Of a DNA stretch of 64,000 nucleotides, positions 1 to 64,000 are shown in pieces; positions within the stretch are counted from its first letter, which is position 1; every line of letters starts with the position of its first letter. Both the position numbers and the translations under genes were made by a program. Location of the stretch: assembly GCF_000718985.1 (NCBI RefSeq), contig NZ_JODL01000006.1, positions 134,444 to 198,443 on the forward strand, given 5' to 3'. Under the pieces are notes generated by a model that saw only the letters and a program-made list of their open reading frames with translations, was not told the origin of the DNA and did no database searches. Source of the stretch: Streptomyces megasporus. GTDB lineage: Bacteria; Actinomycetota; Actinomycetes; Streptomycetales; Streptomycetaceae.

Positions 1-619
1 GGGGCGCGAGGGGGAGAACACGATCGGCTTCATAGGCCGCATCGACGAGCCCCGCAAGGGCCTGCCCGTCCTGATCCGGGCGCTGCCCCGCATCCTTGCC
101 GAACGCCCCGGCACCCGACTGCTGGTGGCCGGGCGCGGGGACGAGGAGGAGGCCGTCGCCGACCTGCCGCGCGAACTGCGCGGACAGGTGGAGTTCCTCG
201 GCATGGTCAGCGACGAGGACAAGGCGCGGCTGCTGCGCAGCGTGGACCTCTACATCGCTCCCAACACCGGCGGCGAGTCCTTCGGCATCATCCTCGTCGA
301 GGCGATGTCCGCCGGGGCGCCGGTGCTCGCCAGCGACCTGGACGCCTTCGCCCAGGTGTTGGACGGGGGAGAGGCCGGGGAGCTGTACGCCAACGAGGAC
401 GCGGACGCGCTGGCCGCCGCCGCGGTGCGCCTGCTGGGCGACCCGGAGCGCCGCGCCGAACTGCGCGACCGCGGCGGCCGTCACGTCCGCCGCTTCGACT
501 GGTCCACCGTCGGGGCCGACATCCTCGCCGTCTACGAGACCGTCACCGACGGCGCCGCCGCGGTCGCGCCGGACGAGCGCGTCGGGCTGCGCGCCCGCCT
601 CGGACTGGCCCGTGACTGA
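1..619 (+). CDS. pimA: Phosphatidylinositol alpha-mannosyltransferase, C-terminal part (5' end outside window)
   Basis: The reading frame is open from base 2 and gives 205 residues before the stop, so the gene starts upstream of the window. This is the C-terminal GDP-sugar-binding half of a GT-B, GT4-family glycosyltransferase. It has the 'IGFIGRIDEPRKG' start of that domain and the E-x7-E nucleotide-sugar motif in 'GESFGIILVEAMSAG'. In actinomycetes PimA transfers mannose from GDP-mannose to phosphatidylinositol on the inner membrane face, the first step of PIM synthesis. The choice of PimA over other GT4 enzymes rests on position: pimA lies upstream of pdxST in actinomycetes. The acceptor-binding N-terminus cannot be checked here. 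Confidence 0.85.
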   Translation, partial: GREGENTIGFIGRIDEPRKGLPVLIRALPRILAERPGTRLLVAGRGDEEEAVADLPRELRGQVEFLGMVSDEDKARLLRSVDLYIAPNTGGESFGIILVEAMSAGAPVLASDLDAFAQVLDGGEAGELYANEDADALAAAAVRLLGDPERRAELRDRGGRHVRRFDWSTVGADILAVYETVTDGAAAVAPDERVGLRARLGLARD

Positions 620-673
620 CGACCCGGACGACCGGGACGGCCGGGGCGACCGAGCGACCGAGGGGAACCAACC

Positions 674-1234
674 GTGATCACCACGATCGTCTGGATCGCG
701 GCGGCGCTGCTGTTGGCCGCCGTCTACCTGAGCTGGACCGCCGGGCGGCTGGACCGGCTGCACGCCCGGATCGACGCGGCCCGCGCCGCCCTGGACGCGC
801 AACTGCTGCGACGCGCCTCCGTCACCCAGGAGGTGGCCACCGCGGGGGTGCTCGACCCGGCCGCGTCGATCGTCCTCTACCAGGCGGCCCACGACGCCCG
901 GCAGGCCGAGGAGGACCAGCGGGAGGTCGCCGAGAGCGAACTCAGCCAGGCGTTGCGGGCGGTGTTCGCCGAGAGCGCGCAACTGGAGGCGGTGCGGTCG
1001 GCGCCGGGGGGCGAGGAGTCCGTGAGGGAACTGGCCGCCGCGGTGCGCCGGGTGCCGATGGCGCGACGCTTCCACAACGACGCGGTGCGGGCCGCCCGCG
1101 CCCTGCGCCGCCACCGGACGGTGCGCTGGTTCCGGCTGGCCGGACACGCGCCCTTCCCCTTGGCGTTCGAGATGGACGACGAGCCACCGGCCATCCTCGC
1201 GGACCGCACGGAACCGGACAGAGAAGGCCACTGA
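674..1234 (+). CDS. Conserved small membrane-anchored protein, unknown function
   Basis: This 186-residue protein starts at a GTG 54 bp after pimA and is probably co-transcribed with it. Residues 3-22 form one hydrophobic segment. The rest is a charged, alanine- and glutamate-rich helical region ('LDRLHARIDAARAALDAQLLRR') with coiled-coil character, so the topology looks like a short N-terminal anchor with a cytoplasmic helical body. The helical part loosely recalls LemA-type proteins, but I see no decisive motif and assign no function. Its place between pimA and pdxS matches the usual Streptomyces order. Confidence 0.7.
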   Translation: MITTIVWIAAALLLAAVYLSWTAGRLDRLHARIDAARAALDAQLLRRASVTQEVATAGVLDPAASIVLYQAAHDARQAEEDQREVAESELSQALRAVFAESAQLEAVRSAPGGEESVRELAAAVRRVPMARRFHNDAVRAARALRRHRTVRWFRLAGHAPFPLAFEMDDEPPAILADRTEPDREGH

Positions 1235-1243
1235 CTTTTGATT

Positions 1244-1261
1244 GGCCCTTGCGCAAAGGCC
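1244..1261 (+). terminator. Short hairpin followed by T-run after the pimA operon
   Basis: GGCCCTT-GCGC-AAAGGCC forms a 7-bp stem with one C-A mismatch (a G-U pair on the minus strand). It lies ten bases after the upstream stop codon and is followed at 1269-1274 by CCTTTTTC. It is best read as a weak terminator. The palindromic core TTGCGCAA could instead be an operator for the pdxS promoter. Confidence 0.45.
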
Positions 1262-1301
1262 AGTCGCCCTTTTTCATCACTCCTGTAGCACGGATCACTG
1301 T

Positions 1302-1350
1302 GAAGTGGACCGATCGGCAGATCCGGAAGTGGATCGAACGGGCCTACGAT
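1302..1350 (+). promoter_or_regulatory. pdxST promoter with two direct repeats resembling PdxR (MocR-type) sites
   Basis: Two direct repeats, GAAGTGGACCGATCG (1302-1316) and GAAGTGGATCGAACG (1326-1340), start 24 bp apart. They lie just upstream of a -10-like TACGAT (1345-1350), with the second repeat inside the promoter spacer. The core AAGTGG resembles the half-site I recall for the pyridoxal-phosphate-dependent activator PdxR of Corynebacterium, which drives pdxST. No pdxR gene lies nearby in this window. The repeats are seen directly. The assignment to PdxR is inference. Confidence 0.55.
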
Positions 1351-1467
1351 GGTCCCATCGGTTCTTCCGCGCGGGCACCGCCCGTGTCCGCGCTCGCCGC
1401 CGTTCGGTGCCGTCCGCGATGTCCGTCGCCGTCCACCGTTCATACCGTCGTCGAGTGAGGTCACACC

Positions 1468-2397
1468 TTGTCCAGCACGTCTCCCAGCACGTCCGAAACC
1501 GCCGGCGCACCGACGCCCGAGACCGGCACCGCGCGCGTCAAGCGCGGCATGGCCGAGCAGCTCAAGGGCGGCGTGATCATGGACGTCGTCACCCCGGAGC
1601 AGGCGAAGATCGCCGAGGACGCGGGCGCCGTCGCGGTCATGGCCCTGGAGCGGGTGCCCGCCGACATCCGCAAGGACGGCGGCGTCGCCCGCATGTCCGA
1701 CCCCGACATGATCGAGGGGATCATCAACGCCGTCTCCATCCCGGTGATGGCCAAGTCCCGCATCGGCCACTTCGTCGAGGCCCAGGTGCTCCAGGCGCTC
1801 GGTGTGGACTACATCGACGAGTCCGAGGTCCTCACCCCGGCCGACGAGGTCAACCACAGCGACAAGTGGGCCTTCACCACGCCCTTCGTCTGCGGCGCCA
1901 CCAACCTGGGCGAGGCCCTGCGCCGGATCGCCGAGGGCGCGGCCATGATCCGCTCCAAGGGCGAGGCCGGCACCGGCAACGTCGTCGAGGCCGTCCGTCA
2001 CCTGCGCCAGATCCGGGGCGACATCGCCCGGCTGAGGGGCCTGGACAACAACGAGCTGTACGCCGCCGCCAAGGAGCTGCGCGCCCCCTACGAGCTGGTC
2101 AAGGAGGTCGCCGAGCTGGGCAGGCTCCCGGTCGTGCTGTTCTCCGCCGGTGGCGTGGCCACCCCTGCCGACGCCGCGCTGATGCGTCAGCTCGGCGCCG
2201 AGGGCGTCTTCGTCGGCTCGGGCATCTTCAAGTCCGGCGACCCGGCCAAGCGCGCCGCCGCCATCGTGAAGGCCACCACCTTCTACGACGACCCCAAGGT
2301 CATCGCGGACGTCTCCCGCGGTCTGGGCGAGGCCATGGTCGGCATCAACTGCGACACCCTGACGGACTCGGAGCGGTTCGCCGGCCGGGGTTGGTGA
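1468..2397 (+). CDS. pdxS: Pyridoxal 5'-phosphate synthase subunit PdxS
   Basis: The 309-residue product matches the PdxS (SNZ/YaaD) barrel, which makes pyridoxal 5'-phosphate from ribose 5-phosphate, glyceraldehyde 3-phosphate and ammonia supplied by PdxT. The family opening '[18 protein letters not shown]', the lysine region 'MAKSRIGHF' and the phosphate-binding '[13 protein letters not shown]' are all present. The start is a TTG preceded by GTGAGG (1455-1460) at good spacing. It gives a disordered Ser/Thr-rich N-terminal extension of about 20 residues, common in actinobacterial PdxS. pdxT follows after 106 bp, forming the usual pair. Confidence 0.97.
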
Positions 2398-2503
2398 CCA
2401 CGAACCCCGTGACGGGCGGCCCGCGCGCCGCGGGCCGCCCGTCACCGTTCGGGGAAGAGCCCGGAACGCCCGGGCCCGGAACGTCCAGGAACGAGGTGAC
2501 CCT

Positions 2504-3133
2504 GTGACCACACCCGACATCGGAGGCGCCACCGGAGGCGGAGCCGACGTCACCGTCGGAGTCCTCGCCCTCCAGGGCGACGTGCGGGAGCACCTCGCCG
2601 CGCTGACCGCGGCCGGCGCCGAGGCCCGTCCGGTCCGCCGCCCCGAGGAACTCGCCGAGGCCGACGGCCTGGTGATCCCCGGCGGGGAGTCCACCACCAT
2701 CTCCAAACTGGCCACGGCCTTCGGACTGCTGGAGCCACTGCGCGAGCGGGTCCGCTCGGGCATGCCCGCCTACGGCTCCTGCGCGGGCATGATCATGCTC
2801 GCCGACAAGATCCTCGATCCCAGGGCCGGCCAGGAGACCATCGGCGGCATCGACATGATCGTGCGCCGCAACGCCTTCGGACGGCAGAACGAGTCCTTCG
2901 AGGCGGCCGTGGAGGTGGCGGGCGTCGAGGGCGGCCCGGTCGAGGGCGTCTTCATCCGCGCCCCCTGGGTGGAGTCCACGGGCGCGGAGGTGGAGGAGTT
3001 GGCGGTCGTCGACGGCCGTGCCGTCGCCGTGCGCCAGGGGCGGCTGCTGGCCACCGCCTTCCACCCCGAACTCACCGGCGACCACCGGGTGCACCGGCTC
3101 TTCGTCGACATGGTGCGCGCATCGGTGATGTGA
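2504..3133 (+). CDS. pdxT: Pyridoxal 5'-phosphate synthase glutaminase subunit PdxT
   Basis: This 209-residue class I glutamine amidotransferase hydrolyses glutamine and channels ammonia to PdxS. The nucleophile elbow '[10 protein letters not shown]' carries the catalytic cysteine, '[10 protein letters not shown]' is the oxyanion region and '[11 protein letters not shown]' supplies the His/Glu pair. The GTG start overlaps nothing and follows GGAACGAGGTGACC at Shine-Dalgarno spacing. Length and motifs are normal for the family. It lies between pdxS and yebC, the standard actinobacterial order. Confidence 0.96.
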
Positions 3134-3202
3134 GGGCGATGTGAGATCGACGGTAGGATCGACGCGTTGATTTCCTGTTGGTGACATCGAAGGAGCGAGG
3201 GC

Positions 3203-3955
3203 GTGGCCGGCCACTCCAAGTGGGCAACCACCAAGCACAAGAAGGCCGTGATCGATGCCAAGCGCGGCAAGCTCTTCGCCAAGCTGATCAAGAACATCGA
3301 GGTCGCGGCCCGGATGGGGGGTCCCGATCCCGAGGGGAACCCCACGCTGTACGACGCCATCCAGAAGGCGAAGAAGAGCTCGGTCCCCAATAACAACATC
3401 GACCGCGCGGTCAAGCGCGGCGCAGGTCTGGAGGCGGGCGGCGCCGACTACCAGACGATCATGTACGAGGGGTACGGCCCCAACGGCGTCGCACTCCTGA
3501 TCGAGTGCCTCACCGACAACCGGAACCGCGCCGCCTCCGACGTGCGCGTCGCCATGACCCGCAACGGCGGCTCCATGGCCGACCCCGGCTCGGTGTCGTA
3601 CCTGTTCAACCGCAAGGGCATCGTCATCGTGCCCAAGAACGACCTGACCGAGGACGACGTGCTGGCCGCCGTCCTGGACGCGGGCGCCGAGGAGGTCAAC
3701 GACCTCGGCGAGAACTTCGAGGTCGTCAGCGAGCCCGGCGACCTCGTCGCGGTGCGCACCGCCCTGCAGGACGCGGGCATCGACTACGACTCGGCGGACG
3801 CCAACTTCGTCCCCACCATGCAGGTGGAGCTGGACGAGGAGGGCGCGCGCAAGGTCTTCAAGCTGATCGACGCCCTGGAGGACAGCGACGACGTGCAGAA
3901 CGTCTTCGCCAACTTCGACGTGTCCGACGAGGTCATGGCGAAGGTCGACGCCTGA
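3203..3955 (+). CDS. yebC: YebC/PmpR/TACO1-family protein
   Basis: The protein has 250 residues and the diagnostic start '[15 protein letters not shown]'. YebC-family proteins were first described as transcriptional regulators. More recent work shows members acting on ribosomes to relieve stalling at proline-rich stretches. The GTG start is preceded by AAGGAGCGAGG, a strong ribosome binding site. A -10-like TAGGAT (3155-3160) in the preceding gap could give it its own promoter. It sits directly before ruvCAB, the commonest context for yebC in bacteria. Confidence 0.95.
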
Positions 3956-4076
3956 TCCGTCCGGTTCCGAACGGCCCGGCACGCCCCTTCCCGTGTCCCC
4001 GAAGACGTTGTCGGTGGGAGCCGATAGCCTGCGGGAACACATGATCGAACGATGAGGTGGACGAGAGGGGGCCGCC

Positions 4077-4649
4077 GTGCGCGTGCTCGGCGTGGATCCG
4101 GGCCTGACCCGCTGCGGCATCGGCGTGGTGGAGGGGACTCCGGGGCGTCCGCTGCGGATGATCGGGGTCGGCGTCGTCCGCACGCCCGCCGACAGCGAGG
4201 TGGCCGAGCGACTGGTGCTCGTCGAGCGCGGCGTCGAGGAGTGGCTGGAGGAACACCGGCCCGACGTCGTCGCCGTGGAGCGGGTGTTCAGCCAGCACAA
4301 CGTCCGCACGGTGATGGGCACCGCCCAGGCCAGCGCGGTCGCCATGCTCTGCGCGGCCCGGCGCGGGCTGCCCGTGGCGCTGCACACCCCCAGCGAGGTC
4401 AAGGCCGCCATCACCGGCAGCGGACGCGCGGGCAAGGCCCAGGTGGGCGCCATGGTGACCAGACTCCTGCGGCTGGACGCCCCGCCCAAGCCGGCCGACG
4501 CCGCCGACGCCCTGGCGCTGGCCATCTGCCACATCTGGCGCGCGCCCGCCCAGAGCCGGCTCCAGCAGGCCCGCATCCAGGCCCTCGCCGCCCGCCGCGC
4601 CGGCGCCGCTCACACACCCGCAGCACCCACCCCGAAGGGCACCCGATGA
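4077..4649 (+). CDS. ruvC: Holliday junction resolvase RuvC
   Basis: RuvC is the homodimeric endonuclease that cuts Holliday junctions after RuvAB branch migration. The four acidic residues of the RNase H-like active site are visible: D7 ('[10 protein letters not shown]'), E68 ('VAVERVF') and D141/D144 ('DAADALA'). The 190-residue protein has a basic, alanine-rich tail slightly longer than in E. coli. The start is a GTG preceded by GAGAGGGGGCC. The stop overlaps the ruvA start as ATGA, which implies translational coupling. Confidence 0.97.
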
Positions 4650-5275
4650 TCGCCTTCGTCTCCGGACCGGTCGCCGCCCTCTCCCCGGACACCGCCGTGA
4701 TCGAGGTCGGCGGCGTCGGCGTGGCGGTCCACTGCACCCCCGGCACCCTCGCCGACCTGCGGGTGGGCCACCACGCACGGCTGGCCACCTCCTTGGTCGT
4801 CCGGGAGGACTCGCTCACCCTGTACGGCTTCGCCGACGACGACGAGCGGCAGGTCTTCGAGCTGCTCCAGACGGCCAGTGGTGTCGGGCCGCGACTGGCC
4901 CAGGCGATGCTCGCCGTGCACAGTCCCGACGCCCTGCGGCGCGCGGTCGCCCAGGGGGACGAGAAGGCGCTCACCGCCGTCCCCGGCATCGGGAAGAAGG
5001 GCGCGCAGAAACTGCTGCTGGAGCTCGCGGGCCGACTCGGCGAACCGGTCGGCACCGGCGCCGCGCCGGCCGGGCGGGGCGGAGCCGCCGCACCGCCCGA
5101 CTGGCGGGAGCAGGTGCACACCGCCCTGGTCGGACTCGGCTACGCCGCCCGCGAGGCCGAGGAGGCGCTCGACGCCGTCGCCCCGCAGGCCGAGGCCGCC
5201 CTCGCCGAGGGCGGTCGGCCGCCGGTGCCGCAACTGCTGCGTGCCGCCCTGCAGACCCTGAACCGCGCGCGCTGA
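4646..5275 (+). CDS. ruvA: Holliday junction branch-migration protein RuvA
   Basis: RuvA is the junction-binding tetramer that loads RuvB. The 209-residue protein starts '[12 protein letters not shown]' (OB-fold domain I). It contains two helix-hairpin-helix motifs, '[17 protein letters not shown]' and '[19 protein letters not shown]', and a C-terminal domain III ('[16 protein letters not shown]') that contacts RuvB. The ATG start overlaps the ruvC stop by four bases. The flexible Gly/Ala/Pro linker before domain III is typical of high-GC actinobacteria. Confidence 0.97.
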
Positions 5276-5411
5276 GACGCTTCCCGACAGCCGCCGTGGA
5301 CGAGACGACCGACGAGAGACCGACCATGACGCCGCACCTCCCGCCCACCGCCCTCCCCGCCGACCGGGCACCGTCCCACGCCTGGACGGCCGGCATCGGG
5401 AGGGAGGCCGT

Positions 5412-6548
5412 ATGACCCACGACATGGCCCACGACGACCACCACGCGGAGGGCGCCGTGGAGGAGGCGTACGGCCCGACCGGTACGGCCGCCGGGGCGGA
5501 GCGTCTCGTCGGCGCCTCCGCCGACTCCGAGGACACCGCCATCGAGGCGGCCCTGCGCCCCAAGGACCTGGCGGAGTTCATCGGCCAGCCCAAGGTCCGC
5601 GAACAGCTCGACCTGGTCCTCCGCGCCGCCCGAGCCCGCGGCGGCACCGCCGACCACGTGCTGCTCTCCGGCGCCCCCGGGCTAGGCAAGACCACCCTGT
5701 CCATGATCATCGCCGCGGAGATGGGCGCCCCCATCCGGATCACCTCCGGCCCGGCCATCCAGCACGCCGGCGACCTCGCCGCGATCCTCTCCTCCCTCAC
5801 CGAGGGGGAGGTGCTCTTCCTCGACGAGATCCACCGGATGTCCCGCCCCGCCGAGGAGATGCTCTACATGGCGATGGAGGACTTCCGGGTCGACGTCATC
5901 GTCGGCAAGGGCCCCGGAGCCACCGCCATCCCCCTGGAGCTGCCGCCGTTCACCCTGGTCGGCGCCACCACCCGGGCCGGACTGCTGCCGCCGCCGCTGC
6001 GCGACCGCTTCGGCTTCACCGCCCACATGGAGTTCTACGAGCCGACCGAGCTGGAGCGGGTGGTGCACCGCTCCGCCCGGCTGCTGGCGGTGGAGATCGA
6101 CGCCGCCGGCGCCGCGGAGATCGCCGGCCGCTCCCGCGGCACCCCCCGGATCGCCAACCGGCTGCTGCGCCGGGTGCGCGACTACGCCCAGGTGCGGGCG
6201 GACGGGGTGATCACCCGGGAGGTCGCCGCACGGGCCCTGGCGGTCTACGAGGTGGACGAGCGGGGCCTGGACCGGCTGGACCGGGCGGTGCTGACGGCGC
6301 TGCTCAAGCTCTTCGGCGGCGGGCCGGTGGGGCTGTCCACCCTGGCCGTCGCGGTGGGCGAGGAACGCGAGACCGTCGAAGAGGTGGCCGAGCCGTTCCT
6401 GGTCCGCGAGGGGCTCCTCGCCCGCACCCCCCGGGGCCGGATCGCCACCCCCGCCGCCTGGGAGCACCTGGGCCTCACCCCGCCCCGGCAGCCCGCCCCG
6501 GGCACACCGGGGCAACAGGGGCTCTTCGAACGTGACGGGGGGTCGTGA
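5412..6548 (+). CDS. ruvB: Holliday junction branch-migration ATPase RuvB
   Basis: RuvB is the AAA+ hexameric motor of branch migration. Walker A is '[11 protein letters not shown]' and Walker B is 'LFLDEIHRM'. The arginine-finger region and the C-terminal winged helix ('[15 protein letters not shown]') are present. The 378-residue length includes an acidic, histidine-rich N-terminal extension of about 45 residues before the conserved '[12 protein letters not shown]' block, longer than in E. coli. A GGAGGGAGG site precedes the ATG. A second in-frame ATG at 5424 is possible. The 136-bp gap from ruvA holds no other gene. Confidence 0.97.
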
Positions 6549-6595
6549 CGGAGGGTGAGGTCGCCCGGAACGGAACCCCGGTGCGATGCTTGACG

Positions 6596-6625
6596 TTGTT
6601 CCCCAAGCGCGGACTCGCTTAGACT
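6596..6625 (+). promoter_or_regulatory. Promoter upstream of yajC
   Basis: A -35-like TTGTTC (6596-6601) and -10-like TAGACT (6620-6625) are separated by 18 bp. Predicted transcription starts near 6632, which coincides with an in-frame upstream ATG. This leaves a leaderless longer YajC as an alternative to the GTG at 6713. Confidence 0.5.
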
Positions 6626-6712
6626 CCGCCGATGCCTTCCGTCCCGGACGGCATGACCACCCCGAAGACCAGGCCGCCCCAGTGGGCGGTCGTGCGAAGG
6701 AAACCTTCCGCC

Positions 6713-7174
6713 GTGGATATCCTCACTCTCTTCCCCTTCATCGTGCTCATCGGGGCCATGTTCCTGATGACGCGGTCTGCCAAGAAGAAGCAGCAGCAGG
6801 CCATGCAGATGCGCGACCAGATGCAGCCGGGCACCGGTGTCCGGACCATCGGCGGCATGTACGCGCAGGTGAAGGAGGTTCGCTCCGACACGGTTCTCCT
6901 CGAGGTCGCCCCGGGTGTGCATGCCGTCTACGCCAAGAACGCCGTGGGCGCCGTCCTGGAGGACGAGGAGTACGAGCGCATCGTCCACGGCGACTCGGAG
7001 TACGACGGTGACGCTCCCGTGGTCCCCGACGACGCCTCCTCCCTGATCTCCGGTGAGGACGGTCCCGTGGCCAAGACCGACCTGAGCAAGACCGACCAGG
7101 GCAAGAAGGACGGCGCCTCCGCCGACGACGCGGAGTCCAAGGACGCCAAGCGGAACGGCGACGACGCCGAGTAA
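6713..7174 (+). CDS. yajC: Preprotein translocase accessory subunit YajC
   Basis: YajC is a small inner-membrane partner of SecDF in the Sec holotranslocon. One transmembrane helix ('TLFPFIVLIGAMFLMT') is followed by the basic 'RSAKKKQQQAMQMRDQMQPG' start of the YajC domain and the 'VRTIGGMYAQV' beta motif. The C-terminal 50 residues are acidic and low-complexity. I chose GTG 6713 (153 residues) because AAGGAAA precedes it and it places the helix at the N-terminus as in other YajC proteins. A start at ATG 6632 would add 27 unsupported residues. The usual next genes, secD and secF, are absent: a terminator and then apt follow. Confidence 0.9.
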   Translation: MDILTLFPFIVLIGAMFLMTRSAKKKQQQAMQMRDQMQPGTGVRTIGGMYAQVKEVRSDTVLLEVAPGVHAVYAKNAVGAVLEDEEYERIVHGDSEYDGDAPVVPDDASSLISGEDGPVAKTDLSKTDQGKKDGASADDAESKDAKRNGDDAE

Positions 7175-7189
7175 CCGGGCAGCCGCTCC

Positions 7190-7220
7190 GCCGCCGGGTC
7201 CCTGTCGAGGGCCCGGCGGC
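7190..7220 (+). terminator. Intrinsic terminator after yajC
   Basis: GCCGCCGGG and CCCGGCGGC pair around an inner CCCT-GTCG-AGGG stem, giving about 13 bp with one bulge. It is followed by GTCGTCTTGT. It begins 15 bases after the yajC stop, where secD would normally start. Confidence 0.75.
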
Positions 7221-7340
7221 GTCGTCTTGTCCGCGACCGCGCCGCGCGCCGCCCCGAACGCCGTCGGAACGCCGGGGCGCCGTCGGGGCGTTCCTCGCCG
7301 GGCGGCCGGGGGACGGGGTCGCCCCTCCGGGCGTCGGCGG

Positions 7341-7346
7341 TAGGGT
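7341..7346 (+). promoter_or_regulatory. -10 element placing apt transcript start at its GTG
   Basis: TAGGGT ends six bases before the apt GTG at 7353 and no Shine-Dalgarno sequence lies between. This is the geometry of a leaderless transcript. No clear -35 hexamer is visible. Confidence 0.5.
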
Positions 7347-7352
7347 GATCCG

Positions 7353-7913
7353 GTGACATCCGTGACCCCCTACTCCGACGAGCTGCGCAGCCTGCTGCTC
7401 AGCCGGATCCGTGACGTGCCCGACTATCCCAAGCCGGGTGTGCTGTTCAAGGACATCACCCCGCTGCTGGCGGACCCCGAGGCCTTCGGCGCGCTCACCG
7501 GCGTGCTGGCCGGACTGTGCCGGGAACGCGGGGCCACCAAGGTGGTGGGCCTGGAGGCGCGCGGCTTCATCCTCGCCGCCCCGGTGGCGGTGGAGGCAGG
7601 GGTCGGCTTCGTCCCCGTGCGCAAGGCGGGCAAGCTGCCCGGCGCCACCCTGGCCCAGGCGTACGAGCTGGAGTACGGCAGCGCCGAGATCGAGATCCAC
7701 GCCGAGGACCTCACCCCCGAGGACCGGGTGCTGGTGATCGACGACGTGCTGGCCACCGGCGGCACCGCCGAGGCGTCGCTGCGGCTCATCCGCCGCTCCG
7801 GGGCCCAGGTCGCGGGGGTGGCCGTCCTGATGGAGCTGAGCTTCCTGCCGGGACGGATCCGGCTGGAACCCGCCCTGGAGGGCGCCCCGCTGGACGTCCT
7901 GATCACCATCTGA
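7353..7913 (+). CDS. apt: Adenine phosphoribosyltransferase
   Basis: Apt salvages adenine with PRPP to give AMP. The 186-residue protein has the family N-terminus 'VPDYPKPGVLFKDITPLL' and the PRPP-binding loop 'VLVIDDVLATGGTAEA'. The GTG start has no ribosome binding site and lies six bases after a -10 hexamer, so it is probably translated from a leaderless mRNA. apt directly precedes relA, as in other Streptomyces, linking purine salvage to (p)ppGpp metabolism. What is unusual is its upstream neighbour, yajC rather than secF. Confidence 0.96.
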   Translation: MTSVTPYSDELRSLLLSRIRDVPDYPKPGVLFKDITPLLADPEAFGALTGVLAGLCRERGATKVVGLEARGFILAAPVAVEAGVGFVPVRKAGKLPGATLAQAYELEYGSAEIEIHAEDLTPEDRVLVIDDVLATGGTAEASLRLIRRSGAQVAGVAVLMELSFLPGRIRLEPALEGAPLDVLITI

Positions 7914-7945
7914 GAGCGGTCGGACCGCGGGCTCACACGAGCGAC

Positions 7946-7970
7946 CGGTCCGCCGGGGCCGTCCGGACCG
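7946..7970 (+). terminator. Possible terminator between apt and relA
   Basis: CGGTCCG (7946-7952) can pair with CGGACCG (7964-7970) across an 11-nt loop, shortly after the apt stop. There is no T-run. The remainder of the 283-bp gap before relA holds only a weak -10-like TACCAT (8113-8118). Confidence 0.35.
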
Positions 7971-8196
7971 CTCCGGGCGGCCCCTCCCCGTCGTGGCCCC
8001 ATCGCGGTTCCGTCGCGTTTCCGCCGCGTTTCCGTCGCGCGGGCCCCGTCGGCCGTGACGCCCTCGGTCGCGTCCCCGGCGGACGACCGGACCGTTCCGG
8101 GGTCCGGGTGGATACCATGGCAGAGTCCGGCCGGTCCGGCCGGAACCTCCCTCTTCCCCCGCCACCGGCGAGGAGGGGCCCACCGAGGAGTTGCCC

Positions 8197-10725
8197 TTGC
8201 CAGACGAGGCCCAGCCGCTCACCACAGCGCAGCACCAGGACGCCAGGCCGGCGAAGCCCTCCAAGGCGAACGGCACGGCCGCCGGGCCCGGCGGCGCCCC
8301 GACGAAGCCGCAGCCGTCCGCCGCGTCGCCGGGCCGCACGGGTGCGTCCTCGCAGCCGAGTGGGCGGCGCGACGACTCCGGCGCGCGCGACCGGAGCCCG
8401 GCGACGCGCGCCATCTCGGGCGTCTCCGGCCGTTCCGGTTCCTCCAACCGCGTCCGCGCCCGGCTGGCCCGACTGGGCGTCCAGCGCTCCAACCCGTACA
8501 ACCCCGTCCTGGAGCCGCTGCTGCGGATCGTGCGCGGCAACGATCCCAAGGCCGACACCTCCGCGCTGCGCCAGATCGAGCGCGCCTACCAGGTCGCCGA
8601 GCGCTGGCACCGCGGGCAGAAGCGCAAGAGCGGCGACCCGTACATCACCCATCCGCTGGCCGTCACCACCATCCTCGCCGAGCTGGGCATGGACCCGGCC
8701 ACGCTGATGGCGGGCCTGCTGCACGACACGGTCGAGGACACCGAGTACGGCCTGGACACCCTGCGTCGCGACTTCGGCGACCAGGTGGCCCTCCTCGTCG
8801 ACGGCGTCACCAAGCTGGACAAGGTCAAGTTCGGCGAGGCCGCGCAGGCGGAGACGGTCCGCAAGATGGTCGTCGCCATGGCCAAGGACCCGCGTGTGCT
8901 GGTCATCAAGCTGGCCGACCGCCTGCACAACATGCGCACCATGCGCTACCTCAAGCGGGAGAAGCAGGAGCAGAAGGCGCGCGAGACGCTGGAGATCTAC
9001 GCGCCGCTCGCCCACCGCCTGGGCATGAACACCATCAAGTGGGAGCTGGAGGACCTCGCCTTCGCGATCCTCTACCCCAAGATGTACGACGAGATCGTGC
9101 GGCTGGTGGCCGAACGTGCGCCCAAGCGGGACGAGTACCTGGCGAAGGTCATCGACGAGGTGCAGGCCGACCTGCGCGGGGCCCGCATCAAGGCGACCGT
9201 CACCGGCCGCCCCAAGCACTACTACAGCGTCTACCAGAAGATGATCGTGCGGGGCCGCGACTTCGCCGAGATCTACGACCTGGTGGGCATCCGCGTCCTG
9301 GTCGACACCGTCCGCGACTGCTACGCGGCGCTGGGGACCGTCCACGCCCGGTGGAACCCGGTGCCGGGGCGGTTCAAGGACTACATCGCGATGCCCAAGT
9401 TCAACATGTACCAGTCGTTGCACACGACGGTCATCGGGCCCGACGGCAAGCCGGTCGAGTTGCAGATCCGCACCTACGACATGCACCGCCGCGCCGAGTA
9501 CGGCATCGCCGCCCACTGGAAGTACAAGCAGGACGCCGTGGCCGGCGCCTCCAAGGTCCGCACCGACGCGCCCGCGCGGAAAGGCGGCGACGCCGTCAAC
9601 GACATGGCGTGGCTGCGGCAGTTGCTGGACTGGCAGAAGGAGACGGAGGACCCGGGCGAGTTCCTGGAGTCGCTGCGCTTCGACCTCTCCCGCAACGAGG
9701 TCTTCGTCTTCACGCCCAAGGGCGACGTCATAGCGCTTCCGGCGGGCGCCACCCCCGTGGACTTCGCCTACGCGGTCCACACCGAGGTCGGCCACCGCAC
9801 CATCGGCGCGCGGGTCAACGGACGGCTCGTCCCGCTGGAGTCCACGCTCGACAACGGGGACCTAGTGGAGGTCTTCACCTCCAAGTCGCCCGGTGCCGGG
9901 CCGTCCCGCGACTGGCTGAGCTTCGTCAAGTCGCCCAGGGCCCGCAACAAGATCCGCGCGTGGTTCTCCAAGGAACGCCGCGAGGAGGCCATCGAGCAGG
10001 GCAAGGACGCCATCGTGCGGGCCATGCGCAAGCAGAATCTGCCGATCCAGCGCATCCTGACCGGCGACTCCCTGGTCACCCTCGCGCACGAGATGCGCTA
10101 CCCCGACATCTCGGCGCTCTACGCCGCGATCGGCGAGGGGCACGTCTCAGCGCAGAACGTCGTCCAGAAGCTCATCCAGGCCATCGGCGGCGAGGAGGCG
10201 GCCAACGAGGACATCGCGGAGACCTCCCCGCCGCTGCGCCGGCGCTCCAAGCGGCGCGCCGGCGCCGACCCGGGCGTGGTCGTCAAGGGCGTGGACGACG
10301 TGTGGGTCAAACTGGCCCGCTGCTGCACGCCCGTGCCCGGCGACCCGATCATCGGCTTCGTCACCCGCGGCAACGGGGTGTCCGTCCACCGCGCCGACTG
10401 CGTCAACGTCGAGTCGCTCTCGCGGGAGCCGGAGCGCATCCTCGACGTCGAGTGGGCCCCGACCCAGTCCTCCGTCTTCCTGGTCGCCATCCAGGTCGAG
10501 GCGCTGGACCGCTCCCGGCTGCTGTCGGACGTCACCCGCGTGCTCTCCGACCAGCACGTCAACATCCTCTCGGCGGCCGTCCAGACCTCCCGGGACCGGG
10601 TGGCCACCTCCCGCTTCACCTTCGAGATGGGCGACCCCAAGCACCTGGGGCACGTGCTGAAGGCGGTGCGCGGGGTGGAGGGCGTCTACGACGTCTACCG
10701 CGTCACCTCGGCCCGCCGGTCGTAG
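8197..10725 (+). CDS. relA: Bifunctional (p)ppGpp synthetase/hydrolase (RelA/SpoT homologue)
   Basis: This long RSH enzyme (842 residues) makes and degrades (p)ppGpp in the stringent response. In order it has a disordered Ala/Pro/Ser-rich N-terminus of about 80 residues, an HD hydrolase domain with '[12 protein letters not shown]' near residue 175, a synthetase domain with '[13 protein letters not shown]' near residue 391, a TGS domain (about 500-535), a helical/zinc-finger region containing '[11 protein letters not shown]', and a C-terminal ACT domain (about 758-835). The RFKD motif is the RxKD version found in bifunctional enzymes. I chose TTG 8197 over TTG 8191 because GAGGAG ends at 8190, which leaves six bases before 8197 and none before 8191. 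Confidence 0.96.
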
Positions 10726-10785
10726 CCGGCCCGTAGTCGGCCGGCCCCACGGACGAAACGGGAAGACGAAACGAGAAGACGAAAA

Positions 10786-10823
10786 GGGAGGGCCCCGGCG
10801 CCGTACGGCGCCGGGGCCCTCCC
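10786..10823. terminator. Bidirectional terminator between convergent relA and the DUF349 gene
   Basis: A perfect 38-nt palindrome (17-bp stem, GTAC loop, GC-rich) lies between two converging genes. A-rich sequence flanks it on the left and TTTT follows at 10832-10835, so it can serve both strands. Confidence 0.85.
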
Positions 10824-10865
10824 CGTCACGGTTTTCCTCCCGGTTCCCCGGGGCGGTTCGGCCGG

Positions 10866-12095
10866 TCAGCCGGAGAACTCGCGCAGGCCCTTGAGCGCCT
10901 GCTCCAGCAGGGCCTGGCGGCCCTCCAGCTCCTTCTCCAGCTTCTCCGCCTTGGCGGTGTTGCCCGCCTCGCGCGCCTTGTCGATCTGCGCGCGGAGCTT
11001 GTCCACCGCGTCCTGCAACTGGCCGGTCAGCCCCTCCGCCCGGGCCCGGACCTCGGGGTTGGTGCGGCGCCACTCGGCCTCCTCGGCCTCCTGGATGGCC
11101 CGCTCCACCGCGTGCAGCCGACCCTCGATCCGCGCCCGGGCGTCCCGCGGCACGTGACCGATGGCGTCCCAGCGCTCGTTGACGGAGCGGAAGGCGGCCC
11201 GGGCGGCCTTGAGATCGGTGATCGGGAGCAGCTTCTCCGCCTCGGCGACCAGCTCCTCCTTGCGGGCCAGGTTCTCCCGCTGCTCGGCGTCCCGCTCGGC
11301 GAAGGCCTCGCCGCGGGCGGCGAAGAACACGTCCTGGGCGCCGCGGAAGCGCTGCCACAGGTCGTCCTCGTGCTCGCGCTGGGCCCGGCCCGCGGCCTTC
11401 CACTCCTGCATCAGCTCGCGGTACCGCGCGGCCGTCGGACCCCAGTCCGTGGAGCCGGACAGCGCCTCCGCCTCGGCGACCAGCTTCTCCTTGCGGCGCC
11501 GCGCCTCCTCGCGCTGGGCGTCCAGCGACGCGAAGTGCGCCTTGCGCCGCTTGGAGAAGGCCGAGCGGGCGTGTGAGAAGCGGTGCCACAGCTCGTCGTC
11601 GGACTTGCGGTCGAGCCGGGGCAGGCCCTTCCAGGTGTCCACCAGGGCGCGCAGCCGCTCCCCGGCGGCCCGCCACTGGTCGCTGCGGGCCAGTTCCTCG
11701 GCCTCGGCGACCAACTCCTCCTTGGCCCTGCGGGCCTCTTCGGCCTGCCGGGCCCTGGCGGCCTTGCGCTCCTCCTTGCGGGCCTCGATCAGTTCGGTGA
11801 GCTGGTCGAGGCGCCTGCTCAGCGCCTCCAGATCGCCCACCGCGTGCGCCTCGTCGACCTGCCCGCGCAGGTGCTCGACGGCCGTCAGCGCGTCCTTGGC
11901 CGACAGATCGGTGGTCTTCACCCGGCGTTCAAGGAGGTCGATCTCCACGACCAGGCCGTCGTACTTGCGCTCGAAGTAGGCGAGGGCTTCCTCGGGGGAG
12001 CCCGCCTGCCACGATCCGACGACCCTCTCGCCGTCGGCGGTACGCACGTACACGGTCCCCGTCTCGTCGACGCGGCCCCACGGGTCGCTGCTCAC
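10866..12095 (-). CDS. DUF349 domain protein
   Basis: The 409-residue protein begins 'MSSDPWGRVDETGTVYVRTADGERVVGSW', a small beta-rich N-terminal part. Three to four DUF349 helical repeats follow, each built around 'W...LW..F..A...F...R', for example 'DDLWQRFRGAQDVFFAARGE'. The C-terminus is a Lys/Glu-rich coiled coil. The family is widespread in actinobacteria next to relA. No molecular function is established that I can state with confidence. It has its own promoter region with unusual direct repeats and ends at the shared terminator with relA. Confidence 0.85.
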   Translation of the reverse strand: MSSDPWGRVDETGTVYVRTADGERVVGSWQAGSPEEALAYFERKYDGLVVEIDLLERRVKTTDLSAKDALTAVEHLRGQVDEAHAVGDLEALSRRLDQLTELIEARKEERKAARARQAEEARRAKEELVAEAEELARSDQWRAAGERLRALVDTWKGLPRLDRKSDDELWHRFSHARSAFSKRRKAHFASLDAQREEARRRKEKLVAEAEALSGSTDWGPTAARYRELMQEWKAAGRAQREHEDDLWQRFRGAQDVFFAARGEAFAERDAEQRENLARKEELVAEAEKLLPITDLKAARAAFRSVNERWDAIGHVPRDARARIEGRLHAVERAIQEAEEAEWRRTNPEVRARAEGLTGQLQDAVDKLRAQIDKAREAGNTAKAEKLEKELEGRQALLEQALKGLREFSG

Positions 12096-12173
12096 AGCGC
12101 CTCCTCCACATGACGCCGACGGGAGGCGTGCACTCCCGGGCGTCGTCCACAGTTGTCATCCGGCCGACAGTTG

Positions 12174-12212
12174 GATTTGACCGGTCGAACCAGATTTGGG
12201 CTGGTCGGACCA
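12174..12212 (-). promoter_or_regulatory. Tandem 19/20-bp direct repeats in the DUF349 promoter region
   Basis: On the plus strand GATTTGACCGGTCGAACCA (12174-12192) is followed at once by GATTTGGGCTGGTCGGACCA (12193-12212). The first copy contains the palindrome GACCGGTC. A period near two helical turns suggests two protein dimers on the same DNA face, about 80-120 bp upstream of the DUF349 start codon. The regulator is unknown. Confidence 0.4.
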
Positions 12213-12343
12213 GGGTTTCGCCGGGCCGTCGGCGCAGGCACCCTACCAACGCCCAACATAGGCGACCGGTGCCCGCGCTGTCCGCATTCCGCGCGGCCGA
12301 AATCGCGGGGCGACGCGGCCCTCGAACCCGACGGTCCCGGCCG

Positions 12344-13186
12344 TCACTCCTTGCGCACGGTCGCCTTGTCGATCACGACGGTCGCGTTCGGCGGGGTGTT
12401 GCCCGTCTGCGGGTCCATCGTCGAGCCGGCGTCGGCGATCTTCTTCAGCACGTCCATGCCCTTGGTGACGGTGCCGAAGGGGGTGTAGTCCGGGGGCAGC
12501 GGGCTGTCCTCGTAGACGAGGAAGAACTGGCTGCCGCCGCTGTCCCGGTTCTCCTTGGTCTGGGCGTTGTACCGGTTGGCCATGGCGACCGTGCCCGCCG
12601 GGTAGGTGCCCTTCTCGACCCTGGGGTCGTCGAGGTTCTCGTCCGGGATGGTGTAGCCGGGGCCGCCCTGGCCGGTGCCCGTGGGGTCGCCGCACTGCAG
12701 CACGTGGATGCCCTCGGTGACCAGACGGTGGCACTTGGTGTGGTCCAGGTAGCCCTCGCCCACCAGGAACTCGAAGGAGTTCACGGTGCGCGGCGCCTTG
12801 GCGGCGTCCATCTCGATCTCGATGTCGCCGCAGGTGGTGTCCAGCTTCATCGTGTAGGTGGCCGAGGTGTCGATCGACATCTTCGGTTCCTTCTTCCACT
12901 GCTTGTCGCCCGGCTCGCCCTTCGCCGGCTTCTCACAGGGGTCCGGGGCCTTGCTGGTCGCCGTGGCCGAGGGCTCCGCCGCCGCGTTGTCCGACTTCTT
13001 CTCGTCGTCCGCGGCCAGTCCGCCGGCAGCCGCGTAGGCCCCGCCGGCCGCCAGTGCCAGGGCCAGACCACCCGCTATGGACGCGTTGCGGATCCGAGCC
13101 TTGCGCCGTGCCTCCGCCCGCCGCTGCTGCTGCCGCAGGTACTTCTCGCGGGCGAGCTGCTTGCGCCGCTGCTCACTGCTGACCAC
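12344..13186 (-). CDS. Secreted or membrane-anchored peptidyl-prolyl cis-trans isomerase (cyclophilin type)
   Basis: The 280-residue protein has a basic N-terminus ('SSEQRRKQLAREKYLRQQQRRAEARRK'), one hydrophobic segment at about residues 36-57 ('NASIAGGLALALAAGGAYAAA'), a low-complexity linker, and a cyclophilin domain. Family motifs include 'APRTVNSFEFLV', 'GDPTGTGQGGPGYTIPDE', 'GTVAMAN' and 'SGGSQFFLVYED'. The cyclophilin is therefore extracytoplasmic and tethered. I chose GTG 13186 because GAAGGAGAC lies six bases upstream. It is divergent from the hydrolase at 13364 and precedes the DUF349 gene on the same strand. The catalytic arginine region of canonical cyclophilins ('FHR') appears as 'CHRLVTEG', typical of this actinobacterial group. 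Confidence 0.9.
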   Translation of the reverse strand: MVSSEQRRKQLAREKYLRQQQRRAEARRKARIRNASIAGGLALALAAGGAYAAAGGLAADDEKKSDNAAAEPSATATSKAPDPCEKPAKGEPGDKQWKKEPKMSIDTSATYTMKLDTTCGDIEIEMDAAKAPRTVNSFEFLVGEGYLDHTKCHRLVTEGIHVLQCGDPTGTGQGGPGYTIPDENLDDPRVEKGTYPAGTVAMANRYNAQTKENRDSGGSQFFLVYEDSPLPPDYTPFGTVTKGMDVLKKIADAGSTMDPQTGNTPPNATVVIDKATVRKE

Positions 13187-13213
13187 GGGTCGTCTCCTTC
13201 GAGTGCTTCGAGG

Positions 13214-13227
13214 CGTGCGTACGCACG
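13214..13227. promoter_or_regulatory. 14-bp perfect palindrome in the cyclophilin leader
   Basis: CGTGCGTACGCACG lies 28 bp upstream of the cyclophilin GTG, in the gap between two divergent genes. It could be an operator. No regulator is suggested by the context. Confidence 0.25.
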
Positions 13228-13363
13228 TGTGTGCCACAGCCAGGGCCGTACCGTATACGGGATACGGGTTCGCGACCTCCGTCCCGTCGCCGGTAGGCTC
13301 TGTGATCGCCGGTTTCGACCGGCGACGGCCGCAACATCCCTGACGGACGATTGAAGGACGATC

Positions 13364-14083
13364 GTGCTCATTGCCGGGTTCCCCGCCGGGGCCTGGGGGA
13401 CCAATTGTTATCTGGTCGCCCCCGCCGCCGGTGAGGAGTGCGTGATCATCGACCCGGGCCACCGGGCCGCCGAGGGCGTCGAGGAGGCCATCGCCAGACA
13501 CCGGCTCAAGCCCGTCGCCGTCCTCCTCACCCACGGCCACATCGACCACGTCGCCTCCGTGGTCCCGGTGTGCGGCGCGCACGACGTGCCCGCCTGGATC
13601 CACTCGGAGGACCGGGAGATGATGAGCGACCCCGAGAAGTGGCTCGGGCGCTCCATCGGACAACCCCTGATGGGCGAGCTCACGATCGGGGAGCCCGACG
13701 ACGTCCGGGAGCTGACGGACGGGTCCTCGCTCTCCCTGGCGGGTCTGGAGCTGACCGTCGCGCACGCGCCGGGCCATACCAGGGGGTCGGTGACCTTCCG
13801 GATGCCCGAGCAGGCCGACGTCCCGCCGGTGCTGTTCTCGGGCGACCTGTTGTTCGCCGGCTCCATCGGACGCACCGACCTGCCCGGCGGCGACCACGAC
13901 GAGATCCTGAGGTCGCTGGCACGCGTGTGCCTGCCCCTGGACGACTCGACCGTGGTGCTGTCCGGCCACGGCCCCCAGACCACCATCGGCCGCGAGCGCG
14001 CCACCAACCCGTTCCTGCGGGAGGTGGCCGCCGGCCGGCACCTGACGGGAGACGGCACCGCCGCCCCGCGACGAGGAATGTGA
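13364..14083 (+). CDS. Metallo-beta-lactamase-fold hydrolase (glyoxalase II-like)
   Basis: The 239-residue protein is a stand-alone MBL-fold hydrolase. The metal-binding motif is H57-x-H59-x-D61-H62 ('THGHIDHV'). Further ligands are seen in 'APGHTRGS', '[15 protein letters not shown]' and 'LSGHGPQT'. It resembles hydroxyacylglutathione hydrolases, but lacks the C-terminal substrate domain and actinomycetes lack glutathione. A thiol-ester or mycothiol-linked substrate is therefore possible but unproven. Its GTG start follows 'GAAGGACGATC'. The stop overlaps the hisS start (GTGA), so the two genes are translationally coupled. Confidence 0.88.
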
Positions 14084-15354
14084 CGACGCAGAACGTGAGC
14101 ACCTTCACCGCCCCCAGGGGCACCTACGACCTGCTTCCCCCGGAGTCCGCGGACTACCTGGCGGTCCGGGAGGCGATCGCCGCGCCGCTGAAGCGCGCCG
14201 GATACGGCTACATCGAGACCCCCGGTTTCGAGGACGTGGAACTGTTCGCCCGCGGCGTGGGCGAGTCCACGGACATCGTCACCAAGGAGATGTACACCCT
14301 GACCACCAAGGGCGGCAGCCGCCTGGCGCTGCGGCCCGAGGGCACCGCGCCGGTCGTCCGCGCGGTCCTGGAGCACAACCTGCACCGCGGCGCCCTGCCG
14401 ATCAAGGTCTGGTACTCCGGCTCGCAGTACCGCTACGAGCGCCCCCAGGCCGGCCGCTACCGGCACTTCTCCCAGGTGGGCGCGGAGGCGCTGGGCGCCG
14501 AGGACCCGGCCCTGGACGCCGAGCTGATCATCCTGGCCGTGGACGCGTACCGCTCGCTGGGGCTGAGGAACTTCCGGCTGCTGCTGAACTCCCTCGGCGA
14601 CCGCGAGTGCCGCCCGGCCTACCGCGCCACCCTCCAGGACTTCCTGCGCGGACTCGACCTGGACGAGGCCACCCGCGCCCGGATCGAGATCAACCCGCTG
14701 CGGGTGCTGGACGACAAGCGCGAGTCCGTCCAGAAGCAGCTCACCGGCGCCCCGATGATGCGCGACCACCTGTGCGAGGCGTGCAAGGAGTACCACGAGC
14801 AGGTGCGTGAACTGCTGACGGCGGCCGAGGTCGCGTTCGTCGACGACGAGAAGCTGGTGCGCGGTCTGGACTACTACACCCGCACCACCTTCGAGTTCGT
14901 CCACGACGGGCTCGGCTCGCAGTCCGCGGTCGGCGGCGGCGGTCGCTACGACGGCCTGTCGGAGATGCTCGGCGGGCCCCCGCTGCCCTCGGTGGGCTGG
15001 GCGCTGGGCGTGGACCGCACGGTGCTGGCCCTGCGGGCCGAGGGCGTGGCGCTGCCCGAGCCCTCGCGCACGCGGGTGTTCGCCGTCCCGCTCGGCGAGC
15101 AGGCGCGGCGGACGCTGTTCGGCGTCGTCACCGAGCTGCGTCGGCAGGGGGTCGCGACGGACTTCGCGTACGGCGGCAAGGGCCTGAAGAACGCCATGAA
15201 GTCGGCCAACCGCTCCGGCGCGGCCTACGCCGTCGTGGCGGGGGAGCGGGACCTGGCCGAGGGCGTCGTCCAGGTCAAGGACCTCGACAGCGGCGAGCAG
15301 ACCCCGGTTCCGCTGGACGGTGTGGTGGAGGAGTTGCGACGGAAGCTCGCCTGA
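14080..15354 (+). CDS. hisS: Histidyl-tRNA synthetase
   Basis: HisRS charges tRNA-His. This class II enzyme has '[16 protein letters not shown]' at the N-terminus, motif 2 with '[17 protein letters not shown]', the histidine-specific '[12 protein letters not shown]' and the C-terminal anticodon-binding domain. I placed the start at GTG 14080, which overlaps the upstream stop as GTGA and gives 424 residues. GTG 14095 ('MSTFTAPRG') is an alternative whose product would start nearer the conserved block, but it has no better ribosome binding site. Confidence 0.96.
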
Positions 15355-15400
15355 GTCGTTGAGCGTTGTGCAGAATGAGAATCCCGCCTGAGACGACAGG

Positions 15401-16066
15401 ATGGCAGCCATGACGACGACCACGGCACCACGAGAAGACCTGGCCCGTGCCGACGGGGGCACGCCCGTACGACGTGGTGCCGTGGGCGCCGGACGCGCCT
15501 ACGCCCTGCTGCTGGTGATCACCGGCCTGGCCGGGGTGCTCGCGTCGTGGGTGATCACGGTCGACAAGTACCGGCTGCTGGAGGCCGAGATCTCCGGCGA
15601 CACGCTCAACATGGCGTGCGACCTGAACCCGATCGTCTCCTGCGGCAGCGTGATGGAGAGCGCGCAGGCCGAGGTGTTCGGCTTCCCCAACCCGGTGCTC
15701 GGCCTGGTCACCTACGGGATCATCGTCTGCGTCGGGATGAGCCTGCTGGCCGGGGCGGCCTTCCCCCGCTGGTACTGGCTGACGATGAACGCCGGGATGC
15801 TCTTCGGCGTCGGGTTCTGCACCTGGCTGATGTACCAGTCGCTGTACAACATCGGCGCGCTGTGCCTGTGGTGCAACCTGGCCTGGGTGGCCACGCTGCT
15901 GATGTTCTGGTACACGACCTTCCGCAACATCCACAACGGCTTCCTGCCCGCCCCGACCTGGCTCCGCGAGGGGGTGGCGGAGTTCCACTGGGCGATCCCG
16001 GCGGTCCACATCGGCGTCATCGGCATGCTGGTCCTGACCCGCTGGTGGAACTTCTGGATCGGCTGA
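15401..16066 (+). CDS. Vitamin K epoxide reductase (VKOR) family membrane protein
   Basis: The 221-residue protein has four to five hydrophobic helices and the VKOR redox centre 'CLWC' ('IGALCLWCNLAW'). The loop cysteine pair lies in 'CDLNPIVSCGSVM'. Bacterial VKOR homologues re-oxidise a DsbA-like partner using quinone, and so support disulfide formation in exported proteins. No thioredoxin-fold partner is fused or adjacent here. The ATG at 15401 is followed by a second in-frame ATG at 15410. An intrinsic terminator follows. Confidence 0.9.
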   Translation: MAAMTTTTAPREDLARADGGTPVRRGAVGAGRAYALLLVITGLAGVLASWVITVDKYRLLEAEISGDTLNMACDLNPIVSCGSVMESAQAEVFGFPNPVLGLVTYGIIVCVGMSLLAGAAFPRWYWLTMNAGMLFGVGFCTWLMYQSLYNIGALCLWCNLAWVATLLMFWYTTFRNIHNGFLPAPTWLREGVAEFHWAIPAVHIGVIGMLVLTRWWNFWIG

Positions 16067-16079
16067 CCGGCCGGCCGCA

Positions 16080-16134
16080 CGACGAACGGCGAGGGGCCGT
16101 CCCGTACCGCGGGGCGGCCCCTCGCCGTTCGTCG
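16080..16134. terminator. Terminator after the VKOR gene
   Basis: A perfect 20-bp stem (16080-16099 with 16115-16134) encloses a 15-nt loop. It lies 14 bases after the stop codon. There is no T-run, which is common in high-GC actinomycetes. Confidence 0.8.
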
Positions 16135-16166
16135 GCGCCACCGGGGGCGCTGTCGGCGGGGTGGCT

Positions 16167-16172
16167 TAGGGT
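16167..16172 (+). promoter_or_regulatory. -10 element placing rarA transcript start at or near its GTG
   Basis: TAGGGT ends eight bases before the GTG at 16181. The intervening TTCGTTCC has no Shine-Dalgarno character, which suggests a leaderless or near-leaderless mRNA. Confidence 0.45.
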
Positions 16173-16180
16173 TTCGTTCC

Positions 16181-17563
16181 GTGGAAGACGATCTGTTCAC
16201 CGCCGCCGCAGAGGAACGCCGGGAGAAGGACCCCACCGGCAGTCCGCTGGCGGTCCGGATGCGCCCGCGCACTCTGGACGAGGTCGTCGGCCAGCGGCAC
16301 CTGCTGCGTCCCGGTTCCCCGCTGCGCCGACTGGTCGGCGAGGGCGGGAAGGGGCCCGTGGGGCCCTCGTCGGTGATCCTGTGGGGACCGCCCGGCACCG
16401 GCAAGACGACCCTGGCGTACGTCGTCAGCCGGGCCACCGACAAGCGCTTCACGGAACTGTCGGCGATCACCGCCGGGGTGAAGGAGGTCCGGGCCGTGAT
16501 CGACGGCGCCCGACGCTCGGCGGGCGCCTACGGCAAGGAGACGGTGCTGTTCCTGGACGAGATCCACCGGTTCAGCAAGGCGCAGCAGGACTCCCTGCTG
16601 CCGGCCGTGGAGAACCGCTGGGTCACCCTCATCGCGGCGACGACGGAGAACCCGTACTTCTCGGTGATCTCCCCGCTGCTGTCCCGCTCGCTGCTGCTCA
16701 CCCTGGAGCCGCTGACCGACGACGACCTGCGCGGTCTGCTGCGTCGCGCCGTCGCCGACGAGCGCGGGCTGGCCGGCGCGGTGAGCCTGCCCGAGGACTC
16801 CGAGGCGCACCTGCTGCGCATCGCGGGCGGCGACGCGCGCCGGGCGCTCACCGCGCTGGAGGCGGGCGCGGGCGCGGCCCTGGCCAAGGGCGAGGAGACG
16901 ATCTCCCTGGCGACGCTGGAGGAGGCCGTCGACCGGGCCGCGGTGAAGTACGACCGGGACGGCGACCAGCACTACGACGTGGCCAGCGCGCTCATCAAGT
17001 CCATCCGCGGCTCGGACGTGGACGCGGCGCTCCACTACCTGGCCCGGATGATCGAGGCGGGGGAGGACCCGAGGTTCATCGCCCGGCGACTGATGATCTC
17101 CGCCAGCGAGGACATCGGCCTGGCCGACCCCACCGCGCTGCAGACGGCCGTGGCCGCCGCGCAGGCGGTGGCGATGATCGGCTTCCCCGAGGCACGCATC
17201 ACCCTGGCCCAGGCGACCATCGCCCTCGCCCTCGCGCCGAAGTCCAACGCCGCCTACCTGGCGATCGACGCGGCCCTGGCGGACGTGCGGGCCGGGCTGG
17301 CCGGCCCCGTGCCGGCGCATCTGCGCGACAGCCACTACAAGGGCGCGAGGAAGATGGGCCACGGCGAGGGGTACCTGTACCCGCACGACGTGCCGGGCGG
17401 CATCGCCGCGCAGCGGTACGCCCCGGACGGCGTCCACGGCAAGCGCTACTACGAGCCCACGCGGTACGGCGCCGAGGCCCGGTACGCCGAGGTGGCGGAG
17501 CGGGTGCGGGCCCGGCTGCGGGGCGGGGACGGGCCGCGGGAGGAGCCGAGGGGCGAGGGGTGA
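16181..17563 (+). CDS. rarA: Replication-associated recombination ATPase RarA (MgsA)
   Basis: RarA is an AAA+ ATPase of the clamp-loader clade that acts at stalled replication forks. Walker A is '[12 protein letters not shown]', Walker B is 'LFLDEIHRF' and sensor 1 is '[13 protein letters not shown]'. The C-terminal tetramerisation domain has '[20 protein letters not shown]'-like residues. The 460 residues include a C-terminal charged tail. The start is GTG 16181, judged by the N-terminal '[14 protein letters not shown]' that matches the family. Confidence 0.94.
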
Positions 17564-17578
17564 GGGGTCGCTCCCGGA

Positions 17579-18484
17579 TCACTCCGAGGTCGCTTCGGAC
17601 GCCGCTTCGAACAGGGCGCGCACGGCCTGTCGCAGTTCCCGGACGGTCCGCACCGGGCGGGGGAAGTCGAAGCGCGCGTCGAAGCCGTGTCCGTCCGCCC
17701 AGAACCGCACCCGCAGCCCGAAGCGGTCCAGCGCCAGCGGCGCCACCCGCTCCCAGGCACCGGCGTCGCAGGTCCGTTCGCGCTCTCCCAGCAGCCCGCA
17801 CAGCCCGCGCATCAGGTCGTCGTGGGCCGCGGCGAGGTGTTGGAGGAGTTCGGTCTCGTGGCGGGCCAGGGGATCGGGCTCGGCGGCGGCGAACTCCTCG
17901 GGTTCGACGGACTCGGTGCCCCACAGGTCGTCGATCCAGCCCTCGCCGACCTCCAGCCGCAGCTGCGTCCACGCGTCGCCCGGGAACGGGCCGTGTGGGT
18001 GTCGCGCGGCGAGCAGCGTGGCGCACTCGGCGCGCTCGGCGCCGGTCACGGGGGTGAGCCAGCCGGCCAGCCGGGCCCGGCCGCGGATGCGGTGGGGGAC
18101 CGCGACGGGTGCCACATCGGTGATCTCCACCACAGCGGCGAGGTCGTCGCCCCGGGCGTGCGCGGCGGCCCCGGCGGCCGGGGAACCGGCCGGGACCAGC
18201 AGGATCACGTCTCCTTGGGGGGTGACGGCGCGGGCCTCGGCGGCGCCCTGTCCCGGGTCGTGTCCCAAGCCGTGGAGCTCGACCCCGGGAATGACCAGGG
18301 AGGCCGATGCGTTCGCCTCGGCGAGAGTGCGCAACCGTTCGGCGGCGTCGGGCCGTCGGACGTCCGATTCCTCCTCGGGACGCGGCTGACTCCTGTCCAC
18401 GTCCTCCGTGCCTTTGGTGCCGTCCGCACGGTCGGCGCCGTGCGCGGAACCGGCGCCGGACAGGGGACTCCCAGGTCGAAACAT
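17579..18484 (-). CDS. DUF2470 domain protein, probably iron-regulated
   Basis: This 301-residue cytoplasmic protein starts at ATG 18484, seven bases after GGAGGAG. The N-terminus is disordered and acidic. A beta-barrel-like middle region ('LVIPGVELHGLGHD', 'RGRARLAGWLTPVTG') precedes a C-terminal DUF2470 domain near 'ELLQHLAAAHDDLMRGLC' and 'RFGLRVRFWADGHGFDARFDF'. DUF2470 occurs in HugZ-like heme-iron utilisation proteins, so a heme- or iron-linked role is reasonable. A DmdR/IdeR-type iron box lies 14 bp upstream of the start, which supports iron control. The enzymatic activity is not evident. Confidence 0.82.
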   Translation of the reverse strand: MFRPGSPLSGAGSAHGADRADGTKGTEDVDRSQPRPEEESDVRRPDAAERLRTLAEANASASLVIPGVELHGLGHDPGQGAAEARAVTPQGDVILLVPAGSPAAGAAAHARGDDLAAVVEITDVAPVAVPHRIRGRARLAGWLTPVTGAERAECATLLAARHPHGPFPGDAWTQLRLEVGEGWIDDLWGTESVEPEEFAAAEPDPLARHETELLQHLAAAHDDLMRGLCGLLGERERTCDAGAWERVAPLALDRFGLRVRFWADGHGFDARFDFPRPVRTVRELRQAVRALFEAASEATSE

Positions 18485-18498
18485 GCGTTCTCCTCCGC

Positions 18499-18517
18499 TA
18501 AGGTAAGGCTCACCTAA
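18499..18517. promoter_or_regulatory. Iron box (DmdR1/IdeR-type) between the DUF2470 gene and rpsD
   Basis: TAAGGTAAGGCTCACCTAA matches the consensus TTAGGTTAGGCTAACCTAA at 16 of 19 positions. The gap between the two divergent genes is only 55 bp (18485-18539), so one bound repressor would cover the promoter region of both. On the minus strand the box ends just upstream of the DUF2470 ribosome binding site. On the plus strand it overlaps TAAGTT (18515-18520), a possible rpsD -10. Confidence 0.75.
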
Positions 18518-18539
18518 GTTACACGGAGGTCCGTTCAAC

Positions 18540-19151
18540 GTGAACCAGTCGCGTCCCAAGGTCAAGAAGTCGCGTGCCCTCGGCATCGCGCTGACCCCGA
18601 AGGCCGTCAAGTACTTCGAGCAGCGTCCCTACCCGCCGGGCGAGCACGGCCGGGGCCGCAAGCAGAACAGCGACTACAAGGTCCGGCTGCTGGAGAAGCA
18701 GCGGCTGCGCGCCCAGTACGACATCAGCGAGCGCCAGATGGCCCGCGCCTACGAGCGCGCCCGCAAGGTCGAGGGCAAGACCGGCGAGGCGCTCATCGTC
18801 GAGCTGGAGCGCAGGCTGGACGCGCTCGTGCTCCGCTCGGGACTCGCCCGCACCATCTACCAGGCGCGCCAGATGGTCGTCCACGGCCACATCGAGGTCA
18901 ACGGCCGCAAGGTCGACAAGCCCTCCTTCCGGGTCCGCCCGGGCGACGTGGTGATGGTCCGCGAGCGCAGCCGCGAGAAGCACCCCTTCCAGGTGGCCCG
19001 CGAGGGCGGCTACGCGCCCGACGGCGAGACCCCGCGCTACCTGGAGGTCAACCTCAAGGCGCTGGCGTTCCGCCTGGACCGCGACCCGAACCGCAAGGAG
19101 ATCCCGGTCGTCTGCGACGAGCAGCTCGTCGTCGAGTACTACGCACGCTGA
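18540..19151 (+). CDS. rpsD: 30S ribosomal protein S4
   Basis: S4 (203 residues) is a primary 16S rRNA-binding protein of the 30S body. The S4 RNA-binding domain is clear ('[19 protein letters not shown]', '[18 protein letters not shown]'). The N-terminal region lacks the CxxC zinc ligands of many S4 proteins, so this is the cysteine-free form. As in other Streptomyces, rpsD stands alone, outside the alpha operon. The GTG start follows ACGGAGGTCC. Its promoter overlaps an iron box shared with the divergent gene. A strong terminator follows. Confidence 0.97.
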
Positions 19152-19205
19152 GCGCCCGCGAGGCGCCGGCCGGGCGCGTCGAGCACGCCCGGACCTCCCG
19201 GTTCC

Positions 19206-19250
19206 CGGCCCTCCCACCGACCTTCCGCGGGAAGGACGGCGGGAGGGCCG
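19206..19250 (+). terminator. rpsD terminator
   Basis: A two-tier hairpin: outer arms CGGCCCTCCC and GGGAGGGCCG, inner arms CCTTCC and GGAAGG with a GCG loop. It lies 54 bases after the rpsD stop. The rest of the 265-bp gap to the next gene holds a -10-like TAAGGT (19312-19317) and nothing else recognisable. Confidence 0.75.
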
Positions 19251-19416
19251 TCGCGCGTGTGCCGCACGTGGACCGGGGGGAATGCGGTACGGACGAGGGG
19301 TGCCGGCGCGATAAGGTCGGTAACCGCCGTCGCACCCGTGGGATCGGTGGGCGCAGGTCCCTTCACGAGCCACGGCGCGGCGGCCGACCCCATACATCCG
19401 AGGGAAGCGGTGCAGC

Positions 19417-19863
19417 GTGTCCGGTGGAGAGGTGGCCGGCCTCCTGGTGGCCGTCTTCTGGGCGATCCTGGTGTCGTTCCTCGCCGTGGTGCTGGTGAGG
19501 CTCGCGCAGACGCTCAGGGCGGCGACCAGGCTGGTGACGGGCGTGACGGAGCAGGCGGTCCCCCTCCTCACCGAGGCCTCCGAGACCGTCCGCTCGGCGC
19601 AGAGCCAGCTCAGCCGGGTGGACGCCATCGCCGCCGACGTCCAGGAGGTCACCGCCAACGCCTCGGCGCTCTCCTCCACCGTCTCCACCGCCCTCGGCGG
19701 CCCGTTGGTGAAGGTCGCCGCGTTCGGCTACGGCGTGCGCCGCGCCCTCGGCCGCAGGAACGGACCGCCACGACCGAGGAGCACCGTCGTCGTGGGCCGG
19801 TCCGTACCGGCCGCGCGCCGAGCGGGACGCGCGCGCCGCGACGGACGCGAGGGAGAGGACTGA
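19417..19863 (+). CDS. DUF948-like small membrane protein
   Basis: The 148-residue protein has one N-terminal transmembrane helix ('VAGLLVAVFWAILVSFLAVVLVRLA'). A heptad-rich region ('LTEASETVRSAQSQLSRVDAIAADV') and a basic disordered tail follow. The pattern fits DUF948 proteins, short membrane-anchored coiled-coil proteins found beside alaS in actinobacteria and linked in annotation to general stress. The start is GTG 19417. The next gene begins four bases after its stop, so the two are one operon with alaS and ruvX. Confidence 0.8.
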   Translation: MSGGEVAGLLVAVFWAILVSFLAVVLVRLAQTLRAATRLVTGVTEQAVPLLTEASETVRSAQSQLSRVDAIAADVQEVTANASALSSTVSTALGGPLVKVAAFGYGVRRALGRRNGPPRPRSTVVVGRSVPAARRAGRARRDGREGED

Positions 19864-19867
19864 GCCC

Positions 19868-20215
19868 GTGTTCCGCCGCGCCTTCTGGTTCGGGGCCGGC
19901 GCCGCCGCCGGCGTCTGGGCCACCACCAAGGTCAACCGCAAGCTGCGCAGCCTCACCCCCGAAAGCCTCGCCGCCAAGGCGGCCGACCAGGCCGTGGCGG
20001 CCGGATACCGGCTGAGGGACTTCGCGCTCGACGTCCGCGCCGGAATGGCGCAACGGGAGAGCGAGTTGAACGAGGCACTGGGGCTGACGGCGCCCGTCGA
20101 CCCCGCCCCCCACCACCCCGAGCTCCCCGCGCGGGCGACGCCCCGGACACTGCCCGGCGGCCCCCGTCGCGGACTCGGCACCACCCACCCGTACGACCGG
20201 AATGAGGACCACTGA
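19868..20215 (+). CDS. Conserved small hydrophobic-N-terminus protein upstream of alaS
   Basis: The 115-residue product begins with a short hydrophobic and basic stretch ('[21 protein letters not shown]'), then a helical segment ('[22 protein letters not shown]') and a proline-rich tail. I recognise no characterised domain. In Streptomyces this small gene is conserved between the DUF948 gene and alaS. Its stop overlaps the alaS ATG by one base (TGATG), implying coupled translation. It may be a partner of the preceding membrane protein, but that is inference from position only. Confidence 0.7.
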
Positions 20216-22878
20216 TGGAGTCGGCTGAAATCCGCCGCCGCTGGCTGCGCTTCTTCGAGGAGCGGGGGCACACCGTCGTGCCGTCGGCGTCGCTGATCGC
20301 GGACGACCCGACGCTGCTGCTGGTTCCCGCGGGCATGGTGCCCTTCAAGCCGTACTTCCTGGGGGAGGCCACCCCGCCGTACAAGCGCGCCACCAGCGTG
20401 CAGAAGTGCGTGCGCACCCCGGACATCGAGGAGGTCGGCAAGACCACCCGGCACGGCACCTTCTTCCAGATGTGCGGCAACTTCTCGTTCGGCGACTACT
20501 TCAAGGAGGGCGCCGCCGAGCTCGCCTGGGAGCTGCTCACCACGCCGCAGGACAAGGGCGGTTACGGGCTGGACCCGGAGCGACTGTGGATCACCGTCTA
20601 CGAGGAGGACGACGAGGCCGAGCGCGTCTGGCGCGACGTCGTCGGCGTCCCCGCCGAGCGGATCCAGCGCCTGGGCAAGGAGGAGAACTACTGGGACATG
20701 GGCGTGCCCGGTCCCTGCGGTCCCTGCTCCGAGATCAACTACGACCGCGGTCCGGAGTTCGGCCCCGAGGGCGGCCCCGCCGTCAACGACGAGCGCTACG
20801 TGGAGATCTGGAACCTGGTCTTCATGCAGTACGAGCGCGGGCCGGGCGAGGGCAAGGACTACCCGATCGTCGGCGACCTGCCCAGCAAGAACATCGACAC
20901 CGGCCTCGGTCTCGAACGCCTGGCGATGATCCTCCAGGGCGTGCACAACATGTACGAGACCGACACCCTGCGCGCGGTCATCGACAAGGCCGGCGGGCTG
21001 ACCGGGGTGGCCTACGGCGACGCCGAGGACTCCGACGTCTCCCTGCGCGTGGTCGCCGACCACATGCGCACCTCCGTGATGCTCATCGGCGACGGCGTCA
21101 CCCCCGGCAACGAGGGCCGCGGCTACGTGCTGCGCCGCATCATGCGCCGCGCCATCCGCAACATGCGGATCCTGGGCGCCGAGGGGCCGGTCGTCGGCGA
21201 GTTGGTCGACGTCGTGATCGGCACGATGGGGCAGCAGTACCCCGAGCTGATCACCGACCGCCGGCGCATCGAGACCGTCGCGCTCGCCGAGGAGGCCGCC
21301 TTCCTCAAGACCCTCAAGGCCGGCACCAACATCCTCGACGCCGCCGTCACCGAGGCCAAGGCCGCCGGCGGCAACGTCCTGCCGGGGGAGAAGGCGTTCC
21401 TGCTCCACGACACCTGGGGCTTCCCCATCGACCTCACCCTGGAGATGGCCGCCGAGCAGGGCCTGTCCGTGGACGAGGAGGGCTTCCGCCGCCTGATGAC
21501 GGAGCAGCGGGAGCGCGCCAAGGCCGACGCCAGGGCCAAGAAGACCGGCCACGCCGACCTGAGCTCCTACCGGGAGGTCGCCGACACCGCCGGGACCACC
21601 GTCTTCACCGGCTACACCGACACCGAGGGCGAGGCCACCGTCGTCGGCCTGCTCGTGGGCGGCCTGCCCTCGCCGGCCGCCACCGAGGGCGACGACGTCG
21701 AGGTCGTGCTCGACCGCACCCCCTTCTACGCCGAGGGCGGCGGGCAGCAGCCCGACACCGGACGCATCCGCCTGGACAACGGCGCCGTCGTCGAGGTCCG
21801 CGACGTCCAGCAGCCGGTGCCCGGTGTCACCGTGCACAAGGGCACCGTCCAGGTCGGCGAGGTCACCGTCGGGGCCTCGGCGTACGCCGTCATCGACGTC
21901 AAGCGCCGCCGGGCCATCGCCCGGGCCCACAGCGCCACCCACCTCACCCACCAGGCGCTGCGCGACGCGCTGGGCCCGACGGCCGCCCAGGCCGGTTCCG
22001 AGAACGCCCCCGGACGCTTCCGCTTCGACTTCGGCTCGCCGACCGCCGTCCCTGGCACGGTCCTCAACGACGTCGAGCAGAAGATCAACGAGATTCTCGC
22101 TCGCGAACTCGACGTCACCGCCGAGGTCATGAGCATGGAGGAAGCCAAGAAGCAGGGCGCCATCGCCGAGTTCGGCGAGAAGTACGGCGACCGGGTGCGT
22201 GTGGTGACCATCGGCGACTTCTCCAAGGAGCTGTGCGGTGGAACCCACGTGCACAACACCGCCCAGCTCGGTCTGGTGAAGCTGCTGGGCGAGTCCTCCA
22301 TCGGCTCCGGCGTGCGCCGTGTGGAGGCCCTGGTCGGGGTGGACGCCTACCAGTTCCTCGCCCGCGAGCACACGGTGGTCTCCCAGCTCACCGAGCTGGT
22401 CAAGGGCCGTCCCGAGGAGCTGCCGGAGAAGATCTCCGGGATGCTCTCCAGGCTCAGGGACGCCGAGAAGGAGATCGAGCGCTTCCGCGCCGAGAAGGTC
22501 CTCGCCGCCGCCGCCGGACTGGCCTCCTCCGCCCGGGACGTGAACGGGATCGCCTTCGTCGGGGGCCGGGTCCCCGACGGCACGAGCGCCGACGACCTGC
22601 GCAAGCTGGTCCTCGACGTCCGGGGCCGCGTCCAGGGCGGACGCCCGGCCGTGGTGGCCCTGTTCACGGTGGTGAACGGCCGTCCGCTGACCGTCATCGC
22701 CACCGACGACGCCGCCCGCGACCGCGGTCTGAAGGCCGGCGACCTGGTCCGCACCGCCGCCAAGACCCTCGGTGGCGGAGGCGGCGGCAAGCCGGACGTC
22801 GCCCAGGGCGGCGGCCAGAACCCGGACGCGATCGAGGACGCCGTCGCCGCCGTCGAGCGCCTGGTGGCGGCTTCCTGA
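20215..22878 (+). CDS. alaS: Alanyl-tRNA synthetase
   Basis: AlaRS (887 residues) charges tRNA-Ala and edits mischarged serine and glycine. The N-terminal catalytic core starts '[19 protein letters not shown]'. The editing domain carries both zinc-binding motifs, '[12 protein letters not shown]' (HxxxH) and 'CGGTHVHNT' (CxxxH). The C-terminal C-Ala domain has the glycine-rich '[16 protein letters not shown]' end. The ATG overlaps the upstream stop by one base and the stop overlaps the ruvX ATG, so the whole cluster is tightly coupled. Confidence 0.97.
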
Positions 22879-23342
22879 TGCGGCGCGGCAGGCGGCTCGC
22901 CGTCGACGTCGGGGACGCCCGGATCGGGGTCGCCTCCTGCGACCCCGACGGGCTGCTGGCCACCCCGGTGGAGACCGTGCCGGGACGCGACGTCCCGGCC
23001 GCCCACCGGCGGTTGGCCGAACTCGTGGCCGAGTACGAGCCCCTGGAGGTCGTGGTCGGGCTCCCGCGCTCCCTCAGCGGACGCGAGGGCCCGGCCGCGG
23101 CCCGGGTGAGGGCCTTCGCGCGGAAGCTGGCCGGGACGATCGCCCCCGTGCCCGTGCGCCTGGTCGACGAGCGGATGAGCACCGTCACCGCCGCCCAGTC
23201 CATGCGGGCCTCGGGCGTGTCGTCGAAGAAGGGCCGGAGCCGCATCGACCAGGCGGCGGCCGTGGTCATCCTCCAGAGCGCCCTGGAGACCGAGCGGGTG
23301 TCGGGTGAACCCCCTGGCGAGTGCGTCGAGACAGCGGCCTGA
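22878..23342 (+). CDS. ruvX: RuvX/YqgF-family Holliday junction resolvase-like protein
   Basis: This 154-residue RNase H-fold protein has the signature 'LAVDVGDARIGVASCD' (first aspartate), 'VVVGLPRSLSGREGP', 'LVDERMSTVTA' and the final 'KKGRSRIDQAAAVVIL' motif. YqgF proteins act in 16S rRNA 5' maturation in E. coli, and as junction nucleases (RuvX) in mycobacteria. The start ATG overlaps the alaS stop by one base. The alaS-ruvX-mltG order is widely conserved. Confidence 0.92.
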   Translation: MRRGRRLAVDVGDARIGVASCDPDGLLATPVETVPGRDVPAAHRRLAELVAEYEPLEVVVGLPRSLSGREGPAAARVRAFARKLAGTIAPVPVRLVDERMSTVTAAQSMRASGVSSKKGRSRIDQAAAVVILQSALETERVSGEPPGECVETAA

Positions 23343-23469
23343 TCGCGGTACGGTAACGTTCCGCCCGGACGGCGCTGTTCGAATACCAGCCGGTACGGCG
23401 GACGGTGGTTCGGACACCAGTGCCCGCGTGTGACACCACCGGCTGCCGCCTCGCGGCTCTAGGGGATCG

Positions 23470-25332
23470 ATGACTGAGTATGGCCGGGGCCCCGGCTCCG
23501 AACCGTGGCATCCCGATGACCCTCTCTACGGGGACCGGGGATGGGACGGGTCCCAGCACGGAGGCTGGGACCCGTACAGCGGACAGCAGCAGCAGTACCA
23601 GCAGCAGCCCCAGCAGGCGCAACAGTCCCACGACCCCCTGACATCCCCCTATGACGGGCAGGGCTGGGACACCCAGGGCGGCGGTGGGCCCTACGGCGGG
23701 CAGCAGCACCAGGACCCGTACGGCGACCCCTACGCCGGACAGCGGCACCAGGACCCGTACGGCGGCGGGCAGGGCTGGGACACCCGGGGCGGCGGTGGGC
23801 CCTACAGCGGGCAGCACCAGGACCCGTACGGCGACCCCTACGCCGGACAGCGGCACCAGGACCCGTACGGCGGACAGGGCCACGGACAGCACGACGATCC
23901 CCACGGCGGACAGGGCTGGGACACCCAGGGCGGGGGCGCGCGGCACCAGGATCCCTACCAGGGACACCAGGAGCACCAGGGGCACTCCGACCAGTACGGA
24001 CACCACGCCCACCCGGACCAGCAGCACGGCCCCCCACCGCCCCCGCACGGTCAGCCTCCGCAGGGACAGCAGCACCCGCCGCGGGGCCGGCGCCGTGACG
24101 AGCCGGCCCCGGACCCCGGGCCCGACGAGGAGACGGGCTGGGACCCTGGCCCCGACCAGGGCGAGCACGCCTTCTTCTCGGACGACGGCGACGATCACGA
24201 CGACGGTGACGACCACGACGGTGACGACGGCCGGTCCGGCCGCGCCGGCCGCGGTCGCGGCCGAGGCCGCCGCGACAACAAGAAGGGCAGGAACGGCGTC
24301 GCCTGCCTCGTCGTCGCGGTCGTCCTCGTGGGCGGCGTCGGCGGCGCGGGCTACTTCGCCTACGACTTCTACCAGAGTCACTTCGCCGCCGCGCCCGATT
24401 TCTCCGGCGAGGGCAGTGGCGAGGTCCAGGTCGAGATCCCCGAGGGCAGCAGCCTGGCGCAGATGGGGGCGATCCTGGAGAAGGCGGGAGTGGTCAAGAG
24501 CCAGGGCGCGTTCATCGAGGCGTCCAACGCCAACATCAAGGCACAGGGCATCCAGGCCGGCGTCTACATGCTCCGCAAGGAGATGTCCGCGGAGGCGGCC
24601 CTGGAGATGATGCTCGACCCGTCCAGCCAGAACGCCCTGATCATCGCCGAGGGGAAGCGGGCCTCGGAGATCTACGCGCTGATCGACGAGAAGCTCGGCC
24701 TGGAGGACGGCGCCACCGCCGAGGCCGCGAAGGAGGCCGATCTCGGTCTGCCCGAGTGGGCCGAGGGCAACCCCGAGGGCTTCCTCTTCCCCGCCAAGTA
24801 CACCGTGGGGGAGAAGACCACGCCCGAGGGTCTGCTCAAGGAGATGGTGAAGCGGGCCGAGAAGGAGTTCGCCAGGATCGACCTGGAGTCCCAGGTGGAG
24901 CAACTCGGACTCGAATCGCCGCTGGAGGTGCTCACCGTCGCCAGCCTGGTGCAGGCGGAGGGCAAGTACAAGCACGACTTCGAGAAGGTCGCCCGGGTCG
25001 TCTACAACCGGCTCAAGCCGGGCAACACCGAGACCAACGGGTACCTGCAGTTCGACTCCACGTACAACTACGCGAAGAACCAGTACACGCTGGACGTGCC
25101 CTCTCCCAGCACCATGGCCAAGTTCGACCACCCGTACAACACCTACGCCAAGAAGGGCCTGCCCCCGGGGCCGATCAACAGCCCGGGCGCGGAGGCGCTG
25201 CACGCCTCGGTCGAACCGGCCGAGGGCGGCTGGTACTACTTCGTGTCGATCACGGCGGACAACACGGTGTTCACCGAGACCTACGAGGAGCACCAGAAGT
25301 ACGTGGAGGAGTACAACAAGACCCAGCAGTGA
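23470..25332 (+). CDS. mltG: Endolytic murein transglycosylase MltG with long repeat-rich N-terminus
   Basis: MltG cleaves nascent peptidoglycan strands at the membrane. The 620 residues comprise a cytoplasmic disordered region of about 270 residues rich in Gln, Gly, Tyr, Asp and Pro, one transmembrane helix (about 276-298, 'VACLVVAVVLVGGVGGAGYFA'), a LysM-like part and the YceG catalytic domain. The catalytic glutamate is E497 in 'VASLVQAEGKY'. 'VVYNRL' and 'NTYAKKGLPPGPINSPG' are diagnostic. The N-terminal tail contains near-identical tandem repeats and then an Asp-rich and an Arg-rich patch. aroE follows after 142 bp, the usual actinobacterial order. Confidence 0.94.
   Translation: MTEYGRGPGSEPWHPDDPLYGDRGWDGSQHGGWDPYSGQQQQYQQQPQQAQQSHDPLTSPYDGQGWDTQGGGGPYGGQQHQDPYGDPYAGQRHQDPYGGGQGWDTRGGGGPYSGQHQDPYGDPYAGQRHQDPYGGQGHGQHDDPHGGQGWDTQGGGARHQDPYQGHQEHQGHSDQYGHHAHPDQQHGPPPPPHGQPPQGQQHPPRGRRRDEPAPDPGPDEETGWDPGPDQGEHAFFSDDGDDHDDGDDHDGDDGRSGRAGRGRGRGRRDNKKGRNGVACLVVAVVLVGGVGGAGYFAYDFYQSHFAAAPDFSGEGSGEVQVEIPEGSSLAQMGAILEKAGVVKSQGAFIEASNANIKAQGIQAGVYMLRKEMSAEAALEMMLDPSSQNALIIAEGKRASEIYALIDEKLGLEDGATAEAAKEADLGLPEWAEGNPEGFLFPAKYTVGEKTTPEGLLKEMVKRAEKEFARIDLESQVEQLGLESPLEVLTVASLVQAEGKYKHDFEKVARVVYNRLKPGNTETNGYLQFDSTYNYAKNQYTLDVPSPSTMAKFDHPYNTYAKKGLPPGPINSPGAEALHASVEPAEGGWYYFVSITADNTVFTETYEEHQKYVEEYNKTQQ
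23656..23876 (+). repeat. Tandem repeat of about 110 bp inside mltG
   Basis: Two copies (starting 23656 and 23767) encode QGWDT(Q/R)GGGGPY(G/S)GQ followed by QDPYGDPYAGQRHQDPYGG. They differ by a few substitutions and a 3-nt indel. A partial third copy starts near 23908. The repeat stays in frame and encodes a Tyr/Gln/Gly-rich cytoplasmic tail. Confidence 0.9.
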
Positions 25333-25474
25333 GCGAGTGGCGGCGTCCCACGGACGGTGTGGCCGGAAACCCGATCACCGGGGACGCCTCCACCGCGGGG
25401 CGCGGGGCGGGTACTGTCCGTCTCCGTGGAGAAGTGCCGGACGATGCGGCCGGAGCCGGAGAGGGAGCACAACG

Positions 25475-26332
25475 GTGGGTAACGGCGTCACTGAGCCCGG
25501 GAGGCGGGCGGCGGTCCTCGGATCGCCCATCGCCCACTCGCTCTCCCCGGTGCTCCACCGGGCCGCCTACGCGGAACTGGGGCTGATCGGCTGGTCCTAC
25601 GACCGTTTCGAGGTCGACGAGAACGGCATCGGACCCTTCCTGGAGGAACTGGCGGGACGCGGGGAGGACTGGGCCGGGCTGTCGCTGACCATGCCCCTCA
25701 AGCGGGCCGTCATCCCGCTGCTGGACGAGATCGGCGACACCGCGGCGTCGGTCGAGGCCGTCAACACGGTGGTCTTCACCGACGACGGACGTCGCCTGGG
25801 CGACAACACCGACATCCCCGGCATGGTCGCCGCCCTGCGCGAACGCGGCGTCGAGAGCGTTCCGCGCGCCGCCGTGCTGGGCGCCGGGGCCACCGCCTCC
25901 TCGGCGCTGGCCGCGCTCGCCCGGATCTGCTCCGGCGAGGTCACCGCGTACGTCCGCAGCCGGGCGAGGGCCGAGGAGATGCGCGGCTGGGGCGCGCGGC
26001 TGGGCGTGGCGGTGACCACCGCCGATTGGGCGGACGCGCCGCGGGCGCTGACCGCGCCCCTGGTGATCGCCACCACTCCGGCGGGCGCCACCGACGACCT
26101 GACGGCGGCCGTGCCCGAGCGGCCCGGCACCCTCTTCGACGTCCTGTACGAGCCCTGGCCGACCCCGCTGGCCGCGGCCTGGGCGGCCCGTGGCGGGCGG
26201 GTCCTCGGCGGACTGGACCTCCTGGTGCACCAAGCCGTCCTCCAGGTCGAGGCGATGACCGGCCGAACCCCGGCCCCGCTGGCTGCCATGCGCGCGGCGG
26301 GCGAGGCGGCGCTGGCCGCCCGCACGGCCTGA
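25475..26332 (+). CDS. aroE: Shikimate dehydrogenase
   Basis: AroE reduces 3-dehydroshikimate to shikimate with NADPH. The 285-residue protein has the substrate motif 'LGSPIAHSLSPVLHRAAY', the catalytic lysine block 'LSLTMPLKRAV', 'GDNTDIPGM' and a nucleotide-binding 'AAVLGAGATASSALAAL'. I chose GTG 25475 because GAGGGAG lies about nine bases upstream and upstream codons show no conservation. A -10-like TACTGT (25412-25417) may give it a promoter. aroC, aroK and aroB follow. Confidence 0.94.
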   Translation: MGNGVTEPGRRAAVLGSPIAHSLSPVLHRAAYAELGLIGWSYDRFEVDENGIGPFLEELAGRGEDWAGLSLTMPLKRAVIPLLDEIGDTAASVEAVNTVVFTDDGRRLGDNTDIPGMVAALRERGVESVPRAAVLGAGATASSALAALARICSGEVTAYVRSRARAEEMRGWGARLGVAVTTADWADAPRALTAPLVIATTPAGATDDLTAAVPERPGTLFDVLYEPWPTPLAAAWAARGGRVLGGLDLLVHQAVLQVEAMTGRTPAPLAAMRAAGEAALAARTA

Positions 26333-26442
26333 GCCCCGCCCCGGCGGAGACGTTCCGTCTGCTGGACGGGCGACCGGCCCCGTGGCACGGTCGTGAAAAG
26401 ATTCGAAGAAGAGCACGTACGGGCCTGGACTGAGGAGCACCG

Positions 26443-27623
26443 TTGAGCAGGTTGCGCTGGCTGACCGCGGGGGAGTCGCACGGTCCCGCACTGGTGGCGA
26501 CGCTGGAGGGACTGCCCTACGGCGTGCCGATCACCACCGACATGGTGGCGGACGCGCTGGCGCGGCGGCGACTGGGCTATGGCCGCGGTGCCCGGATGAA
26601 GTTCGAGCGGGACGAGGTCACCTTCCTCGGCGGCGTCCGGCACGGGCTGACGCTGGGCTCCCCGGTGGCGATCATGATCGGGAACACCGAGTGGCCCAAG
26701 TGGGAGAAGGTGATGGCGGCCGACCCGGTGGACGAGGCCGAGCTGGCCGGACTGGCCCGCAACGCGCCGCTGACCCGGCCCCGGCCCGGCCACGCGGACC
26801 TGGCGGGGATGCAGAAGTACGGGGTGGGGGACGCCCGCCCGATCCTGGAGCGGGCCTCCGCCCGGGAGACCGCGGCCCGGGTGGCGCTGGGCACGGTGGC
26901 GCGCTCCTACCTGAAGGAGACGGCCGGCATCGAGATCGTCAGCCATGTCGTCGAACTGGGCGGAGCCAAGGCGCCGGCCGGCCTGCTGCCGAGCCCGGAG
27001 GACGTGACGCGGCTGGACGCCGACCCGGTCCGCTGCCTGGATCCGGACGCGAGCGAGGCGATGGTCGCCGAGATCGACCAGGCACACAAGGACGGTGACA
27101 CCCTGGGCGGCGTCGTCGAGGTGGTGGTGCACGGGGTGCCGGTCGGGCTGGGCAGCCATGTGCACTGGGACCGCCGGTTGGACGCCCGGCTGGCCGCGGC
27201 GCTGATGGGCATCCAGGCCATCAAGGGGGTGGAGGTCGGCGACGGCTTCGAGCTGGCGCGGGTGCCGGGCTCCCGGGCGCACGACGAGATCGTGCCGACC
27301 GGGGACGGGATCCGCCGGTCCTCGGGCCGGTCGGGCGGCACCGAGGGCGGGTTGTCCACCGGTGAGCTGCTGCGGGTGCGGGCGGCGATGAAGCCCATCG
27401 CCACCGTGCCGCGGGCGCTGGCCACGGTGGACGTGGCCAGTGGCGAGCCGGCCCGCGCCCACCACCAGCGCTCGGACGTGTGCGCGGTGCCGGCGGCCGG
27501 GATCGTGGCCGAGGCGATGGTCGCGCTGGTGCTGGCCGACGCGGTGGCGGAGAAGTTCGGCGGCGACCACGTGGCCGAGACCCGCCGCAACGTCGCCGGC
27601 TACCTGGACCACCTGGAGATCCG

Positions 27624-27627
<4 letters not shown>
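26443..27627 (+). CDS. aroC: Chorismate synthase
   Basis: AroC converts EPSP to chorismate using reduced FMN. The 394-residue protein has the N-terminal signature '[20 protein letters not shown]', '[13 protein letters not shown]', the '[12 protein letters not shown]' block and '[15 protein letters not shown]'. The start is a TTG preceded by TGAGGAG at six bases. Its stop overlaps the aroK GTG by four bases. The A24-type peptidase gene that separates aroE and aroC in some actinobacteria is not present in the 110-bp gap. Confidence 0.96.
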
Positions 27628-29254
<1,627 letters not shown>

Positions 29255-29469
29255 CCGCCGACCGGTAGCCGACCGCGACAACCGACCGATGGTCCGGCCG
29301 GTTTCCGGTCGGACGCCGTCCCCGCCCGCCCGGGCACTCCGCCACGTCCCCGGCCGTTCACACTGGGCCGGCCGGGGAAGGTACCGTTCGGTGCCGGACA
29401 GACGGTGACCCCGACCGAGCCCGACCGGGCCCGCGCGGGACACCCGTACGGAAACGGAGTTGGGACCGG

Positions 29470-30387
29470 ATGCAGCAGTACGGGACGCAGCGGCCCGTCC
29501 CGCCCTCGGGCTCCGCCCAGGGGCACCCCCAGGGACACCCCCCGCACCCTCATCCCCAGGCGCACCCGCGGCACCCGCAGTCCGGCGTCCACCCCGGTTG
29601 GACGCCGCCCCAGGCGCCCCCTCCGCAGGCCCCTCCTCCGCAGACCCCGCACCGGGCACCGTCCCCGGCTCCCGTCCCGCCGCCTCCCCACCCGCCCGCG
29701 CCGACGGCCGCGCCGCCCCGACCGACGCCCGAGGCCACCGGGCACATCCGGCTCCCGTCCGGGGCTCCGGTGCAGATACCGGGCGGCACCGACCGGGCCG
29801 TGGGCCCCGTCACGGTCGAGGCCGCGCACACCGCCGCCGTCGCCGTCCTGCTCATCGGCCCGGCCGGCGCCGGCAAGACCACCGTGGCCCGGTACTGGGC
29901 CGACCACCGCCGGGTGCCCACCGCGCACATCAGCCTGGACGACGTCCGCGAATGGGTGCGCTCCGGCTTCGCCGACCCCCAGTCCGGCTGGAACGAGCAC
30001 TCCGAGGCGCAGTACCGCCTGGCCCGCCGCACCTGCGGCTTCGCCGCCCGGAACTTCCTGGCCAACGGCATCTCCTGCATCCTCGACGACGCCGTCTTCC
30101 CCGACCGGCCCGCCATCGGCCTCGGTGGCTGGAAGCGCCACGTCGGGCCGGGGCTGATCCCCATCGTGCTGCTGCCCGGCCTGGAGGTCGTCCTGGAGCG
30201 CAACGCCGAGCGCACCGGCAACCGTCGGCTCTCCGACGAGGAGGTCGCCCGCATCCACGGGCGGATGGCGGGCTGGTACGGCTCCGGCCTGCCGATCATC
30301 GACAACTCCCGACAGGACGTGGCGACCACCGCCCGGCTGCTGGACGAGGCGGTGGCCCGCAGCCTCGCCAGCCCGCCGAGCTGGTAG
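29470..30387 (+). CDS. P-loop ATP-binding protein with Pro/His-rich N-terminus
   Basis: The 305-residue protein has a disordered N-terminal third made of Pro, His, Gln and Gly ('HPQGHPPHPHPQAHPRHPQ'). A P-loop kinase-like domain follows, with Walker A 'LLIGPAGAGKTTVARYWADH' near residues 130-137 and 'AHISLDDVREWVRSG'. This arrangement resembles zeta-toxin or chloramphenicol-phosphotransferase-type small-molecule kinases ('LEVVLERNAERTGNR', 'IHGRMAGWYGSGLPIIDNS'). The substrate is unknown. It is conserved between aroB and the M24-fold gene in Streptomyces. There is no antitoxin-like partner beside it. Confidence 0.8.
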   Translation: MQQYGTQRPVPPSGSAQGHPQGHPPHPHPQAHPRHPQSGVHPGWTPPQAPPPQAPPPQTPHRAPSPAPVPPPPHPPAPTAAPPRPTPEATGHIRLPSGAPVQIPGGTDRAVGPVTVEAAHTAAVAVLLIGPAGAGKTTVARYWADHRRVPTAHISLDDVREWVRSGFADPQSGWNEHSEAQYRLARRTCGFAARNFLANGISCILDDAVFPDRPAIGLGGWKRHVGPGLIPIVLLPGLEVVLERNAERTGNRRLSDEEVARIHGRMAGWYGSGLPIIDNSRQDVATTARLLDEAVARSLASPPSW

Positions 30388-30485
30388 CCCTCCCGGCGGT
30401 CCCGCGAACGGCGCGGCGGTGCCCGGGGACGGGTCCGCACCGCCCGTCCGGACGTGTCGGAACGGCTTCCGCCCGCCGCTCTGCG

Positions 30486-30491
30486 TAGGCT
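30486..30491 (+). promoter_or_regulatory. -10 element placing the M24-family transcript start at its ATG
   Basis: TAGGCT ends seven bases before ATG 30499, the spacing expected for a leaderless transcript that continues into efp and nusB. Confidence 0.5.
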
Positions 30492-30498
30492 CGGAAGC

Positions 30499-31614
30499 AT
30501 GTCCGAGGTGCACGTGGCCCGCCGTTCACGACTGCGCGACCGATGGGTGGCGGCAGGCAACGAGGCCGCCCTGGTCTCACGGCCCGCCAACATCCGCTAT
30601 CTGACCGGCCGTGCCGTCCCCGGCGCCGTCCTGCTGCTCGGGCCCGGCGACCGGGACACCCTGCTCAGCCCCCGGGAACCGGCCGTCGACGGACGCGCGG
30701 GGCCACCGGGGGACACCGACGGCCTGCGCCGCCTCACCCTTCCCGGCGCCGCTTCCGACGCGGCCGTCGCCGCCGCCGAACTCGCGGCCTCGGAAGGGGC
30801 GACGACGCTGGCGGTGGAGGAGCACGACCTCACCGTGGCCCGACACCGGTCCCTGGCCGCGGCCGCGCCGAAACTGGGCCTGAGCGACCTGGGCTGCGCG
30901 GTGGAGCAGCAGCGCCTGGTCAAGGACGAGGAGGAGCTGGCGGCCCTGCGGATCGCCGCCGAGATCGCCGACCACGCCCTCGGCGAGCTGCTGGAGTCCA
31001 TCCTGGTCGGCCGCACCGAACGCCATCTGGCGCTGGAGTTGGAACGACGCCTGATGGACCACGGGGCCGACGGACCCGCCTTCCCCACCTCCGTCGCCAC
31101 GGGCCGCAACTCCGGCCTGCCGGGCCACCGGCCCACCGACCGGAGGGTGGAGGAGGGCGACTTCCTCACCGTGCGGCTGGGCGCCCGCTACCGCGGCTAC
31201 CGCTGCCAGCTCGGTCGGACGTTCGTGATCGGCCCCGCTCCGGCCGAATGGCAGATCGAGCTGTACGAGCTGGTCTTCGCCGCGCAGCGCGCCGGACGGG
31301 AGGCACTGGCCCCCGGCACGGAGTACCGTGAAGTCGACCGAGCGGCCCGTCAACCGCTGGAGGCGGCCGGATACGGGGAGGCGCTGGAACCCCACACCGG
31401 GCACGGAGTGGGGCTGGAAATCGGCGAGGACCCTCGGCTGTCGCCCGTGGCCATGGGTAAACTGGACGCTTGCGTGCCGGTCACCGTCGAACCGGGGGTC
31501 CACATCCCGGGGCGGGGCGGCGTCCGGATCGACGACACGCTCGTCGTCCGCCCGCAGGCGGATGGCGGACCCGAGCTACTCACCATCACGACCAAGGAAC
31601 TGCTCGCCCTCTGA
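30499..31614 (+). CDS. M24-fold (aminopeptidase P-like) protein with degenerate metal site
   Basis: The 371-residue protein has the two-domain layout of Xaa-Pro peptidases: a creatinase-like N-terminal domain and a pita-bread domain with '[14 protein letters not shown]', '[14 protein letters not shown]' and '[20 protein letters not shown]'. However, the metal-binding aspartates are replaced. Where peptidases have D-x-G...GYxxD-x-TRT, this protein has R226 ('[13 protein letters not shown]') and Q237 ('CQLGRT'), and the later H-E is G309-E310. H302 and E331 remain and the last Glu is D345. Peptidase activity is therefore doubtful. It lies directly before efp, as do M24 genes in many bacteria. 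Confidence 0.88.
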
Positions 31615-31681
31615 CCGAACTCCGATCGGAAGGCCGTGGTTCCTGGTTCCCGCAGCAGCAGTCTCAGGAGATTCCGCGACC

Positions 31682-32248
31682 GTGGCCACCACGAACGACC
31701 TCAAGAACGGCATGGTGCTCAAGCTCGACGGGGGCCAACTCTGGTCCGTAGTCGAGTTCCAGCACGTCAAGCCCGGCAAGGGCGGCGCCTTCGTCCGCAC
31801 CAAGCTCAAGAACGTGATCTCGGGCAAGGTGGTCGACAAGACCTTCAACGCCGGCACCAAGGTGGACACGGCCACGGTCGACCGGCGGGGCATGCAGTTC
31901 TCGTACAAGGACGGTGCCGACTTCGTCTTCATGGACACCCAGACGTACGACCAACTGACCATCTCCCCGGAGACGGTCGGCGACGCCGCCAACTACCTGC
32001 TGGAGGGCCAGGACTGCACGGTCGCCATCCACGAGGACAACCCGCTGTACATCGAGCTCCCGGCCGCCGTCGAGCTGGTCGTCGAGTACACCGAGCCGGG
32101 TGTCCAGGGCGACCGCTCCACCGGCGGCACCAAGCCCGCCCGCCTGGAGACGGGTTACGAGATCGGCGTTCCGCTCTTCATCACCACCGGTGAGAAGATC
32201 AAGGTCGACACCCGCACCGGTGAGTACCTCGGCCGGGTGAACAGCTAA
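31682..32248 (+). CDS. efp: Elongation factor P
   Basis: EF-P (188 residues) relieves ribosome stalling at polyproline. The three beta-barrel domains are intact. The functional lysine is K33 in the loop '[10 protein letters not shown]', and the signature '[23 protein letters not shown]' is present. No lysine-modifying epmA/epmB or deoxyhypusine-type enzyme is encoded in the window, in line with the unmodified lysine reported for some actinobacteria. The start is GTG 31682. nusB follows after two bases. Confidence 0.96.
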
Positions 32249-32250
32249 CC

Positions 32251-32679
32251 GTGGCAGCTCGCACCAAGGCCCGTAAACGGGCCTTCCAGATCCTGTTCGA
32301 GGCCGACCAGCGCGACAGCGCCGTGACGGCCGTGCTGGCGGACTGGATCCGGCACGCTCGAACCGACAGCCGGCAGCCGCCGGTCGGCGAGTACACGATG
32401 CAGTTGGTCGAGGGGTACGCGGAACACGCCGACCGGATTGACGAGCTGATCTCCACCTACTCCGTCGGCTGGACCCTGGACCGGATGCCGGCCGTGGACC
32501 GCAACCTGCTGCGCCTCGCCACGTACGAGTTGATCTGGGAGGACGGGGTTCCCGACGCCGTGGTGATCGACGAGGCGGTGCAGTTGGCCAAGGAGTTCTC
32601 CACGGACGACTCCCCGTCCTTCGTCAATGGTCTGTTGGGGCGCCTGAAGGAGCTCAAGCCCTCGCTGAGGCACGTCTGA
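32251..32679 (+). CDS. nusB: Transcription antitermination factor NusB
   Basis: NusB (142 residues) binds boxA RNA with S10 during rRNA transcription. The all-helical family pattern is seen in 'ARTKARKRAFQILFEADQRD', 'YAEHADRIDELIS' and 'RNLLRLATYELIWEDGVPDAVVIDEAVQLAKEFS'. The GTG start lies two bases after the efp stop, so the pair is coupled. A very strong terminator follows, ending the M24-efp-nusB transcript. Confidence 0.95.
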   Translation: MAARTKARKRAFQILFEADQRDSAVTAVLADWIRHARTDSRQPPVGEYTMQLVEGYAEHADRIDELISTYSVGWTLDRMPAVDRNLLRLATYELIWEDGVPDAVVIDEAVQLAKEFSTDDSPSFVNGLLGRLKELKPSLRHV

Positions 32680-32713
32680 GCGTCCGGCACGCACACGCGC
32701 GAAAACCGAAACA

Positions 32714-32752
32714 CGGTGGGGTCCGGGACACGAGGTGTCCCGGACCCCACCG
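32714..32752 (+). terminator. nusB terminator
   Basis: A perfect 18-bp stem (32714-32731 with 32735-32752) with a GAG loop lies 34 bases after the nusB stop. TCTGTC follows. Confidence 0.85.
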
Positions 32753-32822
32753 CGTCTGTCGGGGGTCCTTCGAGCCCCCGGACTTCCCCAGGGCCGTGGG
32801 GGAACTCCGTGGGCCACGGCGA

Positions 32823-32867
32823 ACCGCCACCGGCCGGGCCCTCTCTCGGGACCCGGCCGGTGGCGGT
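32823..32867. terminator. Second hairpin between nusB and bldD
   Basis: ACCGCCACCGGCCGGG pairs perfectly with CCCGGCCGGTGGCGGT across a 13-nt loop (16 bp). On the minus strand it lies 60 bases after the bldD stop, so it probably terminates bldD. The rest of the 248-bp convergent gap has no gene. Confidence 0.7.
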
Positions 32868-32927
32868 ACGTTTCTGCGGTTCTTCGAAAGTGTGTGACGG
32901 ACTCCGCGGCCGCTCGGCCGAGAGCCC

Positions 32928-33428
32928 TCAGGCCTCCTCGTGCTGGACCGCGCGTCGCGCGTCGGCGCCGAGCACGCCCCAACTGATGAGCTGCTCGGTC
33001 AGCACCGACGGCGACTGGTCGTAGATGACGGCGAGAGTGCGCAGGTCGTCCTGGCGGATCGACAGCACCTTGCCGTTGTAGTCGCCGCGCTGGCTCTGGA
33101 TCGTCGCGGCGTACCGCTGCAGCGGGCCCGCCTTCTCGGAGGGCACGTGGGCCAGACGCTCCAGGTCCAGGACGAGTTTCGGCGGCGGCTCGGCGGCCCC
33201 GCCGGGCGTGCTGCCCGGCAGGAGCTCCTGCACCGGGACGCCGTAGAAGTCCGCCAACTCGGCGAGGCGCTGCACGGTCACGGCACGGTCACCGCGCTCG
33301 TACGAGCCCACCACGACCGCCTTCCAACGGCCCTGGGACTTCTCCTCGACACCGTGGAGGGAGAGGCCCTGCTGGGTGCGGATGGCCCGGAGCTTGGCTC
33401 CGAGCTGTTTGGCGTATTCGCTGGACAT
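32928..33428 (-). CDS. bldD: Developmental master regulator BldD
   Basis: BldD represses sporulation genes during vegetative growth and dimerises on tetrameric cyclic-di-GMP. The 166-residue protein has an N-terminal Xre/Cro-type HTH ('GAKLRAIRTQQGLSLHGVEEKS') and a C-terminal domain with the ligand signature RGD-x8-RQDD at residues 114-128, numbered as in S. venezuelae. All six signature residues are intact, so cyclic-di-GMP control is expected. The ATG follows a promoter carrying two inverted repeats, consistent with autoregulation. Presence of this gene is the strongest single clue to a sporulating actinomycete. Confidence 0.97.
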   Translation of the reverse strand: MSSEYAKQLGAKLRAIRTQQGLSLHGVEEKSQGRWKAVVVGSYERGDRAVTVQRLAELADFYGVPVQELLPGSTPGGAAEPPPKLVLDLERLAHVPSEKAGPLQRYAATIQSQRGDYNGKVLSIRQDDLRTLAVIYDQSPSVLTEQLISWGVLGADARRAVQHEEA

Positions 33429-33450
33429 ATGGCTCCCCGGGGGACGTCTT

Positions 33451-33493
33451 CGTAACTCATTGTGATGTTACGCAGCGTAATGTCGGGCGTCAA
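33451..33493 (-). promoter_or_regulatory. bldD promoter with overlapping inverted repeats
   Basis: On the minus strand TTGACG (33493-33488) and TAACAT (33470-33465) are 17 bp apart, a very good housekeeping-type promoter. The perfect palindrome TTACGCAGCGTAA (33468-33480) sits in the spacer and -10. CGTAAC (33451-33456) and GTTACG (33467-33472) form a second inverted repeat across the predicted start. This suits an autoregulatory operator. Confidence 0.7.
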
Positions 33494-33585
33494 GCCGAAC
33501 GGAGCCATACCGGGGGCACCGGGCGGGAGCACCGGACGCGCCCGTTCCGCACCGAGCCCCGGCGGGCGCACCCGGACGGGCCTGG

Positions 33586-33591
33586 TACCGT
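33586..33591 (+). promoter_or_regulatory. -10-like element of the pyr operon
   Basis: TACCGT would start transcription near 33598, giving a leader of about 60 nt that contains the PyrR-binding sequence. No convincing -35 is visible. Confidence 0.4.
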
Positions 33592-33623
33592 TGGCGACGC
33601 ACCAGTCCGACTCCTTTAAGGCC

Positions 33624-33637
33624 CGTCCCGTGAGGCG
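33624..33637 (+). promoter_or_regulatory. PyrR-binding RNA loop just before the pyrR ribosome binding site
   Basis: CGTCCCGTGAGGCG matches the Bacillus PyrR-binding loop consensus ARUCCNGNGAGGYU at all but the two outermost positions. CCCG (33627-33630) can pair with CGGG (33636-33639), and GGAAGGAGG follows directly. No terminator/antiterminator pair is seen. The likely mechanism is UMP-dependent occlusion of translation initiation, as described for mycobacteria. The match is seen; the mechanism is inferred. Confidence 0.7.
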
Positions 33638-33657
33638 GGGAAGGAGGTCCGTTCCGC

Positions 33658-34260
33658 ATGAACGGCGACAACAGCACCGACGACGACAACACCGGCGAAA
33701 CCGCTCCGGCACGCCCCGTTCTGGAGGCGCCGGACATCGCCCGGGTCCTGACCCGCATCGCCCACGAGATCGTCGAGCGCGCCAAGGGCGCCGACGACGT
33801 GGTCCTCCTCGGCATCCCCACCCGCGGCACGCACCTGGCCCGGCGGCTGGGCGCCAAGCTGGAGGAGATCACCGGGCGCCCCCTGCCGGTCGGCTCGCTC
33901 GACATCACCATGTACCGCGACGATCTGCGGATGCGCCCGGCCCGCGCCCTGGCCCGCACCGAGATCCCGGCCGAGGGCATCGACGGGCGACTGGTCGTCC
34001 TGGTCGACGACGTCCTCTTCTCGGGCCGCACCATCCGGGCCGCCCTCGACGCGCTGAACGACATCGGCCGCCCCCGCGCCGTGCAGCTCGCGGTTCTCGT
34101 CGACCGCGGCCACCGCGAACTGCCGATCCGCGCCGACTACGTCGGCAAGAACCTCCCCACCTCGCTGCGGGAGACGGTCAAGGTCCGGCTCACCGAGGAG
34201 GACGGCCGCGACGGCGTGCTCCTGGGCGTCCGCGGGACCACCCCGGCCGGCGAGCGGTAG
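33658..34260 (+). CDS. pyrR: Pyrimidine operon regulator PyrR / uracil phosphoribosyltransferase
   Basis: PyrR senses uridine nucleotides, binds pyr mRNA and often has weak uracil phosphoribosyltransferase activity. The 200-residue protein has '[17 protein letters not shown]', '[12 protein letters not shown]' and the PRPP loop '[19 protein letters not shown]'. The '[18 protein letters not shown]' end is also typical. The N-terminal 20 residues are acidic and disordered. The ATG lies eight bases after GGAAGGAGG, next to a PyrR RNA site, so it probably controls its own operon. Confidence 0.96.
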
Positions 34261-34276
34261 CGCCCCTCGCACACCC

Positions 34277-34298
34277 CGCCCGGGCCCGCGCCCGGGCG
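34277..34298 (+). promoter_or_regulatory. GC-rich hairpin between pyrR and pyrB
   Basis: CGCCCGGGC and GCCCGGGCG form a perfect 9-bp stem with a CCGC loop, 16 bases after the pyrR stop. A second hairpin-like sequence (GGATCCCGC/GCGGGACCC) follows. With no T-run it could be a partial attenuator or an mRNA-processing structure in the 118-bp gap. Confidence 0.35.
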
Positions 34299-34378
34299 CC
34301 CCGGATCCCGCCCGCGCGGGACCCGGCGCACCCACGTGCGCGGGCGCCGCCCGCCCCACCATCCACGGAAGGCAACAG

Positions 34379-35377
34379 ATGAAGCGCCACCTCATCTCGG
34401 CCGCCGACCTCACCCGCGACGACGCCGTCCTGATCCTGGACACCGCCGAGGAGCTGGCCCGGGTCGCCGACCGGACGATCAGGAAGCTGCCGACCCTGCG
34501 CGGTCGCACCGTCGTCAACCTCTTCTTCGAGGACTCCACCCGCACCCGGATCTCGTTCGAGGCCGCCGCCAAGAGGCTCTCCGCCGACGTCATCAACTTC
34601 TCCGCCAAGGGCTCGTCGGTCTCCAAGGGCGAGTCCCTCAAGGACACCGCGCTGACCCTGGAGGCGATGGGCGCCGACGCCGTCGTGATACGGCACCACG
34701 ACTCCGGGGCCCCGCACCGGCTGGCCACCTCCGGCTGGATCGGCGGCTCGGTCGTCAACGCCGGCGACGGCACCCACGAGCACCCCACCCAGGCACTGCT
34801 GGACGCCTTCACCCTGCGCCGCCGGCTGGTCGGCGGAGCCGACGGGGGAGTGGGACGGGACCTGGCGGGACGCCGGGTCACCATCGTCGGCGACATCCTG
34901 CACAGCCGCGTCGCCCGCTCCGGCGTCCACCTGCTCACCACGCTCGGCGCCGAGGTCACCCTGGTCGCCCCGCCCACCCTGGTGCCGATCGGCGCGGGGA
35001 GGTGGCCGTGCGAGGTCTCCTACGACCTGGACGCGGTGCTGCCCAAGTCCGACGCGGTGATGATGCTGCGCGTCCAGCGCGAGCGGATGCAGGCGGCCTT
35101 CTTCCCCACCGAGCGCGAGTACGCCCGCCGCTACGGCCTGGACGGCCGGCGCATGGCGCGGATGCCCGACCACGCCGTCGTGATGCACCCCGGCCCGATG
35201 AACCGCGGCATGGAGATCACCGCCGAGGTCGCCGACTCCGACCGCTGCACGGCGGTGGAGCAGGTGGCCAACGGCGTCAGCATCCGGATGGCCGTCCTCT
35301 ACCTGCTGCTGAGCGGCGCCGAGTCCGCCGTCGGCACCCCCGCACCCACCCCCACCCGCTCCGAGGAGACCGAGTGA
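34379..35377 (+). CDS. pyrB: Aspartate carbamoyltransferase catalytic subunit
   Basis: PyrB joins carbamoyl phosphate and aspartate. The 332-residue protein carries the carbamoyl-phosphate motif '[19 protein letters not shown]' and '[11 protein letters not shown]', plus the aspartate-binding '[13 protein letters not shown]'. No pyrI regulatory subunit is present, as expected for actinobacteria. The ATG start follows 'CGGAAGGCAACAG'. The stop overlaps the pyrC GTG by four bases. Confidence 0.96.
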
Positions 35378-36666
35378 GCACCGACACCCACCTGATCCGC
35401 GGCGCGAGGATCCTCGGCGGCGAGCCCGCCGACGTACGGATCGCCGACGGGACCGTCGCCGAGATCGGCACCGGCCTGACGCCCGACGGGGCCGAGGTGA
35501 TCGAGGCCGACGGGCAGATCCTGCTGCCGGGCCTGGTGGATCTCCACACCCACCTGCGCGAACCCGGCCGCGAGGACTCCGAGACCGTCCTGACCGGCAC
35601 CCGCGCCGCCGCGGCCGGCGGCTACACCGCCGTCCACGCCATGGCCAACACCTTCCCCGTGGCCGACACCGCCGGTGTGGTCGAGCAGGTCTGGCGGCTG
35701 GGGAAGGAGTCCGGCTACTGCGACGTACAGCCCGTGGGCGCCGTCACCATCGGCCTGGAGGGCAAGCAGCTCGCCGAACTGGGCGCGATGCACGACTCGG
35801 CCGCCTCGGTGCGGGTCTTCTCCGACGACGGCAAGTGCGTGGACGACGCGGTGATCATGCGCCGGGCGCTGGAGTACGTCAAAGCCTTCGACGGCGTCGT
35901 CGCCCAGCACGCCCAGGAGCCCCGGCTCACCGAGGGCGCGCAGATGAACGAGGGCGTGGTCTCCGCCGAACTGGGGCTGGGCGGCTGGCCCGCCGTCGCC
36001 GAGGAGGCCATCATCGCCCGTGACGTGCTGCTGGCCGCGCACGTCGACTCCCGGCTGCACATCTGCCACCTGTCCACCGCCGGATCGGTGGAGATCGTGC
36101 GCTGGGCCAAGTCCAAGGGCTGGAACGTCACCGCCGAGGTCACCCCGCACCACCTGCTGCTCACCGACGAGCTGGTGCGCTCCTACGACCCCGTCTACAA
36201 GGTGAACCCGCCGCTGCGCACCGAAGCCGACGTCATGGCCCTGCGCGAGGCGCTGGCCGACGGCACCATCGACTGCGTCGCCACCGACCACGCCCCGCAC
36301 CCGCACGAGGACAAGGACTGCGAGTGGGGCGCCGCCGCCATGGGCATGCTCGGCCTGGAGACCGCCCTCTCCGTCGTCCAGCACACCATGGTCGACACCG
36401 GCCTGCTGGACTGGGCGGGCGTCGCCGACCGGATGTCCTTCCGGCCCGCGGCCATCGGCCGTCTCGCCGGCCACGGACGGCCCGTCTCGGTGGGCGAGCC
36501 CGCCAATCTCACCCTGGTCGATCCGTCTTACCGTGGAGCGGTGGATTCCGCGCGCTTCGCGTCCCGCAGCCGCAACACCCCTTACCAGGGCCGCGAACTG
36601 CCGGGCCGCGTCACGCACACCTTCCTGCGCGGCAGGGCGACAGTCATGGACGGAAAGCTCGTATGA
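35374..36666 (+). CDS. pyrC: Dihydroorotase
   Basis: PyrC cyclises carbamoyl-aspartate to dihydroorotate. This 430-residue class I enzyme has the metal-binding '[15 protein letters not shown]', 'HAQEPRL', '[14 protein letters not shown]' and '[19 protein letters not shown]' motifs. The GTG start overlaps the pyrB stop (GTGA) and its stop overlaps the next ATG (ATGA), consistent with tight coupling through the operon. Confidence 0.96.
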
Positions 36667-37310
36667 ACCTCACACCGGCGTCTTACGCCGCCCGGTACAC
36701 CGCCGCCCCCGAGTCACAGCAGGTGACGGACTGGGGAGAACGCATCGCCTGGGTGATCGGACTCGCGCTGTTCGTCGCGCTGCTGTACTGGCTGATGCGC
36801 GAGGGCTGGAAGTGGCGGGCGGTCCTCCAGTCCGACCTGCCCGAACTCCCGCAGGCCCCCGCCGAACCGGGCGAGCCGAGGCTGACCATGACCGGCCGCT
36901 ACCACGGCTCCACCACGGCGGGGCAGTGGCTCGACCGGATCGTCGCCCACGGCCTGGGCGCCCGCAGCCGGGTCGAGCTGACCCTCACCGAGCGCGGCGT
37001 GGACGTCGTGCGTCCCGGCGCGACCGACTTCTTCATCCCGGCCGACCGGCTGCGCGACGCCCGGCTCGACAAGGGCATCGCGGGCAAGGTGCTCACCGAG
37101 GACGGCCTGCTGGTGATCACCTGGGAGCACGGCGGGAAACTGCTGGACTCCGGCTTCCGCTCCGACCGCGCCGCCGAACACGTCGCCTGGCGGGACGCGC
37201 TCCGAGCGATGTCCACCGGGCCGTCCGCCGGGCCCGCCGGCTCCACAGAAGACCCTCACGGCACCACCGACGCTGCCGCCACCACGCATCATGAGGAAGG
37301 CGCACGATGA
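36663..37310 (+). CDS. PH-like membrane protein inside the pyr operon
   Basis: The 215-residue protein has one transmembrane helix at about residues 27-46 ('[22 protein letters not shown]'). A beta-rich cytoplasmic domain resembling bacterial PH-like folds follows ('[31 protein letters not shown]', read in parts; '[22 protein letters not shown]'), then a low-complexity His/Thr tail. It overlaps pyrC by four bases and carA by four bases, so its translation is coupled to both neighbours. The position between pyrC and carA is conserved in actinobacteria. No role in pyrimidine synthesis is known to me. Confidence 0.8.
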
Positions 37311-38441
37311 CGACCTTCACCCGCAAAGCCGCCAGGGTGCCCGCCGTACTCGTCCTGGAGGACGGCCGGACCTTCCGCGGCCGTGCCTACGGGGCCGTGG
37401 GCGAGACCCTCGGCGAGGCCGTGTTCTCCACCGGGATGACCGGCTACCAGGAGACCCTGACCGACCCGTCCTACCACCGCCAGGTGGTCGTCATGACGGC
37501 CCCGCACGTCGGCAACACCGGCGTCAACGACGAGGACCGCGAGTCGGACCGGATCTGGGTGGCCGGCTACGTCGTGCGCGACCCCGCCCGGACGCCCTCC
37601 AACTGGCGCTCGGTACGCGGCCTGGAGGAGGAGCTGACCGACCAGGGCGTCGTCGGCATCAGCGGCGTCGACACCCGGGCGCTCACCCGCCACCTGCGCG
37701 AGCGCGGCGCGATGCGGGTGGGCATCTTCTCCGGCGACGCGATCGCCGACGAGGCGGCCATGCTGGCCAAGGTGCGGTCCGCGCCCCAGATGGCCGGTGC
37801 CGCCCTGTGGGCCGAGGTCGCCGCCACCGAGCCGTGCGTCGTCCCCGCCGTCGGCACCAAGCGGTTCACGGTCGCGACCGTGGACCTGGGAGTGAAGGGC
37901 ATGACCCCGCGCCGGATGGCCGAGCGCGGCATCGAGGTCCACGTGCTCCCCGCCACCGCCACGATCGAGGACGTCTACGCCGTCGACCCGGACGGCGTGT
38001 TCTTCTCCAACGGCCCCGGCGACCCCGCGACCGCCGAGCACCCCGTCTCCGTCATGCGCGGCGTCCTGGAGCGGTCCACGCCGCTGTTCGGCATCTGCTT
38101 CGGCCACCAGCTCCTCGGCCGGGCCCTCGGCTTCGACACCTACAAGCTCAAGTACGGCCACCGCGGCGTCAACCAGCCGGTGCGGGACCGCCTCACGGGC
38201 AAGGTCGAGATCACCGCGCACAACCACGGCTTCGCCGTGGACGCCCCCGTCGACGCGCCCAGCGACACCCCCTACGGGCGCGCCGAGGTCTCCCACGTCT
38301 GCCTCAACGACGGCGTGGTCGAGGGCCTGCGCCTGCTCGACCGCCCCGCGTTCGGCGTCCAGTACCACCCCGAGGCCGCGGCCGGCCCGCACGACGCCTC
38401 CCACCTGTTCGACCGGTTCGTCTCCCTGATGGAGGGCCAGC

Positions 38442-38449
<8 letters not shown>
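37307..38449 (+). CDS. carA: Carbamoyl phosphate synthase small subunit
   Basis: CarA is the glutaminase subunit feeding ammonia to CarB. The 380-residue protein has the N-terminal '[18 protein letters not shown]' domain and a class I amidotransferase domain. The nucleophile is in '[13 protein letters not shown]' and the His/Glu pair in '[11 protein letters not shown]'. The ATG overlaps the preceding stop by four bases, and the stop lies inside the start of carB (8-bp overlap). Confidence 0.97.
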
Positions 38450-41753
<3,304 letters not shown>

Positions 41754-41762
41754 GCCGAGACA

Positions 41763-41798
41763 CGGAGGGGGACACCGGACGTCCGGTGTCCCCCTCCG
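41763..41798 (+). terminator. Terminator-like palindrome between carB and pyrD
   Basis: A perfect 36-nt palindrome (CGGAGGGGGACACCGGAC and its reverse complement) begins nine bases after the carB stop. It should stop or attenuate transcription before pyrDF. Confidence 0.7.
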
Positions 41799-41804
41799 CC
41801 ACGA

Positions 41805-41826
41805 GATCCCCGCCCTTTCGGGGATC
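41805..41826 (+). promoter_or_regulatory. Second small hairpin upstream of pyrD
   Basis: GATCCCC and GGGGATC form a 7-bp stem with an 8-nt loop, following the larger palindrome by six bases. It is close enough to pyrD (start 41868) to be part of its leader. Confidence 0.4.
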
Positions 41827-41867
41827 GCCGCAGGAGCCCCCGTCCCGCCGCCCGGAAGACCCTCCGC

Positions 41868-42991
<1,124 letters not shown>

Positions 42992-42995
<4 letters not shown>

Positions 42996-43849
42996 GCACC
43001 CCCGCCTCCCCGCAGCCGTCCCCCGAGCCCTTCGGCGCCCGGCTGCGCCGCGCCATGGACGCCCGAGGCCCGCTGTGCGTGGGCATCGACCCGCACGCCT
43101 CGCTGCTCGCCTCCTGGGGGCTGGACGACGACGTGGCGGGCCTGGAGCGGTTCACGCGCACGGTCGTGGACGCCCTCGCCGACCGGGTGGCCGTCCTCAA
43201 GCCGCAGTCCGCCTTCTTCGAGCGCTTCGGCTCGCGCGGCGTCGCCGTGCTGGAGCGGGCGATCGCCGACGCCCGCTCGGCCGGGGCGCTGGTGCTCGCC
43301 GATGTCAAGCGCGGCGACATCGGCTCCACCATGGCCGCCTACGCCGCCGCCTACCTCGACCCGGGTAGCCCGCTGTTCTCCGACGCGGTGACCGTCAGCC
43401 CCTACCTGGGGTTCGGCTCGCTGCGTCCCGCCCTGGACGCAGCGCGGGCGGCGGGCGCGGGCGTCTTCGTGCTGGCGCTCACCTCCAACCCGGAGGGCGC
43501 CGAGGTGCAGCGCGCCACCGCGGCGGGCGGGGCGTCGGTCGCGCAGACGATGCTGGACCACATCGCCCGGGAGAACCTCGGGGCACGGCCGCTGGGCTCG
43601 GTGGGCGCGGTGGTGGGCGCCACCCTGGGCCGGGCGGGCGTCGACCTGGCGGTGAACGGCCCGCTGCTGGCCCCGGGGTTGGGGGCCCAGGGCGCCACGG
43701 CCGAGGATCTTCCCGCGGTCTTCGGGGACGCCGTGCGCGACGTCCTGCCGAGCGTCAGCAGGGGGGTCCTCGGGCACGGGCCCTCGCCGAAGGCCCTGCG
43801 GGAGTCCGCGGCGCGGGAGACGGACCGCCTGGTGAAGGTTCTGGGGTGA
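42992..43849 (+). CDS. pyrF: Orotidine 5'-phosphate decarboxylase
   Basis: PyrF decarboxylates OMP to UMP. The 285-residue protein belongs to the longer actinobacterial/archaeal-like type: 'PLCVGIDPHASLLASWG', 'AVLKPQSAFFERFG' and the catalytic 'LVLADVKRGDIGSTM' (the D-x-K-x-x-D tetrad). The ATG overlaps the pyrD stop by four bases. This closes the pyrimidine cluster. Confidence 0.95.
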
Positions 43850-43974
43850 TCCTCCGGACGTCCGGTGGGGTCCGGGGGTGACGAGGAGGGTGCGTCGACG
43901 AATTTCTCTCTGGTGTTTTGTCCGGAAATGCCCCAGTCGACTTGAGTCTGACCTGGACTTTTCATCTGTTCTCG

Positions 43975-44098
43975 CTGACTCAGACGCTCAGGGCCGCTAG
44001 TCTCCGACGAAGAGCACCGCGGAACCCGGGGTTCTCCCAGGCCGGGAGGTTCGGGGGACGTGTTGCTCTTTGCTCCGCGGAAGCGGGGCTACTAGGTT
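43975..44098 (+). promoter_or_regulatory. Two candidate promoters upstream of mihF
   Basis: P1: CTGACT (43975-43980), 17 bp, TAGTCT (43998-44003). P2: TTGCTC (44070-44075), 17 bp, TAGGTT (44093-44098). They would give leaders of about 137 and 42 nt. The 297-bp gap from pyrF is unusually AT-rich for this genome between 43900 and 43980 and carries no gene. Confidence 0.5.
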
Positions 44099-44146
44099 CC
44101 TCACCGACCAATATCCGACCAGTTCTATCTCCGAGGTGACGTAGGC

Positions 44147-44473
44147 GTGGCTCTTCCGCCCCTTACCCCTGAACAGCGCGCAGCCGCGCTCGAGAAGGCC
44201 GCCGCGGCTCGCCGGGAGCGCGCCGAGGTCAAGAACCGACTGAAGCACTCCGGCGCCTCGCTCCACGAGGTCATCAAGCAGGGCCAGGAGAACGACGTCA
44301 TCGGCAAGATGAAGGTCTCCGCCCTCCTGGAGTCCCTGCCCGGCGTCGGCAAGGTCCGGGCCCGTCAGATCATGGAGCGGCTCGGGATCTCCGAGAGCCG
44401 TCGGGTGCGCGGCCTGGGCTCCAACCAGATCGCCTCCCTCGAGCGCGAATTCGGCGGCGGTTCCGCCTCCTGA
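44147..44473 (+). CDS. mihF: Integration host factor, actinobacterial type (mIHF/sIHF)
   Basis: mIHF is a nucleoid-associated DNA-binding protein unrelated in fold to E. coli IHF. In Streptomyces it affects compaction, sporulation and secondary metabolism. The 108-residue protein has a long N-terminal helix ('LEKAAAARRERAEVKNRLKHSG'), the characteristic 'IGKMKVSALLESLPGVGKVRA' helix-hairpin-helix region and 'MERLGISESRRVRGLG'. The start is GTG 44147, after 'CCGAGGTGACG'. The pyrF-mihF-gmk-rpoZ order is the actinobacterial standard. Confidence 0.96.
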   Translation: MALPPLTPEQRAAALEKAAAARRERAEVKNRLKHSGASLHEVIKQGQENDVIGKMKVSALLESLPGVGKVRARQIMERLGISESRRVRGLGSNQIASLEREFGGGSAS

Positions 44474-44499
44474 CGTTTCCGGGCCTCTCCGGGAACCGG

Positions 44500-44505
44500 G
44501 ATAAT
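44500..44505 (+). promoter_or_regulatory. -10 element placing gmk transcript start at its ATG
   Basis: GATAAT ends seven bases before ATG 44513 and the intervening CGCCGTT has no ribosome binding site, so gmk mRNA is probably leaderless. Confidence 0.6.
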
Positions 44506-44512
44506 CGCCGTT

Positions 44513-45070
44513 ATGAGTGAACGTCCGCGGCTGACCGTGCTCTCCGGCCCCTCCGGGGTCGGCAAGAGCACGGTCGTCGCCCATCTGCGCAAGGTCCACC
44601 CCGAGGTCTGGCTCTCGGTGTCCGTCACCACCCGCAAGCCCCGCCCGGGGGAGCGGCACGGCGTCCAGTACTTCTTCGTCGAGGACGAGGAGTTCGACAA
44701 GCTGGTCGCCAACGGCGAGCTGCTGGAGTGGGCCGAGTTCGCGGGCAACCGGTACGGAACCCCCCGCAAGGCCGTCCTGGAACGGCTGGAGGCGGGCGAA
44801 CCGGTGCTCCTGGAGATCGACCTCCAGGGCGCGCGCCAGGTGCGCGCGTCGATGCCCGAGGCCCGGCTCGTCTTCCTCGCCCCGCCGAGCTGGGAGGAGC
44901 TGGTCCGGCGGCTCACCGGCCGGGGCACCGAGCCCCCGGAGGTCATCGAGCGGCGGCTGGAGGCGGCCAGGGTCGAACTGGCAGCCGAGGCCGAGTTCGA
45001 CGTGACCCTGGTCAACACCTCGGTCGAGGACGTCGGCCGCGAGCTGCTAGCCTTGATGAAGGATTCGTGA
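44513..45070 (+). CDS. gmk: Guanylate kinase
   Basis: Gmk phosphorylates GMP to GDP and is a known (p)ppGpp target in several bacteria. The 185-residue P-loop enzyme has '[16 protein letters not shown]', the GMP-binding '[21 protein letters not shown]' split around 'RKPRPGE', '[16 protein letters not shown]' and '[12 protein letters not shown]'. It starts at ATG 44513 without a Shine-Dalgarno sequence, immediately downstream of a -10 hexamer. rpoZ follows after 152 bp. Confidence 0.96.
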
Positions 45071-45222
45071 TCGCAGCCGGCCGCCCGGGCCCCGGAGCAC
45101 CGGCGGTGGGCTCCCGGCCCAGGGACACCCGGCGCGGGGTCTCGTCACAACGGCACCGGACACCACCGGATCCGGTCGTTTCGATCACTGACCGTCTTGT
45201 CCACCGCAGCGGAAGGTAGAGT

Positions 45223-45495
45223 GTGTCCTCTCCCATGACCACGCCCGAGGGCATCATCAACCCGCCGATCGATGAGCTGCTCGAGGCCACCGACTCCAAG
45301 TACAGCCTGGTGATCTACGCCGCCAAGCGCGCGCGTCAGATCAACGCCTACTACTCGCAGCTCGGCGAGGGCCTGCTGGAGTACGTCGGCCCGCTGGTGG
45401 ACACCCACGTCCACGAGAAGCCCCTGTCGATCGCGCTCCGCGAGATCAACGCGGGCCTGCTGACCGCCGAGTCCACCGACGTCCCGGCGCAGTAA
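45223..45495 (+). CDS. rpoZ: RNA polymerase omega subunit
   Basis: Omega (90 residues) assists folding and assembly of beta-prime. The conserved block '[22 protein letters not shown]' (read as two parts) and '[20 protein letters not shown]' identify it. The start at GTG 45223 is supported by GGAAGG six bases upstream. ATG 45235 is an alternative. Lethality is not expected on loss, but Streptomyces omega mutants have development and antibiotic defects. Confidence 0.96.
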
Positions 45496-45533
45496 GCGCT
45501 CGGGCCGCCACGGGCGGCCGCATCGGCACACAC

Positions 45534-45576
45534 CACACCACGGGCCCGGCAGTACGACTGCCGGGCCCGTGGTGTG
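45534..45576 (+). terminator. rpoZ terminator
   Basis: A perfect 20-bp stem (45534-45553 with 45557-45576) with an ACG loop lies 39 bases after the rpoZ stop. TCAT follows. Confidence 0.85.
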
Positions 45577-45668
45577 TCATGGGAGGCCGACGGCACGTCC
45601 GCACCGCCCCGCGTTCCCGCCGGGCGGTGCGGAGGGGCGAGGCCACGGAGAGCGGGGAGAGGCAGAGG

Positions 45669-46892
45669 ATGGACAACACCGGCAAGCCCAGGGTGGTCCT
45701 GGGGGTCAGCGGCGGCATCGCCGCCTACAAGGCGTGCGAGCTGCTGCGCAGGCTGACCGAGTCCGGTCACGACGTACGGGTGGTGCCGACCGAGTCGGCG
45801 TTGAACTTCGTCGGCGAGGCCACCTGGTCGGCGCTCTCCGGGAACCCCGTGGCGACCGGGGTGTGGGAGAGCGTCCACGAGGTCCCGCACGTTCGCATCG
45901 GCCAGGAGGCCGATCTGGTCGTCGTCGCGCCCGCCACCGCCGACACCCTCGCCCGGGCCGCCCACGGCCTCGCCGACGACCTGCTGACCAACACCCTGCT
46001 CACCGCCCGCTGCCCGGTGATCTTCGCACCCGCCATGCACACCGAGATGTGGGAGCACCCCGCCACCGCCGAGAACGTGGCCACGCTGCGCCGCCGTGGC
46101 GCGGTCGTCATCGAACCCGCGGTCGGCCGGCTGACGGGCAAGGACACCGGCAAGGGGCGGCTGCCGGACCCCGGCGAGATCTTCGAGGTCTGCCGCCGCG
46201 TCCTCGCCCGCGGCGCCGGACAGGAGCGCGACCTGGCCGGACACCACGTCGTGGTCAGCGCCGGCGGCACCCGCGAGCCGCTGGACCCGGTGCGCTTCCT
46301 GGGCAACCGCTCCTCGGGCCTCCAGGGGTACGCCCTGGCCCGCACCGCGGTGGCGCGCGGCGCGCGGGTGACCCTGGTCGCCGCCAACACCGCCCTGCCC
46401 GACCCCGCCGGCGCGGACGTGGTGCGGGTGGGGACGGCCCGCCACCTGCGGGAGGCCGTGCTGGAGGCCGCGGCGGACGCGGACGCGGTGGTCATGGCCG
46501 CCGCCGTGGCCGACTTCCGGCCCGCCCACTACGCCCAGGGGAAGATCAAGAAGCAGGACGGCCGGGAACCGGAGCCCATCGCCCTGGTCCGCAACCCCGA
46601 CGTCCTGGCGGAGCTCTCCTCGACGCGGGCCCGTCCCGGACAGGTGGTCGTCGGCTTCGCCGCGGAGACCGACGACGTGCTGGCCAACGGCCGCGCCAAG
46701 CTCGCCCGCAAGGGGTGCGACCTGCTGGTCGTCAACGAGGTCGGAGAGGACAGGACATTCGGCTCCCAGGAGAACGAGGCCGTCGTCCTGGGCGCCGACG
46801 GCAGCGAGACGCCCGTGCCGCACGGCCCCAAGGAGGCCCTCGCCGACACGGTGTGGGACCGGGTCGTCCACCTGTTGAGGAACCGGGACTGA
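45669..46892 (+). CDS. coaBC: Bifunctional phosphopantothenoylcysteine decarboxylase / phosphopantothenate-cysteine ligase
   Basis: CoaBC performs two consecutive steps of coenzyme A synthesis. The N-terminal flavoprotein CoaC half has 'VVLGVSGGIAAYKACELLRRL', the histidine loop 'VPHVRIGQEADLVVVAPATA' and 'PAMHTEMWEHPA', the last being a variant of the usual PAMNxxMW motif. The CoaB half has 'SAGGTREPLDPVRFLGNRSSG' and the C-terminal 'KKQDGREPEPIAL'. Start ATG 45669 gives 407 residues. A terminator follows. Confidence 0.95.
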   Translation: MDNTGKPRVVLGVSGGIAAYKACELLRRLTESGHDVRVVPTESALNFVGEATWSALSGNPVATGVWESVHEVPHVRIGQEADLVVVAPATADTLARAAHGLADDLLTNTLLTARCPVIFAPAMHTEMWEHPATAENVATLRRRGAVVIEPAVGRLTGKDTGKGRLPDPGEIFEVCRRVLARGAGQERDLAGHHVVVSAGGTREPLDPVRFLGNRSSGLQGYALARTAVARGARVTLVAANTALPDPAGADVVRVGTARHLREAVLEAAADADAVVMAAAVADFRPAHYAQGKIKKQDGREPEPIALVRNPDVLAELSSTRARPGQVVVGFAAETDDVLANGRAKLARKGCDLLVVNEVGEDRTFGSQENEAVVLGADGSETPVPHGPKEALADTVWDRVVHLLRNRD

Positions 46893-46895
46893 AGA

Positions 46896-46942
46896 CCCGA
46901 GGGGAGCCGCCCGGAGCGGTCCGCCGGACGGCTCCCCTCGGG
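46896..46942 (+). terminator. coaBC terminator
   Basis: CCCGAGGGGAGCCG (46896-46909) pairs perfectly with CGGCTCCCCTCGGG (46929-46942), starting three bases after the stop codon. Confidence 0.75.
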
Positions 46943-47050
46943 AGTGCCTTTCGGGCGAAGGGGGTCGAATCCCCGCTCCGCGCACCCATGGCGTGCGATG
47001 TGAAATGTCGGAGTGCGAGACGCCGTGGTCGCATCCCGGAGGGCTACGGA

Positions 47051-47098
47051 TAAACTGATCGCGGACCGTGCCCGGGCGAGCCCCGGCGACCGGTCCGC
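47051..47098 (+). promoter_or_regulatory. metK promoter -10 and structured leader
   Basis: TAAACT (47051-47056) is a good -10 with a predicted start near 47063. The leader begins with a two-tier hairpin: GCGGACC (47061-47067) with GGTCCGC (47092-47098), enclosing CCGGG/CCCGG. About 42 nt then remain to the GTG, including AGGGAG. It does not match SAM riboswitch core sequences that I know. Confidence 0.45.
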
Positions 47099-47140
47099 AG
47101 ACGACATCAGCCAGCAGCCGCTGCAACCCCAGGGAGCGAT

Positions 47141-48349
47141 GTGTCCCGCCGCCTCTTCACCTCGGAGTCCGTGACCGAGGGCCACCCGGATAAGATCGCC
47201 GATCAGATCAGCGACGCCATTCTCGACGCCCTGCTCGCCCAGGACCCCACCTCCCGGGTCGCCGTGGAGACGATGATCACCACCGGCCTGGTGCACGTGG
47301 CCGGCGAGGTCACCACCGCCGCGTACGCGGACATCCCCACCCTGGTGCGGGAGAAGATCCTGGCCATCGGCTACGACTCCTCCAAGAAGGGCTTCGACGG
47401 CGCCTCCTGCGGGGTGTCGGTGTCCATCGGGGCGCAGTCCCCGGACATCGCCCAGGGCGTGGACGCCGCCTACGAGGCCCGAGTGGAGGGCGACGAGGAC
47501 GAGCTGGACCGGCAGGGCGCCGGCGACCAGGGCCTGATGTTCGGCTACGCCTGCGACGAGACGCCGGAGCTGATGCCGCTGCCGATACACCTGGCGCACC
47601 GGCTCTCCCGCCGGCTGTCGGAGGTCCGCAAGAACGGCACCGTCCCCTATCTGCGCCCGGACGGCAAGACGCAGGTGACCATCGAGTACGCCGGTGACAA
47701 GGCGGTGCGGCTGGACACCGTGGTGGTCTCCTCCCAGCACGCCTCCGACATCGACCTGGACTCGCTGCTGGCCCCCGACATCCGCGAGTTCGTGGTGGAG
47801 CACGTGCTCTCCGAGCTGGAGGCGGAGGGCATCAAGCTGGACACCGACGGCTACCGGCTGCTGGTCAACCCCACCGGGCGGTTCGAGATCGGCGGCCCGA
47901 TGGGCGACGCCGGGCTGACCGGCCGGAAGATCATCATCGACACCTACGGCGGCATGGCCCGGCACGGTGGCGGGGCGTTCTCCGGCAAGGACCCCTCCAA
48001 GGTGGACCGGTCGGCGGCCTACGCGATGCGCTGGGTGGCCAAGAACGTGGTGGCCGCCGGGCTGGCCGCCCGGTGCGAGGTGCAGGTGGCGTACGCGATC
48101 GGCAAGGCCGAGCCGGTGGGGCTGTTCGTGGAGACCTTCGGCACCCACACGGTGGAGGTGGAGAGGATCCAGCAGGCCATCTCCGAGGTCTTCGACCTGC
48201 GGCCGGCCGCGATCATCCGCGATCTGGACCTGCTCCGTCCGATCTACGCGCAGACGGCCGCCTATGGGCACTTCGGTCGGGAGCTGCCGGACTTCACCTG
48301 GGAGCGCACCGACCGCACCGACGCCCTCCGCAAGGCCGCCGGCCTGTAA
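47141..48349 (+). CDS. metK: S-adenosylmethionine synthetase
   Basis: MetK makes SAM from methionine and ATP. The 402-residue protein has the signatures '[21 protein letters not shown]', '[15 protein letters not shown]' and the glycine-rich '[19 protein letters not shown]'. The GTG start lies after AGGGAGCG at normal spacing. In Streptomyces extra SAM stimulates antibiotic production, so control of this gene is of interest. A 24-bp terminator hairpin follows. Confidence 0.97.
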
Positions 48350-48360
48350 GGACACGGGAC

Positions 48361-48414
48361 ACCGACACGGCCCGATCCCGCGGCTCGCTCGCCGCGGGAT
48401 CGGGCCGTGTCGGT
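48361..48414 (+). terminator. metK terminator
   Basis: A perfect 24-bp stem (48361-48384 with 48391-48414) with loop TCGCTC lies 11 bases after the metK stop. It is one of the strongest hairpins in the window. Confidence 0.9.
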
Positions 48415-48423
48415 GCTCTCTGG

Positions 48424-48429
48424 TAGGAC
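48424..48429 (+). promoter_or_regulatory. -10 element placing priA transcript start at or near its GTG
   Basis: TAGGAC ends eight bases before GTG 48438. It overlaps the region right after the metK terminator. Confidence 0.4.
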
Positions 48430-48437
48430 TGGGGGCT

Positions 48438-50600
48438 GTGAGCAGCGAGAACGGCGAGAACGGACAGCCTGGAAAGCCCCCGGCGGGGGAGCCGTCGGGA
48501 GGCGAGCAACTCGCGCTCATCCGGGAGACCGTCCGTCGCGCCAAGCCGCCCCGCGCCCGCCCGCGCACCTGGCGCGGCGCCGAACTCGCCGCGCGCGATC
48601 CCGTCGCCCGCGTCCTGGTCGACAAGGGGCTGGTCCACCTCGACCGCTTCTTCGACTACGCCGTTCCCGCCGCCATGGACGCCGAGGCCCGACCCGGAGT
48701 GCGGGTGCGGGTGCGCTTCGGAGCCGGCGAACGCGGCGGACGGCGCGAAGGCGGCGGACTGGTCAACGGCTTCATCGTCGAACGCCGCGCGGAGTCCGAC
48801 TTCCCCGGCGTCCTCGCCCCCATCGCCCAGGTGCTCTCCCCGGAACCCGTCCTCGGCCCGGAACTGCTGCGGCTGTGCCGGGCCGTCGCCGACCGCTACG
48901 CCGGCGCTCTCGCCGACGTCGTCCAACTCGCCGTGCCCCCGCGCATGGCCCGGGCCGAGAAGGCCGCCCCGGACGCCGCCCGGCCTACGCCGCCACCGCC
49001 GCCCGGACCGGGCTCCTGGACGCGCTACCCCGCGGGCCCCGGCTACCTGCGGGCGCTCGCCGGCGGCGAGTCCCCCCGCGCGGTGTGGACGGCCCTGCCC
49101 GGACCGCACTGGCCCGAGGAACTGGCCCGAGCCCTGGCCGCCACCCTGGCCTCCGGTCGCGGCGCGCTCGCCGTCCTGCCCGACGGACGGTCCGCCGCCC
49201 GCGTGGACGCCGCCCTCACCGCCCTGATCGGCGACGGCCGGCACGTGGTGCTCACCGCCGACGCCGGGGCCGAGACCCGCTACCGCCGCTGGCTCGCCGT
49301 CAACCGCGGAGCGGTGCGCTGCGTCGTCGGCACCCGGGCCGCGATGTTCGCACCCGTGCGCGACCTGGGTCTGGTCGCGATCTGGGACGACGGGGACTCC
49401 AGCCACCGCGACCCCCACGAGCCGATGCCGCACGCCCGCGAGGTGCTGCTGCTGCGCGCCGCCCGGGAGAAGTGCGGCTTCCTGCTGGGCGCGCACGGCC
49501 GCACCGTGGAGGCCGCCCAACTGGTCGAGACGGGCTGGGCCCGCCCGCTGACCGCCGACCGGGACGCGGTGCGCGCCACCGCGCCCCTGGTCCGCACCGT
49601 CGGCGACGGCGACGAGGCCCGCGACCCCGCCGCGCGCGCCGCCCGACTGCCCACCCTCGCCTGGAACACGGTGCGCGACGCCCTCCGGCTGGGCCCGGTA
49701 CTGGTACAGGTGCCGCGCCGCGGCTACGTCCCCCGGCTGGCCTGCGCGCGCTGCCGAGAGCCCGCGCGGTGCGCCCGCTGCGCGGGCCCCCTGGAGGCCA
49801 CCGGCGGCGACGCCCCGCCCACCTGCGGCTGGTGCGGCGACGCCGCCCCGGCCTGGGTGTGCGCGGAGTGCGGCGGCCACAGGCTGCGGGGCCGGGTCTT
49901 CGGCGCCCGCCGCACCGCGGAGGAGCTGGGCCGGGCCTTCCCGGCCGTCCCCGTCCGCACCTCCGGCCGCGACCACGTCCTGGGGACGGTGCCCGACCGG
50001 CCGGCGCTGGTGGTCAGCACCCCCGGCGCCGAACCGGTCGCCGAGGGAGCGGGTTACGCGGCGGCGCTGCTGCTGGACGGCTGGGCACTGCTCTCCCGCC
50101 CCGACCTGCGGGCGGCGGAGGAGGCGCTGCGCCGCTGGCTGGACGCCGCCGCGCTGGTCCGTCCCCGCGCCGAGGGCGGCACGGTGGTCGTCATGGCCGA
50201 GCCGACGCTCCGCCCCGTGCAGGCCCTGGTGCGCTGGGACCCGGCCGGCCACGCCCGACGCGAGCTGGCCGAGCGCGCCGAACTGGGCTTCCCGCCGGTG
50301 TCCCGGATGGCCGCCGTGACCGGGCCGCCCGAGGCCGTCGCCGAACTGCTGGCGTCGGCCGACCTGCCCGCCGACGCCGAGGTCCTGGGGCCGGTGCCGC
50401 TCCCCGAGGCCCCGCCCGGACGGCCCCGGCGACCCGGTGGCCCGCCCGAGGGGGAGCGGTGGGAGCGGGCCCTGGTACGGGTGCCGCCGGGCAGCGGCGC
50501 GGCGCTCGCCGGCGCCCTCAAGACCGCGCAGGCGGCCCGGCTCGCCCGCCGGGCGAAGGGGCTCGTGCGGGTCCGCGTCGATCCCGACGACATCGGTTGA
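48438..50600 (+). CDS. priA: PriA-like replication restart protein lacking helicase motifs
   Basis: The 720-residue protein has the PriA 3'-DNA-binding N-terminal domain ('DKGLVHLDRFFDYAVPAAM'), a wing/linker and a zinc-binding module with eight cysteines ('CARCREPARCARC', 'CGWCGDAAPAWVCAECGG'). The helicase core is degenerate. There is no Walker A GKT where PriA normally has GSGKT, and the DEEH box reads 'IWDDGDSSH'. ATP-driven unwinding is therefore unlikely, as is generally noted for actinobacterial PriA. It may still bind forks and recruit DnaB. Start GTG 48438 is just downstream of a -10 hexamer. Confidence 0.92.
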   Translation: MSSENGENGQPGKPPAGEPSGGEQLALIRETVRRAKPPRARPRTWRGAELAARDPVARVLVDKGLVHLDRFFDYAVPAAMDAEARPGVRVRVRFGAGERGGRREGGGLVNGFIVERRAESDFPGVLAPIAQVLSPEPVLGPELLRLCRAVADRYAGALADVVQLAVPPRMARAEKAAPDAARPTPPPPPGPGSWTRYPAGPGYLRALAGGESPRAVWTALPGPHWPEELARALAATLASGRGALAVLPDGRSAARVDAALTALIGDGRHVVLTADAGAETRYRRWLAVNRGAVRCVVGTRAAMFAPVRDLGLVAIWDDGDSSHRDPHEPMPHAREVLLLRAAREKCGFLLGAHGRTVEAAQLVETGWARPLTADRDAVRATAPLVRTVGDGDEARDPAARAARLPTLAWNTVRDALRLGPVLVQVPRRGYVPRLACARCREPARCARCAGPLEATGGDAPPTCGWCGDAAPAWVCAECGGHRLRGRVFGARRTAEELGRAFPAVPVRTSGRDHVLGTVPDRPALVVSTPGAEPVAEGAGYAAALLLDGWALLSRPDLRAAEEALRRWLDAAALVRPRAEGGTVVVMAEPTLRPVQALVRWDPAGHARRELAERAELGFPPVSRMAAVTGPPEAVAELLASADLPADAEVLGPVPLPEAPPGRPRRPGGPPEGERWERALVRVPPGSGAALAGALKTAQAARLARRAKGLVRVRVDPDDIG

Positions 50601-50640
50601 CGGCGCGGCGGGCCGGGGCTCCGCCGGCAGCGGACACGGA

Positions 50641-50691
50641 ACCGCCCGGCGTCCGGCCGACGGGGCGCGGTCGGGACGGACGCCGGGCGGT
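50641..50691. terminator. Terminator between convergent priA and the HTH gene
   Basis: ACCGCCCGGCGTCCG and CGGACGCCGGGCGGT form a perfect 15-bp stem with a 21-nt loop. A second hairpin, GCAACGGC/GCCGTTGC (50694-50722), overlaps the end of the minus-strand gene. Confidence 0.75.
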
Positions 50692-50711
50692 GGGCAACGG
50701 CCGAGGAGGGG

Positions 50712-51260
50712 TCAGCCGTTGCGGGGGCCGGGGAACGCGCCCGGACGGGAGTCCGACGGCGGCTGCGCCGGCCTGCCGGGCAGGGAGGGCGCGGCGGGCG
50801 CCGGGGCCGCGCCCTGTCCCACGACCACGGTGTGCGGGGGCGTCGCGGGAGGCTCCTCGCCGGACGGGACCCGCCGCGGCGCCTCGGCCCCGTCCGGGGC
50901 GGCCGACGCCGCGGCCCGCCGCGAACCGTAGCGGCGGTGGACGGCCTGCTTGGTCACGCCGAGCGCCGAGCCCACCGCGTCCCAGGAGAACCCCAGCGAG
51001 CGGTCGAACTCCACCGCCGCCGTCACCAGCGCCTCCACGCTGTCGCGCAGCTCCTGGGCGAGCCGTACGGTGGGCGCCGGAGCCCTGCCGTAGACGACGA
51101 AGCCCGTGGCGGGGCCCGTGCGGCGCGGCCGGTAGACGTTGCCGAGCTGCGCGGTGAGCGTGCGCAGCGCGTCCACCTGCCGGCGGACCCGCTCGATGTC
51201 CCGCACCAGCAGGTGCAGACTGGCCCGTGTCCGGGCGTCGGGGGTGGCATGGTCGGCCAT
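50712..51260 (-). CDS. HTH-containing hypothetical protein
   Basis: The 182-residue protein has a helical N-terminal half ('[21 protein letters not shown]'). A helix-turn-helix-like segment near residues 103-125 follows ('[21 protein letters not shown]', read as two helices), then a disordered Pro/Ala-rich tail. The HTH sequence resembles those of small DNA-binding proteins common in Streptomyces. I chose ATG 51260 because GAGAGG lies seven bases upstream, but in-frame starts up to 51344 exist. It is divergent from fmt and convergent with priA. The target is unknown. Confidence 0.72.
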
Positions 51261-51439
51261 GAACAAGCCTCTCGGAACCGGCGTGGAAGGATCGGCCGCT
51301 GTCGGCGGTCCGTTTCGGTCAAGCTGCATTGACCAACGCCGCACCGGCCGCCGGGGTCACGCTGCGGGGGCGTGCGAGGGCGGGGAGGGCGGCACGCCGG
51401 ACGCCGTACGCCCCCACGGTGGGGGACCTTGACGGCCCG

Positions 51440-51445
51440 TAGACT
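51440..51445 (+). promoter_or_regulatory. -10-like element for fmt
   Basis: TAGACT would start transcription near 51452 and give a leader of about 93 nt. A small palindrome CCCCCACGGTGGGGG (51411-51425) lies directly upstream. The rest of the 284-bp divergent gap shows nothing else. Confidence 0.4.
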
Positions 51446-51544
51446 GGTGCGCCGTTCCGCGCACGCCGTGCGCTTTCCGTGCGTGCCCGCGTACCGCCGC
51501 GGTGTGCCGCGGTTCCGCCGTCCGCGAGAGGTGGTTCCCCACAG

Positions 51545-52477
51545 ATGAGGCTCGTCTTCGCCGGCACCCCCGAGGTGGCCGTCCCCGCCCTCGACGCCCT
51601 GATCGCGTCGGAGAGGCACGAGGTCGTGGCCGTCGTCACCCGGCCCGACGCGCCGGCCGGGCGCGGCCGGCGCGTGGTGGCCTCCCCGGTGGCCCAGCGG
51701 GCCGAGGAGGCCGGCATCGAGGTCCTCAAGCCCGCCCGCCCCCGCGACGAGGACTTCCTCGCCCGGCTGCGCGAGATCGCCCCGGACTGCTGCCCGGTCG
51801 TCGCCTACGGCGCGCTGCTGCCCAAGGTCGCCCTCGACGTCCCGGCCAAGGGCTGGGTCAACCTGCACTTCTCGCTGCTGCCCGCCTGGCGCGGCGCGGC
51901 CCCCGTCCAGCACGCGATCATGGCCGGGGACGAGGTCACCGGCGCCTCCACCTTCCTGATCGAGGAGGGGCTCGACTCCGGGCCGGTCTACGGGGTGGTC
52001 ACCGAGGAGATCCGGCCCACCGACACCAGCGGGGACCTGCTGACCCGGCTCGCCTTCGCCGGCGCCGGGCTGCTGGCCGCCACCATGGACGGGATCGAGG
52101 ACGGCACGCTGCGGGCCGTCCCCCAGCCCGAGGAGGGCGTCAGCCTCGCCCCCAAGATCACGGTCGAGGACGCCCGCGTCGACTGGTCAGCCCCCGCGCT
52201 GCGCGTGGACCGGGTGGTGCGCGGCTGCTCGCCGGCGCCCGGCGCCTGGACCCTCTTCCGCGGCGAGCGGCTCAAGCTGCGACAGGTCGCCCTCGCGCCC
52301 GACCGCACCGACCCGGCCCCCGGCGAGTTGGTCGTCGGCAAGAACACCGTGCACGTGGGGACGGGCTCGCACGCGGTCGAGCTGCTGTGGGTCCAACCGC
52401 AGGGCAAGAAGCCGATGTCCGCCGCCGACTGGGCGCGCGGGGTGCGCATCGCGGCCGGGGAGCGGCTGGAGGATTGA
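51545..52477 (+). CDS. fmt: Methionyl-tRNA formyltransferase
   Basis: Fmt formylates initiator Met-tRNA using 10-formyl-THF. The 310-residue protein has '[20 protein letters not shown]', the catalytic Asn/His in '[18 protein letters not shown]', the catalytic Asp in '[10 protein letters not shown]' and the C-terminal OB-like tRNA-binding domain. The ORF is intact, but a transposon-type hairpin begins only a few bases after its stop codon. Transcription into rsmB, its usual next gene, is therefore interrupted by an IS element. Confidence 0.96.
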
Positions 52478-52481
52478 AGGC

Positions 52482-52503
52482 TCCCCCGCCTGAAGGCGGG
52501 GGA
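52482..52503 (-). repeat. Right-end hairpin of the IS element
   Basis: A perfect 10-bp stem-loop with GA (plus strand) or TC (minus strand) at the tip begins four bases after the fmt stop codon. It matches the tip sequence of the left-end hairpin. Confidence 0.8.
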
Positions 52504-52610
52504 TTCCCGCCCGACCTGCGGCCGGACGCCCCCTGACGGGGGCACCTTCGGGCGTGCGCGGGGATTCATGGCTCAGGCCGCCTCCGGGAGCGGCGCTCCC
52601 GGAGGACTTC
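52482..52610 (-). ncRNA. Predicted omega-RNA (reRNA) scaffold at the tnpB 3' end
   Basis: On the minus strand, running out of tnpB toward fmt, three consecutive hairpins occur: 52605-52581 (11-bp perfect stem, inside the last codons of tnpB), 52543-52528 (6 bp, GTCA loop) and 52503-52482 (right-end hairpin). TnpB omega-RNAs overlap the tnpB 3' end and finish at the right end, and use flanking DNA as guide. The guide here would be antisense to the 3' end of fmt. Hairpins are seen; the omega-RNA role and its 5' limit are inferred. Confidence 0.5.
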
Positions 52611-53802
52611 CACCCTCGGCACCATCCGGGTTCCAACCCGCCCGGACAACCATCACCTTCGCGCTGTTCTTGTCCCGCGGTGTCACGGTTTTGCACGCGG
52701 TGCAGGTGTAGGTGCGCTCACCCAGCGGCATGCGGTGCTTGGCTCTCGCCCCGCAGTGCGCGCAGTCCATCGTGGTGTGCGCGGGATGTACGAGCCGGAC
52801 GGTGCGTCCGTGCTTGCGGCCCATCTCGATCAGGGCCGCCTTGGTGGCAAAGATGGCTCCGTCCGCGGCCTTCTTGGCCATGGTGGTCTTGGCGAGGAAC
52901 TTCGGGCGGAAGTCCTCGACCGCAATCCGGTCGTGGTCCCGGTTGACGGCCTTGGCCCACTTGCGGCCGGTGTCCTGCCGCTGTCGGGCGACCTTCTTGT
53001 GCAGCCTCACCACCTGGCGCTTCGCGGCCTGGTAGCCCTTGGAACCGGGCTTGCCCTTCGGGGGCTTCCGGCGGGCCATCATCCGCTGGTACTTCGCGAG
53101 CTTCTGCGCGGCCGTCCTCCCGTGCTGCGGGTGGGGCAGGTCGTGCGCGTCGCTCGTGGTGGTCGCGGTCTCCTTCACGCCCCAGTCCACGCCGATCACA
53201 CGCCCGGTCTCCGGCAGCGGTTCGACCCGGGCCGGGACGACGAACGAGGCATACCAGTGCCCCAGGGAGTCCTGGTACACGCGCACCGACGACGGTGCGG
53301 CGGGCAGGTCCCGCGACCACACGACGGTCAGGGCGATCCCGCCGGCCAGATGCAGCTTCCCTTCCTTGAGGCGGAAGCCGCGCTTGGTGTAGTTCAGGCT
53401 TGGCCGGGCGTCGCGCTTCTTCTTCCACGTCGGCATCCCGGCTCGCTGCCGCATCGGCAGGCGTTCCTTGATGTCTTTCTGCGCCTTGGCGCGGGACTTG
53501 CCGAAGTCGCGGATGATCTGCTGCTGCGGAACCGAGGCTCCCTCGGCCAGCCATGGCGTGCGCTTGCGGGCCTCGGTCAACATCTTGTCAAGCCGAGCCG
53601 GGCCGCAGGTTCGCTTGTCGGTTCTCTCCGGACGGGTCTTGTTCCACTGGTGGATTTGCTGGGACTTGGCCACGCACTCGTTCCAGACCCAGCGGCAGCG
53701 GTCCCACTCGCCGGTCAGCGCTTTGAGTGCGGTGGGCGACACGCGAAGCCGGAAAGTCCACCGGGCATGCCCGGCGTCCCCGGTTTCCTTTGGTGTCACC
53801 AT
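52573..53802 (-). CDS. tnpB: RNA-guided endonuclease TnpB (IS200/IS605 OrfB)
   Basis: TnpB is the RuvC-like, omega-RNA-guided nuclease of IS200/IS605 elements, ancestral to Cas12. The 409 residues include the N-terminal OrfB HTH ('RVSPTALKALTGEWDRCRWVWN', in parts) and a complete RuvC triad: D206 ('GVDWGVKETAT'), E296 ('IAVEDFRPKFLA') and D377 ('PRDKNSAKV'). The zinc ribbon cysteines are C347, C350, C367 and C370. All key residues are intact, so it is probably active. The ATG lies six bases after TATTAT on the minus strand, with no ribosome binding site, so the mRNA is likely leaderless. The 3' end overlaps the predicted omega-RNA. Confidence 0.93.
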   Translation of the reverse strand: MVTPKETGDAGHARWTFRLRVSPTALKALTGEWDRCRWVWNECVAKSQQIHQWNKTRPERTDKRTCGPARLDKMLTEARKRTPWLAEGASVPQQQIIRDFGKSRAKAQKDIKERLPMRQRAGMPTWKKKRDARPSLNYTKRGFRLKEGKLHLAGGIALTVVWSRDLPAAPSSVRVYQDSLGHWYASFVVPARVEPLPETGRVIGVDWGVKETATTTSDAHDLPHPQHGRTAAQKLAKYQRMMARRKPPKGKPGSKGYQAAKRQVVRLHKKVARQRQDTGRKWAKAVNRDHDRIAVEDFRPKFLAKTTMAKKAADGAIFATKAALIEMGRKHGRTVRLVHPAHTTMDCAHCGARAKHRMPLGERTYTCTACKTVTPRDKNSAKVMVVRAGWNPDGAEGGSPPGAPLPEAA

Positions 53803-53839
53803 GCGCTCATAATAGCACCATGATCAATGAGGTGCGCAT
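53801..53839. promoter_or_regulatory. Shared divergent promoter of tnpB and the RHH gene, with inverted repeat
   Basis: The tnpB and RHH start codons are separated by 17 bp (53803-53819). CATAAT (53808-53813, plus) and TATTAT (53814-53809, minus) are overlapping -10 hexamers, each six bases from its own start codon. ATGCGCTCAT (53801-53810) and ATGAGGTGCGCAT (53827-53839) form an inverted repeat with a 2-nt insertion around the site. No -35 is obvious for either direction. Confidence 0.65.
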
Positions 53840-54035
53840 GACCCTCCGTCTCCCCGAAGACCTCCGCGACCGGTTGCGCGATCACGCGAAGTCCGAGCGG
53901 CGGTCCCTCAACTCCGAGCTGGTGTACGTGCTCGAGGTCGGCCTCCGCGCCATGGGAGTGGACGCCGAATCACCCGGCGGCGATTCGGCTGCCCCTGCCC
54001 CGCTACGGGGGAAGCTGGATTCCTCCCCGGCCTGA
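53820..54035 (+). CDS. Arc/MetJ-type ribbon-helix-helix protein encoded by the IS element
   Basis: The 71-residue protein has the RHH pattern: strand 'VRMTLRLPEDL', helix 'RDRLRDHAKSERR', turn 'SLN' and helix 'SELVYVLEVGLRAMG', then a disordered Ser/Pro tail. Such proteins bind DNA as dimers, often at their own promoter. It is divergent from tnpB across a shared promoter and its stop codon lies in the left-end hairpin, so it is an integral part of the element. A repressor of tnpB and of itself is the simplest role, but this is inference. No toxin gene is present. ATG 53838 is an alternative start. Confidence 0.82.
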   Translation: MINEVRMTLRLPEDLRDRLRDHAKSERRSLNSELVYVLEVGLRAMGVDAESPGGDSAAPAPLRGKLDSSPA

Positions 54036-54044
54036 AGGCCGAGG
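54025..54044 (-). repeat. Left-end hairpin of the IS element
   Basis: CCCCGGCCT-GA-AGGCCGAGG pairs over nine positions with one C-A mismatch (G-U on the minus strand). The RHH stop codon TGA (54033-54035) forms its tip. Confidence 0.75.
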
Positions 54045-54092
54045 CATCCTCCGGTTCATCCGGTGACCGCCGGGGGCGGCCGACCGGCGACG

Positions 54093-54098
54093 TAGGCT
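54093..54098 (+). promoter_or_regulatory. -10-like element for rsmB
   Basis: TAGGCT lies 49 bases downstream of the IS left end and would start rsmB transcription near 54105. This suggests rsmB kept its own promoter when the element inserted. Confidence 0.45.
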
Positions 54099-54153
54099 GG
54101 TGAACGCGCCCCACCGCGCGCCTTTCCCGAGAACCAACCGGAGCACTTTTCCC

Positions 54154-55554
54154 GTGAGCAGTCGGCCCCGTCGCCCCGCCAGGCCCTCCCGCCGCCCCAA
54201 GAAGGACCCCGCACGTCTGATCGCCTTCGAGGCGCTGCGGGCGGTCGACGAACGCGACGCGTACGCCAACCTCGTCCTGCCTCCACTGCTGCGCGAGGGG
54301 CGCGAGCGCGGAGACCTCGACGGACGGGACGCGGCGCTGGCCACCGAGCTGGTCTACGGCACCCTGCGGTGGCAGGGCACCTACGACGCGATCATCGCCG
54401 CCTGCGTCGACCGGCCGCTGCGCGAGGTGGACCCGCCCGTGCTGGACGTGCTCTCGCTCGGCGCCCACCAACTGCTGAACACCCGCGTCCCCGCCCACGC
54501 CGCGGTCGGCGCCACCGTGGAACTGGCCCGGACCGTCCTCGGCGAGGGACGGGCGAAGTTCGTCAACGCCGTGCTGCGGAGGATCGCCGGCGACGACCTG
54601 GACGGCTGGCTGCGGAGGGTGGCCCCGCCCTACGACGAGGACCCCGAGGAGCACCTGGGGATCGTCCACGCCCACCCGCGCTGGATCGTCTCCGCCCTGT
54701 GGGACGCGCTCGGCGGCGGACGGAAGGGCGTCGAGGCCCTGCTGGAGGCCGACAACGCCCGCCCCGAGGTGACCCTGGTGGCCCGCCCCGGCCGGGCCCG
54801 CCCCGAGGAGCTGCTCACCGACGACGCCGCGCCCGGTCGCTGGTCCCCCTACGCCGTCCGCCTCGCCGAGGGCGGCGATCCGGGCGCGATCGACGCCGTG
54901 CGCGAGGGACGCGCCGGGGTGCAGGACGAGGGCAGCCAGCTCGTGGCGCTCGCGCTGGCGAACGCCCCCCTGGAAGGTGACGACCGCCGCTGGCTCGACG
55001 GCTGCGCCGGACCGGGCGGCAAGGCCGCCCTGCTGGGCGCGCTGGCGGCCGAGCGGGGAGCCGCCCTGGTCGCCTCTGAGAAGCAGCCGCACCGCGCCCG
55101 CCTGGTCGCCCGCGCCCTGCACGGCAACCCCGGCCCGTACCAGGTGATCACCGCCGACGGCACCCGTCCCGCCTGGCGAGCCGGCTCCTTCGACCGGGTC
55201 CTGGTCGACGTGCCCTGCACCGGGCTCGGCGCGCTGCGCCGCCGTCCCGAGGCCCGCTGGCGCCGCCGTCCCGAGGACCTGGCCGGCTTCGCCCCGCTCC
55301 AGCGCGGCCTGCTCACCGAGGCGCTGCGGGCCGCCCGCCCCGGCGGTGTCGTCGGCTACGCCACCTGCTCGCCGCACCCGGCCGAGACCCGCGCGGTCGT
55401 CGAGGACGTGCTGAAGCGCGAGAGCGCCGAACCGATCGACGTCCGCCCCCTGATGCCCGGCGTGCCCTCCCTCGGCGACGGCCCCGACGTCCAGCTCTGG
55501 CCGCACCTGCACGGCACCGACGCGATGTACCTCGCCCTGCTGCGCCGGACCTGA
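54154..55554 (+). CDS. rsmB: 16S rRNA (cytosine-C5)-methyltransferase RsmB-like
   Basis: The 466-residue protein has an N-terminal NusB-like RNA-binding domain ('[22 protein letters not shown]', in parts). Its SAM-binding domain has '[17 protein letters not shown]'. Both m5C cysteines are visible, in '[19 protein letters not shown]' and '[16 protein letters not shown]'. It methylates 16S rRNA at a position equivalent to C967. I chose GTG 54154 because the upstream extension to GTG 54100 would begin only two bases after the -10 hexamer, before any possible transcript start. Confidence 0.93.
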
Positions 55555-55706
55555 CACACCGTCGGGAGGGACGGCGGGGAGCGGGCCGCGAGGACACGCC
55601 GCGCACCCGCGCACCCCCCGCGAACGTCCAGCGAACACCGGACGGCCACGAGAGGGCGGCGAGCGGGCGGCTCGGGGGCGAGGGGCCGGGAACGGCGAGG
55701 TCACGA

Positions 55707-55712
55707 CATACT
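55707..55712 (+). promoter_or_regulatory. -10 element placing rpe transcript start at its ATG
   Basis: CATACT ends six bases before ATG 55719, a leaderless arrangement. The 164-bp gap before rpe otherwise shows only GC-rich sequence. Confidence 0.5.
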
Positions 55713-55718
55713 GGGGCC

Positions 55719-56408
55719 ATGGTTCAGATCAACCCCAGCATCCTGTCCGCCGACTTCGCGCGCCTGGCCGACGAGGCGCGACGCGTCGGAGGACCCGAGG
55801 GCGCCGACTGGCTCCACGTGGACGTGATGGACAACCACTTCGTCCCCAACCTCACACTCGGCGTCCCGGTCGTCGAGTCGCTGCGCAAGGCGACCGACAC
55901 CCCGCTGGACTGCCATCTGATGATCGAGGACCCCGACCGCTGGGCGCCGCAGTACGTGGAGGCCGGCGCCGGATCGGTCACCTTCCACGTCGAGGCCGCC
56001 GCCGCTCCCGTGCGGCTGGCCCGCGAGATCCGGGCCAAGGGCGCCCGCGCCTCGATGGCGCTCAAGCCCGCCACGCCCATCGAGCCGTACGAGGACCTGC
56101 TGCCCGAGCTGGACATGCTGCTGGTGATGACCGTCGAACCGGGCTTCGGCGGGCAGGCGTTCCTCGACATCATGCTGCCCAAGATCCGCCGCACCCGCCG
56201 GCTCATCGACAAGCACGGCCTGCAACTGTGGCTCCAGGTGGACGGCGGGGTGTCGGCCTCCACCATCGAGAGGTGCGCCGAGGCGGGCGCGGACGTCTTC
56301 GTGGCGGGCTCGGCGGTCTACGGCGCGGACGACCCGGCCGCGGCGGTGCGGGCGCTGCGCGAGAGCGCGGAGAAGGCCAAGGCGGCCGGAGGAGGGTGCC
56401 CCCACTGA
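55719..56408 (+). CDS. rpe: Ribulose-phosphate 3-epimerase
   Basis: Rpe interconverts ribulose 5-phosphate and xylulose 5-phosphate in the pentose phosphate pathway. The 229-residue TIM barrel has '[17 protein letters not shown]', '[18 protein letters not shown]', '[12 protein letters not shown]' and '[14 protein letters not shown]'. Start ATG 55719 follows a -10 hexamer by six bases. Its neighbour downstream is a SorC-type sugar-sensing regulator, a plausible functional link to sugar phosphate levels. Confidence 0.96.
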
Positions 56409-56543
56409 GGCGGACGACCGGCGCCCGGCATGGGTGCACCGTGCACGGAGTGAATCAAGGCCACCACGGATCTGCGAGGATGAACGCGCAGGGTGCGTAC
56501 GGCACGTACGACAGTACGGCGGAACGGTAGCGAGGTGAGTGCG

Positions 56544-59121
<2,578 letters not shown>

Positions 59122-59150
59122 GGCCGGAAAGCGCCGCACCACGCGCACAC

Positions 59151-59184
59151 CGCGGCCCGTCCCCCTTTCCGGGGACGGGCCGCG
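59151..59184 (+). terminator. guaB1 terminator
   Basis: CGCGGCCCGTCCCC and GGGGACGGGCCGCG form a perfect 14-bp stem with a CTTTCC loop, 29 bases after the stop codon. Confidence 0.8.
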
Positions 59185-59193
59185 GGCGCTTGG

Positions 59194-59895
59194 ATGGGGC
59201 GCATGGGCGGATGGGCGCGTGAAGGGTACGGCGGTACCGGGCCCGGGGCGATCACCCCCGACGGCTGCGCGGTGGAGGTGTACACGAGACTGCCCGTCGG
59301 GGACGAGCCGGACGTCGTCGCCTCGGCCGTCCCCGCCGGGGCGCGCCTGCTCGAACTGGGCTGCGGCGCCGGCCGGGTGACCCACCCGCTGCTGGAGCGC
59401 GGTTTCACGGTGACGGCCGTCGACGAGTCCCCGGAGATGCTGGAGCGGGTGCGAGGCGCCCGCACGGTCCGCTCGTCCATCGAGACGCTGGAGTTGGACG
59501 AGCGCTTCGACGCCGTCCTCCTCTCCTCCTTCCTCGTCCACGCGGGCGATCCCCGGGTGCGCGACGCGCTGCTGCGCACCTGCCGGCGCCACGTCGCGGA
59601 CGACGGCTGCGTCCTGATCCAGCGCGAGGGCGAGGACTGGCACGACCGGGTGCCGAGGGAGCGCCGGGCCGGGGACGCCCTGATCCGGATCGCCTCCGCC
59701 GACCCCACCGACGACCCCGAGGTGACCTCCTTCCGCACCGAGTACGTCTTCCCGGACGGGACGTGGACCCAGACGTTCCTCTCGCGACGGCTGGGGAAGG
59801 AGCGGTTCGAGCGTGCGCTGGCCGACGCGGGCCTCGTCGTCGACACCTACCTCACCGCCGACCGGACCTGGGTGCGGGCGCTGCCCCTGCGGTGA
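59194..59895 (+). CDS. Class I SAM-dependent methyltransferase
   Basis: The 233-residue protein has the SAM-binding motif I 'LLELGCGAGRVTHPLLERG', the acidic motif II 'VTAVDESPEMLERV' and 'FDAVLLSSFLVHAGD', typical of small-molecule methyltransferases (Methyltransf_11/25 type). The substrate cannot be told. The start at ATG 59194 lies just after the guaB1 terminator. Several in-frame ATGs follow (59203, 59212) and the true start could be one of them. No pathway partner is adjacent. Confidence 0.82.
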   Translation: MGRMGGWAREGYGGTGPGAITPDGCAVEVYTRLPVGDEPDVVASAVPAGARLLELGCGAGRVTHPLLERGFTVTAVDESPEMLERVRGARTVRSSIETLELDERFDAVLLSSFLVHAGDPRVRDALLRTCRRHVADDGCVLIQREGEDWHDRVPRERRAGDALIRIASADPTDDPEVTSFRTEYVFPDGTWTQTFLSRRLGKERFERALADAGLVVDTYLTADRTWVRALPLR

Positions 59896-60033
59896 TCCCC
59901 GGGAGGCGCCGGGGCGCCGTGCTCGGAACGGGACCGGCACACGGGCACGCCGGACGGCGTCCACCGTGGACGGACATGCGAAGCTCATGGACGAAAGCCT
60001 CGTATGCGAATCATCCACAAGGAGCCACCCCCG

Positions 60034-61494
60034 ATGGACCAGGGCACGGCGTCCCCCGCACCCCCGCCGCACACCGGACTCGGAGCCCGCCTGGTGCGCC
60101 GCAAACCCGTTGGGAGGCTCGTCGCCGAGGGCGGCCGGGGGGAGGGCGGCACACTGCGGCGCTCGCTCGGGGTGTGGCGGCTGACCACGATCAGCATCGG
60201 GGCGACCCTGGGCACCGGCATCTTCGTCGTACTGGGAGAGGCCGTGCCCGAGGCGGGCCCGGCCGTCGTCCTCTCCTTCGCGCTGGCCGGGATCACCGCC
60301 CTGTTCTCCGCCCTGTCCTACGCGGAACTGGCCGGCACCATCCCCGTCTCCGGCTCCTCCTACAGCTACACCTACGCCACCATGGGCGAACTGGCCGGCT
60401 GGGTGATCGGCTGGTGCCTGATCCTGGAGTACGGCGTCTCGGTGGCCGCCGTCGCCGTCGGCTGGGGCGAGTACCTCAACGAACTCCTCGACGGCACCAT
60501 CGGCGCCACCCTCCCGGCGGCCCTGTCCGCACCGCCCGGCGACGGGGGAGTGGTCAACCTCCCCGCCCTGCTGGTCGTCCTGCTGGCCATGGTCTTCCTG
60601 CTCGGCGGCGCCCGGGAGAGCGCCACCGCCAACGCCGTCATGGTCGTGGTGAAGATCGCCGCGCTGCTGATGTTCTGCGCCGTCGCCGCCGGCGGCGTGC
60701 GCGCCGGCAACTACACCCCGTTCGCCCCCTTGGGACTGGCCGGCGTCAACGCGGCGGCCGCGACGCTGTTCTTCTCCTACATCGGCTTCGACGCCGCCTC
60801 CACCGCCGGGGAGGAGGCGAAGAACCCCCGGCGCGACCTGCCGCGCGCCATCATCCTCTCGCTGATCGTCGTCACCGTGCTGTACTGCCTGGTCGCGGTC
60901 ATCGCGGTCGGCGCCATGCCCTGGCAGGACTTCACCGGCTCCGAGGCCGCCCTCGCCGGCATCCTCCAGGACGTCACCGGCCACGCCTTCTGGTCCATCC
61001 TGCTGGCCCTCGGCGCCGTCGTCGCCATCGCCAGCGTCGTCCTGGCCGTCCTCTACGGACAGACCCGCATCCTGTTCTCCATGGCCCGCGACGGGCTGAT
61101 CCCCACGGTGTTCTCCAGGGTGCACCCGCGCACCGGCACCCCGCGCGCCAACACCCTGATCGTCTCCGCCTTCTGCGGCCTCCTGGCCGCCGTGGTGCCG
61201 CTCGGCCGACTCGCGGACGCCACCAGCATCGGCACGCTCTTCGCCTTCGCGCTGGTCAACCTCTCCGTCATCGTGCTGCGCCGCACCCACCCGGAGACGC
61301 CCCGCGGCTTCCGCGTCCCGCTCTCACCCCTGCTGCCCCTGCTGGGCTTCGGGTTCTGCCTGTGGACGATGGCCGGCCTCGACCTGATCACCTGGACGGT
61401 CTTCGGTCTCTGGCTGGCCGCGGGGCTGGTGGTCTACTTCGCCTACGGCATCCGCCACTCCCGCCTCAACACCCTGGAGGAGGAGGCCCGGTAG
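60034..61494 (+). CDS. APC-family amino acid permease
   Basis: The 486-residue protein has about 12 hydrophobic helices and APC signatures: 'ISIGATLGTGIFVVLGEA' (helix 1 with the unwound GTGIF), 'SYAELAGTIPVSGSSYSYTY' and 'FFSYIGFDAASTAGEEAKNP'. It resembles the cationic amino acid transporter (CAT/YfnA) branch. The N-terminal 45 residues are cytoplasmic and disordered. I chose ATG 60034 because AAGGAG lies nine bases upstream. ATG 60004 has no such site. The substrate is not determinable from sequence alone. Confidence 0.88.
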   Translation: MDQGTASPAPPPHTGLGARLVRRKPVGRLVAEGGRGEGGTLRRSLGVWRLTTISIGATLGTGIFVVLGEAVPEAGPAVVLSFALAGITALFSALSYAELAGTIPVSGSSYSYTYATMGELAGWVIGWCLILEYGVSVAAVAVGWGEYLNELLDGTIGATLPAALSAPPGDGGVVNLPALLVVLLAMVFLLGGARESATANAVMVVVKIAALLMFCAVAAGGVRAGNYTPFAPLGLAGVNAAAATLFFSYIGFDAASTAGEEAKNPRRDLPRAIILSLIVVTVLYCLVAVIAVGAMPWQDFTGSEAALAGILQDVTGHAFWSILLALGAVVAIASVVLAVLYGQTRILFSMARDGLIPTVFSRVHPRTGTPRANTLIVSAFCGLLAAVVPLGRLADATSIGTLFAFALVNLSVIVLRRTHPETPRGFRVPLSPLLPLLGFGFCLWTMAGLDLITWTVFGLWLAAGLVVYFAYGIRHSRLNTLEEEAR

Positions 61495-61521
61495 GGTCCC
61501 CGGTTCGCGCCGAGGACCCCA
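61494..61521. terminator. Weak hairpin between convergent permease and lipoprotein genes
   Basis: GGGTCC and GGACCC can pair around a 15- to 16-nt loop in the 43-bp convergent gap. It is the only candidate terminator there. Confidence 0.35.
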
Positions 61522-61537
61522 CCGGCCGCTCGGGTGC

Positions 61538-62113
61538 TCAGGCGCACTCGTCGGACTTCCCGACGGCCTCGGCGTAGGCGGCGATGAACTCCTTCACCTC
61601 GGTCGCGCCGGGGGTCCTTCCCCCGCTGATCCTCACGGACGCGAACAGCTCCTGATCGGGCTTGCGCGGTTTCACGCAGACGACTTCGGTGATCGCTCCC
61701 GTCCTGGAGTACAGGTGAGGAGGCTCCTCGGTCACCTTCTCGTCGCCGTTCAGGCCGATCGCGTCGCGTCCGCTCAAGCCGGCCATCGAGGCGGCTGCCT
61801 CGCGTACCCCGGTTCCCTTCTCCCACCACTCCGTGGTGACCGACAGCACTTCCCTGCCGTCCACGTGGAGCCTGCACCGCTCGATGCCGTCGACCCCGCC
61901 CGCGCCGGGCCGGGTGGAGACTTCCTTCCCCGCGGGCAGGAACGGCTCCAGCCGGTCGGCCGGCACCGAGGTGCCGCACAGCGCGTCGGGGGTGGCGTAC
62001 TCCTTCTCCGGCGGCGTCGAGCAGGCGGAGACGCACAGGCCGAGTACCGCGGCTGCGGCGAGCGTGCGGCCCGGCCGGAGCCGGACACCTGCACGTACTG
62101 TACGAAGCTGCAC
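61538..62113 (-). CDS. Putative lipoprotein
   Basis: The 191-residue product starts at GTG 62113, about eight bases after GAGG. Its signal sequence is a basic stretch ('RAGVRLRPGR'), a hydrophobic core and the lipobox V-S-A-C in 'AAVLGLCVSACSTPP', so it is exported and lipid-anchored. The mature part has four cysteines in two likely disulfides ('DALCGTS', 'IERCRLH', 'VVCVKPR', 'SDECA'). I recognise no characterised domain. It lies 56 bp after the large gene that enters from the window edge, on the same strand, so the two are probably an operon. Confidence 0.78.
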   Translation of the reverse strand: MQLRTVRAGVRLRPGRTLAAAAVLGLCVSACSTPPEKEYATPDALCGTSVPADRLEPFLPAGKEVSTRPGAGGVDGIERCRLHVDGREVLSVTTEWWEKGTGVREAAASMAGLSGRDAIGLNGDEKVTEEPPHLYSRTGAITEVVCVKPRKPDQELFASVRISGGRTPGATEVKEFIAAYAEAVGKSDECA

Positions 62114-62169
62114 TTCTTGACCTCTGTGTCGGGTGTGGGTCGCGGGTGCCGGGGGCACTCCGGTGACCG

Positions 62170-64000
62170 TCAGTTGGGAATCTCGGTCTCGAGGTCGTCC
62201 GCCATCTGAGCGGCGTTCGTCGAGGCGTCGTTGAAGCCGTCCGCCGTCCCGATGCGCGCCCACTCCGCGACCCTGTCGACGTCCGGCGAACCGTGGGCCT
62301 TCGCCGCCTCCAGGGCGGCCACCTGGCTCAGCTCCACGTTCGCGTCCTTGGTGTCCTCCCACCGGGCCGCGGCCTCCTGGCCGGAGTTCTTGAGGTTGTC
62401 CGCCTCGGCCATTCCGAAGAGCTCGTCCAGGACGACGCCGCTGACCGTGCTTGCGGTCCCACCGGCCACGACACCCCCGACCGGGGACGCGATGAAGCTC
62501 GTCCCCACCCCGATGCCTATGCCCACCGTGCCGGAGACCGCGCTCTTCACCTGGCCCATCGCCTTCTGGAAGTCCTCGTCCTTCTGCTGGGCGTCTCCCA
62601 GCACCGCTTCCTGACGGCCGATGGCCAAGGTGCCGCCGACCTCGGCGGACCTCCGCGACACCTCCTTGACCAGCTCCTCCGTGGAGTGCGGGTAGCGTTT
62701 GTCCTCGGGAAGGTCGGGGTTGAGGTGGTAGTCCAGCAGGTTGGCCATATAGGCCTTCTGGCCCGCCTCGACGGCCGCGTAGCCCTCCGGGTTCTGTCCC
62801 ACGCTGACCAGGAAGCGCGTGACGTCGGAGTGGCTCATCTCCGCCGCCGTCCCGGCTATCGGGAAGAGCTTCTCCGAGTTGCCGTACTTGTCGTCGGCCG
62901 TGGCCCGGTTGATGTCGGGCAGGTATTCCGCCGCGATCTGTCCCATGCTGTCGGACAGGTAGCCGCGCTTGGTCAGGCGCTCGGGATCGTCGGCGATGGA
63001 GGAGACGATGCTCTCCACCAGCTTCGCCTGCTCCGGCGAGTGCGGGGGCAGGTCCGGGGTGGGCTGTTGGCCGGCCGGGTGGCCGGTGGCGGCGGCCTCC
63101 AGGGCCCAGCCGAGGGCGTTCCGGCCGGCGATGCTCTCCTTCATCTCGGAGTCGTACTCCCTGGGCCAGTCGCGCTCCTCGAAGAGGTACTGGAAGTTGG
63201 TCAGGCCGACCTTGCCCTTCTTGCCGTTGCCGTCGGTGTCCCGCAGGAAGTCGTGGTCCTCGTCCTTGGTGACGAAGGTGCCGTTGAAGAACTCGGTGGC
63301 GGCGTCCGGGCTCTTGCCCAGGGCCATCATGTAACCGGTCATCGGGTCCGAACCGCCGTCGGTGCCCGTCCGGTTGAGCATGGGGTCCATGGGGAGCTGG
63401 AGCCAGGCGGCGGCCGCGTTCCTGCCGTTGCCGCTGCGTTCCTTCTCGATCCGCATGAGTTCGTTGCCGTAGTCGGTCAGGAACTTGTCGTCGAAGTCCC
63501 CCCAGCGCATGAGGTTGCTCATGACCTGGACGCCCATGGCCCGCGGGTTGTTCTTGTCGGGGAGGAACTCGCCGCCCAGGTTGACCATGTCCCGTTCCCA
63601 CCGCTGCATCCCGACGCTGTCGGACTGGGTGGCGGTGGCCAGGGTCAGGCCGAGGTGCTCCTGCAGGTCGCCGTACTGCTTCACGCGGGCCTGACCCAAC
63701 TCCATGTTCAGATGGGGGTCGTTGATGCCGGTCCAGAACTCCAGCACGCCCTTGGGGCCGAGCTTCGTCGCGAACTGCTCGGCGAACAGGGGGTCCCCGT
63801 TGTGCTCCTTCAGGAGTCCGTTGAGTTCGTCGAACTCCTTCGGGGACATGTCCTCGGGGTCGTCGGCGAGTTCCGCCGCCCGGTCGGCCGCCTTCAGCGC
63901 GTCGGCGGCGGCGTCGCGGTCGGCGTAGGAGGCGCCGGAGAAACCGTAGGGACTCTGGTCGGCCAACGCCTTCAGGGCCCGGGCGGCGGTGGAGTCGCTC
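62170..64000 (-). CDS. Large hypothetical protein, N-terminus outside window
   Basis: The frame is open to the window edge with no clear start, so the gene continues beyond 64000. A TTG at 63966 is not a convincing start. About 610 residues are visible, mostly helical and acidic, with 'LNGLLKEHNGDPLFAEQFATKLGPKG' (in parts). That pattern I associate with large Streptomyces proteins encoded near WXG100/type VII-like loci. A glycine-rich hydrophobic stretch ('GTVGIGIGVGTSFIASPVGG') lies about 90-130 residues from the C-terminus and could insert in membrane. No enzyme motif is seen. A lipoprotein gene follows, which may encode an exported partner or immunity-like factor. Confidence 0.75.
   Translation of the reverse strand, partial: SDSTAARALKALADQSPYGFSGASYADRDAAADALKAADRAAELADDPEDMSPKEFDELNGLLKEHNGDPLFAEQFATKLGPKGVLEFWTGINDPHLNMELGQARVKQYGDLQEHLGLTLATATQSDSVGMQRWERDMVNLGGEFLPDKNNPRAMGVQVMSNLMRWGDFDDKFLTDYGNELMRIEKERSGNGRNAAAAWLQLPMDPMLNRTGTDGGSDPMTGYMMALGKSPDAATEFFNGTFVTKDEDHDFLRDTDGNGKKGKVGLTNFQYLFEERDWPREYDSEMKESIAGRNALGWALEAAATGHPAGQQPTPDLPPHSPEQAKLVESIVSSIADDPERLTKRGYLSDSMGQIAAEYLPDINRATADDKYGNSEKLFPIAGTAAEMSHSDVTRFLVSVGQNPEGYAAVEAGQKAYMANLLDYHLNPDLPEDKRYPHSTEELVKEVSRRSAEVGGTLAIGRQEAVLGDAQQKDEDFQKAMGQVKSAVSGTVGIGIGVGTSFIASPVGGVVAGGTASTVSGVVLDELFGMAEADNLKNSGQEAAARWEDTKDANVELSQVAALEAAKAHGSPDVDRVAEWARIGTADGFNDASTNAAQMADDLETEIPN

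Follow-up and report, generated by a model that had tools for sequence, protein, structure and literature searches.

A ribbon-helix-helix gene divergent from tnpB in a Streptomyces insertion sequence is a candidate regulator of nuclease dosage

Insertion sequences of the IS200/IS605 group usually carry tnpA and/or tnpB only. Among the systems that restrain a nuclease, restriction-modification systems use C proteins, which belong to the helix-turn-helix type and serve as activators as well as repressors. The closest precedent for the locus described here comes from type V-K CRISPR-associated transposons (CASTs), where Arc-like ribbon-helix-helix (RHH) proteins of 53-72 aa (Arc_1/Arc_2) are encoded upstream of cas12k in reverse orientation (PMC9938897). 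The Arc genes are reported to be associated with cas12k, while the demonstrated repression of cas12k is that of CvkR, a MerR-type regulator (PMC9938897). TnpB itself is described as favouring retention of its element by cutting element-free copies (PMC11870625), and a TnpB of another lineage is described as cutting its guide RNA from the tnpB mRNA (PMC10278001).

We analysed a stretch of 64,000 nucleotides from Streptomyces megasporus (contig NZ_JODL01000006.1, positions 134,444 to 198,443; hereafter the window), which contains an element of two genes only, a tnpB and a small RHH gene (Table 1). A small RHH gene divergent from the effector gene is common to this element and the V-K CASTs. There, as described, the effector is Cas12k within a cyanobacterial Tn7-like transposon, whereas the present one is a stand-alone TnpB from an actinobacterial insertion sequence of two genes, which lacks the Tn7-like transposition genes and the CRISPR array. 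The likeness is one of layout, Arc_1/Arc_2 being compared with the window RHH through their published description. In its RuvC residues, zinc ribbon, subterminal hairpins, TCAC-type flank and want of a Y1 transposase the element resembles the tnpB-only IS1341 type, but it differs by having an RHH gene as well, divergent from tnpB and placed between it and the left end. Like a C protein, a small regulator carried by the element would keep a dangerous nuclease in check; the regulator here, however, is an RHH protein, and a helix-turn-helix C-protein domain was not found in it. The repressors Arc, Mnt and AmrZ share its fold and a conserved RS-[LI]-NSE motif, yet none of the three has its gene next to that of an RNA-guided nuclease in an insertion sequence. 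A search of open-licence PMC full texts, with matches judged mostly by title and start of abstract, returned no description of an RHH-tnpB pair.

Table 1. Coordinates of the element, its genes and its candidate control sites in the window
Feature	Position	Strand	Remarks
Whole IS200/IS605-type element	52474..54062	-	1,589 bp; ends conserved over many copies; on the tnpB strand, left end 54062 and right end 52474
Target/TAM TCAC (GTGA on + strand)	54063..54066	-	GGTGA invariant at left ends
Left-end hairpin CTCCCCGGCCTGAAGGCCGAGG	54023..54044	.	from the sequence; same hairpin in other copies
Right-end hairpin	52483..52502	.	from the sequence and the right ends of other copies
Right end TTGA	52474..52477		TCAA on tnpB strand; conserved in other copies
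tnpB, RNA-guided endonuclease	52573..53802	-	409 aa, one open frame; NCBIfam guided_TnpB NF040570, E 1.1e-67
Presumed omega-RNA scaffold	52474..52640	-	3' end of tnpB transcript; fold z-score -3.1; placed by analogy
Presumed guide segment	52454..52473	-	complementary to fmt 3' end; placed from the right end and the general TnpB layout
Candidate shared divergent promoter/operator region	53792..53819	.	TANNNT-N6-ATG for tnpB; half-site test
Candidate half-site GGTGTC	53792-53797		within tnpB codons 2-4; intact in window
Putative shared -10 region	53808-53814		between the two start codons
Candidate weak second half-site AGCACC	53814-53819		degenerate; paired 22 bp apart by eye
RHH gene, Arc-type DNA-binding protein (predicted)	53820..54035	+	71 aa; PF03869 above Pfam cut-off

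The element lies at the stop codon of fmt, with fmt and rsmB as its neighbours. A preliminary description of this DNA had recognised it as a unit at 52482..54044; the element is real, and the ends conserved in other copies lie slightly further out on both sides. With these ends, hairpins are found at both termini, TCAC at one flank only and no target duplication. The conserved ends also imply that the element entered at a GTGA containing the fmt stop codon. Joining 52473 to 54063 yields a reconstructed empty site that reads GAG CGG CTG GAG GAG TGA, and in the present arrangement the right-end TTGA would give fmt a new TGA stop. No element lies in the fmt-rsmB gap of any of the 18 readable relatives (16 of the same genus and two of the same order), but these gaps are too diverged to provide an exact empty site, so that the element ends rest on conservation among copies. 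TCAC is the known TAM of AmaTnpB (PMC10278001), and the window TnpB may use it likewise. Neither the element nor the draft genome of the window (195 contigs) contained a Y1 transposase TnpA (PF01797, E 0.001), and a search for carriage of the element by phages gave no match.

Gene ends frequently coincide in part with the target GTGA. Of 67 right-end flanks, 18 hold a coding frame that stops exactly at the TGA of the right-end TTGA, so that the right end gives the neighbouring gene its stop codon; the control count is 16 of 393 GTGA sites of the window. At many left ends (e.g., L171, L184 and L194) a GGAGG that resembles a ribosome-binding site for the next gene lies about 6 nt ahead of the GTG of the target GTGA. 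A coding frame begins at this GTG in 24 of 59 cases and at 110 of 393 control sites, the latter including in-frame internal GTGs.

The preliminary description had called the TnpB intact, and this holds: the catalytic residues D206, E296 and D377 are all present, the last four cysteines (C347, C350, C367 and C370) form the zinc ribbon, and the family model matches strongly (Table 1). The protein also matches the ISDra2 TnpB structures 8h1j and 8bf8. As features of a putative RNA-guided cleavage activity, the element has these catalytic residues and a stable fold at its right end. Searches at the element ends returned no Rfam family at or near its gathering score. A second, partial tnpB match is found in the same genome on contig 10 (L002, 1501-1641), covering residues 363-409 with 87% identity.

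The RHH gene runs divergently from tnpB, the two start codons being 17 bp apart, and its stop codon (54033-54035) falls within the left-end hairpin, just as the preliminary description had stated. This overlap, together with the wide recurrence beside tnpB given below, makes the gene a part of the element and bears out the earlier view that it is not a flanking host gene. The protein scores 34.3 bits against the Arc model PF03869 (cut-off 20.4), Arc/RHH were the only DNA-binding families in a Pfam scan, and a profile of its family matches AmrZ (5.7e-08), Mnt (1.9e-07) and Arc. Its predicted structure (mean pLDDT 79.7; helices 13-25 and 30-44) was built on an alignment without L196, which contains a stop, and six other rows, and with three rows added. 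The closest fold found by Foldseek is DNA-bound AmrZ (probability 1.00, E 0.046), no match reaching E ≤0.001. The RHH protein is predicted to bind DNA. The gene is under purifying selection: over 114 stop-free RHH cores of 31 codons, cores with stops being excluded, the median dN/dS is 0.30 (quartiles 0.22-0.41; 4,939 pairs of moderate synonymous divergence that are not independent), and the window RHH compared with that of L039 gives 0.05.

The RHH alignment, its rows taken from genes already known beside tnpB, then served as the sole query of a genome collection, and the best 80 of 113 relatives were kept, some of which repeat loci of the first set. At 66 of these best 80 loci a divergent tnpB, truncated in a few, has its 5' end near the RHH start; the pairing, found here by the RHH alone, therefore exceeds chance and recurs widely. 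The other 14 comprise three with truncated tnpB, three at a contig edge and eight without a tnpB match, in one of which (L187) a short piece of tnpB can be made out by eye. A further set of 28 RHH loci (L251-L278) has the divergent tnpB in 25. The 66 pairs come from Streptomyces as well as Acrocarpospora, Streptacidiphilus, Nonomuraea, Planomonospora, Nocardiopsis, Kitasatospora, Actinomadura and Wenjunlia, and on a plasmid of Thermobispora bispora the pair is annotated as a transposase and an Arc family DNA-binding protein, 14 bp apart. The association extends to TnpBs only 25-29% identical to that of the window, and recurrence beside such different TnpBs rules out a host flanking gene. Of 199 genomes of the genus, 36 have an RHH homologue and 69 a member of the tnpB clade (E 1e-60 or better). 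A general actinobacterial link between RHH and tnpB was rejected: none of the 17 weaker RHH matches outside the genus, which came from a phylum sample of 296 genomes, had a tnpB within 1.5 kb.

From the side of tnpB the RHH gene is a common optional module and not a fixed part of the element, as it is missing from 61 of 96 related tnpB copies, some of which have a similar left end; it is intact in 24 and was scored as decayed in 11. The decay label is backed by nhmmer at E below 0.01 in seven of the 11 and was given by eye in L066, L078, L083 and L112. The co-occurrence that the preliminary description proposed to test stands as a wide recurrence of the pair, but not as a constant one within the clade. 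Copies without the RHH gene that share the left end, which had been named there as evidence against the idea, were found in part: in L053, L084, L091 and L114 the same kind of left end lies directly upstream of tnpB. On a tree of 103 TnpBs (RHH intact in 31, labelled decayed in 11, none in 61), in which seven of the 31 are the TnpBs of 25-29% identity found through their RHH, the intact-RHH label changes at least 14 times, with four changes forced by well supported branches. All the D/E/D residues are found in 30 of 31 rows with an intact RHH, in 11 of 11 labelled decayed and in 59 of 61 without RHH; gaps account for the three exceptions. Confinement of the RHH to nuclease-dead TnpBs is thereby ruled out, and TnpB does not need the RHH, since the 61 copies without it have intact nuclease residues. 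A large RHH-less TnpB group (L036, L037, L045, L052 and kin) has a conserved block with GACCRTACGTACGACA upstream of tnpB.

The frequent absence or decay of the RHH beside an intact tnpB would suit a passenger, captured once, without effect on tnpB and kept for its own autoregulation or a host target, and five Streptomyces records indeed keep an RHH gene that has no tnpB beside it and overlaps an NAD synthase-like gene downstream. We consider this unlikely, as the RHH is always divergent, at the same end and with its start close to that of tnpB across very different TnpBs, and as candidate half-sites are placed at the start codon of tnpB and none of the nine decayed copies tested has both of them complete (see below).

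The two halves of the element appear to have separate histories. RHH cores up to 84% identical adjoin TnpBs that are 31% identical (L008 and L024), and for this reason the RHH/left-end half behaves like a module exchanged between TnpB lineages, as judged by these sequence comparisons; one TnpB comparison excluded copies with under 250 aligned residues. The window element is itself a mosaic at the level of DNA identity, its RHH half being closest to L039 (81-91%, versus 68-82% to L033) and the 3' half of its tnpB to L033 (mostly 79-95%, versus 51-90% to L039). Such exchange also bears on a direct inhibition of the TnpB protein by the RHH, with DNA binding secondary. Many RHH proteins are antitoxins, and a small gene beside a nuclease gene has the look of one. 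Near-identical RHHs beside TnpBs of 31% identity nevertheless argue against a specific protein contact, and many RHH homologues stop about 52 residues in, right after the fold and without the C-terminal arm, so that we regard inhibition by contact as very improbable.

A role in transposition would account for a gene that travels with the left end: the RHH could bind the ends or single-stranded intermediates and help a Y1 transposase in trans. The RHH frame runs into the left end, the two move together even between TnpB lineages, and mobility would need a helper in a genome in which no Y1 transposase was found. The odds against this role nonetheless appear rather long, given that the candidate sites lie at the tnpB start and not at the element ends, and that some copies have such a left end but no RHH.

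The region between the two genes contains these candidate sites. The distance from a TANNNT to the tnpB start is exactly 6 nt in 19 of the 34 rows that bear an RHH, in 7 of the 9 decayed and in 11 of the 65 without RHH, with seven divergent copies in the wrong register scored as misses; any other spacing from 2 to 13 occurs at most twice in RHH-bearing rows, and RHH-less rows have 10 at spacing 7. The predicted tnpB promoter is thus leaderless in layout, and a search of 53650-53950 found no sigma-70 consensus promoter. Half-sites GGTGTC/GACACC occur in the 6 nt before the tnpB start and in codons 2-4, 11 bp apart, inverted in some copies and as direct repeats in several others. The upstream half-site is present in 17 of the 26 copies that bear an RHH, 3 of the 64 without it and 1 of the 9 decayed, and both are complete in 11 of 26, 0 of 64 and 0 of 9, respectively, in an exploratory count whose motif was chosen post hoc from the same, related copies and from which the seven divergent copies were left out. 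These counts suggest that presence of the candidate operator at the start of tnpB is associated with an intact RHH.

The symmetry of the site is less uniform. At the tnpB start the 32 copies that bear an RHH average 3.00 of 6 for symmetry, the 9 decayed ones 3.44 and the 64 without RHH 1.61, divergent copies in the wrong register included. Swapping right arms among 45 distinct 17-mers gave 3.22 versus 3.05 of 6 (p = 0.085), which does not support strict covariation of the arms or an inverted operator throughout the family, direct-repeat forms being present. An anchored dyad test on 24 of the 33 intact copies gave p = 0.002, with individual dyads below 0.05 in five of the 24, the window not among them. 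Like the count above, these symmetry tests are exploratory, the motif having been taken from the copies tested. The window's own candidate site is poor (local register 2 of 6; dyad p = 0.44): its half-site within codons 2-4 is intact, but that ahead of the start codon is not. Inverted repeats lie between the starts in divergent copies, with arms of 11 bp in L120.

With a probability of roughly two in three, we read the element as a divergent tnpB-RHH cassette in which the RHH is an autorepressor on the shared promoter that keeps nuclease and guide RNA low. The RHH would bind the half-sites around the tnpB start codon and block transcription in both directions. A single operator could set nuclease and guide together, given that a TnpB of another lineage makes its guide from its own mRNA. 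Repression would limit self-targeting damage or toxicity, and the TnpB left under it may still suffice to cut the empty donor site; the repressor could thereby let retention by TnpB cutting work at low cost. The preliminary description had offered silencing until the element moves alongside dosage control, and standing autorepression of dosage fits the anatomy better. The recurrent candidate regulator gene makes the question of how IS-borne RNA-guided nucleases spare their hosts directly testable in laboratory Streptomyces, where natural siblings with an intact, a decayed or no RHH can serve as controls. The pair is a simple counterpart of the Arc-cas12k layout in CRISPR-associated transposons, and the candidate half-sites could serve the control of TnpB tools.

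A wider reading, which we put forward tentatively and hold to be more doubtful than probable, is that stand-alone IS nucleases possess a dosage switch of their own, in the form of an exchangeable cassette of RHH and left end; its operator would lie across the leaderless tnpB start and set nuclease and guide RNA at once. The Cas12k layout would then be an inherited or repeatedly reinvented taming of TnpB-derived effectors, and RHHs orphaned by loss of tnpB would have been taken over as host regulators. The five Streptomyces records with an RHH but without tnpB (L224 and L227-L230) carry it at one shared place, near 2950-3250. There, the gene is preceded by a perfect 17-bp palindrome, GATGCCACCGTGGCATC, and its stop overlaps the start of the downstream NAD synthase-like gene; it is possible that this RHH now acts as a host regulator.
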